DNA of 64,000 bases from a virus. The position numbers were made by a program, and so were the translations under genes. Positions 1 to 64,000 of this stretch are shown piece by piece (position 1 is the first letter of the stretch; every line of letters begins with the position of its first letter). The notes under the pieces were generated by a model that searched no databases, was not told where the DNA came from, and worked only from the letters and a program-made list of their open reading frames with translations. The stretch spans positions 1 to 64,000 of IMG/VR virus record IMGVR_UViG_3300037847_006162. One strand, given 5' to 3'.

Positions 1-261
1 GGTGGCAAATACTACCCATTTAAGAATTTTAGAACAAGATACTGGGAGGTAAAGTTCTTTGACCAAGGTTTTCGTAGAATTATAAAAGCAAAGATATTCA
101 CAGAAACTCATACCCAATACGATCCAGAGGTAGCAGACAGGGAGTTTTTTCCCAGTAAACTCAGGAGAGGTCTTACAAAACTACCGATAGATAAGTCTGC
201 TGTTATAAATAATCCAGAATGGCAAGACTTTGTAGAAAGATTAGTTCCACAATTTAATTAG
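1..261 (+). CDS. 3' end of an upstream gene (partial)
   Basis: Frame 1 is open from the first base to a TAG at 259-261, giving 86 visible residues with no start in the window. The visible part is rich in aromatic and basic residues (for example RTRYWEVKFFDQGFRRIIKA) and has no signal or transmembrane stretch. I do not recognise the family. The next gene starts 8 bp later, so the two are probably co-transcribed. Confidence 0.75.
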   Translation, partial: GGKYYPFKNFRTRYWEVKFFDQGFRRIIKAKIFTETHTQYDPEVADREFFPSKLRRGLTKLPIDKSAVINNPEWQDFVERLVPQFN

Positions 262-269
262 GAAAACAA

Positions 270-704
270 ATGAAAAATATTATTTTTGGATGGAGTATTA
301 TTATTTTATGTATTGTTGGTGGTTGCAGATACGGTCAATACCGTTCTGACTCACAAACAAAAGAACAACTGCAAAAAGTAATTAACTGGAATACAAAACA
401 GATTCACAGTCTGGGTGTTGCGGCAGCCACAGACAAACACAATGGAGAATTGTTGATTCAGATACTAAATAAGATAGAGGGCAATCCAGTCAAGCCTGTG
501 CCTAAATTTATACCGATTGGAGACATAGTAAGCTCAGACCCAACCGTTGAAGATGATGATGTGCCGATTACATTTGAGCAAGTATTTAAAGATCAGCGTG
601 AAGTAGATCAGTCGATCAGGGCTTTTGCTAGTAACAACCTTTTCCAAGCAGAGTCATTGCATAATATTTTAATAAAAATAAAATCTAATAATGAAAAAGA
701 TTGA
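270..704 (+). CDS. Putative lipoprotein, 144 aa
   Basis: The N-terminus has a charged residue, a hydrophobic run and then VGGC at about residues 16-19, which resembles a lipobox followed by the lipidated Cys. The rest is polar with no known domain. AGGAAA lies just before the ATG. The next reading frame overlaps its stop codon. Phage lipoproteins of this size can be spanin subunits or superinfection-exclusion proteins, but nothing here decides that. Cell-envelope location is the only inference made. Confidence 0.65.
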   Translation: MKNIIFGWSIIILCIVGGCRYGQYRSDSQTKEQLQKVINWNTKQIHSLGVAAATDKHNGELLIQILNKIEGNPVKPVPKFIPIGDIVSSDPTVEDDDVPITFEQVFKDQREVDQSIRAFASNNLFQAESLHNILIKIKSNNEKD

Positions 705-1087
705 GTATAATTGTGATAGTCAAAGTGCTAAAGAAGCACCTGAAAATGGGACATCCTTCTTTAAATAAATGTCCACTCAGTTTGGCTTTTCAAGAGAAAT
801 TTGGATTCACTTCTAAATATGATACAAGATTAGTTCAAGTAAGTAGGAAATGCCTAACTTTACTGAACTATAACGGATTGTACGTTTATACAGTTAAACT
901 TCCTCCTATAGCAGAGCAATTTAATGATGCCTATTGGAAACATTATGAAGATGCTAGTAAATTTTCAAAATTACCAAAACCTTGTGAATTTGAGATAGGA
1001 GTAGTTGATGGATATGATGTGTTGCACAAAGTTATATTTGATATAAAAAACTGGCATGGAGATATGGAATATGAGTACCCAAGTTAA
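701..1087 (+). CDS. Hypothetical protein, 128 aa
   Basis: The longest frame starts with TTG at 701, overlapping the previous stop (TTGA). An ATG at 746 (beginning MGHPSLNK) is an alternative giving 113 residues, and neither has a strong ribosome site. The C-terminal half is acidic and aromatic. The frame is uninterrupted and overlaps the next gene, which supports it being real. No family recognised. The AGTATAATT promoter-like motif at 704-712 lies at its very beginning. Confidence 0.55.
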   Translation: MSIIVIVKVLKKHLKMGHPSLNKCPLSLAFQEKFGFTSKYDTRLVQVSRKCLTLLNYNGLYVYTVKLPPIAEQFNDAYWKHYEDASKFSKLPKPCEFEIGVVDGYDVLHKVIFDIKNWHGDMEYEYPS

Positions 1088-1514
1088 ATTGAAGCGTGGT
1101 CAAAAGTTATGTACCGAGTGTGGTTCTGTAAATGCAGCACGACAAAGGGTGTGCAAACAATGTGGTCATCAGTTTATTTCTAAGAATACACCTGTATCTG
1201 GAGAGATAAAAGACTGGAAATCGTTAAAAAAAGGTACTTTAATTAAGGTAATACAGGGTACTGGGCCATATTTTATCAGTAAAAAAGATTGTGATGAAGC
1301 ATTTGCTGGTGAAAAAATTTGCATGGGTAATACTGGTGTATATAAGGTAGTAGGAGTTGATGATAAGGGAATAGTGGCCTATGGAGCATCTCCAAAAAAT
1401 GCAGGCTTTACTTATCTTTACATGGGAAATGCTAGAGTATCGCAGACTACCGGAACTTACTTAGAACCATATAGAATAAAATTTGTAAAAAAATTAAAAA
1501 GGAAGAATAAATGA
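1071..1514 (+). CDS. Zinc-ribbon protein, 147 aa
   Basis: The start is placed at ATG 1071 rather than 1056, because GGAG at 1058-1061 is 9 bp before it. Near the N-terminus two pairs, CTEC and CKQC, about 14 residues apart, form a classic four-Cys zinc ribbon. The remaining ~110 residues look like a small beta-rich domain (GTLIKVIQGTGPYF...). The stop overlaps the next start as ATGA. Zinc ribbons of this type bind nucleic acid or protein; the target is unknown. Confidence 0.7.
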   Translation: MSTQVKLKRGQKLCTECGSVNAARQRVCKQCGHQFISKNTPVSGEIKDWKSLKKGTLIKVIQGTGPYFISKKDCDEAFAGEKICMGNTGVYKVVGVDDKGIVAYGASPKNAGFTYLYMGNARVSQTTGTYLEPYRIKFVKKLKRKNK

Positions 1515-2038
1515 GCGATTTAACAGTAACGGCAACCATATCAAATGATATATCATACACGATAGTAAAACTTGGCTCAAATACACAAAGCGAGTCTGCA
1601 TCTTTAGCTTATAGTCAGGCATTGACCTCACCAACTGGCACTTATTCTGCTTCAGGGCTTCAAATAAACTATGGTGTTTTACAAAGCGGTAGTGTTCCTG
1701 CTTCTGGAAAAGTGTCTTTTGATTTAAAAGCATTTGAAAAAGAATCGTTTGGTGCTTCTGCAAACATTTCTTTTACTAAAATTAAATCAATACTTGTGGA
1801 AAATAGAAATACAAGTTATGGAGAAGATTTAATTATTGGTGCTACGGGAACAAAAGCATTTACAGAGCCTTGGAGCAATTCAGGTGGTGGCTCAATCAAG
1901 CCTTATGCAGTTTGGAGTTACTCTGATCCAATATCCGGTGCTGTTGTAGACGCTACAAATAAAGAGTTTGTGATACAAAATAATAATACAGGAACCCCAA
2001 TTCTGTACACTACAATAGCAGTTGGGGTAACGGGATAA
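1511..2038 (+). CDS. Probable virion or surface protein, 175 aa
   Basis: The product is Ser/Thr/Gly/Asn-rich, with alternating hydrophobic residues and no Cys, which is the composition of an all-beta phage structural protein. There is no signal peptide. It overlaps the zinc-ribbon gene by 4 bp and sits directly before the first glycosyltransferase. A role as a decoration protein or fibre component is inference from composition only. Confidence 0.6.
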   Translation: MSDLTVTATISNDISYTIVKLGSNTQSESASLAYSQALTSPTGTYSASGLQINYGVLQSGSVPASGKVSFDLKAFEKESFGASANISFTKIKSILVENRNTSYGEDLIIGATGTKAFTEPWSNSGGGSIKPYAVWSYSDPISGAVVDATNKEFVIQNNNTGTPILYTTIAVGVTG

Positions 2039-2040
2039 AT

Positions 2041-2880
2041 ATGAAGGTTTTATGGATTGCAGATTTTGGACTCCAGCATAATATAGGTGGGGCACAAAGG
2101 ACAGACTCATTTGTAATACAAGAAGGCATCAACAGAGGTCATGAGATAGTTTTTCTAAACTATGACACTCCAAGCGATGTCTTGAATGATACATATGATT
2201 TAGTAGTTACTGGAAACTTAGAAACAATTAGTCAGAGAAGACCTGATGTTTTTCAGTATTTATTAAATCATCCTAATCATGTAAGGTTTGAGCATGACTC
2301 AAATTCTTATTTGTCTCAAGATGCAAGAAAAGCATTATTTAATTCTACAAAAAAAACTATCTTTCTGTCTGAATTTCATCATCAAACATTCGTACAGCTA
2401 TATGGAAACATATTCAAAAATGTCGAGATAGTCAGACCTTTTATTGATTCAAAAGTATTTTATGATTTCCAACAGGAAAGAGAAGAAAAAACTTTATATG
2501 TTGGGTTTTTTCATTTCCTGAAAGGTACTGTAAAATTTTTGGACTTTGTTATCAACAATCCAGATAAGAAGTTCATAGTCGCCGGATGGGGCAACAAGGG
2601 GTTTGAGGACCATATAAAGTATCTGCACAATGTCGAGTACATAGGCAAAGTAGATCATGGTGAAATGCCAAAATTATTCAATAAATACAAAACCATGTAT
2701 TATCATCCAGAAAAATTTGAGCCATTCTGTAGATCAGTAGGAGAAGCAATAATGTGTGGGATGCAATTAGACGTAAGTGATAATATTGGTGCTTTTCATG
2801 ATCTTCAAAAGTATGGCATAGAAGAATTAAGACAGATGTGTTCTGATTCTCCTAAGATTTGGTGGAACAAAGTTGAATAA
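2041..2880 (+). CDS. GT-B glycosyltransferase, family 4-like, 279 aa
   Basis: A short retaining glycosyltransferase of the GT4 type. The N-terminal Rossmann start (MKVLWIADF) is followed by the glycine-rich IGGAQR segment expected near the acceptor loop. The C-terminal half has YHPEKFEPFCRSVGEAIMCG, containing the family E-x7-E motif (E-PFCRSVG-E) that binds the sugar nucleotide. At 279 residues it is shorter than the usual 350-400, mostly at the C-terminus. It opens the surface-sugar cluster. Confidence 0.8.
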   Translation: MKVLWIADFGLQHNIGGAQRTDSFVIQEGINRGHEIVFLNYDTPSDVLNDTYDLVVTGNLETISQRRPDVFQYLLNHPNHVRFEHDSNSYLSQDARKALFNSTKKTIFLSEFHHQTFVQLYGNIFKNVEIVRPFIDSKVFYDFQQEREEKTLYVGFFHFLKGTVKFLDFVINNPDKKFIVAGWGNKGFEDHIKYLHNVEYIGKVDHGEMPKLFNKYKTMYYHPEKFEPFCRSVGEAIMCGMQLDVSDNIGAFHDLQKYGIEELRQMCSDSPKIWWNKVE

Positions 2881-2885
2881 TACCG

Positions 2886-2894
2886 AGTATAATT
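2886..2894 (+). promoter_or_regulatory. Promoter-like AGTATAATT motif
   Basis: Sigma-70-like TATAAT preceded by AG, in the 55-bp gap before the dehydrogenase gene. The same nonamer recurs at 704, 13345, 23309 and 31130. No convincing -35 box stands 16-18 bp upstream. Confidence 0.4.
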
Positions 2895-2935
2895 TTATAT
2901 GACGTGTTGTTTTATACCACTAAAAGGATGTGAAT

Positions 2936-3805
2936 ATGAATGTTGGAGTTATTGGAAGAGGCTTTGTAGGCGGCTCAATAGAAAAGTTTTTGAAAACAAG
3001 AAGTAAATATCCTGTAAAATCTTATGATTTAAAAGATGATACAGATATGAATAATGCCTACAGCAACATTGTAAAACGCAGCGATCTTATCTATGTCTGC
3101 GTTCCAACACCGATGGACTATCAAGGAAATTGTTATACTGATATAGTCAGAGGTTGTGTACAACTCCTGAATTTCTATGCAGATGCACATAAAAAAAGAC
3201 CTGTCGTTTTGTTAAAATCAACGATGGTTCCAAAGACCACAGAATCTTTTAAAAAAGAATTTAAAAATCTAATCTTTGTAACTAATCCAGAATTTCTAAC
3301 AGAAAGAACCGCATATGATGATTTATGCAATAGTAAGTTTCATGTTATAGGCATTGATGATTCTGAAACTGAAACTAAAAAACTACTGCTTGATTATCAT
3401 AACTCGATGTGGCCTGATTCTAAATCTATCTTTGTAACTAATACTCAGGCAGAGATGATAAAGTATCTTACCAATACTTATTTTTCTGTAAAAGTTTCTT
3501 TTGCCAATCACATCTATCAGCTTTGTCAAGCTATGGGAATGGATTACAAAACATTCATTGACGCAGCTATAGAGTCAGACCCTAGACTTGGAGAGCTACA
3601 CTGGAATGTTCCCGGCCCCGATGGTCTTATGGGGTTTGGTGGAAAATGTTTTCCAAAAGACTTTAATGGAATGATTAAACTATTTGATGAAAATAATGTT
3701 AATTGTGAAATTTTAAAGATGATTTGGAAGTATAATGTAGATGTTAGGGGAGAAAATGACTGGCAAAAAATTGAAGGTGCGGTGTGTCAAGAACAGGATC
3801 AATAG
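2936..3805 (+). CDS. UDP-glucose/GDP-mannose 6-dehydrogenase-like protein, 289 aa
   Basis: Members of the family oxidise a nucleotide sugar to its uronate with two NAD+. The N-terminus has the NAD-binding VIGRGFVGG. The middle has VCVPTPMD and NPEFLTE, both family signatures. The active-site segment GFGGKCFPKD places the catalytic Cys at about residue 238. The usual C-terminal UDP-binding domain (~100 residues) is missing, so it is shorter than the 390-450 aa norm and may bind substrate differently. Start is ATG 2936, seven bases after AAAGGA. It overlaps the next gene by 22 bp. Confidence 0.85.
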   Translation: MNVGVIGRGFVGGSIEKFLKTRSKYPVKSYDLKDDTDMNNAYSNIVKRSDLIYVCVPTPMDYQGNCYTDIVRGCVQLLNFYADAHKKRPVVLLKSTMVPKTTESFKKEFKNLIFVTNPEFLTERTAYDDLCNSKFHVIGIDDSETETKKLLLDYHNSMWPDSKSIFVTNTQAEMIKYLTNTYFSVKVSFANHIYQLCQAMGMDYKTFIDAAIESDPRLGELHWNVPGPDGLMGFGGKCFPKDFNGMIKLFDENNVNCEILKMIWKYNVDVRGENDWQKIEGAVCQEQDQ

Positions 3806-4791
3806 TATTTGCAACTAAATCTGGACTAGGCATACTAGCTAAAAATTTATATGAATCAAAAATAATAGATAAAGTCTTTATAGCTGGTCATCCTAAATTT
3901 GAATCTCATCCAGAATGGTACGACAGAAAAGATGTAGTTCTTTCCGAGAAGGAGCTTATTGATTCTGTCGATACCCTTTTTATATTGGAGGCTCCACTAC
4001 CAGACCCATTTGATTGGTCTATAGTTGAGTTAGCACAATCTATGGGCAAGCGTGTTGTTCTTATGCCAATGTATGAGTCAACACCACGATCTCATCTTGT
4101 GTTTATGGATAAGATTATATGTCCATCTCTTCTTGATCTTGAATATTATGAAGATTATGACTCATGCTTTATTCCCGTTCCATCGCCAACAGATGTAGAA
4201 TGGAAATTAAGAGAGCGTGCAAATGTATTTGTTCACAATGTTGGGCATGGTGGAATATACTCAAGGAATGGCACTGCTGAAATAATCAAAGCTCTGCCGT
4301 TGATAAAATCTCAAGATATAAAAATTATCATAAGAGTACAACCTGATGCCAACCCAGATATAGCACAACTACTAGATAGTATATCGGATCACAGGGTTTC
4401 TATAGAAAAAAGACACGTTCCTTTTAAAGAACTGTGGTCTACGGGTGATGTGTTTTTATTTCCAGAGAAGTTCAATGGACTTTCTCTGCCTCTGCAAGAA
4501 GCCCATGCTGCTGGTATGCTCGTTATGGCAGGAGATCGCTCTCCAGTTAATACTTGGCTACCAAAAGAACCACTAATACCTGTGTCTGGTTATTTTAATA
4601 CAGAGCTTCCTTGGATTGGAATAAAAGTAAGAAATGCAATCATGTCTCCAGAAGATATAGCAAAGACTATTGACCAATGGGCCGGTAAAGATATTTCAGA
4701 ATATTCAAAAATCGGACAGTCATGGGCATCTCAGAACACTGGAGATTTACTAAGAGAAAAATATTTGGAGCAATTACATGTCAAAAAATAG
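3784..4791 (+). CDS. GT-B glycosyltransferase, 335 aa
   Basis: Starts with GTG, 6 bp after GAAGG, inside the end of the dehydrogenase gene. The C-terminal half holds FPEKFNGLSLPLQEAHAAGM, the GT4 nucleotide-sugar binding signature with its E-x7-E (E-KFNGLSL then P, with LQEA following, so a slightly shifted form). The N-terminal half is a Rossmann fold lacking a signal peptide. Donor and acceptor are unknown; the adjacent dehydrogenase suggests a uronic acid or another activated sugar is available. Confidence 0.78.
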   Translation: MSRTGSIVFATKSGLGILAKNLYESKIIDKVFIAGHPKFESHPEWYDRKDVVLSEKELIDSVDTLFILEAPLPDPFDWSIVELAQSMGKRVVLMPMYESTPRSHLVFMDKIICPSLLDLEYYEDYDSCFIPVPSPTDVEWKLRERANVFVHNVGHGGIYSRNGTAEIIKALPLIKSQDIKIIIRVQPDANPDIAQLLDSISDHRVSIEKRHVPFKELWSTGDVFLFPEKFNGLSLPLQEAHAAGMLVMAGDRSPVNTWLPKEPLIPVSGYFNTELPWIGIKVRNAIMSPEDIAKTIDQWAGKDISEYSKIGQSWASQNTGDLLREKYLEQLHVKK

Positions 4792-5500
4792 ATGTTATTG
4801 CATGAATTGCATGTTAAAGATGAAAAAGGTCACTAAGCATGATATGGCACAAGCACATATGAGTTTTTTATCTGATCAATATTATTCCCATTTTTATGCA
4901 CATGGTCAAGTTAAAAGTATTTATAATTATATTCCAAAAACAGCAGAATATTTTATTGTTGCAGGACCAGCCAATGGAGATGAAGCACAAGAAATCTCAA
5001 TTGATTTTCCCGATTTGAAAATAATTGGATTTGAACCTTCAAAAGAAGCGTTTGAATTTCAGACTAAAAATGATTTTCCCGGAGATTTATTTGATGTTGC
5101 TTTATCTAATGAAAATAAAAAATTGAAATTTTATAATAAATCAATTAATCAAGGAACTTGTTTTGGACAAGAAGATGACAATATAGAAAGCTATAATGTA
5201 GATGCTATAACTATGGATAGCTTCATAGAGGCCAATCCCAAAATAAATAATATAGTCTTGTGGGCCGACATAGAAGGCGGTGAATATGATATGTTAATGG
5301 GGTTTGAAAAATATCTTGATCGTGTTTTATGTATGAATTTAGAAGTCATGGAAGACCCTAACAATAGAGATGGGTATATTAAAAAAGTGAATGACTTTCT
5401 TGTTAGCAATGGGTTTTATCTTGCACGCAGATGGAATCTAGGTAGACCACAAAAAAATGGTGAATTTTTAAGAGGAGATTACATATATGTCAGAAAATGA
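4778..5500 (+). CDS. FkbM-family SAM methyltransferase, 240 aa
   Basis: The core AGPANGDEAQEISIDFPDLKIIGFEPS matches motif I and the acidic ribose-binding end of strand 2 in FkbM O-methyltransferases. Later LWADIEGGEYDML is the family's characteristic D-x-E-G-x-E motif. FkbM proteins methylate hydroxyls of sugars or small molecules. An N-terminal CMNC pair (CYCMNC) is unusual. GGAG precedes the ATG, which overlaps the previous gene by 14 bp. Methylation of the phage-directed glycan is the likely role. Confidence 0.82.
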   Translation: MSKNRCYCMNCMLKMKKVTKHDMAQAHMSFLSDQYYSHFYAHGQVKSIYNYIPKTAEYFIVAGPANGDEAQEISIDFPDLKIIGFEPSKEAFEFQTKNDFPGDLFDVALSNENKKLKFYNKSINQGTCFGQEDDNIESYNVDAITMDSFIEANPKINNIVLWADIEGGEYDMLMGFEKYLDRVLCMNLEVMEDPNNRDGYIKKVNDFLVSNGFYLARRWNLGRPQKNGEFLRGDYIYVRK

Positions 5501-6068
5501 ATTTTGGATGGATAAAGAAGAACAAGAATTTTTCATGAGCCACGTTAAAAAAAGCCATAAGGTTTTGGAATGGGGGTCTGGAAACTCTACGCTGCATTTA
5601 CAAGATAAAGTTAAGAAATTAGTATCTGTTGAGCATAATCCTGAGTGGTATGATAAGCTACAACCTCAACTAAAAAAATCTGTTGAGTACATTCTTGCAA
5701 CGCCAAATATACCAGACTGGGAAAATCAATTTAGCATTGTCGGTCAAGACGAAAATGGCCAGCCGCAAATAACTAAAAATATAAAAGCAGACGATGGAAC
5801 TCTTGAAGATTTTTGCAATTATGTTACAGCACCATCGTTGTTGACAGATCATAAATTCGATATTATTTTTATTGATGGAAGAGCAAGAGTGGCTTGTGCA
5901 TTTGCTAGTATGTTTTTAATAAAGCCCAGAGGCAAAATATTCATACATGATTTCGGACCCGGAGTAAAGCATCCTACTTTGCCATATAGGGTATACTACA
6001 ATTTAGTCAATGATTTTCTTGAACCAGTTGACAATGTGAAAACTATGTATATGTTTAAGGCCAGATAA
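5487..6068 (+). CDS. SAM-dependent methyltransferase, 193 aa
   Basis: Motif I is VLEWGSGNSTLHL at about residues 26-38, followed by VSVEHNPEWY, the acidic end of strand 2. FDIIFIDGRAR is motif IV, resembling class I O-methyltransferases that act on small molecules or sugars. The ribosome site AGAGGAG lies upstream. It is the second methyltransferase in a row. The acceptor is not known. Confidence 0.75.
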   Translation: MSENEFWMDKEEQEFFMSHVKKSHKVLEWGSGNSTLHLQDKVKKLVSVEHNPEWYDKLQPQLKKSVEYILATPNIPDWENQFSIVGQDENGQPQITKNIKADDGTLEDFCNYVTAPSLLTDHKFDIIFIDGRARVACAFASMFLIKPRGKIFIHDFGPGVKHPTLPYRVYYNLVNDFLEPVDNVKTMYMFKAR

Positions 6069-6069
6069 A

Positions 6070-6267
6070 ATGAGAGAACGATGTAAAGATTGCGGCGGTT
6101 ATCATGACAATGATAAAACAAATATGGCAAAATCTGTATTACTAACCACTATACAAGAGTTAAAGAAACACTATGATGCCAGAATAAGATTAGACCAAAA
6201 AATAAAAACACTTGAAGAAACAGTTTTAGAGTACCAATTAGTTATATTTAGTGAAGGCGAGAGATGA
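6070..6267 (+). CDS. Small helical protein with CxxC, 65 aa
   Basis: A CKDC knuckle with a nearby His (GGYHD) heads a charged helix that looks like a coiled coil (LLTTIQELKKHYDARIRLDQ). It begins 1 bp after the preceding stop and overlaps the next gene by 4 bp, which supports translation. Function unknown; perhaps a scaffold for the neighbouring enzymes, which is only a guess. Confidence 0.6.
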   Translation: MRERCKDCGGYHDNDKTNMAKSVLLTTIQELKKHYDARIRLDQKIKTLEETVLEYQLVIFSEGER

Positions 6268-7151
6268 AATTAAAAGTATTGCCAAGCACGCTTCAATATT
6301 CTGCAAAACAGCTAAAATATAGCAATGAATTATTTTTTTCTCCAGTTATAAAATTTCTGTCAGAAAAAATTGATATTACATTTGATTTGTATTCCGAAGC
6401 TGATGTTTGCTTTCTTGGATATTTTGGATCAAATGCAATAGTACCACACAAAGATATTTATAACAGTATTATTTCTAAATTTAGGAAAACTAAATACATA
6501 GCGTATATATTTGATATGTACGAATATGATTCATATCAAGATACAATTAAAATATTAAAAATGTGTGATGAAGTGTGGGTTCCTAGTGATTCTACTCGTA
6601 AAATGGTTAAAGATATTTGTGGTTTAGAAAGCAAAGTTGTAGAAATATATGCTCAATTTTTTGAAACACCTAATATAAAAGATGAAAATTATATTTTAAA
6701 TTGTTCACCGAGATATGAATTTGATCCATATTGGAATTGGGCTAACAAAGCATGTAATGAATTAGACATACCGTATAAAGAGACAGATAAAAGATCAGTA
6801 AAAAGATCGGACGGAACAAGACTGCCTTGTGATGTAGAGATAAGCGATTACTACAAACTAATTAGTGAGTGTACATTTACTATTGTTTCAGAATCTTGCA
6901 CTTCAACAGGAGGGCTTGGTAATTTAGAAGCGTTGAACTTAGGGAAAAAATGTATATCAAATAAAAAAAATGGATTGATAAACTATTGTGGAGATTTTGC
7001 TGACTACTTTGATACATATGAAGAACTTAAAAACTTAATAAAATACAACTGGGAAAATAGAAATTTTAGATCAGTTGAAGACTGCAAGAATCATTGCTAT
7101 AACTTTACACCCGAAAAAACCGCCGAAAGATTCTACAAAGAGTTGTTATGA
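6264..7151 (+). CDS. Glycosyltransferase-like protein, 295 aa
   Basis: Resembles the protein at 9466-10332 in length and layout: FDMYEYDSYQD and VWVPSDSTRKM in the middle, then a C-terminal VSESCTSTGGLGNLEALNLGKK segment corresponding to the GT-B donor site (S-T-G-G-x-x-x-x-E-A). The two are paralogues (compare STGGMSLVEAYYIGKE there). Both overlap their neighbours by 4 bp. Specific sugar unknown. Confidence 0.72.
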   Translation: MKLKVLPSTLQYSAKQLKYSNELFFSPVIKFLSEKIDITFDLYSEADVCFLGYFGSNAIVPHKDIYNSIISKFRKTKYIAYIFDMYEYDSYQDTIKILKMCDEVWVPSDSTRKMVKDICGLESKVVEIYAQFFETPNIKDENYILNCSPRYEFDPYWNWANKACNELDIPYKETDKRSVKRSDGTRLPCDVEISDYYKLISECTFTIVSESCTSTGGLGNLEALNLGKKCISNKKNGLINYCGDFADYFDTYEELKNLIKYNWENRNFRSVEDCKNHCYNFTPEKTAERFYKELL

Positions 7152-8038
7152 AAATATTATATATAGCTAAACATGGCCAACAAAATAATGATGATGAAGG
7201 TTCAATATATGAATCATTGACTTTATTGGGACATAAAGTTGATAGATTTCAGTTAAATTATTTCAAAACAGATAAGCCGATATTAGATAATATCAGTAAC
7301 CATTATGATTTTGCTTTGTTTCATAAACTTCCAGATGCAGATTATGTGGAATATGTCTGTAATAAATGGAAGGGCGTATGTTGGTATTTTGATGCTATTG
7401 GTAAGGGGTTTGATAGTAATGACGACTATGTTAATTTAGTTAAAGATTATTTTAATATAGGATTTTTTACGGATGGTGATTTTGTTAATAGTCAGAACAA
7501 AAATAATGTAAAACTTTTGAGACAAGGTTTAGACTTAGCTGATGATAACAATGTATTTGTTCCTAATGTAGCATACAGATTAGGTGCTGAACCAATACCT
7601 TTTATTTTTATTGGAACTATTGGTCATGGTGGATATTTAGAGCGAGAACAATATCTTGAGAAACTTCAAAATGATTTTATAGGATGGAGACCACACAACA
7701 AGTATGATATTTTTAAAGAACACCTATCCTCTGTTTGCCGACAAACTAAAATTATGCTTGCAATGCCACCAGCTACTGATCACTACTGGTCTAATCGTGT
7801 TTACTTACTAGGAGGAAGAAGTGCTTTTGTTCTTCATCCATATTCTTCTGAATTACAAAAACAATTTGGGGATAGTATGGCTTTTTATAAAGACTATGAA
7901 GAGTTAAAAGAAAAGATAGATTATTTTTTAGTAAACCATGAAGAAAGGCAAAGTATGTCACAAAAAGCACACAGTATCATAATCAATGAACATTCCTATT
8001 TAAATAGATGTTCTGATTTAATTAAGGAGATACAATGA
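7148..8038 (+). CDS. CgeB-like glycosyltransferase, copy 1, 296 aa
   Basis: The C-terminal third (GRSAFVLHPYSSELQKQFGD, then KDYEELKEKIDYFLVN and a terminal NEHSYLNRC) has the pattern of the CgeB/Glyco_trans_1_2 C-terminal domain, in which the nucleotide sugar binds. The N-terminal MKILYIAKHGQQNNDDEG is shared with the next gene. Copies 1 and 2 are equal in length and clearly similar at DNA level, so this is a tandem duplication. No signal peptide or membrane segment. Confidence 0.78.
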   Translation: MKILYIAKHGQQNNDDEGSIYESLTLLGHKVDRFQLNYFKTDKPILDNISNHYDFALFHKLPDADYVEYVCNKWKGVCWYFDAIGKGFDSNDDYVNLVKDYFNIGFFTDGDFVNSQNKNNVKLLRQGLDLADDNNVFVPNVAYRLGAEPIPFIFIGTIGHGGYLEREQYLEKLQNDFIGWRPHNKYDIFKEHLSSVCRQTKIMLAMPPATDHYWSNRVYLLGGRSAFVLHPYSSELQKQFGDSMAFYKDYEELKEKIDYFLVNHEERQSMSQKAHSIIINEHSYLNRCSDLIKEIQ

Positions 8039-8925
8039 AAATACTATATATTGCAAAACATGGCCAGTCAAATAACGATGATGAAGGTGCAATATACAAA
8101 GGTCTTACTCTTCATGATTGTAGTGTTGATAAATTTGATTTAGTATCATTTGAAGACGATAAAAAACGTCTTGATGAAATAGATGAAGCATATGATTATG
8201 TTTTATTTCATAAACTTCCATGTGAAGATTACGTAGAATATGTCTGCAATAAGTGGGATGGTATTTGCTGGTACTTTGATCCAATAAATAAAGGTTTTCC
8301 ATTAAACGATAAATATGTATCCATGATAAAGGATAATATTAAAATTGGTTTTTTTACAGATGGCGATTTTGTAAAAAAAGAAAACAAAGAAAACCTAAGA
8401 ATACTAAGGCAAGGTCTCGATGATTGTGTGCCAACATGGTCAGATTCAAACAGAATAAAAGATTTTTCTTTTATTGGAACAACATGTCCTAAGAAAAATT
8501 GTAGTTGTGGATATAGCACAAGATCAAATTACATAACAAGGCTGCAATCTGATTTTAAAAACTGGAAACCAGACATTACAAATATATACTGGAAAGAATC
8601 TCTTACCAAAGTGTGCCATTTAAATAAAATCATGCTTGCGATGCCGCCAGCCACTGATCTTTACTGGTCAAATAGACTTTATGTTTTGGCGGGTAGGGGT
8701 GCTTTTGTATTACACCCAGAGTCTTACGAGTTAAAAAAACAGTTTGGTGAAAATTTAGCAATGTATAAAAATTATGAAGAACTAAAAGATAAAATAAATT
8801 ATTACATCAATAACCATGAAAAAAGAAATAATATGGCTAAAAAATGTCAAAGTATAATTGTAAATGAACATTCTTATTTCCATAGATGTAAAGAATTGTC
8901 GGAGATTTTAAATGAATACAGATAG
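8035..8925 (+). CDS. CgeB-like glycosyltransferase, copy 2, 296 aa
   Basis: Tandem paralogue of the preceding gene, overlapping it by 4 bp. Shared blocks include the N-terminus, FHKLP, EYVCNKW, CWYFD, GFFTDGDFV, MLAMPPATD and GAFVLHP. The main difference is a Cys-rich insertion near residue 153 (CPKKNCSCG) that copy 1 lacks and that could bind a metal. Divergence between copies may reflect different donor or acceptor specificity. Its stop region overlaps the following methyltransferase by 14 bp. Confidence 0.78.
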   Translation: MKILYIAKHGQSNNDDEGAIYKGLTLHDCSVDKFDLVSFEDDKKRLDEIDEAYDYVLFHKLPCEDYVEYVCNKWDGICWYFDPINKGFPLNDKYVSMIKDNIKIGFFTDGDFVKKENKENLRILRQGLDDCVPTWSDSNRIKDFSFIGTTCPKKNCSCGYSTRSNYITRLQSDFKNWKPDITNIYWKESLTKVCHLNKIMLAMPPATDLYWSNRLYVLAGRGAFVLHPESYELKKQFGENLAMYKNYEELKDKINYYINNHEKRNNMAKKCQSIIVNEHSYFHRCKELSEILNEYR

Positions 8926-9469
8926 AAATAAATTAGTAGATACATCTGAATTTTGGAAACAAAGAATAGATGATTCTAAAATAACCGGAGATATAAGGCA
9001 CTCTGTTTTTAGAGCACCAGAACAAGAATGGCAAAAGGTTTGCAAAGATCATAAAGATATAATTAAAAAAATATTAAAGAAAAAATTTTTAAAAGGAAGG
9101 GTATATGACATACTAGATGCTGGCTGTGCATACGGAAGAGGTATTGATTTACTCCCAAAAGACTGGTCTGGTAGATACGTTGGAATAGACCAATCTCAAG
9201 ATTTTATAAATTTAGCAGAATCTAAATATCCAGACTATGAATTTTATTGTGAAAACTTAAAGCATTTGCCGTTTGAAGACAATGAGTTTGATGTGGCAAT
9301 ATGTACCAGTGTTATGATTATGGTCGTTCAAAATTTAGGATGGTTTGAATGGGAAAAAATACAAAACGAATTGCTTAGAGTTTCTAAATGTATTCTATGT
9401 CTTGAATATGGAACAACAGATACAGCTACCGCATCCTCTACATTTTATACAATAGGCGATCTATCATGA
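8912..9469 (+). CDS. Type-11 SAM methyltransferase, 185 aa
   Basis: Motif I is DILDAGCAYGRGIDLL, the strand-2 acidic end is YVGIDQSQDF, and the post-motif LPFEDNEFDVAICTS is typical of Methyltransf_11. At 185 residues it lacks much of the C-terminal substrate lid. Start 8912 overlaps the previous gene. The third methyltransferase in the cluster, so the glycan is probably methylated at more than one position. Confidence 0.8.
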   Translation: MNTDRNKLVDTSEFWKQRIDDSKITGDIRHSVFRAPEQEWQKVCKDHKDIIKKILKKKFLKGRVYDILDAGCAYGRGIDLLPKDWSGRYVGIDQSQDFINLAESKYPDYEFYCENLKHLPFEDNEFDVAICTSVMIMVVQNLGWFEWEKIQNELLRVSKCILCLEYGTTDTATASSTFYTIGDLS

Positions 9470-10332
9470 AAATATTTGCATTTTGGACGGGTGCTCCTTA
9501 CATGAAAAGCATCTTGGAAGAGTTTGAAAAACAAGGTCATGAAATAACAGATAGACCATCAGAAGATTGCGACCTACATATATGTTTGCAGATGGGCGAT
9601 CAAAATACACACAATGCACTTATTGACATCAAAAAAAGATTTCCAGATGTTCCATTTTTTACTTATGTATGGGACTGTTATGAATGGATTACGAACCCTA
9701 GACATGATAGAGGTTATGATTGGTCTGGACTTGGCAGAGTTTGCAATGTAAGTGAAAAAGTATTTGTTCCTTCTGAGGGGCAACGATACAGATGCTTACA
9801 ACATTGGGGAGTTGGTTTGGAAAAAACAAAATCAATACCCGCATACGCACCATTTTTTGAGCACCAAACATTAGATCTTGATTATGTTTGTGATCCACTT
9901 AGAGCGATCCCAGATAGACATGCTGGATGGGCAGAACGTGCTTGTTCAGAACTAAACATTCCGTATCAGCATGGAGGAAGAGGCAAAGATAAAACCATAA
10001 AAGATTGGGATGAGTATAAACAATGGATTGCTAACTCTTCATTTGTGATATGCCCGTGGTATGAGGCTTCAACAGGAGGAATGTCTCTGGTCGAAGCATA
10101 TTACATAGGCAAAGAGGTTTTAATATGCAATTCTCCGTATATGGGAGCAAAAGATTACTTTGGAGATCGTGCAAATTATTTTAAGCCAACATATGAATCA
10201 ATGAAAGAATCACTGCAAAAAATGTGGGAAGAAAGACCATCAAGATATTCTTTGAAAGATAGAAGAAAATTTTGTGAAAGATTCAGCCTAGAAAATTTTT
10301 GCAAGAATATAATAAAGGAAATTGACAAGTGA
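9466..10332 (+). CDS. Glycosyltransferase-like protein, 288 aa
   Basis: A paralogue of the gene at 6264-7151. It contains FFTYVWDCYEW, VFVPSEGQRYR and PWYEASTGGMSLVEAYYIGKE, which mark the two halves of a GT-B fold with the E-rich donor site near residue 215. Overlaps both neighbours by 4 bp. Acceptor and donor unknown. Confidence 0.75.
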   Translation: MKIFAFWTGAPYMKSILEEFEKQGHEITDRPSEDCDLHICLQMGDQNTHNALIDIKKRFPDVPFFTYVWDCYEWITNPRHDRGYDWSGLGRVCNVSEKVFVPSEGQRYRCLQHWGVGLEKTKSIPAYAPFFEHQTLDLDYVCDPLRAIPDRHAGWAERACSELNIPYQHGGRGKDKTIKDWDEYKQWIANSSFVICPWYEASTGGMSLVEAYYIGKEVLICNSPYMGAKDYFGDRANYFKPTYESMKESLQKMWEERPSRYSLKDRRKFCERFSLENFCKNIIKEIDK

Positions 10333-10922
10333 AAAAGGTATGTATTGCATCATCCAGAGAGATAGGGTCTAGATGTACAGAATGGGCTAAGTCAAATATG
10401 CCTGATGGGTTTGAGTTAGGATCTATAGAAGATTGTGAAATATTCATATCAACTCTGTACGATACTCTGATAGATAAAAAGTTCATTGAATCTAAAGAAA
10501 GATGTGTAAACTTTCATCCGGGTATTCTTCCAGACTATAGAGGGGCAGGAGCATATAGCTGGTCCTTAATAAATAAAGAAAAACATACAGGCGTAAGTCT
10601 TCATGTCATAGATCACAACATTGATAGTGGTCCTATAATTCAAATAAGAAAAACATTGATATATCCAAGCGATACATCTCAATCTTTGTATGAAAGATGT
10701 ATGGATTTATTGTTTGATATGTTCAAGAAAAACTTTAATAAGATACTAAAAGGTACATATAAAACAAAGCCTAACAATGGTGGTAACATCTATTTTAGAA
10801 AAGACCTTGAGGATGCAAAAGATATATCGCATATAATAAAAGCATTTACTTTTGACAATAAAGAATCTGCCTACTACTATAATAAAAGTGGCAAAAAAAT
10901 ATATATAGAATACGGAGAATAA
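10329..10922 (+). CDS. Sugar N-formyltransferase, 197 aa
   Basis: Transfers a formyl group from 10-formyl-tetrahydrofolate to an amine. The catalytic triad is visible: Asn61 and His63 in VNFHPGILPDYRG and Asp99 in HVIDHNIDSGPI, with the same 38-residue spacing as Asn106/Asp144 of Fmt. The tRNA-binding C-terminal domain of Fmt is missing, so this is a small-substrate enzyme like those formylating UDP- or GDP-aminosugars. The adjacent aminotransferase would supply the amine. Starts with GTG overlapping the previous stop. Confidence 0.85.
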   Translation: MKKVCIASSREIGSRCTEWAKSNMPDGFELGSIEDCEIFISTLYDTLIDKKFIESKERCVNFHPGILPDYRGAGAYSWSLINKEKHTGVSLHVIDHNIDSGPIIQIRKTLIYPSDTSQSLYERCMDLLFDMFKKNFNKILKGTYKTKPNNGGNIYFRKDLEDAKDISHIIKAFTFDNKESAYYYNKSGKKIYIEYGE

Positions 10923-10923
10923 C

Positions 10924-12054
10924 ATGGACCCCATACTAAATAAATCAGCAGAAAAATTGATTTGGGTTGCCGAGCCACAAATCGGAAAAGAAGAAGAAGC
11001 GGCATTAAGAAGATGTATAACAAATGACTGGATTTCTCAAGGTCCAAGAGTAGCTGAATTTGAAGATGCAGTAGCTAAAACTTGTGGCAAAAAATACGGA
11101 TCTGCTTGCAATTCAGGAACTACAGCATTGCATCTGGCACTTCATGTTGCTGATGTGAAAGAAGGTGACGATGTTGTTATACCCAATCTGACTATGGTTG
11201 CTTTGGGAAACTCTGTTCTGCTCGCTGGTGCTAATCCAGTTTACTGTGACTCAGATCCTGAATCTGATGTTGGAAATATTTCTTTGAATAAAATTAAAGA
11301 AGTGATCACTCCTAAAACTAAAGCAGTAATTGTTGTTCATACTTATGGAGAACCCGTTACTGATATACAAGATATTGTAGATTACTGTGATTCGTTCAAC
11401 ATCAAAGTAATCGAAGATTGTGCTGAATCACACTTTGCTACATTAGATGGTAAACCCGTAGGATCTTTCGCTGAACTTGCCATATTCAGTTTTTATTCTA
11501 ACAAGAATATTACAACTGGCGAAGGCGGTATGATTGTAACAGATTGCAAAGAAGTCAAAGATAGACTTGACAGAGTAAGAATGCACGCATTTACTCCCGG
11601 AAAACATTTTTGCCATACCGAAAGAGCGTTTGGCTATAGAATGACAGACATGCAGGCCAGCATCGGTCTTGAACAACTTAAAAAGGCAGATGCATTTATG
11701 GAGAAAAGAAGAAAAATTAGGTCATTTTATGAATGGATGCTTAAAAATTCTCACATGAATATTGCAAGAAGAAGTGTCCCAACAGAAAATTCTGGAGTTT
11801 GGGTTATGCCTATACTCACAGACTCTGAACAAAAAAGAGATGATATTAGACAGCACATAGCAAATTATGGAATTGATTCAAGAACATATTTCCAGCCCAT
11901 GAGTGAGCAATCTTTCTTGAGGTCTTATGCCACCTCTGACTATCCTATATCTGCTAGTCTTGCTAGGTGCGGTTTCTACGTTCCTCTGTATCCTAAACTA
12001 TCAGAATCTGACATAGAATATATTGTAGATAAGCTGAACTCGTATGGAGGTTAA
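10924..12054 (+). CDS. DegT/DnrJ/EryC1-family aminosugar aminotransferase, 376 aa
   Basis: PLP-dependent transaminase converting a nucleotide keto-sugar to an amino-sugar. NSGTTALHLAL is the cofactor phosphate-binding segment, VIEDCAESHF carries the Asp that contacts the pyridine nitrogen, and SFYSNKNITTGEGG places the Schiff-base lysine at residue 194. Full length for the family and most like perosamine synthetase-type members. With the formyltransferase directly upstream, an N-formylated 4-amino sugar is the probable product; the 4,6-dehydratase making the keto-sugar is not in the window and may be the host's. Confidence 0.9.
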   Translation: MDPILNKSAEKLIWVAEPQIGKEEEAALRRCITNDWISQGPRVAEFEDAVAKTCGKKYGSACNSGTTALHLALHVADVKEGDDVVIPNLTMVALGNSVLLAGANPVYCDSDPESDVGNISLNKIKEVITPKTKAVIVVHTYGEPVTDIQDIVDYCDSFNIKVIEDCAESHFATLDGKPVGSFAELAIFSFYSNKNITTGEGGMIVTDCKEVKDRLDRVRMHAFTPGKHFCHTERAFGYRMTDMQASIGLEQLKKADAFMEKRRKIRSFYEWMLKNSHMNIARRSVPTENSGVWVMPILTDSEQKRDDIRQHIANYGIDSRTYFQPMSEQSFLRSYATSDYPISASLARCGFYVPLYPKLSESDIEYIVDKLNSYGG

Positions 12055-12055
12055 A

Positions 12056-12733
12056 ATGAAATATGTATTTTGCATTGACAATCAAGAAGAAGATTTAAAG
12101 AAAATACAAATTGGAGAGATTGAAAAATTTACTGAAAATGAGAATGTATTGATCATTCCATTGGATAAAACTAAACAAAAAGAAACAATTCTAAATTATT
12201 TATCTGAACTCGATGATGAATATATAGTGTTCGTTCCTAACAATAATTTGTTAGTAGAAAAAATAGATGATAGTAAAGTAAATTACTTAAAACAAGATTG
12301 TATTAAAAATCAATTGTCATATTGCAGACTAACTGAAATGGGAAATATTAATTCCGTTGCTGATAAAAACTCTGAGATACATCCAGATAAAAGTTCTATA
12401 TTCTTTAAATGCCCCTACATATTTAAAACAGATAAGTTAAAACAAATTATATCAACATCTTTAGATGGGGAAATGTTTTGGATTAGTATGGATCTTTCAG
12501 AGGCCGCTGGATCATTTGTATATAAAAACAAACTAGATGAAGATACACCGCAATCTTTGTACTCTTGTGTGCCTACATTGATTAATGTTATAGATCAAAA
12601 TAAAAAATGGGCAGTAAATTTTATAGATTTCAACAAAAAAGTATTGCGTGACAAGATTGCAGAGTATAATATTGATATAGAGCAAAGAAATGGTAAACCG
12701 CTTTCAGGAGAGTTTGCAAATGATATGGGTTAA
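12056..12733 (+). CDS. Hypothetical protein, 225 aa
   Basis: Start set at ATG 12056 because GGAGG at 12046-12050 is 5 bp before it; the upstream ATG at 12044 contains this ribosome site. The protein begins KYVFCIDNQEED and has YIVFVPNNNLLV, giving an alternating beta/alpha pattern that recalls a GT-A (family 2) fold, but no DxD motif is clear. It lies at the end of the sugar cluster, so a glycan role is likely but unproven. Confidence 0.6.
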   Translation: MKYVFCIDNQEEDLKKIQIGEIEKFTENENVLIIPLDKTKQKETILNYLSELDDEYIVFVPNNNLLVEKIDDSKVNYLKQDCIKNQLSYCRLTEMGNINSVADKNSEIHPDKSSIFFKCPYIFKTDKLKQIISTSLDGEMFWISMDLSEAAGSFVYKNKLDEDTPQSLYSCVPTLINVIDQNKKWAVNFIDFNKKVLRDKIAEYNIDIEQRNGKPLSGEFANDMG

Positions 12734-13058
12734 TTTTGCAAAAAAATATTTGTCAGCTTTTGCTGCAAAGGATCTAAACCAATTAAAAGAAACGTATTCA
12801 GATTCTATAATTTTTTCAAATTCTAATGGTGTTATATCGGGCAAAAATCAATTACTATTGTATAATGAGAGCATATTTAAAGAATACGACATGATCAGTA
12901 TCAGTATTCAAGAGGTTGCCTATAAGAACAAAGTTATTTTTATAAACTATATAATCACAAAAACAAAAGAAGACATTTCAACATCTAGAGATGTAGTGGA
13001 TATAATCCAGATAGATAATACTAGAATCAAATCAATTAAAACTTTTTATAACAAGTGA
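12720..13058 (+). CDS. SnoaL/NTF2-like protein, 112 aa
   Basis: FAKKYLSAFAAKDLNQLKETYSD... followed by SGKNQLLLYNES and strands ending DVVDIIQIDNTRIKSIKTFYN is the layout of an NTF2-like cone fold (SnoaL/ketosteroid isomerase superfamily). ATG 12720 is preferred, with AGGAG at 12706-12710. Such domains bind small ligands or act as isomerases or hydrolases. A sugar-pathway role is possible from position. Confidence 0.6.
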   Translation: MIWVNFAKKYLSAFAAKDLNQLKETYSDSIIFSNSNGVISGKNQLLLYNESIFKEYDMISISIQEVAYKNKVIFINYIITKTKEDISTSRDVVDIIQIDNTRIKSIKTFYNK

Positions 13059-13069
13059 GGAATAATAAA

Positions 13070-13324
13070 ATGGCAGTAACGCTAAATCAAATGGCAGAAG
13101 CATACGTAGCACAAGTAGAAGAACAATTGGAAGCAGCTAAAGCACAGGCGGTTCAGGCTACACAATATGCACAGCAACTAGAGCAACACCTTGCTGAGTG
13201 CAAAAGTTCTGTAAAGGAACAAAGCGAAGTAACACCTTTTGCACCAGAACCAGTAGCAAATACTGAGACCACACAAGTTGCTTTGCCGAATCCATTTGAA
13301 TCAACGACAAAATCAGAAGATTAA
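13070..13324 (+). CDS. Small coiled-coil protein, 84 aa
   Basis: Start at ATG 13070, with GAGG at 13057-13060. Residues 5-45 form an Ala/Gln/Glu-rich helix with heptad-like spacing. The C-terminal half is Pro/Thr-rich and disordered. No known domain. Probably a small structural or chaperone-like protein. Confidence 0.6.
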   Translation: MAVTLNQMAEAYVAQVEEQLEAAKAQAVQATQYAQQLEQHLAECKSSVKEQSEVTPFAPEPVANTETTQVALPNPFESTTKSED

Positions 13325-13344
13325 TTTTTATATGTGGAAACCAC

Positions 13345-13353
13345 AGTATAATT
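13345..13353 (+). promoter_or_regulatory. Promoter-like AGTATAATT motif
   Basis: Second full copy of the intergenic AGTATAATT motif, in the 82-bp gap before the gene at 13407. A short TGTGG-AAA-CCACA hairpin lies immediately upstream. Confidence 0.45.
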
Positions 13354-13406
13354 GTATTGTATAACAAGAGTGAACAACTTTAACTTTTTTATAGAAAGGA
13401 TTTTCA

Positions 13407-13637
13407 ATGAAGACTATTGAATCTGTTAATTGGGGACTTTTGCTTGAATCAGATCGTCAGGTTAGCAAAATGATCTCCAATTGGAGCACTGGATCTCTTA
13501 CGACAAGAGAGGTAATTGGTAGACTAGCACACACTCAGTTTGCTGGTGAATTTAGAAGGTTGATTCGTAACAATGGAACAACCTATGCAAGACGCTTGGC
13601 ACGTAAAGCTTTGCGTTATCGCGGAACTAGTATTTAA
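13407..13637 (+). CDS. Small basic helical protein, 76 aa
   Basis: Strong ribosome site (AAAGGA) before ATG. The product is helical and very basic at the C-terminus (FRRLIRNNGTTYARRLARKA). It sits directly before the SSB gene, so it may be a nucleic-acid-binding accessory. Not recognised. Confidence 0.65.
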   Translation: MKTIESVNWGLLLESDRQVSKMISNWSTGSLTTREVIGRLAHTQFAGEFRRLIRNNGTTYARRLARKALRYRGTSI

Positions 13638-13660
13638 CTTAATTTGTGGAGAATATGTAA

Positions 13661-14059
13661 ATGAGTGATCTTAATAAGTGGGTCGGTTCAGGTAGAGTTA
13701 CTAGAGACACTGAACTCAGGTATACGCCCAATGGTACAGCAGTAGCAGATGTAGGGCTATGCTCAAATCGTCAATGGTCTAAGGATGGAGAGCGTCAAGA
13801 AGAGCCTACATTTCTAGACATTACACTCTGGGGTAAGCAAGCGGAAGCTTTGTCTGAATACCTTACAAAAGGAACTTTTGTTATGGTTGAAGGAAGATTG
13901 AGTCTTGATACTTGGAAAACAGAAGAAGGTGTCAATAGATCTAAGTTGCGTGTAGTCGCAGAAAAGGTCAACCTTGGTCCAAGGTCTAGTGGTTCTTCTG
14001 GCTCCACAAAAAGTAAAAGCAATCAGACAGAAGAAATTCAGGAAGAAGTCCCATTCTAA
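13661..14059 (+). CDS. ssb: Single-stranded DNA-binding protein, 132 aa
   Basis: Bacterial-type SSB with one OB fold over residues 1-110: NKWVGSGRVTRDTELRYTPN, FLDITLWGKQAEALSEYLTKG and VMVEGRLS match the family in order. The C-terminus ends in an acidic tip, EEVPF, equivalent to the DDDIPF tail that recruits repair and replication proteins. The linker is short and Ser/Lys-rich. It binds ssDNA at forks and during recombination; the polymerase, helicase and RecA genes lie 27-39 kb downstream. A tRNA-like RNA follows after 2 bp. Confidence 0.93.
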   Translation: MSDLNKWVGSGRVTRDTELRYTPNGTAVADVGLCSNRQWSKDGERQEEPTFLDITLWGKQAEALSEYLTKGTFVMVEGRLSLDTWKTEEGVNRSKLRVVAEKVNLGPRSSGSSGSTKSKSNQTEEIQEEVPF

Positions 14060-14061
14060 TA

Positions 14062-14168
14062 GGACCGACTGGTGTCTCTCTATGATAAAGTTAGATTTTA
14101 ATTCCTTTCATTACTATCTTTCATGCACTAACTCATAGAGGCTTTGGGTTCAATTCCCAATAGGTCCA
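14062..14168 (+). ncRNA. tRNA-like RNA without a D-stem
   Basis: The 3' end has a canonical T-arm: TTGGG 14144-14148, loop TTCAATT, CCCAA 14156-14160. It is followed at once by an acceptor strand TAGGTCC (14161-14167) that pairs with GGACC-GA at 14062-14068 (five pairs, one G-A mismatch, one pair). Instead of D- and anticodon arms there is an 8-bp helix, CTCTATGA 14078-14085 with TCATAGAG 14133-14140, extended by GTTAG 14090-14094 with CTAAC 14128-14132. Only 9 nt and 3 nt link these to the acceptor and T-arm. That geometry resembles the tRNA-like domain of tmRNA more than a tRNA. A terminator follows. Function unknown. Confidence 0.6.
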
Positions 14169-14178
14169 CAAAATAAAG

Positions 14179-14217
14179 GAGTCGATAATTGTATTTTTAC
14201 ATTATCGGCTCTTTTTT
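14179..14217 (+). terminator. Intrinsic terminator
   Basis: Eleven-base-pair stem, GAGTCGATAAT 14179-14189 with ATTATCGGCTC 14201-14211 (one G-U pair), followed by six T. It ends transcription of the ssb unit and the tRNA-like RNA. Confidence 0.9.
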
Positions 14218-14227
14218 ATTAACTTAA

Positions 14228-14250
14228 AAGGTGTATATAACATATAGAAT
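14228..14250 (+). promoter_or_regulatory. Promoter-like AAGGTGTATA motif
   Basis: AAGGTGTATA at 14228-14237, followed by TATAG, just after a terminator and 45 bp before a gene. The same decamer occurs at 31900 and 35928, always between a finished unit and a new one. It looks like an extended -10 element (TG before TATATA); the -35 region is poor, so an alternative sigma factor may be used. Confidence 0.55.
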
Positions 14251-14281
14251 ACCGTTTTTAATTAGATGAAAGGGTAACTTT

Positions 14282-14575
14282 ATGTTCAAATATTCCACAA
14301 TTTACCGATTAACAAATAAAGACAAGTATAGATCAGCCAACCCCTTCTACTACCACATAAGAACAGAAGAAAACGACAGTGACTATCTATTCACTGAAGC
14401 AGATATGAAAGACGCAAGATTGCGTGCTTTGAACAATAAAGAAGATTTACCAAATAAACAGTTTGTTGCTGTTAAAGAGCATGATAATTCTTTTTTATAT
14501 GGTTTATTTTTAGGATTTTTAACAGCAGCATTTATTTACTGGTTAGGAAAAATATGCGTGGAGACTCTAATTTAA
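14282..14575 (+). CDS. Membrane-anchored protein, 97 aa
   Basis: Polar N-terminal 70 residues, then a single hydrophobic segment near the C-terminus (LYGLFLGFLTAAFIYWLGKI), so probably tail-anchored in the inner membrane. First gene after a terminator and a promoter-like motif. Family not recognised. Confidence 0.65.
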   Translation: MFKYSTIYRLTNKDKYRSANPFYYHIRTEENDSDYLFTEADMKDARLRALNNKEDLPNKQFVAVKEHDNSFLYGLFLGFLTAAFIYWLGKICVETLI

Positions 14576-14721
14576 GCGATAGTGATTTTTTTAAATCTCA
14601 AAACATGTATAGGCAAAAGGCTAAAAAAATATACAATTTTGATAAAAAATTTAAGCTCAAGAAACCAGAATCAAAAAAGAACTTTTTTACAAAGTTTATA
14701 AATTTTATAAGGGGAAAATAA
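14554..14721 (+). CDS. Small basic protein, 55 aa
   Basis: ATG 14554, with AGGAAA about 6 bp upstream, overlaps the end of the membrane protein gene and runs to TAA 14719-14721, 1 bp before the next start. The product is very Lys/Phe-rich, especially KLKKPESKKNFFTKFINFIR. Gene packing and the ribosome site support it; no homologue is recognised. Confidence 0.55.
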   Translation: MRGDSNLSDSDFFKSQNMYRQKAKKIYNFDKKFKLKKPESKKNFFTKFINFIRGK

Positions 14722-14722
14722 A

Positions 14723-16684
14723 ATGCCTTTGAAAAAATGTAGTGAAAACGGATGGAAGTGGGGAGATGAAGGAAAATGCTATACAGGAAGAGATGCTAAA
14801 AAGCAAGCAATCAAGCAAGGAATAGCAATAGAGGGGCCAAAAAAGTTTTCTCAAATGGCATATGACCAAGGGTTTGAGCTTTCTGAAGCTGAGATAGAAT
14901 ATGTGCTAGAATGTGGATATCAACAAGGCATGAGCTTTTCAGACGGAATGGCCTGTGGTGCAATGCTTGCATTGACTGATGGTTTTACAGAAGAAATTAA
15001 TGAATCAAATTTTTATATTCCTAAAGACTCAGAGTATTTAGAGTCTGATTGTAATTGCGATGATGACGAAGAATGGGATTGGGCGAACAACCGTCCGGGT
15101 CTTTGGGAAAACATTAGAAGAAAAAAGCTACGCGAAGGCAAAAACTACAAACCTGCAAAAACTGTCAAAGAAGGCAGACCTACTCAAGAACAATTGAAAA
15201 GAGCACAGTCTAAAGAGCTTCAAAGAGATGTTTATGATAATCCCGGAGAAGCAATGAAGCGTGCGAAAGAGCTTGGGCTTGATGGTATCCATGATCATCC
15301 CAGCAAAAAAGATCCTGAAAAGAAAGTATATATGCCCGGAAAAACTCATGATGCGTATGAAAAAAAGCTAAGAGAAGAAATGAGTAAGGCTGAAGTAGAA
15401 TGTTATGCAGACCATGCAGAGGCTCTTCAAAGGGGTAAACCGGGACCAAATGATCCACGCAAAACACCAGCACCTAAAAAAGATCAGAAAAAAGGCTCTA
15501 AGAAAAATAAACCAGATAGTGCTAAAGACGACAAGGGTAAAATAACTTTTAGTCAAAAGACAATTGACAGATTAAAAAGTAAGATTGCAGAACACAACAA
15601 AAAAGGCAAGGGAAGTAAAGCTTCCTTGGGTGCTTTAAAAGCCGTTTACAGAAGAGGTGCAGGTGCTTATAGCACAAGTCATGCACCTAAAATGAGCAGA
15701 GATGGATGGGCTATGGCAAGAGTGAATGCATTTTTATATTTGCTTAGAAATGGAAGACCAAGCAATCCTAATTACAAACAAGACAACGATCTTTTACCAT
15801 CTTCTCACCCCAGATCATCAAAAGCAGCGATGACGGAAAAGCAAAAAGAAGCTCTTGATAAAAATAAAGACGGTAAAATTACCAAAGAAGATTTTGAAAT
15901 GTTGCGTAAAAACAAGACAAAAAGCTCTGAAGAAAAAGCAGGACCAATGGAAGACTACATTTTTGTATCCAAGGAAAAGGCCATGAAAATGGCAGAGAAA
16001 TTGGGCATGGATGGAGTTCATAAGTCTGTTACGGCTGATAATTCAATTCTATATATACCGGGAAAAACAGAAAAAGAATTTTTTGATTGGTATAGAAAAC
16101 ATGGTGGAGAAGATGCCAGAGCATCTTATGCTTATAAAGATCCATTTACTGGTGAAACATATTATTTTGAAAGACCGGGGGTTTATAGCAAAAATGGAAG
16201 AAGGCTGGTCAGGGCAGAAGAGCAAACAGAAGGTTATGGCTTGCCAAAAAAGATTGTAGAAAAAGAGCTTAAAAAACAACATGCAGATTGGCATAAACCC
16301 GGAGCATCACCACCTAGTAAATTCAAAGCTAAAAAGAAAAAAGATGAGAAAGAGCACACTTCTTTTGTTAGAAAGAATCAGGTTACTGCTCCACCTACAA
16401 TGACATGGCAAGACGCTGCCGTAAAAGATGGTAAAAAAGTTAAACTAAATAAACCATTCAGAACTCCAGATGGTCCCAAGAAATTTTCTGTCTACGTTAA
16501 AAATGAAAAGGGTAATGTAGTAAAAGTAAACTTTGGCGACCCAAACATGGAAATAAAAAGAGACGACCCAAAAAGAAGAAAAAGTTTTAGAGCAAGACAT
16601 AATTGTTCTAATCCCGGACCAAAATGGAAAGCAAGATATTGGAGTTGCTGGCAATGGCGTGCATCTTCACCGGTAAAAGGTTAA
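14723..16684 (+). CDS. Large basic repeat protein, possibly virion-associated, 653 aa
   Basis: A mosaic, Lys-rich protein. An alpha-helical repeat occurs twice, EAMKRAKELGLDGIH...VYMPGKTHDAYEKKLRE near residues 175-215 and KAMKMAEKLGMDGVH...LYIPGKTEKEFFDWYRK near 420-465. In between is an EF-hand-like loop (DKNKDGKITKEDF). The C-terminal ~70 residues (KFSVYVKNEKGNVVKVNFGD to KWKARYWSCWQW) resemble a conserved domain of marine phage proteins of unknown function. A segment near 310-350 (GAYSTSHAPKMSRDGWAMAR) is also phage-like. Probably packaged with or assembled near the capsid; this is inference. Confidence 0.7.
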   Translation: MPLKKCSENGWKWGDEGKCYTGRDAKKQAIKQGIAIEGPKKFSQMAYDQGFELSEAEIEYVLECGYQQGMSFSDGMACGAMLALTDGFTEEINESNFYIPKDSEYLESDCNCDDDEEWDWANNRPGLWENIRRKKLREGKNYKPAKTVKEGRPTQEQLKRAQSKELQRDVYDNPGEAMKRAKELGLDGIHDHPSKKDPEKKVYMPGKTHDAYEKKLREEMSKAEVECYADHAEALQRGKPGPNDPRKTPAPKKDQKKGSKKNKPDSAKDDKGKITFSQKTIDRLKSKIAEHNKKGKGSKASLGALKAVYRRGAGAYSTSHAPKMSRDGWAMARVNAFLYLLRNGRPSNPNYKQDNDLLPSSHPRSSKAAMTEKQKEALDKNKDGKITKEDFEMLRKNKTKSSEEKAGPMEDYIFVSKEKAMKMAEKLGMDGVHKSVTADNSILYIPGKTEKEFFDWYRKHGGEDARASYAYKDPFTGETYYFERPGVYSKNGRRLVRAEEQTEGYGLPKKIVEKELKKQHADWHKPGASPPSKFKAKKKKDEKEHTSFVRKNQVTAPPTMTWQDAAVKDGKKVKLNKPFRTPDGPKKFSVYVKNEKGNVVKVNFGDPNMEIKRDDPKRRKSFRARHNCSNPGPKWKARYWSCWQWRASSPVKG

Positions 16685-16710
16685 ATTAAAAACTTATATA
16701 AGGAAAAAAA

Positions 16711-16977
16711 ATGAGCCATAGTAATTATGATCATAGACATTACGTGATAATTTCAGTTAGTGATTTAGGTTTGATAGACTTTGATCAGGTTTTAGAAACG
16801 TCTATTTCAACTGTACGCAAAAGCATAGATGAGACATTGACATTTGTAAAATATGAAGGTGACATGCCTTCAAGTGTAGCCGCCTGCACTACCAAGAGTC
16901 AAGAGTATTCTCATAGTGAGATTCTGGCGATTCTTAATGCTAATGATGGAGTTTGGTGGGTAGAGGAGTCGGAGTAA
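16711..16977 (+). CDS. Hypothetical protein, 88 aa
   Basis: AAGGAAAAAAA before ATG. The sequence is of mixed alpha/beta type with no Cys clusters apart from one Cys near residue 59, and ends GVWWVEESE. Its stop overlaps the next start (TAATG), so it belongs to the LamG transcription unit. Not recognised. Confidence 0.6.
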   Translation: MSHSNYDHRHYVIISVSDLGLIDFDQVLETSISTVRKSIDETLTFVKYEGDMPSSVAACTTKSQEYSHSEILAILNANDGVWWVEESE

Positions 16978-17780
16978 TGGGATTAGCACATTCTCCCTCA
17001 ATTTCTCAAGATGGCCTTTTGTTTGCTGTAGATGCAGCCAATCCTCGCTGTTATTCCGGGGCCGGTACATCTGCGAATGATCTGTTGTTGTTCGGACCAC
17101 TTCCTGTAAATCAGCCTGTTAAGCTTAGGCCAAATAGTGTTACTACAGATAACAATCAACCTCAAGATCCAGTTGCTGGAACTTTAACAAATGGGGTGGG
17201 GTTTACGAGCGAGAATGGTGGTGCATTTACATTTGATGGCACTGATGACTATATTGTTTTTAATTCAGAGACACTAAATCCGGGCTTTCCTACTAGCATG
17301 TTGTGCTGGTTTAAGATTGATCAAAATTCATCAGCACAAGGTTTGTTCTCATTGCGTTGGCACAGTACTAGGTACTATGGATTCTTTGTCAATATTAATG
17401 CATCAGCAAAATTGTCCATGCAAATTGGCGATGGAGGAAGTGCTGGAAGCGGTGCTAGAAGAACTGGTCAGCGTGCCGCCGCCAATGTGGATACCGGCAG
17501 ATGGTATCACGGTGCTTTTGTTTGGAACGATTTAATTGAAGACATGGTAATGTACATTGATGGTGAACCCCAAACTTTAACTTATAGCGGAACAGGAGAT
17601 AAGTTATTTTATGGGGCAGCATCAACTGCTACCGATCCGGCGACATGGCCTCAAAGAATAGGTGTGCTTAATGACAAGTATTTAGACGGCTCTGTAGCAC
17701 AGATTCTTTTTTACGGAAGAGCATTAACAAAAAAAGAAATTTTAAATCATTATGAAGCTACCAAGAAGAGGTTTATCTGA
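16977..17780 (+). CDS. LamG/concanavalin A-like lectin protein 1, 267 aa
   Basis: First of three tandem jelly-roll proteins. SQDGLLFAVDAANPRCYSGAG opens the domain, FTFDGTDDYIVF and the C-terminal VAQILFYGRALTKKEILNHYEATKKRF are LamG/Laminin_G_3 signatures. Start is ATG 16977 with GGAG upstream, not the longer frame from 16953. No signal peptide. The longest of the three owing to an insertion around residues 35-60. Likely a fibre or decoration protein binding carbohydrate. Confidence 0.82.
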   Translation: MGLAHSPSISQDGLLFAVDAANPRCYSGAGTSANDLLLFGPLPVNQPVKLRPNSVTTDNNQPQDPVAGTLTNGVGFTSENGGAFTFDGTDDYIVFNSETLNPGFPTSMLCWFKIDQNSSAQGLFSLRWHSTRYYGFFVNINASAKLSMQIGDGGSAGSGARRTGQRAAANVDTGRWYHGAFVWNDLIEDMVMYIDGEPQTLTYSGTGDKLFYGAASTATDPATWPQRIGVLNDKYLDGSVAQILFYGRALTKKEILNHYEATKKRFI

Positions 17781-18481
17781 TGGGGACTAGTTATAATCCT
17801 TCCATAATAACTGACGGGTTGGTACTCTGCTTGGATGCTGCTAATAAAAGAAGTTATCCGGGTGCGGGTACTGTGTGGACTGACCGTTCTGCGAAACAAC
17901 ATAATGGAACACTTGTCAATAGCCCAAGCTTTAGTGCCGAGAACGGTGGAGGAATAGTGTTTGATGGAACTGATGATCACGTTACTACCAACTTAGATGC
18001 CTCCAGTTTTTCTAGTACAAACACTGAGTTTACTGTAGACATCTGGATGGACCCTGACGCAAATAACTCTAGTTTCGCTCTATTTAATTTTAACAATGGT
18101 ACAGGAGAGTATATAGAAATTAGAATGAATGGAACTGCATATAGAATTACAACTAGATACAATTCTATTACCGATACAGCTAGTGTTGTTCCTTTTGGCG
18201 GCGGATCTTGGACGAACTTAACCTGCGTAAAAGCTGCGGGGGTACAAGATATTTATCTCAATGGTTCTATAGCCGTAGTAGGATCTCCAAACACTGCCCA
18301 AGGAAATGATTTAGACTTTGGAGCAGGAGGAGGTTCAGTCATTGGATGTAGAGGAACTCCTTCAAGCCCCGCTGCTACATACTGGAACGGTAAAATATCT
18401 ATCGTTAGAGTTTATAATCAGGCCATGTCTGCAAAGGAAATAGCTCAAAATTATAGAGCAACAAAAGGGAGGTATCAATAA
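17780..18481 (+). CDS. LamG/concanavalin A-like lectin protein 2, 233 aa
   Basis: Same domain as its neighbours. ITDGLVLCLDAANKRSYPGAG, GGIVFDGTDDHV, GSVIGCRGT and ISIVRVYNQAMSAKEIAQNY show the LamG jelly-roll order. Its N-terminal 60 residues are nearly identical to copy 3, with high DNA identity around 17820-17890 versus 18525-18595, so this pair duplicated recently. Starts overlap stops by 1 bp along the set. Confidence 0.85.
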   Translation: MGTSYNPSIITDGLVLCLDAANKRSYPGAGTVWTDRSAKQHNGTLVNSPSFSAENGGGIVFDGTDDHVTTNLDASSFSSTNTEFTVDIWMDPDANNSSFALFNFNNGTGEYIEIRMNGTAYRITTRYNSITDTASVVPFGGGSWTNLTCVKAAGVQDIYLNGSIAVVGSPNTAQGNDLDFGAGGGSVIGCRGTPSSPAATYWNGKISIVRVYNQAMSAKEIAQNYRATKGRYQ

Positions 18482-19170
18482 TGGGAAGCAATGCTGGACC
18501 TGATATAGTTGAAGATGGACTGGTCCTTTGCTTGGACGCAGCTAATGATCGAAGTTATCCGGGTGCGGGGACTACGTGGACTGATCTTGCAGGAAACAAT
18601 AATGGCACATTACACAATAGCCCCACCTTTGACACCGCGAATGCCGGTAGTATTGTATTTGATGGCACTAATGATCGCGTAGCAATATCACTAGGAAGTT
18701 TGCCAACACCTCAAAATTCTACTAATTTTACTTACGAGGCAGTTGTAAAGTTTGACTCGCTTGGATCGAGGACGATATTTTCTCAAGAGGCCGGATCGGG
18801 TACTGGTAGAATATTTCTTGGAGTGCATACTAATTCTAAACTCGTTACTTTTATAACTGGATCTGCCGAACAACCAGATTTTTCCGCATTGAGTACGGGT
18901 ACAATATATCATGTCGCTCTCATAGTATCTCAGACACAATTAATGCTGGAACCATCAATAGCTATTGCTTTGAATGGCGTGGTGGATAGTATCGCTTCAA
19001 CCGTTATCGGCTACACTGGAACTGGAGACATTAATATCGGCACAGAACCCGGTGCTGGTGGGGGTTTCTTAGACGGAAATGTTCTTACTGTTAGAATTTA
19101 TAATCGTCCTTTAGGTGAGAAGGAATTATTTCAAAACTATAGAGCTATAAAAGGAAGATATCAACTATGA
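18481..19170 (+). CDS. LamG/concanavalin A-like lectin protein 3, 229 aa
   Basis: Third tandem copy: VEDGLVLCLDAANDRSYPGAG, SIVFDGTNDRVAI, DINIGTEPGAGGGFLDGN and VLTVRIYNRPLGEKELFQNY. No signal peptide, so export would be as part of the virion or through lysis. Overlaps the DUF1501 gene by 4 bp, implying coupled expression with a Tat-exported protein. Confidence 0.85.
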   Translation: MGSNAGPDIVEDGLVLCLDAANDRSYPGAGTTWTDLAGNNNGTLHNSPTFDTANAGSIVFDGTNDRVAISLGSLPTPQNSTNFTYEAVVKFDSLGSRTIFSQEAGSGTGRIFLGVHTNSKLVTFITGSAEQPDFSALSTGTIYHVALIVSQTQLMLEPSIAIALNGVVDSIASTVIGYTGTGDINIGTEPGAGGGFLDGNVLTVRIYNRPLGEKELFQNYRAIKGRYQL

Positions 19171-20399
19171 AAAGAAGAGATTTTATAAAGTTAGGAGTAG
19201 GTACATATGCATTCGGAAATGTTACAGCGACTATCGCAGACGATAAGCAGACTGACGATCCAGCAGTATTGTTCCTTTTTCTTGGTGGTGGGGCTAGTCA
19301 TATTGAGACTTTTAATCCTATACCTCTTGCTCCTGCTGACAGGAGATCTGTAACTGGCGATATAAAAACAAATGTTGCTGGAATAGAATTGGGTGGTCTT
19401 TTTAAAGAGCTTTCAAAACGCACAAATAAAATAGTTATACCTAGAGCTTTTGGTCACAGAGATCAAAATCACGCATCTGCCGTTCATTGGGTTGTAACTG
19501 GAGAAGCAAATTTTGGTGCTGGAACAAGTTCTAAATGGCCTAGCTATGGATCTATGATGAGCAAACATCATGGTGTAAATACAGACGATGGACTTCCTAC
19601 ATATGTAAAACTAGGAAAGTATGACCATAATGGTGCAGCTTGGTTAGGCGGTAAATATACTGGGTTCGATGCAACCAAAGAGGGTAGAAAAGACCTACAA
19701 CTCATGCGTAAAAGTGAAGATTTTAAAACAAGAATTAATGTTTTAAATGTCATAGACAATAGTTTTAAAGCAAAAGATCAACAATTGGCTAAGGACTGGA
19801 GAGATTTACGTAATCAATCAGTAGATATTATTCTTGGAAATGGATCAAAGGCATTCAGGGTAGAAGAAGATAAAGATTACAATAAATTTAAAGAAGCTAC
19901 ACTTGGACAAGATGCACTTACTGCAATTAGATTGCTAGAAGCTGGCTCTAAATTTGTATCATTAAGCTATGGAGGCTGGGATATGCACCAAAATATTGGC
20001 CAGTCACTCCAGACAAAACAAGCAGAGCTAGATCATTACTTAGCAAAAATAATGGATACTTTAGAATCAAGAGGTCTATATGAAAGAGTGATGCTAATTG
20101 TAACATCTGAATTTGGAAGAACGCCTAAAGTAAACCAAAATCAAGGTCGTGATCATTTTGGCAAACTAGCACCCCTCATGATTAGTTGTGGATCATATGA
20201 AATGGGAAGAACGATTGGGTCGTCAAGTCCAAATGCAGACGATGTTGAAGATGGTCGCTGCACTCCAGAAGATTTAGCTTGGACTATATACGATCATCTT
20301 AATATGAATAGAGCATCTAGATATACAGCAACAGACGGCAGGCCGCACAATATAGTAAAAGATGATGCTAAAAATATATTAAAAGATATTCAAGCGTGA
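19167..20399 (+). CDS. DUF1501 protein with Tat signal, 410 aa
   Basis: The N-terminus KRRDFIKLGVGTYAF is a twin-arginine (RRxFIK) signal, so the folded protein is predicted to be exported. The rest is DUF1501, an alkaline-phosphatase/sulfatase-like fold: FLGGGASHIETFNP, LFKELSKRTNK, SYGGWDMHQN, LIVTSEFGRTPKVNQNQGRDH and PHN at the end are family landmarks. Length is slightly under the usual ~430-480. DUF1501 genes are very abundant in Planctomycetes and known in Bacteroidetes, hardly at all in phages, so this looks like a host-derived gene. Substrate unknown. Confidence 0.88.
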   Translation: MKRRDFIKLGVGTYAFGNVTATIADDKQTDDPAVLFLFLGGGASHIETFNPIPLAPADRRSVTGDIKTNVAGIELGGLFKELSKRTNKIVIPRAFGHRDQNHASAVHWVVTGEANFGAGTSSKWPSYGSMMSKHHGVNTDDGLPTYVKLGKYDHNGAAWLGGKYTGFDATKEGRKDLQLMRKSEDFKTRINVLNVIDNSFKAKDQQLAKDWRDLRNQSVDIILGNGSKAFRVEEDKDYNKFKEATLGQDALTAIRLLEAGSKFVSLSYGGWDMHQNIGQSLQTKQAELDHYLAKIMDTLESRGLYERVMLIVTSEFGRTPKVNQNQGRDHFGKLAPLMISCGSYEMGRTIGSSSPNADDVEDGRCTPEDLAWTIYDHLNMNRASRYTATDGRPHNIVKDDAKNILKDIQA

Positions 20400-20462
20400 T
20401 CTTAATAATTGCAAGCACTGTGCAAGCAAATTTTATATTATTTTAAAATTGGAGGTTTTAAG

Positions 20463-20609
20463 ATGCGATTATTTAACGGGCCATTAGGTCAATTTATTAA
20501 AAAGCATAGATTGATTAGACGAACCGCATTCTTTGGCGGCTTGGCAGTCGGTGTATACTTTATTGGTGTTGCTGCTGGTTGGTGGCCAAATGTATTAGCT
20601 GGAGGCTAA
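20463..20609 (+). CDS. Small membrane protein, 48 aa
   Basis: GGAGG at 20451-20455 is 7 bp before ATG 20463, much better than the longer frame. A basic N-terminus is followed by one transmembrane helix (AFFGGLAVGVYFIGVAAGWW). Last gene before a terminator. Confidence 0.65.
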   Translation: MRLFNGPLGQFIKKHRLIRRTAFFGGLAVGVYFIGVAAGWWPNVLAGG

Positions 20610-20616
20610 TGATCAC

Positions 20617-20643
20617 GGGGAGATGGATTCTCCCCATTTTTTT
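20617..20643 (+). terminator. Intrinsic terminator
   Basis: Stem GGGGAGA 20617-20623 with TCTCCCC 20629-20635, 5-nt loop, then A and seven T. Closes the LamG/DUF1501 unit. Confidence 0.95.
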
Positions 20644-20691
20644 AATAGTTGTATTAGCTTAATTAGCTTTGTCAACTAGAATGGGGTTGAA

Positions 20692-21255
20692 ATGCTTGTG
20701 ATAAAAATATTTATGTGTGTTATACTGGCAGACTTTATAACTGGCTTAGTACACTGGATAGAAGATACATATGGCGTACCTGACTGGCCTTTTGGGTTAG
20801 GAAAGAATGTAGTAGAACCTAATATTATTCATCATCAACATCCTAATTGGATGATAACAATGAGTAATGCAATACAAAGAAACTACATTACAGCTATCCC
20901 AGCATCCATAGCAATTTTTATTGCTTACTATTTTTATGGATGGTCATGTTGGCCTTTTGCAACAACAATTTTAATCGCTGGTTTTCTAGGCAATGAAATT
21001 CATGGTTGGAATCATACGCCTATCTCAAAACTCAACTGGTTTATAAAATTTTTGCAAGATACTGCTATAGTACAAACTAGACATCAACATGCACTTCATC
21101 ATAAAAAGCCATACAATAAATATTATTGTACAATAACAAATTTAACAAATCCAGTGCTAGAGCTTATCTATTTTTGGAGAACACTTGAATTTTTACTATT
21201 AAAAATATTTGGATTAAAAACAAAAAGATGTACGGAGGTTAGGAACGGTTATTAA
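20692..21255 (+). CDS. CarF/PEDS1 (Kua)-type lipid desaturase, 187 aa
   Basis: Matches the membrane-bound family that includes plasmanylethanolamine desaturase (bacterial CarF, animal TMEM189), which forms the vinyl-ether bond of plasmalogens. His clusters expected to hold two irons are present: H21 in GLVHW, HHQH 47-50, HGWNH 104-108, and HQHALHH 131-137. Two to three hydrophobic segments lie between them. Full length for the catalytic domain and no frameshift. GGGG precedes the ATG. A terminator stands upstream. Substrate in the host is unknown; action on a membrane ether or fatty lipid is the best inference. Confidence 0.87.
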   Translation: MLVIKIFMCVILADFITGLVHWIEDTYGVPDWPFGLGKNVVEPNIIHHQHPNWMITMSNAIQRNYITAIPASIAIFIAYYFYGWSCWPFATTILIAGFLGNEIHGWNHTPISKLNWFIKFLQDTAIVQTRHQHALHHKKPYNKYYCTITNLTNPVLELIYFWRTLEFLLLKIFGLKTKRCTEVRNGY

Positions 21256-21281
21256 ACACTAAAACACGAAAGGGGTTTAAG

Positions 21282-21773
21282 ATGTCGTTAATTATCAGAC
21301 TAATTATTTTGGGAGTTGTCATAATGGGTTGTTGTGGAGGTTCATGTCATGGTGACAGAAATCTAGATGAATATATTTCACTTTCTGGAAAATCTGCATT
21401 ATTGTCAAAACAAGAGGACGATAGTGAAGATAAGGAAGTAAAATATAAAGAGGGGGACGTAATTGTTATGCAGTTTAGTGCTGTATGGTGTGGTCCCTGT
21501 AGAGCGTTAAAAGCATCAATTAAATCAGATGCAGAAATACAAAATTATTTTAAAAAAGAAACTAAGGGTTATTTTATAGTAGATGTTGATGATAAGGACA
21601 AAACATCTGCTGCTTGGGTAAAAAAAGCAAAACCTAGTTCCATACCTCTTGTTGTTTTATATAAAAGAGAAAAAGATTCATGGAATGAAGTTAGCAGATT
21701 TACTGGATCAAAACCACCAAGTGCAGTACTAAAATGGCTTAAAGAAAAGAACAAGAAGTCACCAGTAAAATAG
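21282..21773 (+). CDS. Thioredoxin-like lipoprotein, 163 aa
   Basis: An N-terminal hydrophobic run ending VIMGC fits a lipobox, so the protein is predicted to be lipidated and face the periplasm. Residues ~60-160 form a thioredoxin fold with FSAVWCGPCRALK (Cys70 and Cys73) and the cis-Pro segment SSIPLVVLY. Ribosome site AAAGGGG. A periplasmic thiol oxidoreductase role is likely, perhaps acting on the Cys-rich secreted proteins encoded next to it. Confidence 0.85.
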   Translation: MSLIIRLIILGVVIMGCCGGSCHGDRNLDEYISLSGKSALLSKQEDDSEDKEVKYKEGDVIVMQFSAVWCGPCRALKASIKSDAEIQNYFKKETKGYFIVDVDDKDKTSAAWVKKAKPSSIPLVVLYKREKDSWNEVSRFTGSKPPSAVLKWLKEKNKKSPVK

Positions 21774-21810
21774 TTTTATTGGTTTTTATATTTTTTACAA
21801 GGAGAAATAA

Positions 21811-22074
21811 ATGAAGTATGTAGTTGGATTTTGCTTGGCCGTTTCTATCATGTTCGGCTCTTCTAATGCAAATGCACACGATGCGTGTCAACCCGTTAGA
21901 GACTTTGCCAATGCTACCGTTTGTGCATCAGCACAGATTATTAAAAATACAGTATGTATGCCAGTCAATGTATTTAAAAAGTTTAAAGCAGAAAAGCCTT
22001 TGCGTTCAGCATTCGCTAAAAAGCCTGTTCGTTCAAGACTAGCTAAGTTTACAAAACGGTCTTGTTGCGAATAG
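21811..22074 (+). CDS. Secreted Cys-containing protein, 87 aa
   Basis: A clear signal peptide, with hydrophobic core FCLAVSIMFGSS and cleavage likely after NANA. The mature ~65 residues have five or six Cys (ACQ, VCAS, VCMP, SCCE), so disulfides are likely, and a Lys/Arg-rich tail. AAGGAG precedes the ATG. It resembles small secreted proteins of Planctomycetes in style; homology is not proven. Confidence 0.7.
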   Translation: MKYVVGFCLAVSIMFGSSNANAHDACQPVRDFANATVCASAQIIKNTVCMPVNVFKKFKAEKPLRSAFAKKPVRSRLAKFTKRSCCE

Positions 22075-22078
22075 TTAT

Positions 22079-22270
22079 ATGAGATGTTCAGAATGTGATA
22101 AAGAAATAAGTTGTGAAGAAAGCTTTAGATGTAGAATATGTTTTCTTTGGTTTTGTAAAAGCTGTTCTTTAAAACATTTTGGACTAAAAGAAAAGGATGG
22201 TAAAATCTACCACAAGAGTATTATTAAAAGCTTTTGGTGGATTTTGCAAAAAAGATTTTTCGGTAAATGA
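22079..22270 (+). CDS. Small zinc-finger protein, 63 aa
   Basis: Cys spacing CSEC...CRIC...CKSC plus a His (KHFG) looks like a treble-clef or B-box-like zinc module in the first 40 residues. The last 15 are hydrophobic and basic. Overlaps the following frame by 4 bp if that uses its first ATG. Function unknown. Confidence 0.65.
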   Translation: MRCSECDKEISCEESFRCRICFLWFCKSCSLKHFGLKEKDGKIYHKSIIKSFWWILQKRFFGK

Positions 22271-22290
22271 AATATTCAAGGAAGAGATTT

Positions 22291-22581
22291 ATGATTAAAA
22301 CACTAAGCTTAATGTTTTGTTTGGTACTTCCCACGCTAGATAACTCTATATGGGGAGATGCTATAACAGACCAAGAAAAATGCCAAGCGGAAGCAGACTA
22401 TATGATTAAGTATCACAAAAACTGTCATGTTGGTCCGTGTATCGGAAGATTTGAAGGTATGGGGTATAGTGTTAATGGAAAAATTCCAAACACCTGTGTG
22501 CCAAATCGTAAAATGAAACTTACAGGCGATGCTACTGCCAGAGATGGCAATAGAGTAGCTAGAGTAAGAAGCTGGAGGTAA
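22291..22581 (+). CDS. Secreted protein, 96 aa
   Basis: ATG 22291 lies just after AAGGAAGAG; an in-frame ATG at 22267, overlapping the previous stop, is an alternative. Signal peptide MIKTLSLMFCLVLPTL. The mature part has HVGPCIGRFEGMGYS and CVPN, reminiscent of a family of short Planctomycetes secreted proteins with a conserved GRFEGVG segment; this recollection is not checked. Its stop is directly upstream of the tmRNA gene. Confidence 0.7.
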   Translation: MIKTLSLMFCLVLPTLDNSIWGDAITDQEKCQAEADYMIKYHKNCHVGPCIGRFEGMGYSVNGKIPNTCVPNRKMKLTGDATARDGNRVARVRSWR

Positions 22582-22751
22582 AGCATGTATAAAGATTATT
22601 ATTGATGTTGTAGGAGACTGCGGGGCAGTACCGCACACCTCCACTTGCCAAACTAAGGGGGTGAAATAGATTCGATCCACAATATGATGTAGTATATCTC
22701 ATGCACTGGTTGATAGAAGGGCCAGTATAAAAATCTATCAAACTTTTAATT

Positions 22752-22781
22752 GCAGATGAAAATCTTGCTTTGGCAGCGTAA
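22752..22781 (+). other. tmRNA tag reading frame (ADENLALAA)
   Basis: GCA resume codon followed by GAT GAA AAT CTT GCT TTG GCA GCG TAA. The tag ends LALAA, as proteolysis tags recognised by ClpXP and similar proteases do, and closely matches the ANDENYALAA tag of E. coli. Confidence 0.95.
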
Positions 22782-22794
22782 GCTGTCTGGGGTT

Positions 22795-22828
22795 TGCCAG
22801 TACCTTATTATCCAAACTGGCATTTTTT
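22795..22828 (+). terminator. Intrinsic terminator of the tmRNA gene
   Basis: Stem TGCCAGT 22795-22801 with ACTGGCA 22816-22822, 14-nt loop, then six T. Confidence 0.92.
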
Positions 22829-22852
22829 ATGCAATATATATGGTTTTAAAAT

Positions 22853-23089
22853 ATGTTAAAAAAAATATTATATTTATGTTTAATAATTTTTACATTTGCA
22901 ATAGTTATTTGCATCATGCCACGCACCCATAAGTGTCTTCATTGCAACCAAACGTGTTTTTCAGAACCAAATATAGCCTTTTGGATTTCAGGAGACCCAA
23001 GTTGTATTCATGACCATTGCTTAAAAGAATGGGATGGATTTGATTGGAGAATTCCTATGGAATGGCCCCACGGGATTTACATAGAATGA
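22853..23089 (+). CDS. Membrane-anchored Cys/His protein, 78 aa
   Basis: One N-terminal hydrophobic segment (ILYLCLIIFTFAIVICIM) is followed by CLHCNQTC and a C-terminal CIHDHCLKEW, suggesting a zinc-binding domain anchored in the membrane. It begins 24 bp after the tmRNA terminator. Overlaps the next gene as ATGA. Confidence 0.65.
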   Translation: MLKKILYLCLIIFTFAIVICIMPRTHKCLHCNQTCFSEPNIAFWISGDPSCIHDHCLKEWDGFDWRIPMEWPHGIYIE

Positions 23090-23271
23090 AACATTTAAAA
23101 GAAACCGGCATGAGCTACTTTCAGCACATGTTACATGCACTTTATATAGGGGCTTTTTTAGTTATAGCTGGATTTTGCTGCATAACACATTCGTTTGCAC
23201 CGTTTATATTTAAAAACACAGCATCTAAAATTATCACACACCTTAATGATGATGTAATCAAAAAAACTTAA
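23086..23271 (+). CDS. DUF6356-like membrane protein, 61 aa
   Basis: KHLKETGMSYFQHMLHALYIGAF then a hydrophobic stretch and CCITHSFAPFIFKNTASKII resembles a short bacterial family (DUF6356) with the same N-terminal HLKE-x-Y-x-x-H pattern. ATG 23086 is chosen over the longer frame because it overlaps the previous stop. A single transmembrane helix is predicted. Confidence 0.68.
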   Translation: MKHLKETGMSYFQHMLHALYIGAFLVIAGFCCITHSFAPFIFKNTASKIITHLNDDVIKKT

Positions 23272-23308
23272 TATACATACTTTTGCCAAACGTTTTTTAG
23301 TTTGCAAG

Positions 23309-23317
23309 AGTATAATT
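23309..23317 (+). promoter_or_regulatory. Promoter-like AGTATAATT motif
   Basis: Copy of the recurrent motif directly abutting the terminator stem that starts at 23318. If it is a promoter, the transcript would begin inside or just after the hairpin. Confidence 0.4.
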
Positions 23318-23345
23318 GCCATAGAGTAGTATCTATGGCTTTTTA
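23318..23345 (+). terminator. Intrinsic terminator
   Basis: Stem GCCATAGA 23318-23325 with TCTATGGC 23332-23339, 6-nt loop, then TTTTTT (the first T being 23340). Ends the secreted-protein unit. Confidence 0.92.
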
Positions 23346-23359
23346 TTTGGAGTAAAATC

Positions 23360-23434
23360 ATGTTAATAGAACTTGGAATAGCTTTATTTTTTTCATCTTA
23401 TTTTTTAGAGGATCAATCAGTTGAAGAAGATTAA
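23360..23434 (+). CDS. Possible 24-aa leader peptide
   Basis: ATG 23360, preceded by TTTGGAG, opens a short hydrophobic frame (MLIELGIALFFSSYF then acidic residues) that ends at 23434, overlapping the start of the glycosyltransferase gene. It could couple translation of that gene. Its small size makes it uncertain. Confidence 0.35.
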   Translation: MLIELGIALFFSSYFLEDQSVEED

Positions 23435-24509
23435 TTTGAATGTCCCCATAAATTCTTTAGGATATGGAGTTGTGGGGTATAATGTATGGAAAGAATTGAA
23501 TAGCTTAAATGATAAGCTTGATGTAACGCTCTGGCCAATACCAGATGTTCAAAATATAGTTCCTCCTGTAGAATTGAGTGAAGAAGAAACATATCAGCTA
23601 CGAATTGATATTAATAAACAATCGAACTTACAACACGATGCAACATGTCTAAAAATATGGCATGAAAACCAACTAGAATACAGGGTTGGTAAAGGAAAGT
23701 TTATTGCTTGGCCTTTCTTTGAGGTAAACAAACTAGACAACAGAAGGTTGACACATCTTAAATCAGCAGATGAAATTATTGTATCGTCCGAGTGGGCTAA
23801 AGATATCCTATATAATGTGCCCGATTGGACATCACCGGCTGTTCATGTGGTAGAATGTGGTGTTGACAGAGAAATATTTAATGAAACAGGCTCTTTAAAC
23901 AATACAGAAAAATGTATATTTTTTAATTGTGGAAAATGGGAAGTAAGAAAAGGGCATGATGTTTTACACAAAGCATTCAAGGACGCTTTTTCTTCAAATG
24001 AAAATGTAGAACTTTGGATGATGACCCATAATCCATTTTTAAACGAACAAGAGAAAGCTTATTGGGAGTCTCTTTATGAAGACAGCAGAATCAAAAATAT
24101 TCAAAGGGTTCAATATCAGCATCAGCTTTCTGAGATAATGAAACAAACTTATTGTGGTGTTTTTCCGGCAAAATCAGAAGGCTGGAATCTTGAAGCACTT
24201 GAGATGATGGCTTGTGGCAAACAAGTTATAATAACAGATTATTCAGCACATACTCAGTTTTGCAATGTACAAAATTCTAAATTGATAGATATAACAGAAG
24301 AGGAGCCTGCTTATGATGCAAAATGGTTCACCGGGGATAATGGAACTTGGGCATCCTTAGAAGGAAGCTCATATGAACAGCTTGTTCAACATCTAAGAGA
24401 TGTTTACGAGCAATGGAAAACAAAACCAGAAATAAATCAATCTGGAATTGAAACTAGTAAAAATTTAACTTGGCAAAAAACTGCCGAAAAGCTATTAGAA
24501 ATTATTTGA
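23421..24509 (+). CDS. GT4-family glycosyltransferase, 362 aa
   Basis: TTG start at 23421 with AGAGGA about 9 bp upstream; the next in-frame ATG is far inside. Domains: N-terminal Rossmann half with NSLGYGVVGYNVWKEL, linker EIIVSSEWAKD, then VECGVDREIFN (start of the C-terminal half), FFNCGKWEVRKGHD and FPAKSEGWNLEALEMMACGK with the nucleotide-sugar-binding E-x7-E. Typical length. It stands apart from the two sugar clusters, at the head of the nucleotide metabolism unit. Confidence 0.85.
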   Translation: MKKINLNVPINSLGYGVVGYNVWKELNSLNDKLDVTLWPIPDVQNIVPPVELSEEETYQLRIDINKQSNLQHDATCLKIWHENQLEYRVGKGKFIAWPFFEVNKLDNRRLTHLKSADEIIVSSEWAKDILYNVPDWTSPAVHVVECGVDREIFNETGSLNNTEKCIFFNCGKWEVRKGHDVLHKAFKDAFSSNENVELWMMTHNPFLNEQEKAYWESLYEDSRIKNIQRVQYQHQLSEIMKQTYCGVFPAKSEGWNLEALEMMACGKQVIITDYSAHTQFCNVQNSKLIDITEEEPAYDAKWFTGDNGTWASLEGSSYEQLVQHLRDVYEQWKTKPEINQSGIETSKNLTWQKTAEKLLEII

Positions 24510-24518
24510 GGTAATTGT

Positions 24519-25076
24519 ATGAGTCACAAAGATCATGAGTCTAGAATGAATATGCTTGTAAACCATCAGAGAGCATCTACACTTTTAAATAAACTTAAAG
24601 ATATTGAATCTGTACATATAGATGGTATAAAAGTTAGAGTAAAAATTGTAGATCAAGATGCCAAAATCCCCACAAAAGCAAATCAATTTGATGCGGGTTG
24701 GGATTTATATTCTACGCACGATTGTACAATACAGGCTGGTCAAAGAAAAACAATTAAAACTGGTGTGTCTTTACAAATTCCAGAAGGATGGGTTGGGCTA
24801 ATTTGGCCAAGATCTGGTTTGTCTGTTAAAAATGGTGCAGACATTCTAGCAGGAGTTATTGACTCTGGATATCGTGGAGAAGTCTTGGTTTGCTTACATA
24901 ATACTAATCATGGAATACCTCTTTTGTCAGATGATAATTTAAATATTCAAATTAAAAAAGGAGATAGAATTGCACAAATACTATTTCAGCAAGTGCCAGA
25001 AGTTAGTATGGTCGAGGTAGACGATCTTTCATCAAGTGAACGTGGAGATAAGGGGTTTGGCAGTAGTGGCAAATAG
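24519..25076 (+). CDS. dut: dUTP pyrophosphatase, 185 aa
   Basis: Trimeric dUTPase that hydrolyses dUTP to dUMP, which protects DNA from uracil and feeds thymidylate synthase. All five motifs are present: FDAGWDLYS, PRSGLSVK, GVIDSGYRGEV, KGDRIAQILF and RGDKGFGSSGK. An N-terminal extension of about 45 residues precedes the fold, making it longer than the usual ~150. GAGGT lies before ATG. Overlaps the next gene by 11 bp. Confidence 0.95.
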   Translation: MSHKDHESRMNMLVNHQRASTLLNKLKDIESVHIDGIKVRVKIVDQDAKIPTKANQFDAGWDLYSTHDCTIQAGQRKTIKTGVSLQIPEGWVGLIWPRSGLSVKNGADILAGVIDSGYRGEVLVCLHNTNHGIPLLSDDNLNIQIKKGDRIAQILFQQVPEVSMVEVDDLSSSERGDKGFGSSGK

Positions 25077-25680
25077 ATTTGATTATAGAGACAGTAACAC
25101 TTTTAAAAAAGATATAAAATTTTCTACAATGTTAGAAAAATACTTTTTTCATGAGTGGCTAGACAGAGTAGAAAGCAGAGATTTGCTTGATGTTTCATCT
25201 TGGGACAATAATGGGTGTGATAATAATGGAGAATTTATAGCTAAAGGAAATACAGCCGGTGCAGACTATAAAATTTCTGGATCAATAAAGGGTCAAGGTT
25301 TAGATGCTAAACTTGTAGATGAGCCTTTAGAAATAAAATGGGTTCCTACTTCTGGTAAATTTACACTAAAACAGAATGACTTGAAGGCTTATGTAAAAGA
25401 GTCTGCAAGTATATTGTTTATTTACAATTCAGTTAAATGTGGAACTAATATGAAAAAACCAAAAGATTATGATCTTGAGAAACATATTAAGCTAATTGAA
25501 TCTAAAAAAGATCAAATCAAATGGGGAATCATGTGGTCGCCAAGAGTAAAAAAATTGTATAACCATTCGGTTCAAAATAATCTGTTTAAACCAATATACT
25601 ATATGGGTGGAAAACAAGCCATTGTATTAAAACAATCAGATTTTAGCAAATGGTTTACTTCTTACGACTGGGAGGAATGA
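25066..25680 (+). CDS. PD-(D/E)XK nuclease-like protein, 204 aa
   Basis: Most likely start is GTG 25066 inside the dUTPase end, with AAGGGG about 11 bp upstream. Segment TAGADYKIS...EPLEIKWVPTSGKFTLKQNDLKAYV has the D-x(n)-E-x-K arrangement and following helix of PD-(D/E)XK nucleases, and SILFIYN follows as a core strand. The active site would be Asp in GADY and Glu/Lys in LEIKW. A Holliday-junction or DNA end-processing role is possible. Confidence 0.55.
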   Translation: MANRFDYRDSNTFKKDIKFSTMLEKYFFHEWLDRVESRDLLDVSSWDNNGCDNNGEFIAKGNTAGADYKISGSIKGQGLDAKLVDEPLEIKWVPTSGKFTLKQNDLKAYVKESASILFIYNSVKCGTNMKKPKDYDLEKHIKLIESKKDQIKWGIMWSPRVKKLYNHSVQNNLFKPIYYMGGKQAIVLKQSDFSKWFTSYDWEE

Positions 25681-25681
25681 T

Positions 25682-26752
25682 ATGAAAATAGTTGATGAAA
25701 CTAAATTAGATTTTGACGATATACTATTAGTTCCAGCGAGGTCTCCTGCTGCTAGTAGAAAAGAAGTTGAATTAAAGAGAACATTTAAATTCTTTCATTC
25801 CACAAAAGAATGGACAGGGCTTCCAATTATGGCTGCAAACATGGACACTACTGGAAGTTTCAAAATGGGGACCGCACTAAACAAGCACGATGCAGTAACG
25901 TGTTTGCACAAACATTATGATGCAGAAACAATAGACGAGTATTTTGCCTACTACAATATTGAAAGAAATGTTTGGATCAGTGTAGGCATGGGTGATCATG
26001 AACTTGATAGGTTGTTAAAAATAAAATCATTGATTCATCACTCACCTAATATTTGTATTGATATTGCAAACGGTTACACTGAAAAATTTGTTGAATGGTG
26101 TTCTAAGATTAGACATTATTTTAATGATTCAATTATCATGGCTGGTAATGTTTGTACTCCTGAAATGGTACAGGAGCTAATCCTTCATGGTGGAGTAGAT
26201 ATAGTAAAAATCGGAATTGGTCCGGGGAGTGCTTGTACAACTCGACTTAAAACAGGTGTCGGGTATCCACAGTTATCGGCTATTATTGAGTGTAGTCATG
26301 CTGCTCATGGTCTTAAAAATGGCGAACGCAGAATGGGGCTGATTTGTGCTGACGGTGGATGTAGAATACCTGCTGATGTATGTAAGGCTTTCGCGGCTAA
26401 TGCTGACTTTGTGATGCTGGGCGGTATGCTGGCGGGAACAGACGAGTGTGAGGGTGATTGGGAATATGAAATTGACGATGATGGAGAATACCAAAAATCA
26501 CACTTGAGTTTTTATGGAATGTCATCAGAAAAGGCTCAAAAAAAACATAATGGCGGAATGAGTTCTTATGCATCTAGTGAGGGTAGAATTAAGATGATAC
26601 CATATAAAGGTTTAGCAGGTACTGTTATGAATGATATTGAAGGTGGATTAAGAAGTTGCTGTGCTTATGTGGGTGCTACATCATTGAAAGATCTTCCTAA
26701 ATGTGCAAAAGCAGTAAAAGTAAATAGAGTTCATTTTGATGGTAGTGTTTAA
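25682..26752 (+). CDS. guaC: GMP reductase (IMPDH/GMPR family), 356 aa
   Basis: TIM-barrel enzyme that reduces GMP to IMP with [16 protein letters not shown] is the N-terminal phosphate-ring signature, [10 protein letters not shown] follows, and [25 protein letters not shown] carries the catalytic Cys loop in the GMP reductase form. [24 protein letters not shown] is the mobile flap. CBS domains, usual in IMP dehydrogenase, are absent and the length fits GMP reductase. GGAGGAA precedes ATG. Would shift purines from G toward A in an AT-rich phage; that purpose is inference. Confidence 0.88.
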
Positions 26753-26926
26753 ATGAAATTACAATTATTGATAAACTTTTTGCCTATGATAGTATTTTTC
26801 CTATACGCGATTGTAGGAATTTGCTATATCTTAAAAAAAGATTATGCTTGGGCTTTAGTGTGGATTTCTTATGCCTTGGCTAACGTTGGACTTATATGGG
26901 TAGGAATGAGAGGAGAAACCTTTTGA
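26753..26926 (+). CDS. Small membrane protein, 57 aa
   Basis: ATG 26753 follows the GMP reductase stop directly and runs to TGA 26924-26926, which overlaps the next TTG start. Two hydrophobic segments (FLPMIVFFLYAIVGICYIL and ALVWISYALANVGLIWVG) indicate a two-helix membrane protein. Position and spacing support it. Function unknown. Confidence 0.65.
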   Translation: MKLQLLINFLPMIVFFLYAIVGICYILKKDYAWALVWISYALANVGLIWVGMRGETF

Positions 26927-27360
26927 AAAAATTAATTAAAAAAGTCATCAATGCTTTAAAAAGAGAAAAAATTGATTTGGATTCTATAGAAAAGGTTGAT
27001 TTTGAATCTTTAGAAGAAAGCATCAAACCGCCTTCGTCTGGGAGAATAGTAATAGACTATGATTCACAAACTGGAGATTTTCAGGTTGAGTCTCAAATAG
27101 ATGATCTATCTAATGATTCAGTTGAAATATTAGCACTATTGATATTTCATATAACAAAAGGAGATTTGGAGTCATTTATATTTGAATCTCTAAGGATTTG
27201 GGCAGACGATGAAGATGAGAAAATAGAGTTTAATGTTAAAGTAGCGTTGCAGACTCAAAAATTAGATAGCATGATAATTGACGAAACAAAAGTAAAAGAA
27301 AAAAATAAAGTTGCCGTAAGTGCTTCGCAAGTTTTTAATTTTAGAGAGAATTTAAAATGA
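26923..27360 (+). CDS. Hypothetical protein, 145 aa
   Basis: TTG start at 26923 with AGGAG at 26910-26914, overlapping the previous stop. Basic N-terminal helix (KKLIKKVINALKREK), then an acidic region. No family recognised. Ends in the ATGA overlap with thyA, so it is co-transcribed with it. Confidence 0.65.
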   Translation: MKKLIKKVINALKREKIDLDSIEKVDFESLEESIKPPSSGRIVIDYDSQTGDFQVESQIDDLSNDSVEILALLIFHITKGDLESFIFESLRIWADDEDEKIEFNVKVALQTQKLDSMIIDETKVKEKNKVAVSASQVFNFRENLK

Positions 27361-28247
27361 AATCATATTTAGATATAGTGGAAAATGTTTTATCTGTAGG
27401 GCGACAAAAAGAGAACAGAACAGGTGTAAAGTCATACACTACATTTTGTGAAATTTTTAGACACAATATGTCTGATGGATTTCCACTTTTGACAACAAAA
27501 AAAATGCCTTATAGAACAATAGCTATTGAATTAGAGGGTTTTATTAAAGGAATTACAGATAAGGGATGGTTTCAAGAAAGGGGGTGTAAAATTTGGAACG
27601 AGTGGGCAAATCCCAAAGCTGTTGAATTTTCCCACGGTGGTGTTATTGAGATGCTATCTAACGAAGAATTTAGAAAAAAGGCACAGTTATATGAAAATGA
27701 TCTAGGTCCAATTTATGGGTATCAATGGAGAGCTTGGAATCAAGATTATGGGGATATGGTGGGTGAAAGGCACGGTATAGACCAATTAAGAAATGTTATT
27801 GAAACATTAAAAAATAATCCAGATGACAGAAGAATGGTCGTATCTGCATGGAATCCTAGCCAAATGCACCTTATGGCACTTCCTCCATGTCATTATGCTT
27901 TTACATTGGTTCATATTGATGGTGTATTAAATTTATGTTGGAAGCAAAGATCAGCAGATTTAATGCTTGGGGTTCCTTTCAATATAGCAAGCTATGGGCT
28001 ACTTTTAGAGCTTATATGTAAAGAAGTAGGCATGGTCGCTGGTGAACTGGTAGGAATATTGGAAGACTGCCACATATATGAAAACCATATGGAGGGTGCA
28101 AAAAAACAATTAGAAAGAAAACCAGAAAAATTACCCTCTTTATTGCTGTCTGAGCCATATAATATTTATGAATGGACATATGAGGATTTTGATATTGTAG
28201 ATTACAATTCAGATAAAAGGATAGACTTTGGACAGGTGGCAGTATGA
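27357..28247 (+). CDS. thyA: Thymidylate synthase, 296 aa
   Basis: Classical ThyA, methylating dUMP to dTMP with methylene-tetrahydrofolate. Catalytic Cys178 is in LPPCHYAF. DRRMVVSAWNPSQM, WKQRSADLMLGVPFNIASYGLLL and the C-terminal region are family features. R-Q-x-N-R-T-G near the N-terminus (RQKENRTGV) is the phosphate-binding loop. Placed with dut and guaC, so the module makes dTMP and balances purines. Confidence 0.95.
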   Translation: MKSYLDIVENVLSVGRQKENRTGVKSYTTFCEIFRHNMSDGFPLLTTKKMPYRTIAIELEGFIKGITDKGWFQERGCKIWNEWANPKAVEFSHGGVIEMLSNEEFRKKAQLYENDLGPIYGYQWRAWNQDYGDMVGERHGIDQLRNVIETLKNNPDDRRMVVSAWNPSQMHLMALPPCHYAFTLVHIDGVLNLCWKQRSADLMLGVPFNIASYGLLLELICKEVGMVAGELVGILEDCHIYENHMEGAKKQLERKPEKLPSLLLSEPYNIYEWTYEDFDIVDYNSDKRIDFGQVAV

Positions 28248-28753
28248 AACACAACTTTTTTCCACTGAAAGGTGTCGATATGAGCAATTTAAGCGACCTT
28301 CCTATACCCAGCGGTAATGATATATATTGGGAACCTTGGATAGATGCATATGATAATGAAGAGGTTTCTAATGCAAAAGCGATGTTTGAAGAAGAAATTA
28401 AAAATATAGATGAAATTAATAGTGAAGAAGAATTGCTTGAAGATCAAGAGCTATATGATGAATTCGCTATGTTCCAAAAGCCCGTTAAGACTATCATAAC
28501 ACCCTATGGCGTTTTACCTCTGACAGAAACTTCTTTAGCAAGCTCTCATTTTAAATTTTGGGTAGGTCATTCAAACTTTAAACTAATGGAGAGCTATTAT
28601 AGTATAATAGAAGACTGTGCTGGCGTAGAATCATTAGATATCTTAACTCCATACAGGTTTAGGATAGCAGTAGGAAAAATGTTTCTAGATCGCGATGTTA
28701 TGCATCAAGTAAAAAATACTCTCTTGGGAGTAATAGATGAGTCTAAAAAATAG
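28244..28753 (+). CDS. Hypothetical acidic protein, 169 aa
   Basis: Either ATG 28244 (overlapping the thyA stop) or ATG 28280 (AAAGG 7 bp upstream, giving 157 aa) may be used. The middle is very acidic (EEEIKNIDEINSEEELLEDQ). The C-terminal half (ESLDILTPYRFRIAVGKMF) looks folded. Conserved phage proteins of unknown function have this feel; not identified. Confidence 0.6.
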   Translation: MKHNFFPLKGVDMSNLSDLPIPSGNDIYWEPWIDAYDNEEVSNAKAMFEEEIKNIDEINSEEELLEDQELYDEFAMFQKPVKTIITPYGVLPLTETSLASSHFKFWVGHSNFKLMESYYSIIEDCAGVESLDILTPYRFRIAVGKMFLDRDVMHQVKNTLLGVIDESKK

Positions 28754-29420
28754 AGATAGAGTTTCTAAAGGATATATTGTAGATGAAATGCATAGATACA
28801 ATATATTACTGGAATCTAGAGAAATATTTCTTCATGGATATATAGATTCTAATGAAGAAGATCCCGGTGTTGAATACAGAATGTCAAATAACTTTTTGAA
28901 AAACATTAAGTTACTTGAACATATGGATTCATCAAAACCTATAACTGTTCATCAACACTCTATTGGGGGTGAATGGAGCGAAGGAATGATGATGTATGAT
29001 GCCATAAAACTATGCAAAGCTCCTGTAGTATTTGTATGTCATGGTATTGCAGCATCTATGGGGTCGATAATACCACAATCAGCAGATTTAAGGATCACAA
29101 TGCCAAATTGTTGGTGGTTGATACACGATGGAACTACTGCTGTATCTGGTCACACAATAAGACAAGCCAAATCTTGGCATGAGTGGGAGGGTAAATTAGA
29201 ATCTCAAATGATGGAAATCTACAGTACAGTCTGCATGGAATCAGATTTTTTTGAAGATAAAAGCATCATTCAAGTAAAAAATTATATAAAAAAACAGTTG
29301 GATAAAAAAGAAGATTGGTGGCTGTCTGGAGAAGAAGCTGTAGAGCGTGGATTTGCAGATGCTATATTTGGTTCTGAAGACTATGAAGATTTAGAAAAGA
29401 TAAAATCGCATGTATATTGA
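28737..29420 (+). CDS. ClpP-like serine protease, 227 aa
   Basis: ClpP/crotonase-fold peptidase. HQHSIGGEWSEG is the substrate-side glycine-rich region, GIAASMGSIIPQSADLRI holds the nucleophile Ser107, and WLIHDGTTAVSG holds His130. The Asp of the triad is probably in the following helix. Phage versions commonly mature capsid proteins or act on host proteins. Overlaps both neighbours. A capsid protease role would put virion genes nearby, but none is adjacent here. Confidence 0.85.
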   Translation: MSLKNRDRVSKGYIVDEMHRYNILLESREIFLHGYIDSNEEDPGVEYRMSNNFLKNIKLLEHMDSSKPITVHQHSIGGEWSEGMMMYDAIKLCKAPVVFVCHGIAASMGSIIPQSADLRITMPNCWWLIHDGTTAVSGHTIRQAKSWHEWEGKLESQMMEIYSTVCMESDFFEDKSIIQVKNYIKKQLDKKEDWWLSGEEAVERGFADAIFGSEDYEDLEKIKSHVY

Positions 29421-30033
29421 ATACTGTAACTATAATAAATATATAGATGATTATACTAAAGAAATAAAAAACGTCTTCCAAGCAATTGCAAATGGCATAG
29501 ATGGCATTTCCTTACCGATACACATGATAAGAGAAATGCGAGAGTATCTTCCTTCTAACTTGGTAGTATCTGCACCGGTAGACTATCCTTGTGGTTTATC
29601 TTCTTCAAAAGTTAGATACCACATGGCTTTAAATAGCATAAAATCTGGTGCTAATACACTTGATTATGTACCAAACCATTATTTCTTAAAGCATAAGTTT
29701 TCAGAACTAAAGAAGGAAATAAGAACATTGCTTGCTATTTGTGATGATTATAAAGCGACTCTCAGAGTATTTTTAGATTATAGAAGATCTACTACAAATG
29801 TATTAACAATAGCAGAAATCATAAATTCTACAGGTGTGGATTTAGTGTTTCCAACAATCGGATATCACCATGATGACTATTTTGATAATATTATAAATGC
29901 AAAGATGATAGAGAAACATACCAATTGTTCCGTAATTTTTAATGGATACATGTGGAAGAAAGATCAGTTTGACTTTGCCAAGGAATGTGACATATTTGGC
30001 CTTAGATTGTACAATTTAGAGCTTTTGGTGTAA
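29410..30033 (+). CDS. DeoC/aldolase-like TIM-barrel protein, 207 aa
   Basis: Pattern matches deoxyribose-phosphate aldolase: SAPVDYPCGLSSSKVRYHMALNSIKSGANTLDYV equals the DeoC G-x-P-x-G-x-x-T-x-x-K region and its acidic end, and STGVDLVFPTIGYHHDDYF aligns with the lysine strand. The Schiff-base Lys expected in the F-V-K-T-S-T-G motif is replaced by Phe, so aldolase activity is doubtful. Possibly a divergent or repurposed enzyme. Overlaps the protease gene by 11 bp. Confidence 0.6.
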   Translation: MYIEYCNYNKYIDDYTKEIKNVFQAIANGIDGISLPIHMIREMREYLPSNLVVSAPVDYPCGLSSSKVRYHMALNSIKSGANTLDYVPNHYFLKHKFSELKKEIRTLLAICDDYKATLRVFLDYRRSTTNVLTIAEIINSTGVDLVFPTIGYHHDDYFDNIINAKMIEKHTNCSVIFNGYMWKKDQFDFAKECDIFGLRLYNLELLV

Positions 30034-30040
30034 TATCCTA

Positions 30041-30048
30041 TATAAATA
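30041..30048 (+). promoter_or_regulatory. T4-late-like promoter motif TATAAATA
   Basis: TATAAATA, inside an imperfect palindrome CCTAT-ATAA-ATAGG (30037-30050), 68 bp before the probable virion gene at 30116. It matches the T4 late promoter core and is the only such intergenic match I see. Confidence 0.45.
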
Positions 30049-30115
30049 GGACAGGATTTTAAATGTTGGATTTGTAAGGATTTTTCCAAGCTTATGTATA
30101 TTTTGGAGAATTAAA

Positions 30116-30721
30116 ATGACTGCTTGGAGTATTGGCGGCAATAAAAATGCCGTAACTATTAATGGCGTTCCTAGTGGAATGGCAAATGATGTTGGAACAG
30201 TTCGTGCAGGTGGAACAGTTGCTGGATCTAGATTTATCGCAGACGCTGTAAACTTGGGTAATGGCAATATTACTTACATTACTGTACCATCTGGAGTAAG
30301 TGGAATAGCTTCACCATTGGCTGCTGGTGCATTTAACGCTGGAGATCAAGTGATTGTTAGAGTCACAAATGATCTGGCTGGCGTATCTAACACCTATTTG
30401 ATTGGCGGTGCTTCTAATTCTGCTGGCCCCGGAGGTCAATCTATCAAACAGAAAGCAACAGTCTCTACTTTCTATTACAAGACCGCAGTTCGCACGAATG
30501 GCTGGAACGCATACTCAGGTGTGTTTGATCCTGCTGTTACGGTAGCCAGTAGTGGTGCTTGGGATATTGGAAAAACTGGTGACGTTGCAAGCACGATGGT
30601 TGCAAGCGGAACTGATAATGCGGCTAACCCAACACAAACCATTCCGGGTGAACTGGTTTATCGTGATGGAAGTCCAAACCCAGTACAAGACGAATACAAG
30701 CCTAAGACAAATTGGGGCTAA
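30116..30721 (+). CDS. Probable virion protein, 201 aa
   Basis: Ser/Gly/Ala/Val-rich, with no Cys and almost no charged clusters, in line with a beta-rich coat, decoration or head-fibre protein. Its codon choice is visibly less AT-rich than its neighbours, as in highly expressed genes. Strong TTGGAGAATTAAA before ATG, a late-promoter-like motif upstream and its own terminator downstream make a single-gene unit expected to be made in large amounts. Family not recognised. Confidence 0.7.
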   Translation: MTAWSIGGNKNAVTINGVPSGMANDVGTVRAGGTVAGSRFIADAVNLGNGNITYITVPSGVSGIASPLAAGAFNAGDQVIVRVTNDLAGVSNTYLIGGASNSAGPGGQSIKQKATVSTFYYKTAVRTNGWNAYSGVFDPAVTVASSGAWDIGKTGDVASTMVASGTDNAANPTQTIPGELVYRDGSPNPVQDEYKPKTNWG

Positions 30722-30729
30722 AACATTGG

Positions 30730-30764
30730 TGTGGTCGTTTTTAATGCGGCCACATTTTATTTTC
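30730..30764 (+). terminator. Intrinsic terminator
   Basis: Stem TGTGGTCG 30730-30737 with CGGCCACA 30747-30754 (one G-U), 9-nt loop, then TTTTATTTT. Ends the single-gene unit of the probable virion protein. Confidence 0.9.
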
Positions 30765-30784
30765 CTTTATAGGGGGCGGTGTTT

Positions 30785-31105
30785 ATGTTCTCAAGCGATT
30801 TACTAGAAACAATCAAAGTATTACTTGAAATAACTGCAATAATATTTGTACCAATTGTTGCCTACACACTAAGAAGTGTAGTTCTTCATGGTAGAAAACT
30901 AGAAGTATTGGAAGAAAAAGTGAATTCTGAGATACATCGCAGACTTGAAGTTATGGAAAGGAAAATAGATACTTTTGATAACAAGATCGAATTAAAGATT
31001 GATAGGCTAGAAAACAATCTTAATGCTAAGATCGACATCATGACGGGCGTATTGACATCTTTTACTAATACATTTGTATCAGAACAAAACAAAAAACCCG
31101 AATAG
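30785..31105 (+). CDS. Membrane-anchored coiled-coil protein, 106 aa
   Basis: Start at ATG 30785 with AGGGGG at 30771-30776. One N-terminal transmembrane segment (VLLEITAIIFVPIVAYTL) and a long heptad-bearing helix (LEVLEEKVNSEIHRRLEVME to KIELKIDRLENNLNAKID). Similar layout to small phage membrane proteins such as t-spanins or holin-associated proteins, but this is only architecture. Confidence 0.7.
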   Translation: MFSSDLLETIKVLLEITAIIFVPIVAYTLRSVVLHGRKLEVLEEKVNSEIHRRLEVMERKIDTFDNKIELKIDRLENNLNAKIDIMTGVLTSFTNTFVSEQNKKPE

Positions 31106-31123
31106 TTTAGACTAAAACGATTA

Positions 31124-31171
31124 AGGCAGAGTATAATTTCTTAACGGAAACTATGCTCTGTCTTTTTTTTT
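31124..31171 (+). terminator. Intrinsic terminator overlapping a promoter-like motif
   Basis: Sixteen-position stem, 31124-31139 with 31148-31163 (one A-C mismatch, two wobbles), 8-nt loop, then nine T. The 5' arm contains the AGTATAATT motif at 31130-31138, so a promoter and a terminator occupy the same DNA. Confidence 0.9.
31130..31138 (+). promoter_or_regulatory. Promoter-like AGTATAATT motif
   Basis: Copy of the recurrent nonamer, within the 5' arm of the terminator stem and 46 bp before the next gene. Confidence 0.35.
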
Positions 31172-31183
31172 GGAGATATTGAA

Positions 31184-31417
31184 TTGAAAGAAATGAATTT
31201 TGGACACAAACCAGACTTGCAATCTTATACAACGTCTGTAGATCCAGATGTGGTTAGCTTGTATGCACAAGAGGGTTGTAAAGATTGTTATGGCAGGGGA
31301 TATGTTATAACACAAATTGGAACTGGTCGTAGTATAACAATCAGAAACGATAGACCAATCCAAACATTTATGAACAGATGCCATTGTACATTTAAAGCAA
31401 TGAAAAAATATGGCTGA
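31184..31417 (+). CDS. DnaJ-type zinc-finger protein, 77 aa
   Basis: TTG start 31184, with GGAG at 31172-31175; ATG 31193 is an alternative. CKDCYGRGYVI is one CxxCxGxG knuckle as in DnaJ, and RCHC near the end may give the other Cys pair. A small zinc protein overlapping the dCMP deaminase gene by 8 bp. Role unknown. Confidence 0.65.
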   Translation: MKEMNFGHKPDLQSYTTSVDPDVVSLYAQEGCKDCYGRGYVITQIGTGRSITIRNDRPIQTFMNRCHCTFKAMKKYG

Positions 31418-31889
31418 AATAAAAACATCATCAATAGACTGGGATGGTAGATTTTTAAATCTTGCACAGTTGGTGTCGTCTTGGAGTAAAGACCCCAGTA
31501 CAAAAGTTGGTAGTGTTATAGTAGATGAATCAAGAAGGGTAATCTCTGTTGGATACAATGGATTTCCCAAAGGAGTAAGAGATTCTCAACACAGACTAGA
31601 TGATAGAGAATTAAAATATAATTTTATGGTACATGCTGAAAGAAATGCCATTATCTTTTCTAGAGGTTCACTAGAAAATAGTACAATATATACTTACCCT
31701 TTCATGCCGTGTAGTCATTGTGCTGGTATGATAATACAATCTGGAATAAAGCGAGTGGTAACTTTTTATGATAGGAATCCAAGATGGGCTAAATCATTTG
31801 ATATTTCTAAAAAAATGTTTTTAGAAGCAGCAGTAGATTTAACAGAATATAATAAAAATTTTTTTTTAAAAGTTGATAATAACTTTTAG
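31410..31889 (+). CDS. Deoxycytidylate deaminase, 159 aa
   Basis: Zinc hydrolase converting dCMP to dUMP, the substrate of thymidylate synthase. HAE at residues 75-77 (VHAERNAI) and PCSHC with Cys101 and Cys104 are the zinc ligands and the catalytic Glu. WSKDPSTKVGSVIVD is the N-terminal nucleotide-binding region. Typical length. Completes the route to dTMP together with dut and thyA. Confidence 0.93.
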   Translation: MAEIKTSSIDWDGRFLNLAQLVSSWSKDPSTKVGSVIVDESRRVISVGYNGFPKGVRDSQHRLDDRELKYNFMVHAERNAIIFSRGSLENSTIYTYPFMPCSHCAGMIIQSGIKRVVTFYDRNPRWAKSFDISKKMFLEAAVDLTEYNKNFFLKVDNNF

Positions 31890-31899
31890 GCGTGTTTAT

Positions 31900-31911
31900 A
31901 AGGTGTATACT
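31900..31911 (+). promoter_or_regulatory. Promoter-like AAGGTGTATACT motif
   Basis: Second AAGGTGTATA copy. TATACT at 31906-31911 fits a -10 box with TG before it, which predicts transcript start near 31918, exactly where the structured leader's first helix begins. Confidence 0.6.
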
Positions 31912-31916
31912 AATAT

Positions 31917-32154
31917 AGCTGGACCATAAAGAGCGTTGAAAATCTTTTTAGATTTGAAATCACCGTTAAAGTGACACGTCCTCCAGCTTTATTTAAAATC
32001 ATTGCGGAGACCCACCGATTACAAATGGGTTGACTTAACTTTAAATTTTTTTTACAACAAATACAATTTAATTTGGGTCTTTAAAATGATTACCACATAG
32101 TGTCACTTATGAAAATTACAACCCGTCTTGTTGTTACAGCAAGATGGGTTTTTT
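31917..32154 (+). ncRNA. Structured leader RNA before nrdA (riboswitch/attenuator candidate)
   Basis: No gene lies in 31890-32189. P1 pairs AGCTGGA 31917-31923 with TCCAGCT 31982-31988. AAGTGACAC 31969-31977 inside P1 pairs with GTGTCACTT 32100-32108, making a pseudoknot. Nested within are AATCATT/AATGATT (31997-32003, 32085-32091) and AGACCCA/TGGGTCT (32008-32014, 32074-32080). A rival local hairpin ACCCA/TGGGT (32010, 32026) competes with the last helix. A terminator ends it 34 bp before nrdA. Not matched to any riboswitch class I can recall. A ligand-controlled or translation-coupled attenuator is inferred. Confidence 0.65.
32121..32154 (+). terminator. Terminator between leader RNA and nrdA
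   Basis: Stem ACCCGTCTTG 32121-32130 with CAAGATGGGT 32140-32149 (one G-U), 9-nt loop, six T. The same ACCC/TGGGT sequences recur in the leader, so the terminator could be disrupted by alternative pairing. Confidence 0.93.
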
Positions 32155-32189
32155 AATTAATAATGTATTAGAGATAAATAGGGATAATA

Positions 32190-34418
32190 ATGCAAGTCAC
32201 CAAAAGAGATGGCAAGAAGGAAAGTTTTTCTGTAGAGAAAATTCATAAAGTGGTTGAGTGGGCAACTAAAGGTATAAATGGCGTTAGTTTTTCTGATATA
32301 GAAATGAACGCAAATCTTTCCCTATATGATGGTATTTCAACAACAGAAATACATAAAATTTTAATAAAGTCGGCAAATGATTTAATATCAACTAGCTCTC
32401 CTAATTATCAATACGTTGCTGCTAGACTTTTAAATATGGAGCTAAGAAAAGAAGTATGGGGCTATGGTGATCAACCTACTGATTTTTTGCTTTTCTTACA
32501 AAGAAATACAGATAACGGACTGTACGATCCATTGATTTTAGAAAAATGGACTTCAAAAAAAATTGATCTACTAGGTAACTATATCAATCATTCCAGAGAC
32601 GATTTATTTACATATGCTGGGTTGCAGCAAATGATTGACAAGTATCTTGTAAAAAATAGAAGCACTGGTCAAATTTATGAAACTCCGCAGTTTGCATATA
32701 TGTGTATTGCTATGTGCCTATTTGATACTATAGACGAGGTAAAAAAAGCTTATGATTGCTACTCTACGTTTAAAATTAATCTTCCCACTCCTATTATGGC
32801 TGGGGTTCGTACTAACATCCGTCAATTCGCAAGTTGTGTTTTGGTTGATGTTGACGATAACCTTGATGGTATATTTTCAAGTATTCATGCAGTTGGAAAG
32901 TATACGGCAAGAAGAGCAGGAATCGGACTCAACATCGGACGAATGAGACCAATAAACTCTCCGATTCGTGGGGGAGAAGTAATACATACCGGGGTAGTGC
33001 CATATTTGAAAAATTTTGAGTCTGCCGTAAAGTCAACATCTCAAAACGGACTTCGTGGTGGATCTGCAACTGTTCACGTTCCGTTTTGGCACTATGAGAT
33101 TGAAGACATAATGGTACTGAAAAATAATGCAGGAACAGATGACAACAGAGTAAGAAAATTAGATTATTCAATTCAATTTTGTAAGATTTTTTATGACAGA
33201 CTAATATCAAATGAAGATATAACATTATTCAGTCCACATGAAGCCAAAGGTTTATACGAAGCTTTCGGAGATAACGAAAAATTTGAAGAACTATATATTA
33301 AATATGAAAATGCTAGGTCTTTGAAATTTAAAAAGAAAATACCAGCAAGAAAATTAGCTGAAATTTTTGCTAGAGAAAGATTGGAAACTGGAAGAATATA
33401 TAGTATGAATATTGATTCTGCAAATGACAATGGCTCATGGGATGTTCCAGTGTATATGTCAAATCTATGCCAAGAAATAATTCATCCAACAAAGCCCATA
33501 CAATCAATAAACGATGAAGAAGGTGAGATCGGAATTTGTATTCTTTCAGCTTTAAATCTTCTAGAACTTAGTAATGAAAAAGACATAGAAGACGCTTGTA
33601 GAATGGCAGTAAGAACTTTAGAGTCTATAATTGATTATCAAGATTATCCAGTGATTGCTGGTGAAAATTTTACAAAAAATCGTCGCTCTCTTGGAATTGG
33701 TATTACTAACCTAGCTGGATTTTTAGCAAAGAATAAACTGACTTATGATAATCCAGCAGCATTAGAATTAATTCATGAAACTATGGAACAGATCCAATGG
33801 AATTTAATTAATGCTAGTTGTGAGCTTGCAGAGGAAAAAGGAGCCTGTCCTAAATTTGAAGAAACAAAATACTCAAAAGGTTTGTTGCCAATCGACTGGT
33901 ACAAAAAAACAGTAGATGAATTAATTAAACCTCAATATAATATGGACTGGGAGGTGCTACGTGAAAAGGTTAAGAAACATGGACTACGACATTCTACTCT
34001 GTCTGCTATTATGCCTTGTGAATCTAGCAGTGTTATACAAAATAGCACAAACGGTATTGAACCAGTTCGTAGTCTTTTAATTCACAAAAAAGCAAAAAAT
34101 GGAGTTTTGAAACAATTAGTACCGAATTACCACATGCGTAAAAATTATTACACGATGGCTTGGGATATGCCAGATAATAAAGGTATGATGAACGTTGCTG
34201 CTGTTATACAAAAATTTGTAGACATGAGCATGAGCACTAACTTATACTACAACTACTCACACTATGACGATGGTAATATTCCGTTAAGTATGTTAATTAA
34301 AGACCAGATATATGGTTATAAATATGGATTGAAAAACTTTTATTATGCCAATACGCCAGATGGCGATGGTGAGACTGAAAAAGAAATGAATTGCGAATCT
34401 GGAGCGTGTGCAATATGA
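32190..34418 (+). CDS. nrdA: Ribonucleoside-diphosphate reductase, class Ia large subunit, 742 aa
   Basis: Catalytic subunit that reduces NDPs to dNDPs. An N-terminal ATP-cone (VTKRDGKKESFSVEKIHKV) suggests allosteric control by ATP/dATP. The active-site landmarks are FASCVLVDVDD (redox Cys), NLCQEI (Asn/Cys/Glu catalytic set), and PCESSSVIQNSTNGIEP. The C-terminus CESGACAI has the paired cysteines that accept electrons from thioredoxin or glutaredoxin, almost identical to E. coli NrdA. Full length. Preceded by a leader RNA and a terminator. Confidence 0.95.
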   Translation: MQVTKRDGKKESFSVEKIHKVVEWATKGINGVSFSDIEMNANLSLYDGISTTEIHKILIKSANDLISTSSPNYQYVAARLLNMELRKEVWGYGDQPTDFLLFLQRNTDNGLYDPLILEKWTSKKIDLLGNYINHSRDDLFTYAGLQQMIDKYLVKNRSTGQIYETPQFAYMCIAMCLFDTIDEVKKAYDCYSTFKINLPTPIMAGVRTNIRQFASCVLVDVDDNLDGIFSSIHAVGKYTARRAGIGLNIGRMRPINSPIRGGEVIHTGVVPYLKNFESAVKSTSQNGLRGGSATVHVPFWHYEIEDIMVLKNNAGTDDNRVRKLDYSIQFCKIFYDRLISNEDITLFSPHEAKGLYEAFGDNEKFEELYIKYENARSLKFKKKIPARKLAEIFARERLETGRIYSMNIDSANDNGSWDVPVYMSNLCQEIIHPTKPIQSINDEEGEIGICILSALNLLELSNEKDIEDACRMAVRTLESIIDYQDYPVIAGENFTKNRRSLGIGITNLAGFLAKNKLTYDNPAALELIHETMEQIQWNLINASCELAEEKGACPKFEETKYSKGLLPIDWYKKTVDELIKPQYNMDWEVLREKVKKHGLRHSTLSAIMPCESSSVIQNSTNGIEPVRSLLIHKKAKNGVLKQLVPNYHMRKNYYTMAWDMPDNKGMMNVAAVIQKFVDMSMSTNLYYNYSHYDDGNIPLSMLIKDQIYGYKYGLKNFYYANTPDGDGETEKEMNCESGACAI

Positions 34419-35485
34419 AAACTATTTTTAATACAAAAAACATAGACCCTATGAGTCAGCCATTGTTTCTAGGCAAAGACTTAGGTGTTCAAAGATATGA
34501 TGTAGTAAAATATCCGATCTTCAAAAGTCTTGATAGCAAGCAGATGATGAACTTCTGGAGACCAGAAGAAATCGAACTAAAAAAAGATCGTGCAGATTTT
34601 CAGACATTGACCGATAATGAAAAGTTTATCTTTACCAGTAATCTAAAATATCAAACAATGCTAGACAGTGTTATCTGTAGAGGTGTTCCGACTCTTCTTG
34701 AATTTGTCACAAACACAGAGCTTGAAGCGTGCATGATGACTTGGCAGTTCTTTGAAAAGATTCATTCGCAAAGTTATAGTTATGTTATTCAAAATGTATT
34801 CGCAGATAGCTCAGAAGTTTTTGGCGGAATCTATGAAGATAAAGAAATTATGAAACGTGCAAATAGTGCTATTGCAGACTACAATAATTTGATGGGAATG
34901 GCCTGCCCTACTACTAAATTATCTGAGCTAAAAAAACAAATTTATATGACGATTGTAAGCATTAATATTCTAGAAGCCATACGATTTTATGTAAGTTTTG
35001 TTTGTAGCTTTGCTTTTGCAGAAAATAAAAAGATGGTAGGCAATGCTGATATAATTAAATTAATAAAACGTGATGAGGCTTTACATTTGTCAAGCACTCA
35101 AAATATTCTTAAAATTCTACATACAGAAGAATCAGAAGGATTTAAGACTACAGCAAAGCAGTGTCAAGATGCAGCAATAAAAATGTTTGAACATGCCGCA
35201 GCAGAGGAAAAAGAATGGGCTTCATACTTGTTTAAAGACGGATCAATCATTGGTCTAAACGAGGCTGTGCTTCATCAGTACATTGACTGGCTATGCATGA
35301 GCAGAAGGAAAGCGATTGGGCTACCATACGATAATGCTGGTAAAAATCCTATCGCTGGTTGGACTCAAGCTTGGATGCAAAGCGAGAGTGTACAGGTAGC
35401 ACCTCAAGAACATGAAATAACTAGCTACAAAATCGGTGCTAGTAAGAACGATTTAGAAGATATGGATTTAGGAGACTTACTTTGA
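34415..35485 (+). CDS. nrdB: Ribonucleotide reductase, small subunit, 356 aa
   Basis: Di-iron protein holding the tyrosyl radical for NrdA. ATG 34415 overlaps the nrdA stop. FWRPEEIEL, LEACMMTWQFFEKIHSQSY (iron-ligand helix with Glu and His) and KLIKRDEALHLSSTQNIL (Glu and His) carry the iron ligands; the Tyr should lie in the first ligand helix region. The acidic C-terminus (DLEDMDLGDLL) is what binds the large subunit. Overlaps the next gene by 4 bp. Confidence 0.94.
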   Translation: MKTIFNTKNIDPMSQPLFLGKDLGVQRYDVVKYPIFKSLDSKQMMNFWRPEEIELKKDRADFQTLTDNEKFIFTSNLKYQTMLDSVICRGVPTLLEFVTNTELEACMMTWQFFEKIHSQSYSYVIQNVFADSSEVFGGIYEDKEIMKRANSAIADYNNLMGMACPTTKLSELKKQIYMTIVSINILEAIRFYVSFVCSFAFAENKKMVGNADIIKLIKRDEALHLSSTQNILKILHTEESEGFKTTAKQCQDAAIKMFEHAAAEEKEWASYLFKDGSIIGLNEAVLHQYIDWLCMSRRKAIGLPYDNAGKNPIAGWTQAWMQSESVQVAPQEHEITSYKIGASKNDLEDMDLGDLL

Positions 35486-35919
35486 GAATAGGAATTATAT
35501 CAGGATATTTTAATCCGGTACACACAGGGCACTTGGATTATATAGAGGGTGCAAAAAGAGAATGTGATTTTTTGTACGTTATTGTAAATAATGACGATCA
35601 GGTTAATTACAAAGGTTCTACAAAATTTATGGATGAAGAGTCTAGGGTAAGAATAGTTTCTGCATTCGGGTGTGTTGATAGGGCTATTCTTTCTATAGAT
35701 GATAATCCTACTGTGGTTAAAACTATATCACAAATTTATAGAATGCATCGAGATGATCCATTTATAGAAAGTTTTTCATTCATGAATGGTGGAGATAGAA
35801 AACAAGGAAACACGCCAGAATCTGATTTTTGCAAAAAAAATAATATAAATTTAATTTATAATGTTGGTGGTGATAAAACTGAGTCTTCTAGCACATTACT
35901 TAAAAATGTGAAAAGTTAA
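35482..35919 (+). CDS. Cytidylyltransferase-like nucleotidyltransferase, 145 aa
   Basis: SGYFNPVHTGHLDYIEGAK carries the HxGH motif and the Rossmann-like nucleotidyltransferase start, and SSSTLLKN near the end takes the place of the family's ISSTxI motif. Size and pattern are like the adenylyltransferase domain of RfaE/HldE and glycerol-phosphate cytidylyltransferases. TTG start overlaps the nrdB stop. It may activate a sugar phosphate or polyol for the glycan pathways. Confidence 0.82.
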   Translation: MRIGIISGYFNPVHTGHLDYIEGAKRECDFLYVIVNNDDQVNYKGSTKFMDEESRVRIVSAFGCVDRAILSIDDNPTVVKTISQIYRMHRDDPFIESFSFMNGGDRKQGNTPESDFCKKNNINLIYNVGGDKTESSSTLLKNVKS

Positions 35920-35927
35920 TAACATTA

Positions 35928-35951
35928 AAGGTGTATATATAAATGGTATAG
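35928..35951 (+). promoter_or_regulatory. Promoter-like AAGGTGTATA motif
   Basis: Third AAGGTGTATA copy (35928-35937), in the 60-bp gap before the peptidase gene, with TATAG 14-15 bp later as in the other two sites. Confidence 0.55.
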
Positions 35952-35979
35952 TTCTTTAATTTAAAGAAAGGGGACAAGT

Positions 35980-36906
35980 ATGAGCGACTTTAACACTCCA
36001 GATGAGCTTATCAAAGCTTATGAGGATGGGTTTGTTGGTGGTGAATGTGACCCAGAAGATGTAATGGCATTGTTAGGAGAATTACCAATGCCTTTGTTTG
36101 GTGCTGCTGCATGGGACTTAGATTCTTCAGGTGCTGGAAAATTAAGCACACCATTTAAATCTTTACTAAAATTTGTTAAAGATTTTGGACCTTCCGAAAG
36201 ACAAACTACGGGAGACTGTGTTTCTCACTCAACAAGAAATGCCGTGGATATTACAAGGGCAGTTGAGATAGACATAAAAGGAGAAGCTGAGTCTTTTGAA
36301 GCCCGTGGAGCCACTGAGGGCATATATCAGTCCAGAGGACATATGGGACAAGGTATGACATGTTCTGGTTCTGCTAGATATGTCAATAAAACAGGTGGAA
36401 TCTTGTTAAGAAAAAATTATGGAGATGTTGACTTATCAAAATATAATTCTACTCTAGGTGCTAAGAAAAGAATACCTAATGACATTTATGTTACAGAAGC
36501 TAAAAAGCATCAAGTAAAAACTATCTCTCTTGTAACTACTATAGAAGAAGCAAGGGATGCCCTCGCTAACGGCTACGCTTTGTCGTGCTGTAGTCAAGTC
36601 GGATTTACTTCTATGAGAGATAAAAATGGAATATCCAATAGAAAAGGATCTTGGGCACACGCTATGGCATGGATTGCGTGCGATGACACTCGTAAAGTAT
36701 ATGATGAAACCTTGTTCCTAATACAGAATAGCTGGGGCAAATGGAATAGTGGTCCCAAGGTTCATGGTCAACCAGACGGAAGCTTCTGGGTTAGAGAAAA
36801 AGATGCAAGGTCTATATTGAATGCAAGAGGTTCTTTTGTATTTAGTGATGTTGATGGTTTTCCTGCAAGACAATTGCCTGATTATGGCTTAGGAGGGTGG
36901 GTATAA
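35980..36906 (+). CDS. Papain-family (C1) cysteine peptidase, 308 aa
   Basis: All catalytic residues of a papain-like peptidase are visible: a preceding Gln in RQTTGDCVSHS with nucleophile Cys80, His227 in GSWAHAMAW and Asn250 in FLIQNSWGKW. An N-terminal ~75-residue segment could be a propeptide. No signal peptide. C1 peptidases are rare in phages; it may process virion proteins or help entry or lysis. The following membrane and holin-like genes make a lysis role worth testing. Confidence 0.85.
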   Translation: MSDFNTPDELIKAYEDGFVGGECDPEDVMALLGELPMPLFGAAAWDLDSSGAGKLSTPFKSLLKFVKDFGPSERQTTGDCVSHSTRNAVDITRAVEIDIKGEAESFEARGATEGIYQSRGHMGQGMTCSGSARYVNKTGGILLRKNYGDVDLSKYNSTLGAKKRIPNDIYVTEAKKHQVKTISLVTTIEEARDALANGYALSCCSQVGFTSMRDKNGISNRKGSWAHAMAWIACDDTRKVYDETLFLIQNSWGKWNSGPKVHGQPDGSFWVREKDARSILNARGSFVFSDVDGFPARQLPDYGLGGWV

Positions 36907-37745
36907 TGAAAGATATTGATATAAGAATGTGGTTGGGGATTATACTTCTTCTTGTAGGGTTATTCTACAAAGGTGGTTTCCCAATAAATATTCCAGTTGT
37001 AAAGCCTAAATTACCTGCACCAGAACAATCAATTATTGATTTAGTTGATACCCTTCCGAATATAGGCGATCCTGTTGACGCAAATAAACTTGCGGGTACT
37101 TTTTACGCTATGTCGCAAAAAATTCCAGAAATGGAAATTAATTCCAACCTACAGGTTCAATATTTTTTGGATTATGTTGGTACAAATACCATAAAAGATG
37201 AATTATTTCAAGATGGTGAAAAAAAATATCCAGATTTTTCTCCTGCTGCTGCAAATTTGATAGAAAAAACTATTGGTCCTCAAACAGAAACTGAGGCTCT
37301 TACAGATGAAGAAAAACAAAATTTGTCAAAGTTGTTGTACGGATTTGCTTGGAAAATGTATGATAAAAATCAAGATAATGTATTTGAATCTTATAAATCT
37401 AAAGCTCTTTCCTCAATCGCAGAGTATAATAAAGAAGACGAAACACCTGATCCAGAACCAGACACAGACTGTCCGTGTGAAGGTAAAGGTTATATAATAC
37501 ATGGAGATGGTCATCGCACAGATTGTCCATGTATAGAGTCTGGAAAAAAGTGTGAATGTAATCCAAAATGTGGTAGCGTAAAGGCTTCAGACGAGATACA
37601 GTGCCAATGTGTTTCAAAAGAAAGAAAAACCAAATGTGGTTGCGTTAAAGCATATGGAAAATGTTCCTGTCCTAAGTCATCATCAGAAAATGTGAAAAAT
37701 AAATGCTCTTTTGTTAGAGGTATATTTGGATGGAGAAAAATATGA
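36906..37745 (+). CDS. Membrane protein with Cys-rich C-terminus, 279 aa
   Basis: Start ATG 36906, with GGAGG upstream. N-terminal hydrophobic segment MWLGIILLLVGLFYKGGF anchors it. A helical middle follows. The last ~100 residues hold repeats of CPCEGKG, DCPCIE, KCECNPKC, CQC, KCGC and CSCP, more than a dozen Cys in CxC pairs, resembling zinc or metallothionein-like motifs. Overlaps neighbours. Function unknown; it may cover the peptidase. Confidence 0.7.
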   Translation: MKDIDIRMWLGIILLLVGLFYKGGFPINIPVVKPKLPAPEQSIIDLVDTLPNIGDPVDANKLAGTFYAMSQKIPEMEINSNLQVQYFLDYVGTNTIKDELFQDGEKKYPDFSPAAANLIEKTIGPQTETEALTDEEKQNLSKLLYGFAWKMYDKNQDNVFESYKSKALSSIAEYNKEDETPDPEPDTDCPCEGKGYIIHGDGHRTDCPCIESGKKCECNPKCGSVKASDEIQCQCVSKERKTKCGCVKAYGKCSCPKSSSENVKNKCSFVRGIFGWRKI

Positions 37746-38098
37746 AACTAGAAGAATATGTTTCGCAGTTAGCGTGGATGGTTCATAATGATGTAAAGAT
37801 TAAAGCGAGAAAAGATGAATATAAAATTGATCCACTAACGGTCATCACTATCATAAGTCTTATCTTGGAAGTAGTAAAATGGTTCATCAAAAATTATGGT
37901 GACAACCCTGAAAAATTAGCTGAATCATTTGGGAATATGAATTTAGTCCAGAAATGGATAGTCTGGAGATGTATAAGAAGGGAGTCTGACGATAGACAAG
38001 AGGCTCGTTATATTTATGATTCTTTGGTAAAACTATCAGAGAAAATGTCTCTAGAAGACCGTGTTAAACTTTTTACCCTAAAGGAGAGTGAACTATGA
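37742..38098 (+). CDS. Hypothetical protein, 118 aa
   Basis: ATG 37742 overlaps the previous stop. A weakly hydrophobic helix (PLTVITIISLILEVVKWFIK) lies in the centre with charged ends. Ends as ATGA with the holin-like gene. It could be a lysis accessory; family not recognised. Confidence 0.6.
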   Translation: MKLEEYVSQLAWMVHNDVKIKARKDEYKIDPLTVITIISLILEVVKWFIKNYGDNPEKLAESFGNMNLVQKWIVWRCIRRESDDRQEARYIYDSLVKLSEKMSLEDRVKLFTLKESEL

Positions 38099-38271
38099 AC
38101 AAAGTTACTTCACTTTTGAAATCCAGACGTTTCTGGGTAGCCGCTGCTGGCCTTGCCGCTGTGTGCTCTCAAGAAGCATTTGGTGTGGAGCTTGATACCG
38201 ATCAACTTGTTGCTGTCGCAACAATTGTAGTTGCTTGGATTGTCGGTGACACTGTACGCGAAACTAAGTAA
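38095..38271 (+). CDS. Holin-like protein, 58 aa
   Basis: ATG 38095 follows AAGGAGAG and overlaps the previous stop; TAA at 38269-38271. SRRFWVAAAGLAAVC and LVAVATIVVAWIVGDTVRET form two transmembrane helices around a short acidic loop, as in small class II holins. The gene sits in a run of membrane-protein genes behind the peptidase. Pore formation at lysis is the inferred role. Confidence 0.7.
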   Translation: MNKVTSLLKSRRFWVAAAGLAAVCSQEAFGVELDTDQLVAVATIVVAWIVGDTVRETK

Positions 38272-38293
38272 TTATTGATCAAGGAGAAACGAT

Positions 38294-38611
38294 ATGGAAA
38301 CAGTATTGAGTTTCTTTAGAGGGCTTGATGCTTTTCAATGGGTTTTGATAGTTGCGGGTCTTGTTCTTTTGTGGCCAAACATTCAAGAACGACTTGTTAA
38401 ATTGTTTACGAAAACAGAAAATGAAACAGAAGATGTTGAAGTTCCTGTTATCGACAATGAGACAATTAAAAAAGACGACCTTACATCTTTAGTTTATAAA
38501 TGGGAAGTTCTATATGAATCTTGCCGTCAGCATGATCTTAACGATGCTTGCAATAAATTAAAAGAAGTGTTTCCAATGCTAATCAAGCCTTACGAAAAAT
38601 ATGATGCTTGA
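38294..38611 (+). CDS. Membrane-anchored protein, 105 aa
   Basis: AAGGAGAAA before ATG. One N-terminal transmembrane helix (FQWVLIVAGLVLLWPNI), then a charged soluble domain of ~75 residues with two Cys (ESCRQHDLNDACNKL). Last gene before a terminator. Perhaps an anti-holin or spanin-like partner, by position only. Confidence 0.65.
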   Translation: METVLSFFRGLDAFQWVLIVAGLVLLWPNIQERLVKLFTKTENETEDVEVPVIDNETIKKDDLTSLVYKWEVLYESCRQHDLNDACNKLKEVFPMLIKPYEKYDA

Positions 38612-38630
38612 TCAATTTTACACATAGAAT

Positions 38631-38675
38631 GAGCTATCATGATATCTTTATGGTGTCGTGAATAGCTCTTTTTTT
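38631..38675 (+). terminator. Intrinsic terminator
   Basis: Long imperfect hairpin: GAGCTAT 38631-38637 with ATAGCTC 38662-38668, continued by about nine inner pairs with G-U wobbles and a bulged A, then seven T. Confidence 0.9.
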
Positions 38676-38708
38676 ATTTATAACTCAAAAAATAAAATTA
38701 AATGCAAA

Positions 38709-39242
38709 ATGAATCACAAGCCATGTTTAATATTAAACCAAGACTACACACCACTGACTATAATAAACTGGAAAAGATCAATATGCTTAGAAATAATAGG
38801 AAATGAAATGCCCGGAGAGGGTGTCATTGTTTTAGAACATTACGAAGATGATTTCGTAAAGTCTAGCGGTGGTATTAAATATTTTATACCTGCGGTGGCA
38901 GTAACATCAAGGTATATCAAAAGACAAAGGAACATTAAATTAAAAAAAACAAATTTATTAATAAGAGACAATTCAACATGTCAGTATTGCAATTTAAAAC
39001 TTTCTGCAAAAAATACAACGATAGACCATGTAAAGCCTAAAAGTCACTTTCAAACAAAAGAAGATGCTCACACTTGGGATAATGTAGTCATAGCTTGCTC
39101 CAGATGCAATACAAAGAAGGCAAATAAAACATTAGAACAATCAGGCATGAAATTATTAAAACAGCCTAGAAAGCCAAACCCGAATAACTTTTTTTCATTC
39201 TTAAACTTTCCTATTCCAGAAGAATGGAGCATTTATGTTTGA
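38709..39242 (+). CDS. HNH endonuclease, 177 aa
   Basis: Start set at ATG 38709, since the longer frame begins within the terminator hairpin. CLILNQDYTPLTIINWKRSI is the start of a widespread bacterial/phage HNH family. The finger CQYC, TIDHVKPKSHF (catalytic His) and CSRCNTKKAN (second Cys pair) complete the His-Me finger. Could act in packaging or recombination; free-standing mobility is also possible. Confidence 0.85.
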   Translation: MNHKPCLILNQDYTPLTIINWKRSICLEIIGNEMPGEGVIVLEHYEDDFVKSSGGIKYFIPAVAVTSRYIKRQRNIKLKKTNLLIRDNSTCQYCNLKLSAKNTTIDHVKPKSHFQTKEDAHTWDNVVIACSRCNTKKANKTLEQSGMKLLKQPRKPNPNNFFSFLNFPIPEEWSIYV

Positions 39243-39447
39243 GACTAGACGTTGTGATAATTGTAAACGTATGCTAGAGCATGGCCAAAAAGTGACAGTG
39301 ATTATACCCGATGTGGAATTAGAAGGAAGATATATAAAAAATCGTGAAGGATTTAATTTAAAACTATCCAACGATGGTGTTGAAATTAGAACCTCTAAGG
39401 TATATTGTAAGGAATGTTTAGACATTAAAAAACATTTCCCGGAATAA
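39235..39447 (+). CDS. Small zinc-binding protein, 70 aa
   Basis: Two CxxC pairs, CDNC near the N-terminus and CKEC near the C-terminus, frame a beta-rich core. Overlaps the HNH gene by 8 bp. Function unknown. Confidence 0.6.
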   Translation: MFETRRCDNCKRMLEHGQKVTVIIPDVELEGRYIKNREGFNLKLSNDGVEIRTSKVYCKECLDIKKHFPE

Positions 39448-39519
39448 AAGTGGAAATTTAATAACAAACGTCATATAAAATAAAAATATTAGTGTAAACA
39501 AGGATATTAAGGAGTAAAA

Positions 39520-39900
39520 ATGCCAGAATATAGTTTTAATTGTTCAGAATGCGATTTAGCTTTTTCTGAGGTTTGGTCAATATCAGAGTATGATTGTAAA
39601 ATAAACAAAGTGATTTGTCCAGAATGCCAAAGCAGCAATGTTTTTAGAGACTTTGCAGAAGATAGAGTGGTTTCAAATTATGTTAAAGGTCTTCATGAAG
39701 CGTCAACGCTTGGAGAATACGCCGATAAACAAGTTAAAAAATTAGGCAAGTCTAAGGTTGAGCAAATGAGAAGAGACCAAAAAACTAAAAAGAATAAAAC
39801 ACTTGAGAGCAAGCTTCCGAGTGGCATGAGCAAAACTTCTTATGAAAATACTGCAAGAATTTCAAAATCAGAAATGTTAAAAAGAAGGAATGGTAAATGA
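39520..39900 (+). CDS. FmdB-like zinc-ribbon protein, 126 aa
   Basis: YSFNCSECDLAFSEVWSI and CPECQSSNVFRDF form the zinc ribbon of the FmdB family of putative regulators. The rest is basic and helical (QVKKLGKSKVEQMRRDQKTK). AAGGAG before ATG. First gene of the replication unit, with possible DNA- or RNA-binding role. Confidence 0.7.
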   Translation: MPEYSFNCSECDLAFSEVWSISEYDCKINKVICPECQSSNVFRDFAEDRVVSNYVKGLHEASTLGEYADKQVKKLGKSKVEQMRRDQKTKKNKTLESKLPSGMSKTSYENTARISKSEMLKRRNGK

Positions 39901-40292
39901 CAACTTTTAAAATCAACAAAGAGCGTGAAGATGATGTTCTTCCCGATGCAGAAGTGTACACCTTTTCAGGTGAGCATGATATGATTAACGGTGAGGGGTA
40001 TCCTGTCTTAGATTTGTCGTATGAAGATGATATATTTCAAGACCCAGATGCATACGCAGTCAAAATAACAAAAGGTCAAAAAATAAATTACTATGTAAAA
40101 AGAGGAAAGTATGGTAAGCTTTTCAATCCAATTGGAATGTATTCTGAAGGCAGGAAGAGACAACAAATGCGTCACGCAGGAAGACCAGAATGGAGACTTG
40201 AGCATACGACAGAAAAAATATTTAACTACTACATCAATTTTCTAAAAACTAAAAATTTGGCATGGCTAAACAATGCAGAGAGGGAAGTATAA
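39897..40292 (+). CDS. Hypothetical protein, 131 aa
   Basis: ATGA overlap with the zinc-ribbon gene. An acidic beta-rich N-terminal half is followed by a basic patch, GRKRQQMRHAGRPEWR, and aromatic residues. The pattern seems typical of conserved phage replication-region proteins. Not identified. Confidence 0.6.
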   Translation: MTTFKINKEREDDVLPDAEVYTFSGEHDMINGEGYPVLDLSYEDDIFQDPDAYAVKITKGQKINYYVKRGKYGKLFNPIGMYSEGRKRQQMRHAGRPEWRLEHTTEKIFNYYINFLKTKNLAWLNNAEREV

Positions 40293-40636
40293 TGAGCAAA
40301 GGAAAAGTAACAGAACAAGAAGCTTGGGTTATGAAGGGTATGTACAGCGATGGTATTTCAATTAAAGAAATATCTAAAAGGCTTTCACGTTCACAGTCTA
40401 CAGTAGAAAAATATTTAGACATAAAAGAACAAGAGCAAGAAGAGCCAGTAAAAGAACATAACAAAAATGATACAACTATGTTTGTTCGCAGTTCAGCAGC
40501 AAAAAATAATAACGGTGTTACTATAATGACCGATGCAGAATCTTCAAGATCAGATTTTATGAGAGGCAAAAGACCGAGTACAATTGGCAATAAGCTTCAA
40601 AGCAATATTCATAAAATCTCGGAAGAAGATGGCTAA
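40292..40636 (+). CDS. HTH protein, 114 aa
   Basis: Start ATG 40292 overlaps the previous stop. GISIKEISKRLSRSQSTVEKYLD is a helix-turn-helix of the resolvase/sigma type. The C-terminal 60 residues are polar and probably disordered. May be a transcription regulator or DNA-binding adaptor in the replication unit. Confidence 0.65.
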   Translation: MSKGKVTEQEAWVMKGMYSDGISIKEISKRLSRSQSTVEKYLDIKEQEQEEPVKEHNKNDTTMFVRSSAAKNNNGVTIMTDAESSRSDFMRGKRPSTIGNKLQSNIHKISEEDG

Positions 40637-41063
40637 AAAAAGAACTGAAAAAAGTAAATACCCATCACGTTACTCTCCTAACGGGTGGGTACATGCTGCT
40701 CAATATATCACAGAACTGATCTGTGAGAAGAAAGCACAAATTGATAAAAAAGAACTCCCACTAAAATTTTGGGAGCTAAAAGAGTGGCTAAAATTCTATA
40801 GATATCAAATCACATTGGCCAACAAACTCATAAAAGAGTATGGAGAACATGTGATAATATCTGCTTTAAGAGACAAGAGAATGTGGAAGACATATTCTTT
40901 AAGAAGTCCTTTTTTAAAAAATGTAATCGAAGAGTATAAAAATAAACAGGAATTGGCTATGAAAATAGCTAAAGAAGTTGAATATGATTTCTCAGAGAAG
41001 AAAACATTTGAATCTAGTAACAAGAAAAAATCAATCATATCAAAACTTAGGGATTTAGAATGA
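40629..41063 (+). CDS. Hypothetical helical protein, 144 aa
   Basis: ATG 40629, after CGGAAGAAG, overlapping the previous gene. Basic N-terminus, then ELICEKKAQ, LKFWELKEWLKFYRYQI and a long C-terminal Lys-rich helix. A position right before recA hints at a replication/recombination accessory, unproven. Confidence 0.6.
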   Translation: MAKKRTEKSKYPSRYSPNGWVHAAQYITELICEKKAQIDKKELPLKFWELKEWLKFYRYQITLANKLIKEYGEHVIISALRDKRMWKTYSLRSPFLKNVIEEYKNKQELAMKIAKEVEYDFSEKKTFESSNKKKSIISKLRDLE

Positions 41064-42052
41064 GTGAAAAAGATATACTAAAAGAATATGGCCAAGTTTT
41101 ACTGGAAGCGTCTTACATTGTAGATAATCCACCTCCTGTAATATCTGTAACGCCAAAAATAGATATTGCTTTAGGTGGTGGCGTACCAGAGGGTTGCCTG
41201 TTTATTATGACAGGTCCAGAAAAAATCGGAAAAACGGTACATGCATTACAATTTTGTAAAAACGCTCAACAAGTAAAACTAGAAAACGACGAGAATAGAA
41301 AAGTATATTATGGAAACATTGAAGGAAGATTAAAGAAAAGAGATCTTGAAGGAATTAGGGGTCTTGATTTTTCTGAAGACATGCTGAAAATAGTGGGTTC
41401 TACAAAAGGCAATATATTGTCTGGTGAAAAGTATCTGGCTATATTTGACAATATTATTCACAATGAACCACATGCTGTTTGTGTGATTGATTCATTCTCT
41501 GCATTAGCTGCTGAATCAGAACTTGTGGGCGATATTACAGACCACCAAGTAGCTGCTATGAACCGCTACCTTAGTAAATTTACAAGGCGTTTTGCAAACG
41601 TACTTCCAATTAACAGGGTAACATTGGTTGGCATAACACACTTGATGGCAAACATTCAAAAGTTTGGAGCAGGAAAAAGTAAAATAGAAAAGTCTGGCAA
41701 CGCACTTAAATATGCACAAGATGTAAAGCTATGGGCTACTCATAAAGAACCTTTGAAACAGGGTGAAACTCAAATAGGACAAAAGGTTCACTGGATTGTG
41801 GAAAATTCTGCGATTGGTGCTCCGGGCCAAAAGGTTACGAGTATAATTAAATACGGTCATGGCATATGGAACGAATATGAACTAGCTGAATTAGCAAAAG
41901 ACTTTGGAATTGTAGAAGGAAAAACTTGGATGACATTACCAAATGGTGAAAAAGTTCAAGGCATGTCAAACTTTGCTACTTACTTAGAAGAAAATCAAAC
42001 TTACTATGAAGAACTTAGGCAGCAAGTTTTTGAAATGATAGGCATGGTATGA
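41060..42052 (+). CDS. RecA/UvsX-like recombinase, 330 aa
   Basis: ATP-dependent strand-exchange protein. Walker A GPEKIGKT at 52-59, Walker B VCVID at 140-144, and VGDITDHQVAAMNRYLSKFTRRF then VGITHLMANIQKFG (with the GKS-containing loop 2 region) follow in RecA order. It is more like phage UvsX than bacterial RecA in length and lacks the RecA C-terminal domain. Overlaps the next gene by 4 bp. SSB and the RecB-like nuclease are likely partners. Confidence 0.88.
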   Translation: MSEKDILKEYGQVLLEASYIVDNPPPVISVTPKIDIALGGGVPEGCLFIMTGPEKIGKTVHALQFCKNAQQVKLENDENRKVYYGNIEGRLKKRDLEGIRGLDFSEDMLKIVGSTKGNILSGEKYLAIFDNIIHNEPHAVCVIDSFSALAAESELVGDITDHQVAAMNRYLSKFTRRFANVLPINRVTLVGITHLMANIQKFGAGKSKIEKSGNALKYAQDVKLWATHKEPLKQGETQIGQKVHWIVENSAIGAPGQKVTSIIKYGHGIWNEYELAELAKDFGIVEGKTWMTLPNGEKVQGMSNFATYLEENQTYYEELRQQVFEMIGMV

Positions 42053-42459
42053 AAATAAAAGATTTGTATGGCAATATTTCTTCTTGGAAAATAAGTGGAG
42101 ATATAGTTACTGCCAAAGATAATCGTTCTAGATCTAAGCTTCATACTCAAGCCAGAAAGATTTTATATGAGCTATTTCCAACTATGCAAATTCTGGAAGA
42201 AGTTTCAATTAAACCAAGAGGCTCTAAAACTCAGTATCTAGATTTTTATATTAATCAAATTAAATTAGCAGTAGAAGTTCATGGCCAACAGCATTATAAA
42301 TTTAATACTATGTTTCATGCATCTGCACAAGACTTTTTGAATCAAAGAAAAAATGATGCTGATAAAAAAGACTGGTGTGATTTAAATAATATAACATATG
42401 TCGAGCTTGCTTACAATGAAAAGGCAGAGGAATGGAAAAAGAAAATTCAGGACCGCTAG
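42049..42459 (+). CDS. Vsr-like PD-(D/E)XK endonuclease, 136 aa
   Basis: TQYLDFYINQIKLAVEVHGQQHYKFN carries the Asp and E-x-H-G-x-x-H elements of Vsr/DUF559-type nucleases, and NDADKKDWCDLNNITYVEL the core helix and strand. Similar to the C-terminal part of the protein at 60549-61343 (AIEVDGPMHF). In the replication unit it may act in mismatch or branched-DNA repair. Confidence 0.72.
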   Translation: MKIKDLYGNISSWKISGDIVTAKDNRSRSKLHTQARKILYELFPTMQILEEVSIKPRGSKTQYLDFYINQIKLAVEVHGQQHYKFNTMFHASAQDFLNQRKNDADKKDWCDLNNITYVELAYNEKAEEWKKKIQDR

Positions 42460-42920
42460 ACCAAATGAAAATTTTGGACAGTGCTTTAGATGAATACGAG
42501 AGTAAGATTGGATTGCCGCTGTTTGCAGAAAATTCTACTGATGAAAGTGAAGTTCAAAAATACTTATCAATGTCTAGAGAACAAATGGAAAGATTAAGTC
42601 TTGAAGATTGTGCTCAAGCAGCAATTTTGCTTGGTTCTTTTTCTTTTCATATCCAAAGATGCCATAATAGAGAATCTGCTAGAGTTAAATGGGCTGACAA
42701 TAGATTAAAGGCTTTGGTGTCTGGCAAAGAACAACAATATAGAGGCTCTTGGGATAGTCAGTTTAATCAAGCTGTAAAGGATGATGATTTTGCAAGAGGA
42801 TTACTTAAACTTAAAAACTATGCACAACAACGTGCTGATAGACTAACATACTTATCAACATCTGTAAAAAATATTAGCGACTTGTTCGTTAATCTACAAA
42901 GAGCAAAGGTAATGAAATGA
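42432..42920 (+). CDS. Hypothetical helical protein, 162 aa
   Basis: Overlaps the nuclease gene by 28 bp; start ATG 42432 with AGAGGA upstream. Mostly alpha-helical, with LSLEDCAQAAILLGSFSFHIQRCHNRES. Located between the nuclease and the gene before dnaB, consistent with a loader or accessory, without evidence of specific function. Confidence 0.6.
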   Translation: MEKENSGPLDQMKILDSALDEYESKIGLPLFAENSTDESEVQKYLSMSREQMERLSLEDCAQAAILLGSFSFHIQRCHNRESARVKWADNRLKALVSGKEQQYRGSWDSQFNQAVKDDDFARGLLKLKNYAQQRADRLTYLSTSVKNISDLFVNLQRAKVMK

Positions 42921-43444
42921 GTAAAAAAGCATTGATAAAAAAGCTATTAGAAAAGCTAAGTGAAGAAGATCTAGCTGAACTTTTAGGAGATGATGAAGAA
43001 AATTCAGAAGAAGAAGTACAGCAAGAAAAAGAAGATGTAGTAGAAGAACCTTCTCATATTCATACAACACAAAATAATAATCCTAGCAGTAGGAATAAAA
43101 ATTTAGGTAAGAAGTCTGGAAAAAAATCTAAAAGAAGACATAGCTCAAAAGGTAAGGCTTGCAGAGTTTTACCTATGAATATTGATAATCAAAGACCAAA
43201 TAAATTTGAAGACATGATTTCTAAAGTGGGGCTAGATCCAAGCGAACAAAGAGAGCTTGCCTCTGCGTCACAAATGGATGAAAATGCTAGAACAAATAAG
43301 ACATCATTCAAAAAAACATCAAGAGGTTCTACGCTAGTTGATGTAGAGTGTTCTGTTTGTGGTCAAGAAGAAACAATTTCTGCATCTTTAGTGGCAGATT
43401 TTAATCGTTGGAAATGTAACTCTTGTTGTTGTCAGGCTGGTTAA
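42917..43444 (+). CDS. Zinc-ribbon protein, 175 aa
   Basis: An acidic N-terminal helix, a Lys/Ser-rich disordered linker and a C-terminal zinc ribbon with CSVCGQ and CNSCCCQ. Overlaps the previous gene by 4 bp; dnaB starts 1 bp after its stop. The acidic head and Zn tail suggest a protein-binding adaptor in the replisome. Confidence 0.6.
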   Translation: MSKKALIKKLLEKLSEEDLAELLGDDEENSEEEVQQEKEDVVEEPSHIHTTQNNNPSSRNKNLGKKSGKKSKRRHSSKGKACRVLPMNIDNQRPNKFEDMISKVGLDPSEQRELASASQMDENARTNKTSFKKTSRGSTLVDVECSVCGQEETISASLVADFNRWKCNSCCCQAG

Positions 43445-43445
43445 A

Positions 43446-44906
43446 ATGATATTATCTGATCCCGCTTCCGAAAGAGCAGTGCTTGCTGGTATTTGCAGAC
43501 ATGGCTCTGAAGCATATTTTGATGTTGCTGATATTGTAGATGCAAATACTTTTACTGTTGAGTCTAATTCTATAATCTTTGCTTGTGTAAAAAGAATATT
43601 TGATAAAGATGACTCAATAAAAATTGATGTCCCCTCAATACTATCTTCTGCAAAAGAGATAGGGCTGGCTGATTTTTTTAATAATAAAAATGAAATATCT
43701 CATTTAAATGCTGTGATGAAATTTCCAGTATTGTTTGAAAATGTAAGGAGGTTCGCAGCTAAAGCTAGAAAGCTTCAAATAGCAAGGATGATGTATGACC
43801 AGCTAGAGGAAACCAAAGAAAAATATTTGGACATAAAGGGAGACGAGTCAGTATCTCATATATTGGGATTAGCTGAAGAATCAATATTTGATTTTACATC
43901 GCTTCTAAATGATCATGATGATGCACCAGAGTTATTGTTTGGAGATCTTGATGAATATTTAGAAGATAGGGCAGAAAATCAAGTTGATCAAATTGGTATT
44001 GCTACCGGATTTACTAAATATGATTTTGCAATCGGTGGTGGTTTAAGAAAAGGAACTGTGAATGTCATTGGGGCTAGAACCAAGGTTGGTAAAAGCTTGA
44101 TTGGTCTAAATATGGGGGCGGATATAGCCAATCGTGACGTTCCAGTTCTTTATCTTGACACTGAGATGACCAAAAAAGATCAGCAGAATCGTGGCGGCTC
44201 TATGATATCCTATGGAACTAATGGAAAGTCAACGATCAATGATATTGAAACTGGAAAGTTTGCAGATAATGACTACAGGAAAAACTCATTGATGGAGCTT
44301 GCACAAAATAAAAAGAACATACCCTTCTATCATAAGAATATTGGAGGCAAAGCTTTTGAAGATCAACTATCAATCATGCGTAGATGGATAGCGAAAGTAG
44401 TTGGTTTAAATGACCAAGGAAAAGCCAACGATTGTGTTATTATATATGATTATGTAAAGCTTATGGAAGCATCTGAGTTAGCAAAAAGCGATCTTAAAGA
44501 GTTTCAGCTTCTAGGTTTCATGATGACTGCTCTACATAATTTTGCTTTAAGATATGAGGTTCCAGTTTTAGGTTTTATACAACTTAACAGAGATGGAATT
44601 AATAAAGAATCCACAGATGCCGCAAGTGGTTCTGATAGAATCATGTGGTTGTGTTCAAACTTTACTATCTACAAACAAAAATCTGATGAGGAAATAGCAA
44701 AAGATGGTCCAGAAAATGGAAATCGCAAGTTAGTTCCAATCATTGCAAGGCATGGCGAAGGTCTTGAAGATGGTGACTATATTAATGTACTTATGAAGGG
44801 TGCATACGCTAAATTAATAGAGGGCATGACCGCTTATGAACTTGAGGATGGCGGTTCTTACACTGAGGATAATGATGAATACCAAGAAGAAGACGTGGCA
44901 TTCTAA
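43446..44906 (+). CDS. DnaB-like replicative helicase, 486 aa
   Basis: Hexameric 5'-3' helicase. The N-terminal domain (SERAVLAGICRHG) is the DnaB primase-binding domain, and the RecA-like C-terminal domain has Walker A GARTKVGKS at 209-217, LYLDTEMTKKDQQNR (H1a), VIIYDYVKLM (Walker B) and VPVLGFIQLNRDG (H3). Overlaps primase, as expected for a helicase-primase pair. Confidence 0.92.
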   Translation: MILSDPASERAVLAGICRHGSEAYFDVADIVDANTFTVESNSIIFACVKRIFDKDDSIKIDVPSILSSAKEIGLADFFNNKNEISHLNAVMKFPVLFENVRRFAAKARKLQIARMMYDQLEETKEKYLDIKGDESVSHILGLAEESIFDFTSLLNDHDDAPELLFGDLDEYLEDRAENQVDQIGIATGFTKYDFAIGGGLRKGTVNVIGARTKVGKSLIGLNMGADIANRDVPVLYLDTEMTKKDQQNRGGSMISYGTNGKSTINDIETGKFADNDYRKNSLMELAQNKKNIPFYHKNIGGKAFEDQLSIMRRWIAKVVGLNDQGKANDCVIIYDYVKLMEASELAKSDLKEFQLLGFMMTALHNFALRYEVPVLGFIQLNRDGINKESTDAASGSDRIMWLCSNFTIYKQKSDEEIAKDGPENGNRKLVPIIARHGEGLEDGDYINVLMKGAYAKLIEGMTAYELEDGGSYTEDNDEYQEEDVAF

Positions 44907-46026
44907 ATACAAGGATCAAGAAAAGCTAAATCAGCTTACTGAAATTGTTTTAGAAAATATAGAAGATATCTATGAATACTTTGATGTGCAATCACACAGA
45001 GGGCAAAAGGTATACTTTTCTGAATGCTTTATACACGGTGGAGATAACCGTTCTGCACTAAATTTATACTATGATGCAGACTATAGGGTGCATTATAAAT
45101 GTAGAACTCATGGGTGTGAAGCACATTTTGGCACATCTTTATTAAGTATGATAAGGGGCGGTCTATCAAATATAAAATATGGATGGTCTGTTCCGGGAGA
45201 TAAAACTGTTAGCTTTGATGAAACAGTTGAATTTCTTCTTGATCGTTATAATCTAGACTTCAATGGCTTAAAAGGTCAAAAAATTGATGCCGGGAATCAT
45301 GAGTTCAGTAAACTAGTCAACGGTCTTTCTGGCGATAAGGTACGTGGCGATATAACAAAAGATTTCTATAGAAGTAAGGTTGAAATACCTTCTCAATACT
45401 ATCTGCAAAGAGGGTACAGCATTGAGGTTTTAGACGATTATGACGTTGGAACCTGCAAAACATATGGTAAACCTATGTTCAATAGAGCAGTCGTTCCTGT
45501 ATACGATGAGGTTGGTGAAACAATAATTGGTTTTACAGGAAGAAGCATTTTTGAACAATGTCCTAAATGCAAATCTTACCATGATCCTAGTAAAGACTGT
45601 TTTTATTTTCCAAAATGGAGACATACAAAAGGCTTTCAAAAAGAAAAAGCATTGTATAATTATCATAGAGCAAAAGAACATATTATATCCACTGGAGTAA
45701 TTATATTAGTCGAATCTCCGGGAAACATTTGGCGACTAGAAGAATCAGGAATACATAATGCTGTTGGATTATTTGGAACGACACTTAATCCACCACAGAA
45801 GCAACTAATAGACGAGTCTGGTGCATTGACGGTAGTTATTATAATGGATAATGACGATCATGGTGCTGGTCAAAAGGCAGCAGAAGAAATAAAAAAACAA
45901 CTAGAGAGAACATATAGGGTTTATATAATCGACATCAAAAAGAACGATGTCGGAGAAATGAGCACTAATGAAGTAACAGATGATATATTACCTTGGATTA
46001 ATCAAGCAAAGGAAGCATATTTATGA
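44875..46026 (+). CDS. DnaG-like primase with zinc and TOPRIM domains, 383 aa
   Basis: ATG 44875, after GAGG, is preferred over the longer frame. CFIHGG (C51, H54), CRTHGC (C76, H79, C81) form the zinc-binding domain. RAVVPVYDEVGETIIGFTGRS is the primase core, ILVESPGNIWRLEESGI gives the TOPRIM Glu, and IIMDNDDHGAG its DxD. The C-terminal helicase-binding domain of bacterial DnaG is missing. Overlaps dnaB by 32 bp. Confidence 0.88.
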   Translation: MNTKKKTWHSKYKDQEKLNQLTEIVLENIEDIYEYFDVQSHRGQKVYFSECFIHGGDNRSALNLYYDADYRVHYKCRTHGCEAHFGTSLLSMIRGGLSNIKYGWSVPGDKTVSFDETVEFLLDRYNLDFNGLKGQKIDAGNHEFSKLVNGLSGDKVRGDITKDFYRSKVEIPSQYYLQRGYSIEVLDDYDVGTCKTYGKPMFNRAVVPVYDEVGETIIGFTGRSIFEQCPKCKSYHDPSKDCFYFPKWRHTKGFQKEKALYNYHRAKEHIISTGVIILVESPGNIWRLEESGIHNAVGLFGTTLNPPQKQLIDESGALTVVIIMDNDDHGAGQKAAEEIKKQLERTYRVYIIDIKKNDVGEMSTNEVTDDILPWINQAKEAYL

Positions 46027-46241
46027 TTGAAAAAGCAATGGCGTATCTTAAAAACAAAGCATTGTCAGATGTATCTCAGGCTGAAATGAGCTTTGACCTC
46101 CTGCTGCACAAGTCAGTTGGAATTGGAGATCATTCAACAGGCGACTTTACTAAAAATCTAGACGAGGCATTAGATCTTTTGGTCGATGCAAACGATAGAC
46201 TAAAAATGGTTGAAAGACTTTCGGAGAAATATAGAGTATGA
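46023..46241 (+). CDS. Hypothetical helical protein, 72 aa
   Basis: ATGA overlaps at both ends. Predicted all-helical. Probably a replisome accessory by location. Confidence 0.6.
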   Translation: MIEKAMAYLKNKALSDVSQAEMSFDLLLHKSVGIGDHSTGDFTKNLDEALDLLVDANDRLKMVERLSEKYRV

Positions 46242-47002
46242 CTCAAATAATTGGATTTGCAGGTAAAAAACAAAGCGGCAAAAATACATGCTGTAATTTT
46301 ATTACCATGCTAAAAATGATAGAAAAAAATGTTTGTGAAGCCGCAAGACTCAACGATAATGGCGAGATAGAAGTATCTGACATATTTGGCGAGCGTGTTA
46401 GTGGGCAAGAATATTTTACTTTTAAAAAACCTAAAGTAAATACAGATGTTGTAATTGAACAAATGAATTCTGTAAAGATATATGCATTAGCTGATCCACT
46501 CAAGCAGCTATGTATTGATTTTTTTGGACTTCCTGAAGCTAATGTCTATGGTACAGACAAAGATAAAAGTAAAATGACCGATATTAGATGGGAAAACATG
46601 CCATGTAAAGAACGATATTCAAATCAAAAGAAAAAGGGCAGAATGACTACTAGAGAAGTTTTGCAGCATCTTGGCACAGAAGTGTTTAGGATGATTGATA
46701 AAAACATCTGGGTCAATACATTATTGAGAAAGATAGATGAAGATAGACCTGAAATCGCCTTGATTTGTGACGTTAGATTTGATAATGAGATGAAATTATT
46801 GAAAGAAAATGGCGGCATTATACTTGGACTTAAAAGGGATAAATTCAAGTCTAAAGATAAACATGCGAGCGAACAAGTAAATCTTTCGCTATGTGATAAG
46901 GTAATTGACAATTCGAGCTTGACTATTGCAGAGCAAAACAAAGAAATATATTTTGCACTAAAAAAATTGAACTGCAAATATCTTACAGATTTAGGAGTTT
47001 AA
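46238..47002 (+). CDS. Deoxynucleoside monophosphate kinase, 254 aa
   Basis: P-loop enzyme related to T4 gp1 that phosphorylates dNMPs. GFAGKKQSGKNT holds Walker A, and TREVLQHLGTEVFRMIDKNIWVNTL is the family's most typical segment, followed by IALICDVRFDNEMKLL. Links thyA output to the dNTP pool during replication. Overlaps the previous gene by 4 bp. Confidence 0.88.
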   Translation: MTQIIGFAGKKQSGKNTCCNFITMLKMIEKNVCEAARLNDNGEIEVSDIFGERVSGQEYFTFKKPKVNTDVVIEQMNSVKIYALADPLKQLCIDFFGLPEANVYGTDKDKSKMTDIRWENMPCKERYSNQKKKGRMTTREVLQHLGTEVFRMIDKNIWVNTLLRKIDEDRPEIALICDVRFDNEMKLLKENGGIILGLKRDKFKSKDKHASEQVNLSLCDKVIDNSSLTIAEQNKEIYFALKKLNCKYLTDLGV

Positions 47003-48091
47003 ATGGGTATTCCAATAGTATACTTTAGAAGTAGTTCTTTTAATTGCCACAGAACTTGTCCCATGCAATTTTATACAGAGTATGTGCTGGGACTTAGAGG
47101 GTTAGGTAATAAGAAAGCAGATAAAGGTACAATAACCCATAAAATACTTGAGATAACAGCACTTTGTAAAAAGGCATCCCAAGACGGTATTAAAGTTATT
47201 GATGATGAAGATATTGGTGAAGTTTTTACCGATAACTATGACCCTGAATATTTAAATTCTATAGGTATCAGGGTTTATGAATACTACAAAAATATATTTA
47301 ATTACCACAAAGGGAAAAATGCTTGGAGAGATAGAGACTTTGAAGACTGCATGGGCTGGGCTTGGAAGGCTCTGAAATACAAAGATGGCATGTACGACCC
47401 AAGAAAAAGAAATGTTGTAGATGCAGAGCCACATTTTGATTTTGAAATACAAAAAGAATGGGCCAAATATGATTACCCAGAGTATGATTTAAAGGGCTAC
47501 TTATCATTGAAGGGTACTATTGATTTAGTGGCAGATATTGGGGACGGTGTGTATGAAGTGATTGACTGGAAAACAGGACAAAGAAAAGACTGGGCTACAG
47601 GTAAAGAGTATAATCAAGGAAATTTATTTAATAATCCACAGCTTAGAATGTATCATTACGCATGTAAGAAGCTTTACCCTCAAGCTCACACGTTTCTAAT
47701 GACCATTTACTTTATAAATACTGGCGGTCCATTCACTGTACATTTCCAAGACTCTGACTTAGAGCAGACAGAAGAGATTTTGAAAAAAAGATTTGAAGAG
47801 ATAAGAAATACAGATCAGCCAAATATTCTACCAAGAATAAGACCTAAAGATAGTTGGAAATGCAGAACAATGTGTGATGCTGGAAAGACTACATTTCAAG
47901 GAACGAACATTGAGCCAATTAAAGAACATCGTCCCGGACAAAGAACAAAGTATGGGGAAGTCATGAGCAAATGCGAACAGGTCAGATACATGATAAAATT
48001 AAAAGGAATTGATTGGGTGACTAACAATTACATGTCACCGGGGCATACTATTGGAAGATACGGTTCTGGTGGGGGAAAGGTTCAGGATTGA
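47003..48091 (+). CDS. RecB-like PD-(D/E)XK exonuclease, 362 aa
   Basis: Cas4/RecB-type fold. An N-terminal SSSFNCHRTCPMQFYTEYVL helix with Cys, KGTITHKILEI with its His, GTIDLVADIGDGVYEVIDWKTGQR (motifs II and III: D, D-x-K), and a C-terminal CRTMCD with further Cys that may complete an iron-sulfur cluster. Such proteins resect DNA ends for recombination. Stop overlaps the start of the polymerase gene. Confidence 0.85.
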   Translation: MGIPIVYFRSSSFNCHRTCPMQFYTEYVLGLRGLGNKKADKGTITHKILEITALCKKASQDGIKVIDDEDIGEVFTDNYDPEYLNSIGIRVYEYYKNIFNYHKGKNAWRDRDFEDCMGWAWKALKYKDGMYDPRKRNVVDAEPHFDFEIQKEWAKYDYPEYDLKGYLSLKGTIDLVADIGDGVYEVIDWKTGQRKDWATGKEYNQGNLFNNPQLRMYHYACKKLYPQAHTFLMTIYFINTGGPFTVHFQDSDLEQTEEILKKRFEEIRNTDQPNILPRIRPKDSWKCRTMCDAGKTTFQGTNIEPIKEHRPGQRTKYGEVMSKCEQVRYMIKLKGIDWVTNNYMSPGHTIGRYGSGGGKVQD

Positions 48092-49980
48092 TGAGATATA
48101 CTCCGCTACACGTTCATTCAGAATACAGCCTTCTTGATGGCCTAAGCAAATGTGAAGATATAGCAAAAAGATTGGAAGTTATAGGTTCTAATGCTTGTGC
48201 ATTGACAGATCATGGTTCAGTTTCTGGTGCTGTTGACTTTTCTAAACAAGCCAAATCTAATGGTATGCGTCCTCTATTGGGGTGTGAGCTTTATGTTTGT
48301 CCTGATGGGCAGGCAACAAACAGAACTAAAGAAAATAGCAAACTAGTACATCAACCCGTTATAGCAAAAAACTTTAAAGGATGGAAAGATCTACTAAAGA
48401 TAGTTTCTTCATCAAACAAAAAAGAGCATTTTTATCATAAGCCCAGAATAGACATGGAAATTATGTCTGAGGTGGCAAGCAATAAAAATTTAATTTGTTT
48501 CAGTGGTCATCTAGGATCAGTGTTGTCAAATGCTATTTGTAATGGAGATGAGCTTGACCCAGATTGGATGAAAAAGGGAAAAGCTATGGCAGAAAGACTT
48601 AGGTCGATGTTTGGCAAGGAAAACTTTTTTATTGAAATACAACTAATAGATTCTAGAATAAATACATTTGCAGCAACTGTCTCCGGTGCATTAAGAGATA
48701 TTTCAAAGGCCACTAAGATACCCTGTGTAGCAACTCCAGACGCACATTACTGCTCTAGGGAAGATGCAGAGGATCAACGTGTACTCTTATGTACGTACTT
48801 TAAAAAGAATATATCTCAGATACAAAGAGAAATAAAACAAGGGACCGCAAATCAATCATTAATAACATTTTTTAAATCAGATAATTACCACATACCTTCA
48901 TATGAAGATATGAAAGAATTTCATACAGATGAAGAACTACAAAACACAAATCTTATAGTTGATATGTGTGAAGATTATGATATTCTTAAATCACCAGAAC
49001 CACCTCAATTTGTTTGTCCAGATGGGATGTCTCCAGAAGAGTATCTCAGGAAACTTAACAGAGATGGCTGGAATAGAAAAATGCGTCATGTTGAAAAAAA
49101 TAGTGATGAGTTTATTGAATATGGTAAAAGGGTAAATAATGAGCTTGATGTCTTTACTTCTATTGGGCTTTCTAGCTATTTTCTTATTGTCGATGACATT
49201 CTTAATTTCGTTAGAAGCAAGGGATATATTACCGGCCCCGGAAGAGGTTCTGCTGCTGGTTGTATGGTTTCTAATCTACTGGGCATTACTCAGGTAGATC
49301 CAGTACCTTATAATCTTATCTTTGAAAGATTTTACAATGCAGGCAGAAATGCTCCCGGTAAAATATCTTGGCCTGATATTGACTTTGATATACCAAAAGC
49401 TGCTAGAGAAGAAACAATCGAATACATTAAAAGTAAATATGGAGAAGAGTGTGTTGCACAAATACAAACATTCCAAACACTAAAGGGAAAAGCTTCATTA
49501 ACAAGAGTAATGGGTGCTCGTGGCAATATCTCATTTGACGAACAAAAAGCTATTACAAAGTGCTTGCAAGATGAAGCAAAGGTATCTGATGAACTTAAAG
49601 ATATTGAAGAAGAATATGGATATTCATCTAGCATTTTATGGGCACTTGAAAATACACCCGATAAACTAAAACAGTGGTGTCATATAGGAAAAGAAGGAAA
49701 GCTAGAAGGAAGGCTTGCAAAAATATTTGAGCAAGCGATTAGGATTGAGCATACAAAAATTATTGCAGGCACACATGCTGCTGGTATTGTTATTTCGAGT
49801 AACCCCATTAGTGATTCATGCCCTATGGTATTAGACAGTAAAGGGAAAAGTTATCGTGCTGGATTTGACGGCCCTAGCTGCGAAGATTCAGGGCTACTTA
49901 AACTTGATTGTCTTGCAATTCGCGGATTAGATAAGGTAATGGATGTGGTTAATATAGTTGGTGGTGAAGACCTATGCTAA
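48091..49980 (+). CDS. DNA polymerase III alpha, N-terminal part (PHP and palm), 629 aa
   Basis: Start ATG 48091. PHP domain with HVHSEYSLLDG and TDHGSVSG; palm with GPGRGSAAG at 382, PDIDFD (Asp429, Asp431) and HAAGIVIS, then LLKLDCLAIRGL with the third catalytic Asp606. It stops shortly after that Asp, before the fingers. The rest is supplied by the gene at 51285. Two 1.0-1.9-kb genes thus replace one ~1.17-kb-codon gene. Both parts keep intact motifs, so it should work as a two-chain enzyme. Confidence 0.92.
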   Translation: MRYTPLHVHSEYSLLDGLSKCEDIAKRLEVIGSNACALTDHGSVSGAVDFSKQAKSNGMRPLLGCELYVCPDGQATNRTKENSKLVHQPVIAKNFKGWKDLLKIVSSSNKKEHFYHKPRIDMEIMSEVASNKNLICFSGHLGSVLSNAICNGDELDPDWMKKGKAMAERLRSMFGKENFFIEIQLIDSRINTFAATVSGALRDISKATKIPCVATPDAHYCSREDAEDQRVLLCTYFKKNISQIQREIKQGTANQSLITFFKSDNYHIPSYEDMKEFHTDEELQNTNLIVDMCEDYDILKSPEPPQFVCPDGMSPEEYLRKLNRDGWNRKMRHVEKNSDEFIEYGKRVNNELDVFTSIGLSSYFLIVDDILNFVRSKGYITGPGRGSAAGCMVSNLLGITQVDPVPYNLIFERFYNAGRNAPGKISWPDIDFDIPKAAREETIEYIKSKYGEECVAQIQTFQTLKGKASLTRVMGARGNISFDEQKAITKCLQDEAKVSDELKDIEEEYGYSSSILWALENTPDKLKQWCHIGKEGKLEGRLAKIFEQAIRIEHTKIIAGTHAAGIVISSNPISDSCPMVLDSKGKSYRAGFDGPSCEDSGLLKLDCLAIRGLDKVMDVVNIVGGEDLC

Positions 49981-49999
49981 TAAACAAGGAGCAAATTAT

Positions 50000-50692
50000 A
50001 TGAAGAATAATCGTTGGATAATATGTTTTGATTTTGAAACTGATCTTCCAGATAAGGACTTGTGCAACCCTGTCCAATTGGCAGCGGTTCCAATTGACCC
50101 AGAAACATTAGAAGTTAAAAAAGATCAAGCTTTTAATGCTATGATAAAACCAGAAGGAATTGATAAACCAGAATACTTTGATGTTCCTAAAAGAGAGGCG
50201 ACTATAAATTGGCACGCACAAAACTATGGAATTACATACGAGGAAGTCATTGAAAAATGGAAAACTGGTGTTTCTGAAAAGGTTGCTTGGAAAAACTTTG
50301 CAACCTATTGCAAAAAATACACCGTAGACAAAAAACCCGGACAATGGTTTCCAGAACCAATACCTGCGGGGTATAATATCACTGGGTTCGATATTCCAAT
50401 CGCTGAGAGGTTGTGCAAAAAGCATAAAATTAAAATGCCATTCTCATCAGTAACAAAATTAGATGCTATGGATAATTTATTCTGGTGGTTTGAAAATCTA
50501 GAAGAACCATATGATTTTAAAATGGATACTTGGAGAAAGTTCTTTGGAATTAAAATGAAAGGTGGAATAGCACATGACGCACTGACTGATGTTTTTGAAG
50601 AGTCTGCTATTGTTACTAGATTTATGAAGTTTCATAGAAAACAATCTTCTGTTGGTAAATTTAAAGGAAGCTTTGCGAATGTCTCGATATAG
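50000..50692 (+). CDS. DEDD 3'-5' proofreading exonuclease, 230 aa
   Basis: DnaQ/RNase T-like. ATG 50000 with AAGGAG at 49986-49991 is preferred over the longer frame that overlaps the polymerase. ICFDFETDLPD is Exo I (Asp11, Glu13), YNITGFDIPIAERL is Exo II and GIAHDALTDVFEESAI is Exo III, of the DEDDh type. Lying between the polymerase halves, it is likely the epsilon-like subunit. Confidence 0.88.
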   Translation: MKNNRWIICFDFETDLPDKDLCNPVQLAAVPIDPETLEVKKDQAFNAMIKPEGIDKPEYFDVPKREATINWHAQNYGITYEEVIEKWKTGVSEKVAWKNFATYCKKYTVDKKPGQWFPEPIPAGYNITGFDIPIAERLCKKHKIKMPFSSVTKLDAMDNLFWWFENLEEPYDFKMDTWRKFFGIKMKGGIAHDALTDVFEESAIVTRFMKFHRKQSSVGKFKGSFANVSI

Positions 50693-50966
50693 GTTAGCAT
50701 TGGCAATTATTTTTGTTTTGCTTTGTATAGTAGACAATATATTTACATATGAAGTAACAAGATGGCCTTTATACCAAGAAATAGCACCGGTCGCAGTCCT
50801 CATGCTTTCAATACCATACGGACTTTGGATTCAAAAGTTTTGTGTGTGTCTGGGTTTGTATTATTTTAGAGAGAAGATTAGTAATCAATTTTTGTGTGTT
50901 TTAAACGCAGCTATGCTGTTCATAGTTTGCAACAACGGCTACTTATATTGTAGGGTAATATTTTAA
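50679..50966 (+). CDS. Multi-pass membrane protein, 95 aa
   Basis: ATG 50679, with AAAGGAAG upstream, overlaps the exonuclease end. Three hydrophobic stretches (LALAIIFVLLCIVDNIF, AVLMLSIPYGLWI, LNAAMLFIVCNNGY). Its place between replication genes is odd; it may be a later insert. Unknown function. Confidence 0.65.
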   Translation: MSRYRLALAIIFVLLCIVDNIFTYEVTRWPLYQEIAPVAVLMLSIPYGLWIQKFCVCLGLYYFREKISNQFLCVLNAAMLFIVCNNGYLYCRVIF

Positions 50967-51295
50967 TGTATGAATATAATGCTAAAGTTGATCGTGTTGT
51001 TGATGGAGACACTGTAGACTTTATTGTTGATCTTGGATTTAATATCAATATAAAGATCAGGACTAGACTGATTGGTGTTGACACACCAGAAAGAGGACAT
51101 CCAGACTGGAAAAAGGCAACAGCCGAATGTGCAAGATTGCTTTCTTCTGTAGCAGATATTCACAGTGCTTCTATTGGAAAACCAGAACACTGGGTAAAAA
51201 TAAAAACAACGAAAACAGGGAAATATGGTCGTTGGCTTGTAGAAGTTGATGGTGTAACAGATAAATTAGCAGAGACTTGGCCCTATGAAAAATAA
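50966..51295 (+). CDS. Staphylococcal-nuclease-like thermonuclease, 109 aa
   Basis: OB-fold nuclease of the SNase family: KVDRVVDGDTVDFIVDLG (calcium-binding Asps), RLIGVDTPERG (catalytic Arg and Glu) and TGKYGRWLVEV (second Arg). About 30 residues shorter than secreted thermonucleases and without a signal peptide, so it acts in the cell. Overlaps the previous stop by 1 bp and the polymerase C-part by 11 bp. Confidence 0.87.
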   Translation: MYEYNAKVDRVVDGDTVDFIVDLGFNINIKIRTRLIGVDTPERGHPDWKKATAECARLLSSVADIHSASIGKPEHWVKIKTTKTGKYGRWLVEVDGVTDKLAETWPYEK

Positions 51296-52922
51296 CTATA
51301 TTGAGTTCCCATGTGGTTGTAAGTTTGAAAAAAACTCAAAAGGTCTTCCAATATTCAATCCTAACATTGAAGCACTGCCATTGCATTGTGAAAGAACTTG
51401 GGATATGATTTGCGAAGGGAATACCAAGGGTGTATTTCAGCTTGAATCTCAACTCGGTCAAAGCAAAGCAAAAGAAGTAAAGCCAAGAAGTATAGAAGAA
51501 CTATCAGATCTGATTGCAATCATCAGGCCGGGGTGTGGTGATGCAATTGTAGACGGTAAATCTCTTACCCAGCACTATATTGATCGTAAAGCAGGAAGAG
51601 ATGATGTCAAATACTTTGATCCCAGACTAAAACCAATATTAGAACCAACTTATGGAATCTTGGTATATCAAGAACAAGCTATGCAAATAGCACAACTGGT
51701 TGCTAATTTTTCTTTAGGACAAGCAGATAATCTTCGTAAGGCTATTGGTAAAAAGAATGTTGATCTTATGGCCAAGGTAAAGAAAGAATTTTTAGAAGGT
51801 GCTATTGCTCAAGGAAACTTTACTGAAAAAGATGCTGAAGAGATTTTTAGTTGGATCGAGAAGTCTCAAAAATACTCGTTTAACAAATCTCACTCAGTAA
51901 GTTACGCACTCAATGGATATCAAACTGCTTATGCCAAAGCCCATTTCCCTAGAGCTTTTTTCACCTCATATCTTCGTCATGCTGATGGTAAACCAAAGCC
52001 ATTTGAAGAAATAAATGAATTAGTAAATAACGCTAGACTTATGGATATAGACGTGCAACCACCTAGCATTGTTAATATGAACTCTAATTTTTGTTTAGTA
52101 AATAAACTTCCAACATTTGGTCTAGTGAATGTTAAAAGCGTTGGTATGAGTGTGTTTAAGCAAATAGATGCAGTAGTAAAGCAAAATTCATATAATGTGT
52201 CTGATATGGGCTGGGATAAATTTTTAATGAAGGTTGGTAGGTATATTAAAAGTAATTCTTTTGAATCTATGATTAGAGCCGGTGTTTTTGATTGCTACAA
52301 GAAACAAAGAAATAAAATGCTTTATGACTTTAACATATATAAAGAGTTAAAAGATTTTGATAAAGACTATCTTACAAAAACAAAGTGTAAAACATTTGTA
52401 GAAGCTCTTGAAGATTTGATCCCATACATTAAAAAGACTAAAAGAGCTACAGTGCATACGGAAAGACATATTGAGCAAGTTAGAGGGTCAATATCAGCAC
52501 TAAAATCCCCACCATATGAATTGATTGACAGGCCAGCTTGGAGGGCAAAGCAAGAGAGAGATTTGCTTGGCGTAGAAATAACATGCTCAGAAGTTGATGA
52601 GTATGATACAACAGATGGAAATTGCAGTTGTAGAGAATATGTAAAAGGTTTTGAATCTAATTACATAGCTATAGCAGCACAAATAAGTGACATTAGAGAA
52701 TGGAAGATCAGGGGCGGAAAACACAAGGGAGAGAAGATGGCATTCTTAAAAATTAGTGACAGTTCTTGTTCGCTTGATAATGTTACTGTTTTTTCAGAAG
52801 ACTGGCAAAAACTAAAAAGTAAAATTGTTATAGGTAAGATATTGCTTCTTAGAGGAAACAGAGATAAAAATCGAGGAAGTTTTTTAGTAAAACAAGCACA
52901 AAACCTAGAACAATGTATATAA
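51285..52922 (+). CDS. DNA polymerase III alpha, C-terminal part (fingers, OB), 545 aa
   Basis: Starts inside the SNase gene without a strong ribosome site, so translation is probably coupled. It begins with a CGC-containing segment of ~35 residues, then TKGVFQLES, SDLIAIIRPGCGD, GILVYQEQAMQIAQLVANFSLGQADNLRKAIGKK and FNKSHSVSYALNGYQTAYAKAHFP, which follow DnaE order after the palm. Near the C-terminus is an OB-fold (AAQISDIREWKIRGGKHKGE). Sum with the N-part is ~1174 residues, the normal DnaE size. The intein site at KSQKYSFNKSH is uninterrupted. Confidence 0.9.
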   Translation: MKNNYIEFPCGCKFEKNSKGLPIFNPNIEALPLHCERTWDMICEGNTKGVFQLESQLGQSKAKEVKPRSIEELSDLIAIIRPGCGDAIVDGKSLTQHYIDRKAGRDDVKYFDPRLKPILEPTYGILVYQEQAMQIAQLVANFSLGQADNLRKAIGKKNVDLMAKVKKEFLEGAIAQGNFTEKDAEEIFSWIEKSQKYSFNKSHSVSYALNGYQTAYAKAHFPRAFFTSYLRHADGKPKPFEEINELVNNARLMDIDVQPPSIVNMNSNFCLVNKLPTFGLVNVKSVGMSVFKQIDAVVKQNSYNVSDMGWDKFLMKVGRYIKSNSFESMIRAGVFDCYKKQRNKMLYDFNIYKELKDFDKDYLTKTKCKTFVEALEDLIPYIKKTKRATVHTERHIEQVRGSISALKSPPYELIDRPAWRAKQERDLLGVEITCSEVDEYDTTDGNCSCREYVKGFESNYIAIAAQISDIREWKIRGGKHKGEKMAFLKISDSSCSLDNVTVFSEDWQKLKSKIVIGKILLLRGNRDKNRGSFLVKQAQNLEQCI

Positions 52923-52935
52923 TAAGGATATATAA

Positions 52936-53382
52936 ATGGACGAATTGATAGAAAAAAATATGGGGCTTGTTGTCTCAATAGTAAATTCTTTTGGACCCAA
53001 GAATCATACTGAGCGTCAAGATTTAATGGACGCAGGCAGAATAGGGCTTTGGAAAGCTTTACAAAAATATAACAGAGAAAATGGTCACTTGATTTCTACC
53101 TATGCTTGGAGACCAATAAGGTGGTCAATAATTAGGGAGATAAAGAGCAGGAAAAAATTCGTATCTATAGAAAATATAGCATCTCCAGTTGTTGAATCAA
53201 AACAAAACTTATGGGAATGTTATACTGATGATATGTCACCTGAAGAACAAATCTTAATTGATTTAAGAAAAGAAGGATATAAATTTCATGAAATATGTGA
53301 CATTCTAGATGAAACTCCTTCTAAAGTAAAAAATAAATTTTATAAACTTATAAAAAGATTAAGAGAAGCAAATGCAACGTAA
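52936..53382 (+). CDS. Phage sigma factor (regions 2 and 4), 148 aa
   Basis: Region 2: IEKNMGLVVSIVNSF, DLMDAGRIGLWKALQKYN and STYAWRPIRWSIIREIKS match sigma-70 2.1-2.4. Region 4: EGYKFHEICDILDETPSKVKNKFYKLIKRLRE is the -35-reading HTH. Regions 1 and 3 are missing, as in small phage/ECF types. Preceded by AAGGATATATAAATG. A likely reader of the phage-specific promoter motifs seen at 14228, 31900 and 35928, or of the late one at 30041. Confidence 0.85.
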   Translation: MDELIEKNMGLVVSIVNSFGPKNHTERQDLMDAGRIGLWKALQKYNRENGHLISTYAWRPIRWSIIREIKSRKKFVSIENIASPVVESKQNLWECYTDDMSPEEQILIDLRKEGYKFHEICDILDETPSKVKNKFYKLIKRLREANAT

Positions 53383-55018
53383 GAAAAGAATACTCTTTGT
53401 AACTGAATCTCATAAACTAGCTTCTGGATTTGGGACTTATGCAAAAGAGATACTGAACAGAATATACAAAACTGGTAAGTATGAAATAGCAGAATTCGGC
53501 TGCTATATGAGTCCTATCGAGAATGAATCAACGGATTGGTTGATATATGGAAATGCTCCAATGCCTCATGAAGAGGAATATCGCAAAGAGCATACCTCCA
53601 ATCCAAATGTGCAATGGGGGATTGCTAGATTTGAACATGCTGTCTTAGACTTTAAGCCAGACATAGTTGTTACCTATAGAGATCCTTGGATGGATGCGTA
53701 CATAGCTGACAGCGTACTGCTTCCCTTTTTTCACTGGGTTTGGATGCCAACAGTAGATAGCGAACCTCAAAAAAATGAATGGCTATATTGGTTTAATAAA
53801 TGTGATGGGTTAATGGCATATTCTGAATATGGTATCAGAACACTAGAAAACCAAACACATGGAAGATTAAAGGTAACAGATTGTGCATCGCCAGCTATTG
53901 ATCCAAATACTTTTAATATAATCCCAAATAAAGCAAAGCACAAACAAAGTATGGGAATTGATCCAGATAGCTTTATAGTTGGAACAGTGATGCGTAATCA
54001 GAAAAGAAAAATGTTCCCAGACCTTATAAAAAGCTTCAAAATGTTTCTTGAAAATGCACCAAAAGAAATAGCGGAAAAATCTTTTCTTTATCTACACACT
54101 AGTTACCCAGAAAAAATGGGATGGGATATAACATCGTTAGTACACGAGTATGGAATAGGATCAAAAATTCTTGTAACTTATACTTGTAAGGCATGTAAAA
54201 AGTATTTTTGTTCTAATTATAGAGATGCCATAACTCAGTGTAACCACTGTGGAAAAACTGCTGCAACAATGCCGGGAGTCACTAACGGTCTAGACCATTC
54301 CGACCTACCTAATATATATAACTTGATGGATTTGTACGTGCAATATGCAATCTGTGAAGGCTTTGGTATGCCTCAAGTAGAAGCCGCAGCGTGTGGGACA
54401 CCAATAGCGTCTATTGATTATAGTGCTATGGAAGATGTTGTTAAGCACTGTAAAGGATATCCTATCAAGCCAAATCTTCAAAGAGAAATGGAAACAAACG
54501 CACAAAGATCGGGCCATAATAACGAAGAATTAGCAAAGATTATGCTAAAATGTGCTTCTCAAAATGACGCACAAAGAAAAAAACAAAGGCTTGAAACAAG
54601 GAAAGGCTGTATTTCAAGGTATACTTGGGATAAAGCTGCAAAAAGCTGGGAAAAATATTTTGATAGTGTTGAAAGAACAAAGCCACTAGAAGGACAATGG
54701 GATGCTCCAAGGCTCATGCGTCCTGTACCAAATGAAATGCCTAAACAACATATAAACAACCAGCAGTTTTCAGAGTGGATTTATAATGATGTAGTGCAAG
54801 ATGATTCAGAAAAATTTTCATACAAAATGCTCTTCATGATAAGAAATTTAAATTTTGGAGCTAGAATTGGTGGCGACATGTCTCCCTACACTAAAGAGAA
54901 TGCTTTTAACGATTCTAAACATTTGGCAAATAGAAGACTTTACTTTGATACAATTAGGTGTGAAGGATTGCAACCGCAAGATTTTATAATTCAAGCACAT
55001 AACAGGATTAAGAAATGA
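53372..55018 (+). CDS. GT4 glycosyltransferase with inserted zinc ribbon, 548 aa
   Basis: N-terminal Rossmann half with ESHKLASGFGTYAKEIL, a C-terminal half with VGTVMRNQKRKMFPDLI and AICEGFGMPQVEAAACGTPIASIDY (E-x7-E). Between these, around residues 270-295, is CKACKKYFCSNYRDA then CNHCGK: a complete four-Cys zinc ribbon not present in ordinary GT4 enzymes. A C-terminal extension of ~110 residues follows the catalytic domain. Overlaps the sigma gene by 11 bp. Confidence 0.85.
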   Translation: MQRKKRILFVTESHKLASGFGTYAKEILNRIYKTGKYEIAEFGCYMSPIENESTDWLIYGNAPMPHEEEYRKEHTSNPNVQWGIARFEHAVLDFKPDIVVTYRDPWMDAYIADSVLLPFFHWVWMPTVDSEPQKNEWLYWFNKCDGLMAYSEYGIRTLENQTHGRLKVTDCASPAIDPNTFNIIPNKAKHKQSMGIDPDSFIVGTVMRNQKRKMFPDLIKSFKMFLENAPKEIAEKSFLYLHTSYPEKMGWDITSLVHEYGIGSKILVTYTCKACKKYFCSNYRDAITQCNHCGKTAATMPGVTNGLDHSDLPNIYNLMDLYVQYAICEGFGMPQVEAAACGTPIASIDYSAMEDVVKHCKGYPIKPNLQREMETNAQRSGHNNEELAKIMLKCASQNDAQRKKQRLETRKGCISRYTWDKAAKSWEKYFDSVERTKPLEGQWDAPRLMRPVPNEMPKQHINNQQFSEWIYNDVVQDDSEKFSYKMLFMIRNLNFGARIGGDMSPYTKENAFNDSKHLANRRLYFDTIRCEGLQPQDFIIQAHNRIKK

Positions 55019-56103
55019 ATGTATTTTATGTCGGCCCCTATAGACAATCTGACGGATGGGGAATAGCCAGTAGAAGCCTCGCTAAAATTATATCACAGCA
55101 AGAAGGTATTGATCTTACTTGCAGGCCAATATGGTATAATTTAAATTCGTTACAACAAGATATAGGGATTCTTGAAGCTTGCGAAAATAAAAAGCTAGAA
55201 AAAAAAGAAACTCTAATACAATTTGGATTGCCTCAATATTTAAATTATAATGGAGATTTTAAAAGGAATATAGCTGCTACTATTGTTGATTGTAGAATTG
55301 ATAATATGGGTTGGGTTGCTAACTTAAATCTATTTGATGAGATATTAGTATTTTCTAAAAATGAAAAAACAATACTTGAAGAATCAGGTATAAAAAGTAA
55401 CATTCGCAATTTGAATGCTTTGCCAATCGAATTACATGAGCCAATAACAGAGTTTGATGTGGATGAATTTGGGCCGCTGTATACCTTCTACACAAATGCT
55501 GGCTTAGGAACTAATTCAGGTCTCAGAGAAACAATCGTTGCGTTTCTTTCTTCCTTTACAGCACTAGATAATCAAGTATTAGTAATATTTTGCAATGAAC
55601 AAAACTCACAACAAATATCGGAAGAAATAGATTTAATAAAAAAATCACTAAATATATTTGGCAATATAAATGATATGTATCCAAGAATAGGTATAATCAA
55701 GGCAGAAGATCAATCTTTAATTAATCATGCTCATTCAACATTTGACTGCTTTATTGATTTATCATATAATTCATCATTAACCTACCAGACTATTCATGCG
55801 TTTTCTAAAAACCGACCTGCAATTTTGCTGGATACTTGCAAAGATCAAATTGGTGAAGATTATGGGTTGCTTGTAAAATCAATTGAAGAGCCTTCATTCA
55901 CTCAACAAAGACCAGTAAAGGGTATGTATTCTGGAGAGCAAGCTTGGTCAAAACCCAAAATACAAGACATAAAAAACAAAATGATTTCTGTAAGCAGCGA
56001 TAATACTATAGCAGACAAAGCAAAAGAAGTAATATACAAATTTAATTCAAATTATAGTTTTGGCAATAATCAAAAAATAAAAGAGATTTTATGTATCCAA
56101 TAG
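55015..56103 (+). CDS. Glycosyltransferase-like protein, 362 aa
   Basis: GT-B-like: MNVFYVGPYRQSDGWGIASRSLAKII at the N-terminus resembles GT4 start regions, and NHAHSTFDCFIDLSYNSSLTYQTIHAF matches the position of the donor site, although the usual E-x7-E is not kept. May be catalytically divergent. ATGA overlap with the previous gene; 13-bp overlap with the next. Confidence 0.65.
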   Translation: MNVFYVGPYRQSDGWGIASRSLAKIISQQEGIDLTCRPIWYNLNSLQQDIGILEACENKKLEKKETLIQFGLPQYLNYNGDFKRNIAATIVDCRIDNMGWVANLNLFDEILVFSKNEKTILEESGIKSNIRNLNALPIELHEPITEFDVDEFGPLYTFYTNAGLGTNSGLRETIVAFLSSFTALDNQVLVIFCNEQNSQQISEEIDLIKKSLNIFGNINDMYPRIGIIKAEDQSLINHAHSTFDCFIDLSYNSSLTYQTIHAFSKNRPAILLDTCKDQIGEDYGLLVKSIEEPSFTQQRPVKGMYSGEQAWSKPKIQDIKNKMISVSSDNTIADKAKEVIYKFNSNYSFGNNQKIKEILCIQ

Positions 56104-57032
56104 AGAATATAATTAGAAACGCAGAGAAAAAAGATAGTAAAGATCGTCTATCAATATTAATAGTAAACGATGGAAATGATCGTTACATACAGTCTATGGC
56201 AAAAAAATTGAGTCATGATTTCTATCTAGTTGATAACATTACGGGAAGCGGAAGACAATGGAAAAGCAAAGTCAGGCCAGAAAACCTATCCCTGCTTAAT
56301 GATTTATCTCAAATTCCTAGTAGGTATGTAGATGCAATAATTGTTTTCAACAGAACTAATGAATACGAAAAAGCAGATTTTATTTCAAAAAATTTTTCTG
56401 TCCCACTTATAGTTATTGATACAGTTACAAGTCAGCATAAAGTATGTGTTCCGTTTGGTGCTTCGACCAATATTGAAAATCCATCTCATATCTTAAATAG
56501 AAATATTGACACATGCGTTGCACTGAACGATACTATATTGCGTAGTTGGATAAACAATAATTCATCTTTATGTGTAAAGATCAACCATCTTCCAAATAAT
56601 ATAAAACGAGATCAAAACTCTAATCTTGTATTGTTAGACCCAGAATTAGATCGTAACTATTTGGGCAGCATGGGAGTTAATTTTCAAAATGAGATTTACA
56701 CTAATGATCCTGAGAAGGCTTGTGTATATCTAAACATGTGGCAAAGCGTAACCCCTCTGATGATAGATTGTATGCACAACGGCATACCTGTTGCAACCAT
56801 TGCTAATAATGAGTTTGAAGATCTTATAAAGAAAGAATGTTGCATTGTAATAGATAATCTAACTTTATTTAATGACCCTAACAATGTAACAAATTTGCTT
56901 CAATTTCAAAAATTACAGAATGTAATAGATAATGCAAAATCATATTTTGAGTATGAAGAGCAGGATTTTAAAAATAAATGGAATAATATTATTAATCATG
57001 TATGCAACAAAATATTTATGGGAGTACGATAA
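56091..57032 (+). CDS. GT-B-fold-like protein, 313 aa
   Basis: Alternating beta/alpha pattern (LSILIVNDGNDRYIQSMAKK, VPLIVIDTVTS) and a C-terminal CVYLNMWQSVTPLMIDCMHNGIPVATIAN that corresponds to the GT-B donor region without a clear Glu pair. Part of the second glycan cluster. Probably a degenerate glycosyltransferase or partner of the preceding one. Confidence 0.6.
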   Translation: MYPIENIIRNAEKKDSKDRLSILIVNDGNDRYIQSMAKKLSHDFYLVDNITGSGRQWKSKVRPENLSLLNDLSQIPSRYVDAIIVFNRTNEYEKADFISKNFSVPLIVIDTVTSQHKVCVPFGASTNIENPSHILNRNIDTCVALNDTILRSWINNNSSLCVKINHLPNNIKRDQNSNLVLLDPELDRNYLGSMGVNFQNEIYTNDPEKACVYLNMWQSVTPLMIDCMHNGIPVATIANNEFEDLIKKECCIVIDNLTLFNDPNNVTNLLQFQKLQNVIDNAKSYFEYEEQDFKNKWNNIINHVCNKIFMGVR

Positions 57033-57425
57033 GTGATAAGTAAGAAAATTAATTTGGTGATTGATAAGGTGAATCAGTCAGATTTTACTGAAGAAGATCT
57101 TCAAAATGCACCCGATGGGTTCTTTGAAGAAATATTCGTTTCAGACTTGCTTGAATTGTCAAAGAATAACGCAATCATAGACGATGTTATAAAAAAGGTA
57201 AGGAAAAATGGAATTGTCAAGTTAAATGGCGTTGATGGAATTGATATGTGCCGCAAAAGTTACTACGGAGAAACACCAATCGAAGAATGCTCAATGTATT
57301 TTGGTGCAGTAAACAGGATTAACTCTGTAATTTCAATTAAGAAATATTTTGAAAAAATAGGATGGCAAATCAATTTTGCTGGAATAAACTCAGGAAGATA
57401 TTTTGTGGAGGCAAAAAGAAAATGA
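57033..57425 (+). CDS. Methyltransferase-like fragment, 130 aa
   Basis: GTG start directly after the previous TAA. NAPDGFFEEIFVSDLLELSKNNAIIDDVIKKVRKNGIVKLNGVDGIDM looks like the C-terminal half of a class I methyltransferase (strands 4-5), but motif I is absent. It may have lost activity or be a partner subunit. Family call is tentative. Confidence 0.5.
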   Translation: MISKKINLVIDKVNQSDFTEEDLQNAPDGFFEEIFVSDLLELSKNNAIIDDVIKKVRKNGIVKLNGVDGIDMCRKSYYGETPIEECSMYFGAVNRINSVISIKKYFEKIGWQINFAGINSGRYFVEAKRK

Positions 57426-58261
57426 GCCAAAAAGAAGAAGTATCAGTAAACCATGTACATACAATTTGTAAGGAATGTGTATTTGCAAAATGGGAAAAAA
57501 ATACGCAAACCGGATGTAAGCTTGATAGAATAAATGACTATGAGAAAGCTGGAGTAAACATTGTTGGTATAAAAGATGAAGAAGATAAAGAATATTTTGT
57601 AATTGATGGAAGATATTGTGTTTACTATAGAAACACAGAAATAATGAAAGATTATCCAAGAGATACTTGGGAAGAAATAGTGAATCTTCAGGTTAAAGTT
57701 CCATATCATGCTATGGTTATTGTAAATGAAGAAGATGATTTTAAAACAGTAAAGAAATGTTGTAAAGCCCTCAAAAATCAGAAGTACTCGCCAAACCTAG
57801 TGACACTAATCAATAAACAATATCCTAAATACGTTAGAGAACAGGATAATGCTATACCTCCTAGCAAACTTTTACAACTACTTAAAGATTCAGAATTTCA
57901 TCAATTTAGTTTTAAAAATATATATGATCAATCCCTTGACGATAGAGCCTTGGTAGATTTAGTTTTTGATAGTGCAAAAGAAAATAAATATCCTTTTTAT
58001 GTTGTCTTTAATGCTAATTTCGACATACCGCAAGAATTTAGCGAAGAATTTAATAATTCAATATTGATAAAAATGATGCAGGTAGGATTTGCAAAACCCG
58101 TAGACGATATAAATGGGATGATTGGCAACAGGGTTGCACACAAAAAGCACTCTGGAAATTCTTTTGGAAGAAATCTAGAGGATAAAATAATTAATCTTGA
58201 AGATGACGGTGAAAAATTTGTATTTGAAATAGGGGATGTATGCCCATGCTTAAAGAAATAG
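57422..58261 (+). CDS. Cys-rich plus GT-A-like protein, 279 aa
   Basis: ATG 57422 overlaps the previous stop. The first 85 residues have CKECVFAKW, GCKLDR and RYCVYYR, a likely metal site. The rest (YHAMVIVNEEDDFKTVKKCCKAL, YPFYVVFNANFDIPQEF) looks like a family-2-type (GT-A) fold with no certain DxD. Role within the glycan cluster is inferred. Confidence 0.6.
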   Translation: MSQKEEVSVNHVHTICKECVFAKWEKNTQTGCKLDRINDYEKAGVNIVGIKDEEDKEYFVIDGRYCVYYRNTEIMKDYPRDTWEEIVNLQVKVPYHAMVIVNEEDDFKTVKKCCKALKNQKYSPNLVTLINKQYPKYVREQDNAIPPSKLLQLLKDSEFHQFSFKNIYDQSLDDRALVDLVFDSAKENKYPFYVVFNANFDIPQEFSEEFNNSILIKMMQVGFAKPVDDINGMIGNRVAHKKHSGNSFGRNLEDKIINLEDDGEKFVFEIGDVCPCLKK

Positions 58262-58647
58262 ATATAATAGAGGCTAATAAAGGTCTACAGTACTTCATGG
58301 ATAGTTGGAATAAAACCCAAGAAGATTCTATAGTATACGTATCTATAGATGGATTTGAAAGAAGCAAAGATTTTGATAGTCTTGTGCTAGATATTTTTGA
58401 TAATGATGATACAGTCGGATTTGTTTATACAGATTTTTTTATATATGACTCAAATGGTTTAAACATAGCTCAGTTTTTAGACGATAAAAACCTACCCAGC
58501 ATCCCTTTCTTTGTAAAAAAGAAAAATAACTTAAATATGCAATTTGTTCAAGAACAGAATATTATATCATCTATGATGCAAATGTATATTAATCATGGAT
58601 ATAAGTTTGAACACTTAGCAGAAAACTGTCTCGGACATGTTGTATGA
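58246..58647 (+). CDS. Hypothetical GT-A-like protein, 133 aa
   Basis: ATG 58246 is preferred, 9 bp after AGGGGA; ATG 58240 is also in frame. SIVYVSIDGFERSKDFDSLVLD and DDTVGFVYTDFFIYDSNGLN recall the C-terminal part of GT2 enzymes (Y-T-D-x-x-x-Y). Overlaps both neighbours. May form one functional unit with the preceding protein. Confidence 0.58.
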   Translation: MLKEIDIIEANKGLQYFMDSWNKTQEDSIVYVSIDGFERSKDFDSLVLDIFDNDDTVGFVYTDFFIYDSNGLNIAQFLDDKNLPSIPFFVKKKNNLNMQFVQEQNIISSMMQMYINHGYKFEHLAENCLGHVV

Positions 58648-59348
58648 CTTTGAAATATATAAAAAATATAAAACAACAAACGCCCATAGATATTATTATA
58701 CCTGCCGCTGGTCTAGGTAGGAGAATGAAATCGTATGGTCCAAAGTCTTTAATAAAAATAAAAAAGAATCTGACGGTAATAGACCATCAATTAAAGATAA
58801 TAAAAAATACAATACCAAATGCTAACATAATATTGGTATCTGGATTTGAATCTGATTATCTGATGAATAATACTCCAAACGACATTATTAAAGTAGAGAA
58901 TGAGAGATACGAACAAACAAACGTTGTTAGATCAATAGGGCTAGGTTTAAGGGCTTCACAGAGAGATGTGCTAATTATATATGGCGATTTGGTTTTTAAT
59001 TCAGAGTGTATCGAAAATATAAATTTTAACAGGTCTTCTATACTGATAGGAGATAACATGATGAAAGAATCAGAAGTAGGATGCATATTTAATAATAGTG
59101 ATAAATTAGAAAGCATGATGTACGACTTAGAACATAAATGGAGTCAAATGATTTTTTTAAAAGGTAAAGAATTAGAAATATTCAAAAAAATATGCTGGAA
59201 TACTGATAATTATAGTATGTTTGGTTTTGAGGCTATAAATGACTTGTTATCAATGGGCGGGATAGTGAATGTGTGTCATCACAAAGATGCAAAAGCTATT
59301 GATATAGACAGTTCAAAGGATTTAGAAAAGGTATCACAAATATTATGA
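58644..59348 (+). CDS. Sugar-phosphate nucleotidyltransferase, 234 aa
   Basis: IDIIIPAAGLGRRMKSYGPKSLIKI is the nucleotide-binding G-x-G-x-R-(x)n-P-K signature of NTP-transferases such as GlmU/RmlA/LicC. IIYGDLVFNSE carries the metal-binding Asp. At 234 residues it is the size of a short choline- or sugar-phosphate cytidylyltransferase. It would supply an activated sugar to the surrounding glycosyltransferases. Confidence 0.85.
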   Translation: MTLKYIKNIKQQTPIDIIIPAAGLGRRMKSYGPKSLIKIKKNLTVIDHQLKIIKNTIPNANIILVSGFESDYLMNNTPNDIIKVENERYEQTNVVRSIGLGLRASQRDVLIIYGDLVFNSECIENINFNRSSILIGDNMMKESEVGCIFNNSDKLESMMYDLEHKWSQMIFLKGKELEIFKKICWNTDNYSMFGFEAINDLLSMGGIVNVCHHKDAKAIDIDSSKDLEKVSQIL

Positions 59349-60109
59349 ATAAGAATATATTTTTCTCTGCGTCTAGTCATCCAAAAATTATGGGTGTGGC
59401 ACAGGCAATGCAAGACAATGCAAAAGAATCTCGCTGGTTTGAAAACTCGTTGCCTATTTTTGACTTACTGGAAGCAGAAAAGCCAGACTTGGTTTTTTTC
59501 AAAGATAATGATTACCCACTACAGCATATTGAATATGCTAAAAAAGACTTTCCAAACACTAAGTTTGGTTTGTTTACTGAGCTAGAAGAAGATCATGAGT
59601 TTTTTGACATCACCATCAATATTCTAAATGAAAAGCATAGAAACTATCTACCTTATCTTGCAAACACATACTATTCTGGAGGCAAGAAAAATGAAATATA
59701 TGAAACAGATATTTTAATGATAAGCAACAATGTTAATTTAGAAAATGAAACACTACTGAAATGGATATTTTCCATAGCTACAAAGTATAGAATGAAAATA
59801 TATGGAGAAAATAAGGTTCAGTGTCCATATTATCTTGGTAATGTAGGTATAGAGTCGCTTAAAGATCTAATAGCTTCTACAAAAATAATGATAATGCTGA
59901 ATGAAGAATGGCTGCAAACCGCTTTATTAAATGATAAAGTCCCTCTATTGTTTAGCAACAACCCTTCTAACCATTGTGAGTTTTCAACATACAGTCAATT
60001 AGATGAATTATGTAATTTACACATAAATCATGATATGGAATCAACTAAAATAACGCCAAAAACATATTTAGATTTTTGCAATAAAATACTAGAGGAATTA
60101 TACAAATGA
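59345..60109 (+). CDS. Hypothetical glycan-cluster protein, 254 aa
   Basis: FFSASSHPKIMGVAQAMQ, DLVFFKDNDYPLQHIEYA and a C-terminal ASTKIMIMLNEEWLQTALLNDKVPLLF have the rhythm of a GT-B or CgeB-like enzyme with the donor domain truncated. ATGA overlaps at both ends. No catalytic motif certain. Confidence 0.6.
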   Translation: MNKNIFFSASSHPKIMGVAQAMQDNAKESRWFENSLPIFDLLEAEKPDLVFFKDNDYPLQHIEYAKKDFPNTKFGLFTELEEDHEFFDITINILNEKHRNYLPYLANTYYSGGKKNEIYETDILMISNNVNLENETLLKWIFSIATKYRMKIYGENKVQCPYYLGNVGIESLKDLIASTKIMIMLNEEWLQTALLNDKVPLLFSNNPSNHCEFSTYSQLDELCNLHINHDMESTKITPKTYLDFCNKILEELYK

Positions 60110-60552
60110 TAGGAATATTAGTAGACAACATTGCCAATGACGCTTTTAACTATTGTATGTTTAGAGAATTGAATCGTCTGTCAAAAAAAGAGCAATGTTT
60201 TGTCTTTACCAATAATGTAATGGCTTTGCCAATGCAGAATAATTTTGCAATATTGCAACAAATAGATGCCTTGGCACACCAAGGTACTCTCATAGCTACT
60301 AACCTCTTGAATTGTCAAGTTCTTGCAAATTCATTGACAGCAGAAAAGAAATTTATGTATCTATGGAGCTTTGATTGGATGAATTTTAATAGACTTGAAG
60401 CTAGTTCGCTAAACAACATGCTTCACAATAACGAGATAGAGATCATAGCAAGAAGTAAATCACACGAACAGGTAGTCAGGAAAATGTTTAAAAGCCCCAA
60501 GGGGGTCGTTTATAACTGGAGAGCAGATGAAATTTTAAAGGCAATATCATGA
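60106..60552 (+). CDS. Hypothetical protein, 148 aa
   Basis: GILVDNIANDAFNYCMFREL and a Rossmann-like pattern, then SKSHEQVVRKMFKSPKGVVYNW. Looks like half of a GT-B protein. Overlaps its neighbours by 4 bp, ending the second glycan cluster. Function unknown. Confidence 0.58.
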   Translation: MIGILVDNIANDAFNYCMFRELNRLSKKEQCFVFTNNVMALPMQNNFAILQQIDALAHQGTLIATNLLNCQVLANSLTAEKKFMYLWSFDWMNFNRLEASSLNNMLHNNEIEIIARSKSHEQVVRKMFKSPKGVVYNWRADEILKAIS

Positions 60553-61343
60553 GCAAGCAGAAATTTTTTAATTGTCTAAATAATACAAGATTGCAATATT
60601 ATGAACAGCATTATTACCAAGAAAAAAAGAGTTGGAAAGAAATAGCGGAAGCACTTGGAACATACCCTAACAAGGTCAGAAGAGATGCGGAAAAACTTGG
60701 AATAAAATCTAGAACAAAATCACAAGCACAAAAAGTTGCTTTATCAGAGGGTAGAATAAGTCACCCCACCGCTGGAAAAAAACAATCTGAAGAAACTAAA
60801 ATTAAAATTAGTGAAAGTCAAGGCAAAGTGTGGGATGGTATGACTGAAAAAGAGCGTGAATATCGCTCTCAGATAGGCATAGAATCTTGGAATAAAAAAA
60901 CAGAGTATGAGAAGTCGGACTTTTTTAAAAAATCGACTCAGGCGATACAGGAAGCGTCTAGAAATGGCTCTAAAGTAGAGTTGTATTTGTTCAACCATCT
61001 GATCGAATCAGGATATCGAGTAGACATACACAAAGAACATATATTACAGAATGAGAAATTTCATATTGACCTGTACATACCTTCTTGTAGAATAGCAATA
61101 GAGGTAGATGGTCCGATGCATTTTGAACCTGTCTTTGGTGAAGAAAAACTTCAAAAAAGAATAGCAGCAGATACTCAAAAAAATGGACTAATTTTGTCCT
61201 CCGATATGGTGCTTATCAGAGTAAAATTGGTAAAGAGAGAATCACAACGTTATCTTCGTCAAATTGTAGAAAATGTTATGGAAATTATAAATAAGGTAGA
61301 AACTAAATTCCCTAAGAAAAATGAAAGGTACTTTGAAGTATGA
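60549..61343 (+). CDS. Homing-endonuclease-like protein (HTH, NUMOD3, Vsr-type nuclease), 264 aa
   Basis: Three parts in order: an N-terminal HTH (KSWKEIAEALGTYPNKVRRDAEKL), a NUMOD3-type DNA-binding motif (AGKKQSEETKIKISESQGKVW), and a C-terminal nuclease with FHIDLYIPSCRIAIEVDGPMHFEPV, the Asp and E-x-D-G-x-x-H signature of Vsr/EDxHD enzymes. NUMOD3 is typical of homing endonucleases, and EDxHD homing enzymes are known in phages. It sits between intact genes, so it appears free-standing. Confidence 0.75.
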   Translation: MSKQKFFNCLNNTRLQYYEQHYYQEKKSWKEIAEALGTYPNKVRRDAEKLGIKSRTKSQAQKVALSEGRISHPTAGKKQSEETKIKISESQGKVWDGMTEKEREYRSQIGIESWNKKTEYEKSDFFKKSTQAIQEASRNGSKVELYLFNHLIESGYRVDIHKEHILQNEKFHIDLYIPSCRIAIEVDGPMHFEPVFGEEKLQKRIAADTQKNGLILSSDMVLIRVKLVKRESQRYLRQIVENVMEIINKVETKFPKKNERYFEV

Positions 61344-62050
61344 CTAATAAACTTGAAGATTATGTAGAAGAGGTAGTGGAAGATGGTGTATTAGAAGTAG
61401 GGGAATCAGTTAAAAAACCTACAGATCCTGAGTGGGTTGATTATGTTTTGGACCATCTTGCTGACCACGAGCTATCTGAAGGAAATCCTACAACAGACGG
61501 TTTGAGAAGGGTAACGGAAAAGCTTTATGGTCAGATTATCAAGTCTGATACAGAAATATTGGAAATACCAAAACAACCATACACTGGAAAAGTAACAGCT
61601 AAACACACGCTTGTAATCGAAAAATATGATGGGCGTATAGTAGAAATTAGTGCATGTGTTGATGTGATTGGAGATAAGCTGCCAGCACCATTTAATAGGC
61701 ATTTAGTAGCTACTGCATGTACAAAAGCTGAAGGAAAGGCTCTTAGGCGTGCTTTAAAAATTAGAGTACAAACAGCGGAAGAGCTTAATACAGAAAAAGA
61801 TGAAGAATTTAATACTGATGAACCTATAAACGATCAGCAGATAGTTGCAATAAAAACACTTTGCAAAAGAAATGACGTTGACTTGATTAAGTTTGTCAAA
61901 GAAAATAGCGATAAACCTAAAACAGTCAGAGATGTAAAAAATCTAGAAGGAAGATTGATGATTAATAAATTATCCGGTTTCCAACGCGAAGGAACTCCAG
62001 ATAAATTAACAGGTTACAATGAGAATTGGGAAGAAACTTTCGGGGCTTAA
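61340..62050 (+). CDS. Possible Rad52/ERF-type ssDNA-annealing protein, 236 aa
   Basis: Middle region GNPTTDGLRRVTEKLYGQIIKSDTEIL, HTLVIEKYDGRIVEISACVDVIGD and HLVATACTKAEGKALRRALKI has the helix-strand-helix order of Rad52-like annealing proteins, which also end with an A-E-x-x-A-L-R-x-A-L helix. N- and C-terminal parts are acidic. This is a pattern resemblance only. Overlaps the homing-like gene by 4 bp. Confidence 0.45.
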   Translation: MTNKLEDYVEEVVEDGVLEVGESVKKPTDPEWVDYVLDHLADHELSEGNPTTDGLRRVTEKLYGQIIKSDTEILEIPKQPYTGKVTAKHTLVIEKYDGRIVEISACVDVIGDKLPAPFNRHLVATACTKAEGKALRRALKIRVQTAEELNTEKDEEFNTDEPINDQQIVAIKTLCKRNDVDLIKFVKENSDKPKTVRDVKNLEGRLMINKLSGFQREGTPDKLTGYNENWEETFGA

Positions 62051-62053
62051 AAT

Positions 62054-62437
62054 ATGTTGATTAAACTAAAAATTAGTGATGACCTTTGGATAGAAGAAGA
62101 AGCAGATAAAGAGGTTGACACTTTCAAGGCGGCTGCAAGACTTACAGAGATATTTAAACACGATAAGTGTGGAAGATGTCATAAAAAAAATGTCAAGTTT
62201 GTATGCAGAAAAGATAAAGAAGATAATGATTGGTTGGAAATAGTATGTAAAGATTGCAGTGCAAAATTAGTTTTCAGCACAGTTAAAGGTAAAGGTGGAG
62301 AAATCTATCCCAAGACCAGATGGAATCATCTTTCAGAAACTCAAGCCAAGCAAAGATCTGATGAAAAAGAGTATGCAGACAGTCACAACGGTTGGCTACC
62401 AAATAATGGCTGGTATATTTACAAAAAACAATCTTAA
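62054..62437 (+). CDS. Zinc-binding protein, 127 aa
   Basis: CGRCHKKNVKFVCRK and CKDCSAKLVF give two CxxC pairs for a zinc ribbon, with a basic, Trp-containing C-terminus (HNGWLPNNGWYIYKK). Similar small zinc proteins are common near phage recombination genes. Function unknown. Confidence 0.65.
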   Translation: MLIKLKISDDLWIEEEADKEVDTFKAAARLTEIFKHDKCGRCHKKNVKFVCRKDKEDNDWLEIVCKDCSAKLVFSTVKGKGGEIYPKTRWNHLSETQAKQRSDEKEYADSHNGWLPNNGWYIYKKQS

Positions 62438-62449
62438 TGGAGAATTAAA

Positions 62450-62755
62450 ATGGCACAACAATTTTGTGTAGACATAGCAGATAGTGACGTAGATCGTGTG
62501 ATCACGGCAATGTGTGCTAATTATAATTATCAAACTGAAATACCGAACCCTGATTTTAACCCGGATTTACCAATTGATCCAAATACTAATCCTGAAAAGA
62601 TTGCAAATCCTGAAACACCATATCAATTTGTAAATAGAATGGGAAGAGATTTTTTGATTAACAATACAGTTGCTTATGAGTTGAAACTTGAGAAGCAAAA
62701 TGTTCCTCAACCAACTCCCCCAGACATTACAGATCCACAAATTCCACCCGCTTAG
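62450..62755 (+). CDS. Hypothetical Pro/Asn-rich protein, 101 aa
   Basis: TGGAGAATTAAA before ATG. Residues 30-60 are rich in Pro, Asp and Asn (PNPDFNPDLPIDPN), and the C-terminus is again Pro-rich. Helix FVNRMGRDFLINNTVAYELK in between. Looks like a small virion protein, but is not identified. Last gene before the terminator. Confidence 0.6.
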   Translation: MAQQFCVDIADSDVDRVITAMCANYNYQTEIPNPDFNPDLPIDPNTNPEKIANPETPYQFVNRMGRDFLINNTVAYELKLEKQNVPQPTPPDITDPQIPPA

Positions 62756-62773
62756 GATGGAGTTTTAAAAACG

Positions 62774-62799
62774 GGGCGTGGTAAAACACGCCCTTTTTT
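62774..62799. terminator. Bidirectional intrinsic terminator
   Basis: Stem GGGCGTG 62774-62780 with CACGCCC 62787-62793, 6-nt loop. Six T follow on the plus strand, and a T-rich run follows on the minus strand, so it serves the two convergent units. Confidence 0.93.
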
Positions 62800-63055
62800 A
62801 TTCACCTTCTTCAGATTTCCTGTATGGAAATATTTGGTTAAAAAACTTCTTGACTTTTTGGCAACCGCAACCTCCGATACCGGCAAACTTGCTTATGGTT
62901 TCTTCTGTTACGCCAAATTTAGCAAAAGCTCTTTCCAAGCTATCACCAACACCTTCTGGATCTTTGTGTTGATAGTTTTCAAGCTTTACATCTTCTTCAT
63001 TTTCTAAATATTCAACAATTTCATTTAGATGTTGTTTAGAGCCGTCATCTGACAT
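62798..63055 (-). CDS. Hypothetical protein, 85 aa
   Basis: Minus strand; AAGGAGAAAATAA precedes ATG. Helical, acidic N-terminal half, then KFAGIGGCGCQKVKKFFNQIF, whose GxGGCGCxxRKxFLN-like tail I recall from small proteins of other phages. Its TAA falls in the terminator region. Function unknown. Confidence 0.7.
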   Translation of the reverse strand: MSDDGSKQHLNEIVEYLENEEDVKLENYQHKDPEGVGDSLERAFAKFGVTEETISKFAGIGGCGCQKVKKFFNQIFPYRKSEEGE

Positions 63056-63083
63056 TTATTTTCTCCTTGATTTTTTAGTTTAA

Positions 63084-64000
63084 TTATGGGTCTACATCGG
63101 GAGGCGGTGATGGTCCGGGAATACAACCACCCACGGGGAATGGAGATATGGAAGTAATAAGATACTTACCACCGCATGTTTTCATACCAGCTACAGTTGT
63201 TGTTAAAGGATAAACAGCAGTAACAACAGTTTGACTGTTAATAGTTGTTGTTTCAGTTTCGATGCCTGTTACAACACACATTTCCCAATTCTCACTTGCA
63301 TCGGATATCTCAATTTTTGTTATTGCCGTTGCATCAGCAGTATCAACCGCAGCACCTAGACCTTCTATTGCAAAATCCGCCCCCCAGTTGTGTTGATAAA
63401 CTTGTGCAACAAAGATTTCTGGATCTAGACAACCATTTCCAATCTTTTTACCATAATCAATATGATTGTTAAATATTGTTAATCCACCGCACACGTTATC
63501 GGTTGATCCGGGTTCCTGTGGAGATGCAAAACCTATACCCGGACCACTTATAAATGAATTTATGACATCAGGAACCGATCTGTCGTGATATGGAGTTGTC
63601 AGTTCGCAAGCTGCCTGACCCGGATCACAACTAGTACTTGTATATTCCGGTAGTATGTTCCCACCACAATTTAATGTTTGACCAACTTTATCACAACCTC
63701 CGGCCCCCATAGTCAATGTATCAAGTCTCAAAGTACAGTCATCATTGTCTGGTCTGCTAGTGATAAATCCACTACCAATTTCCAAATTTACATAAGTTCT
63801 ATAGCCACCTGTTTGATCACGAATGTCAGTACATGTGTTGGTCATTGCCTTGATTCTCATTCCAGCAGTGATCTTGTAATCGCATGATGAAGATTGATCT
63901 TTTTCAACTCTTATACCCCTGCCAAATATCAAGCTTTTAAATGGTGTTGCTTCTGTATAGTCGTTGGTCCAAGGTAAAGTGTCTTGACTACCATCTTGTG
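63084..64000 (-). CDS. Cys/Gly-rich probable virion protein, 5'-truncated
   Basis: The frame stays open from 63932 (a TTG) to the right edge, so the true start lies outside the window. At least 300 residues are seen, all beta-like and rich in Gly, Thr and Cys pairs (GCDKVGQTLNCGG, SCDPGQAAC, GCLDPEIF), ending in a Pro-rich tail. Such disulfide- or metal-laden beta proteins are often tail spikes or surface proteins. No catalytic motif. Confidence 0.75.
   Translation of the reverse strand, partial: QDGSQDTLPWTNDYTEATPFKSLIFGRGIRVEKDQSSSCDYKITAGMRIKAMTNTCTDIRDQTGGYRTYVNLEIGSGFITSRPDNDDCTLRLDTLTMGAGGCDKVGQTLNCGGNILPEYTSTSCDPGQAACELTTPYHDRSVPDVINSFISGPGIGFASPQEPGSTDNVCGGLTIFNNHIDYGKKIGNGCLDPEIFVAQVYQHNWGADFAIEGLGAAVDTADATAITKIEISDASENWEMCVVTGIETETTTINSQTVVTAVYPLTTTVAGMKTCGGKYLITSISPFPVGGCIPGPSPPPDVDP

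Follow-up and report, generated by a model that had tools for sequence, protein, structure and literature searches.

The window analysed here, a stretch of 64,000 nt that forms part of a 68,675-base IMG/VR virus record, contains a circularly permuted tmRNA gene on the plus strand at 22583-22781, and the sequence of this gene, set beside those of its relatives, makes it very probable that the gene is functional and serves a large tailed phage as a permuted (two-piece) tmRNA. A cmscan search of the whole window matched the Rfam family RF04321 (tmRNA_permuted) over the full length of the model at 84.3 bits, against a curated cut-off of 47 bits, with an E-value of 1.1e-14 that refers to the whole window and the Rfam library; this is the sole Rfam match above cut-off anywhere in the window. 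The 3' half of the gene precedes the 5' half with a spacer between the two, as the first-pass annotation had described. That annotation had also proposed putting the locus to the permuted-tmRNA models of Rfam and to ARAGORN. Among the former, RF04321 is above its cut-off and the two clade models are below theirs: beta_tmRNA (RF01850) aligns full-length with the gene at 48.3 bits against a cut-off of 84, and alpha_tmRNA (RF01849) reaches 47.8 bits against 50. ARAGORN missed the gene at default settings but, at a relaxed threshold, reported a low-scoring permuted tmRNA with the tag ADENLALAA at the same locus. Of the eight short-spacer genes put to RF04321, this one scores lowest. When 22583-22703 is folded, the lowest-energy structure is the tRNA-like domain, at an energy only modestly below that of shuffled sequences (z -1.89; matched or surpassed by 10 of 200 shuffles).

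Organisation of the gene

All parts of the gene lie on the plus strand. The tRNA-like 3' piece (22583-22643), delimited by the RF04321 match, the coordinates and the fold, comprises the 5' strands of P2, the T-arm, the acceptor 3' strand and A73. Its T-arm (22619-22635), placed by RF04321 and by pairing in 15 sequences, has the stem TGCGG/CCGCA (22619-22623/22631-22635) and the loop GGCAGTA, which is the alphaproteobacterial form. The acceptor 3' strand CACCTCC follows at 22636-22642, placed by pairing in the same sequences, with U70 at 22640 and A73 at 22643. The intervening sequence (IVS), read directly from the sequence, is CTTGCCAAACTAA, 13 nt at 22644-22656, and no CCA is encoded, the gene having ACTT instead. 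The acceptor 5' strand GGGGGTG, identified by RF04321 and by pairing, occupies 22657-22663 and places G3 at 22659, such that the acceptor stem carries G3-U70. The D-loop motif AGATTCGA, with A18 and G19, was located at 22668-22675 by RF04321 and by parsing of the loops; the GATTCGA noted in the first-pass annotation is present at 22669-22675, but it belongs to this D-loop side, the T-loop being GGCAGTA. In the RF04321 alignment the 3' strands of P2 fall at 22679-22704, where ACAATAT pairs with ATGTTGT at 22605-22611 and CATGC pairs with GCATG at 22583-22587. Pseudoknot 1 (PK1; ACTGG/CCAGT and GATAG/CTATC) lies at 22705-22739, again from pairing in 15 sequences. The tag frame at 22752-22781, supported by the reading frame and by the relatives, encodes ADENLALAA in codons 22752-22778, beginning with a GCA resume codon, and ends with a stop codon at 22779-22781. 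The positions assigned at the outset to the 13-nt spacer, the acceptor stem with G3-U70, GATTCGA, the resume codon and the tag proved exact to the base.

Downstream of the tag, the alignment to beta_tmRNA places a hairpin, GCCAGT/ACTGGC, followed by six T, at 22796-22828, which could be part of a pseudoknot-2 domain or a terminator. The first-pass annotation took it for a terminator, and the hairpin and the T run are indeed present, but a terminator scan with a loop limit of 8 nt did not flag them. By eye, the equivalent 3' hairpin lacks a long T run in L003, L009, L261 and L265 and has a T run in L270 and L271. Given that relatives keep the hairpin, some of them without the T run, its primary role is probably that of a stem in the 3' pseudoknot domain, and it may also serve as a terminator. 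Upstream, an ORF of 104 aa (22267-22581, plus strand) ends one base before the RNA match; it matched no PHROG and no Pfam family.

Conservation of the RNA structure and the tag

The window gene was aligned, with the spacer removed, with 14 IMG/VR relatives to give 15 distinct rows. The relatives were collected by sequence patterns and by protein search and are thus a non-random sample; L016 and L289 (near copies of L003 and L286), the same-contig duplicates L001, L002, L006, L259, L260, L262, L283, L284 and L288, and L282/L285 (another phage, with no Rfam tmRNA match) were left out. In this alignment the acceptor stem is paired in 105 of 105 cells with changes on both sides at 3 of 7 pairs, and the T-stem in 71 of 73 cells with such changes at 5 of 5 pairs. 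PK1 is paired in 145 of 148 cells (stem 1, 75/75; stem 2, 70/73) with both-side changes at 8 of its 10 pairs, 4 of 5 in each stem, which bears out the pseudoknot noted in the first-pass annotation. Across the acceptor stem, the T-stem and the PK1 stems together, 16 of 22 pairs show changes on both sides. As a control, the 3' partner was displaced by one or two columns, upon which only 8 to 26 of 61-75 cells pair in PK1 stem 1, 13 to 38 of 59-75 in PK1 stem 2, and 31 to 41 of 73-75 in the T-stem, the last with up to three both-side changes; in the G-rich acceptor 57 to 61 of 75-105 cells (54-77%) still pair, with no both-side change. The compensated acceptor stems of L286 (GGGGATG/CATCTCC), L287 (GGGGGCG/CGCCTCC) and L270 (GGGCGTG/CACGTCC) are clear single supports of the pairing. 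The inner P2 is paired in 94 of 104 cells with both-side changes at 4 of 7 pairs, while the alignment is doubtful in the outer P2 stem (39/75 cells paired) and in the PK2 hairpin (61/88 cells, against 57/87 when shifted by one).

The identity elements and the tag are kept as well. G3-U70 is found in all 15 sequences, the window included, and a nine-residue tag with an Ala start and an AA end in 14 of them, with synonymous changes; the tags of the window and its relatives include ADENLALAA, ADESLALAA, AEPCLALAA, AEPSFALAA and AGRNVAMAA. In the remaining sequence, L269, the script found no tag as the Ala start fails, and DVETYALAA is seen by eye. The pattern of substitution indicates that the acceptor stem, the T-stem and PK1 are kept through compensatory changes and that the gene is under selection as a tmRNA.

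Phage context

The sequence of the window recurs in a second IMG/VR record of 126,253 bases, with 100% identity over 9316 bases around the gene and 99.97% over the first 20 kb of that record. The 126-kb record matches the large terminase family PHROG 2 (E 3.1e-20; G001:109858-111603, L296), and the window encodes a DnaB-like helicase, a primase, a UvsX-like recombinase, a ribonucleotide reductase and a dUTPase, together with a DNA polymerase in two ORFs that is DnaE-like by its matches. Because the same sequence stands in a record with a terminase match, and because of these phage replication genes, the tmRNA gene lies in phage DNA, as had been claimed. The polymerase and helicase proteins have only distant matches among named phages, the 6 kb around the gene gave no DNA match in 50,697 phage records, and the RNA region itself found short, weak pieces only in the phage collection. 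No structural PHROG was matched among the 33 window ORFs tested, and neither the 68,675-base nor the 126-kb record contains a tRNA gene in a search whose control was positive in 14 of 14 genomes.

Some further features of these records were observed. The stretch matched to the terminase (G001:109858-111603, L296) contains eight stop codons, as an intron or other insert would give. The two polymerase ORFs (window 48088-52922) correspond to positions 41-615 and 623-1074 of PHROG 405, and between them lie an exonuclease-like ORF and a small nuclease ORF. DNA relatives of this small nuclease gene (50966-51295, PHROG 452) occur in L009, L266 and L268, where they precede the tmRNA by about 0.4-0.65 kb. 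An assignment of the host from the T-loop was rejected, given that the loop varies among relatives (GGCAGTA, TGCAATT, TTCGACT, CTCGTTA and others) and that Melnitz also has GGCAGTA.

Predicted function and alternative explanations

The window gene probably functions in trans-translation together with the SmpB of the host. In the proposed sequence of events the transcript would fold its tRNA-like domain, host RNase P would cut at 22656/22657, and host 3' processing would trim away what is left of the 13-nt spacer beyond A73 (22643). The gene does not encode CCA, so the 3' end would have to be completed by the CCA-adding enzyme of the host, upon which the host alanyl-tRNA synthetase would charge the RNA through G3-U70. 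Host SmpB would then deliver it to stalled ribosomes, which would add ADENLALAA to the broken protein and be freed. Expression, processing, charging and benefit to the phage are what we infer from the sequence. The search for smpB that had been proposed gave no match in the two records of the window phage, nor in any of 18 phage records (those two and 16 related ones, many of them fragments; control positive in 10 of 14). As no SmpB was found in the phage, the RNA would depend on the host; the suggestion that the phage supplies its own ribosome rescue is thus plausible, but only in part.

The same findings could be read in another way, with the RNA as an anti-tmRNA decoy whose tRNA-like domain would occupy the SmpB of the host and so prevent rescue there, in the manner of the tRNA-like-only RNA of mycobacteriophage DS6A. 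The missing CCA and the very short spacers (5-19 nt in 6 of 8 genes) could leave the acceptor closed and uncharged, no SmpB was found in the phage records, and inhibition by a DS6A-like RNA is cited in PMC4131195 and PMC11915505. However, a decoy would need neither the tag frame, which 14 of 15 sequences retain with synonymous substitutions, nor PK1, which is kept by compensatory changes, and it is the retention of both that makes a decoy less likely; an inhibitor of the DS6A type has no tag frame, and the window gene has one. On balance a decoy is unlikely.

Two further explanations would deny the gene a role in the phage altogether. It would be quite improbable for the gene to be a decaying, unexpressed passenger copy taken from a bacterium, given that its RF04321 score is above cut-off and that compensatory changes and a kept tag run through related phages, even though the scores below the clade cut-offs (47.8 against 50 for RF01849, 48.3 against 84 for RF01850) and the relaxed threshold required by ARAGORN are what such a copy might show. 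That the window is bacterial DNA misfiled as virus is more improbable still, to the point where it can hardly be entertained: the terminase match in the 126-kb record with the same sequence, the phage replication genes of the window and the fact that the close relatives are other IMG/VR virus records all speak against it, and in its favour stands the lack of a structural PHROG match among the 33 tested ORFs. A working tmRNA gene of a phage is therefore preferred over all three.

Relation to known two-piece tmRNAs

It had been supposed that a permuted tmRNA in a phage may be new, which the literature contradicts. A two-piece tmRNA was described in phage Melnitz in 2022 (PMC9004378), and that paper counts tmRNA genes in 402 of 18,146 phage genomes, with 133 unique structures, of which 53 are two-piece and 50 of these 53 come from marine or aquatic samples. 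PMC11915505, which is the source of RF04321, gives 79 tmRNA sequences from phages. The window gene is another case of this already reported type, and its novelty as such is low. Melnitz (a Methylophilales phage, MZ577097, 45984-46436; host recorded as Methylophilales) likewise encodes a permuted tmRNA with the T-loop GGCAGTA and a tag frame ending in ALAA (ANDNYVPVDYALAA); unlike the window gene, it encodes CCA, followed by a spacer of about 142 nt, and its tag has 14 residues. The alphaproteobacterial permuted tmRNA (RF01849, for example that of Pelagibacteraceae, L147) shares with the window gene the order of parts, the T-loop GGCAGTA and A18 in the D-loop, but the 3' domain of the window gene is not alpha-like, because its RF01849 match covers only model positions 40-278 of 355. 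The betaproteobacterial form (RF01850) has a similar 3' domain and differs in T-loop and tag.

Pattern scans show how common these features are. The acceptor 5' strand with the D-loop was found in 19 IMG/VR contigs, 13 of which match RF04321, five a standard tmRNA and one neither. The matches listed for the T-arm pattern in IMG/VR comprise 126 viral loci, two of which are the window's own sequence; in 118 of them the acceptor 5' strand follows within 260 nt. A scan of bacterial genomes found the T-loop GGCAGTA in at least 118 stretches, those listed mostly from Pelagibacteraceae, and the acceptor 5' strand is present in 115 of the 118 among the matches listed. The consensus T-loop of RF01849 is also close to GGCAGTA, and the loop was rejected as a novelty since both the genome scan and the RF01849 alignment show it to be common in alphaproteobacteria. 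By comparison, ACTT in place of ACCA was found, among the matches listed, in 7 of the 126 viral loci, all from the window's close group and two of them the window's own sequence, and in 0 of the 118 bacterial loci; a separate scan for ACTT found seven contigs. To judge from these scans, ACTT instead of ACCA is specific to the window's close group. The missing CCA together with a 5-nt spacer was also considered as a sign of an unprocessed RNA, which is weak, given that, according to PMC11915505, CCA is not encoded at this position in every case and that, by eye, the tRNA genes adjoining the tmRNA in L003 and L009 also lack an encoded CCA.

An endonuclease-like gene in the spacer of related tmRNAs

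Spacers differ in length: 13 nt for the window gene, 5 nt in L003, L009, L016 and L019, 19 nt in L258, 112 nt in L261 and 604 nt in L259. In seven phage contigs (L265-L271, L259 being the same contig as L265) the site of the window IVS is occupied by an endonuclease-like ORF, the IVS there being 602-612 nt. The ORF of the 604-nt spacer has 180 residues, with four nearly invariant cysteines near the N-terminus and an endonuclease-VII-like core, and matches PHROG 3322 (endonuclease, 2.3e-28) and PHROG 1035 (endonuclease VII, 3.5e-16). It matched no Pfam family; against the PDB the single protein found nothing and a profile gave weak matches only, and its predicted model is poor (pLDDT 59.7). A copy of this gene was not seen in the window phage, in a search run without a positive control. 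All seven spacer ORFs are open over their full length, and dN/dS is 0.10-0.37 in the 17 of 21 pairs that allowed its calculation, which indicates that the endonuclease-like gene is under purifying selection. Its stop codon falls within the acceptor strand GGGGGTGA in five of the seven and slightly further into the tmRNA in two, and by eye its leader repeats the acceptor-like CACCTCCACC in L266, L268 and L270.

A protein search with the spacer endonuclease matched 25 stretches, of which 17, the source locus included, encode a relative. In seven of these (L265, the source, and L266-L271, which are 56-90% identical to it) the gene sits inside a permuted tmRNA, in the order T-arm and acceptor 3' strand, endonuclease gene, acceptor 5' strand, PK1 and tag (by eye in L269). 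The Rfam matches of these gene-filled tmRNAs are partial and below cut-off in L265-L268 (30-46 bits) and absent in L269-L271, and the identity of the two halves as tmRNA rests on reading of the flanks and on the alignment. In six others (L272-L276 and L278; 37-43% identity) the start of the gene lies shortly beyond the 3' terminus of a standard tmRNA (RF00023, 92-109 bits); in one (L279) a standard tmRNA lies on the opposite strand, and in three (L277, which is cut 5 nt before the match, L280 and L281) no tmRNA was found. The spacing is alike in both arrangements: the six standard genes have 70-75 nt between the end of the tmRNA match and the protein match, with an in-frame ATG 6 nt earlier in all six by eye, giving 64-69 nt, and the seven permuted genes have 63-73 nt from A73 to the first ATG. 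Among named phages 819 records match the endonuclease, eight of them over at least 80% of the protein. The crAss-like records cr56_1, cr128_1, cr6_1 and cr50_1 (53% match) have no Rfam tmRNA within about 1.5 kb of it, and a group I intron lies near the endonuclease relative in two of these four; because the crAss-like records viewed show no tmRNA nearby, the wider endonuclease family is not tied to tmRNA.

Other spacers hold other contents. In L032, L056, L074 and L106 a 238-nt spacer contains an ORF that would encode 69-74 residues, including a hydrophobic stretch; the L056 version gave no match in PHROG. The spacer of L071 contains a tRNA-Val by ARAGORN, the only one among 45 spacers of at least 60 nt, and PMC11915505 mentions two other guests, a tRNA-Ala and a repetitive element, each in a different spacer. 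The 112-nt spacer of L261 shows a tRNA-like T-arm by eye and shares its opening CTTAATTTTCG with the endonuclease leader of L270; its insert may be a remnant or a different guest.

Alleles that carry or lack the gene at a single site, as looked for under homing, are represented by L265/L259 (604-nt spacer) and L261 (112-nt spacer with other content), which come from sister phages: the pieces flanking the gene are 84-92% identical and one further piece 77%. L261 and L265 are also related to the window phage, which they match at 77% identity in a stretch of up to 1.2 kb starting at window position 19167, with the tmRNA placed differently. Filled alleles differ from the window jointly in T-arm and D-loop. 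A scan by tag sequence, which ignores the tRNA-like part, found 11 contigs, four with and seven without the endonuclease gene; the T-loops of the latter are GGCAGTA in four, TGCAATT in two near-identical contigs and TTCGACT in one. Across the seven filled loci GGCAGTA occurs in none and CTCGTTA in three. Given that CTCGTTA also occurs in the unfilled tmRNA-like arrangement of L282 and L285 (not scored by Rfam) and that the unfilled alleles vary in T-loop, the link between the gene and the type of T-loop is suggestive only. Within 241 candidate permuted tmRNAs parsed by script, a sample dominated by one T-loop and one lineage, G55 occurs with A18 in 233; two further G55 cases were misparsed and show AG by eye, and in the six T55 cases position 18 is T, G or C and never A. 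The T-loop and the D-loop thus tend to change together in these sequences, a trend that fits the contact between positions 18 and 55 in tRNA.

We take the spacer gene to be a homing endonuclease whose insertion site lies immediately after the tRNA-like 3' end of tmRNA genes, with the window as an empty allele. Under such homing, insertion in the gap would do the RNA no harm, since processing removes the gap in any case. The fuller proposal is that a homing lineage occupies the gap of phage permuted tmRNAs and inserts after the tRNA-like 3' end of two-piece and one-piece genes alike, the window being an empty allele, with the elbow (T-arm and D-loop) co-converted and matched T/D pairs moved between phages; this we favour by a small degree. 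A full-text search of a library of open-access papers, judged on titles and the openings of abstracts, found no report of a homing endonuclease in a permuted-tmRNA spacer. PMC11915505 does describe homing-endonuclease genes of the LAGLIDADG type in group I introns of tmRNA T-loops, which likewise place an endonuclease gene inside a tmRNA gene. Those genes lie in a self-splicing intron of the T-loop, whereas the gene described here lies in the spacer of the permuted gene in relatives and not in the window, and Rfam found no group I intron in the gene-filled loci.

Implications

The window gene is a divergent example, missed by ARAGORN at default settings, of a ribosome-rescue RNA borne by a phage, and the phage brings this RNA even though a search of its 126-kb record turned up no tRNA gene. 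The relatives of the window gene suggest that mobile genes gained a harmless place to settle when the tmRNA gene was split. Such a slot would involve the permuted tmRNA in the traffic of genes among phages, and would offer a direct test of homing at an RNA gene.
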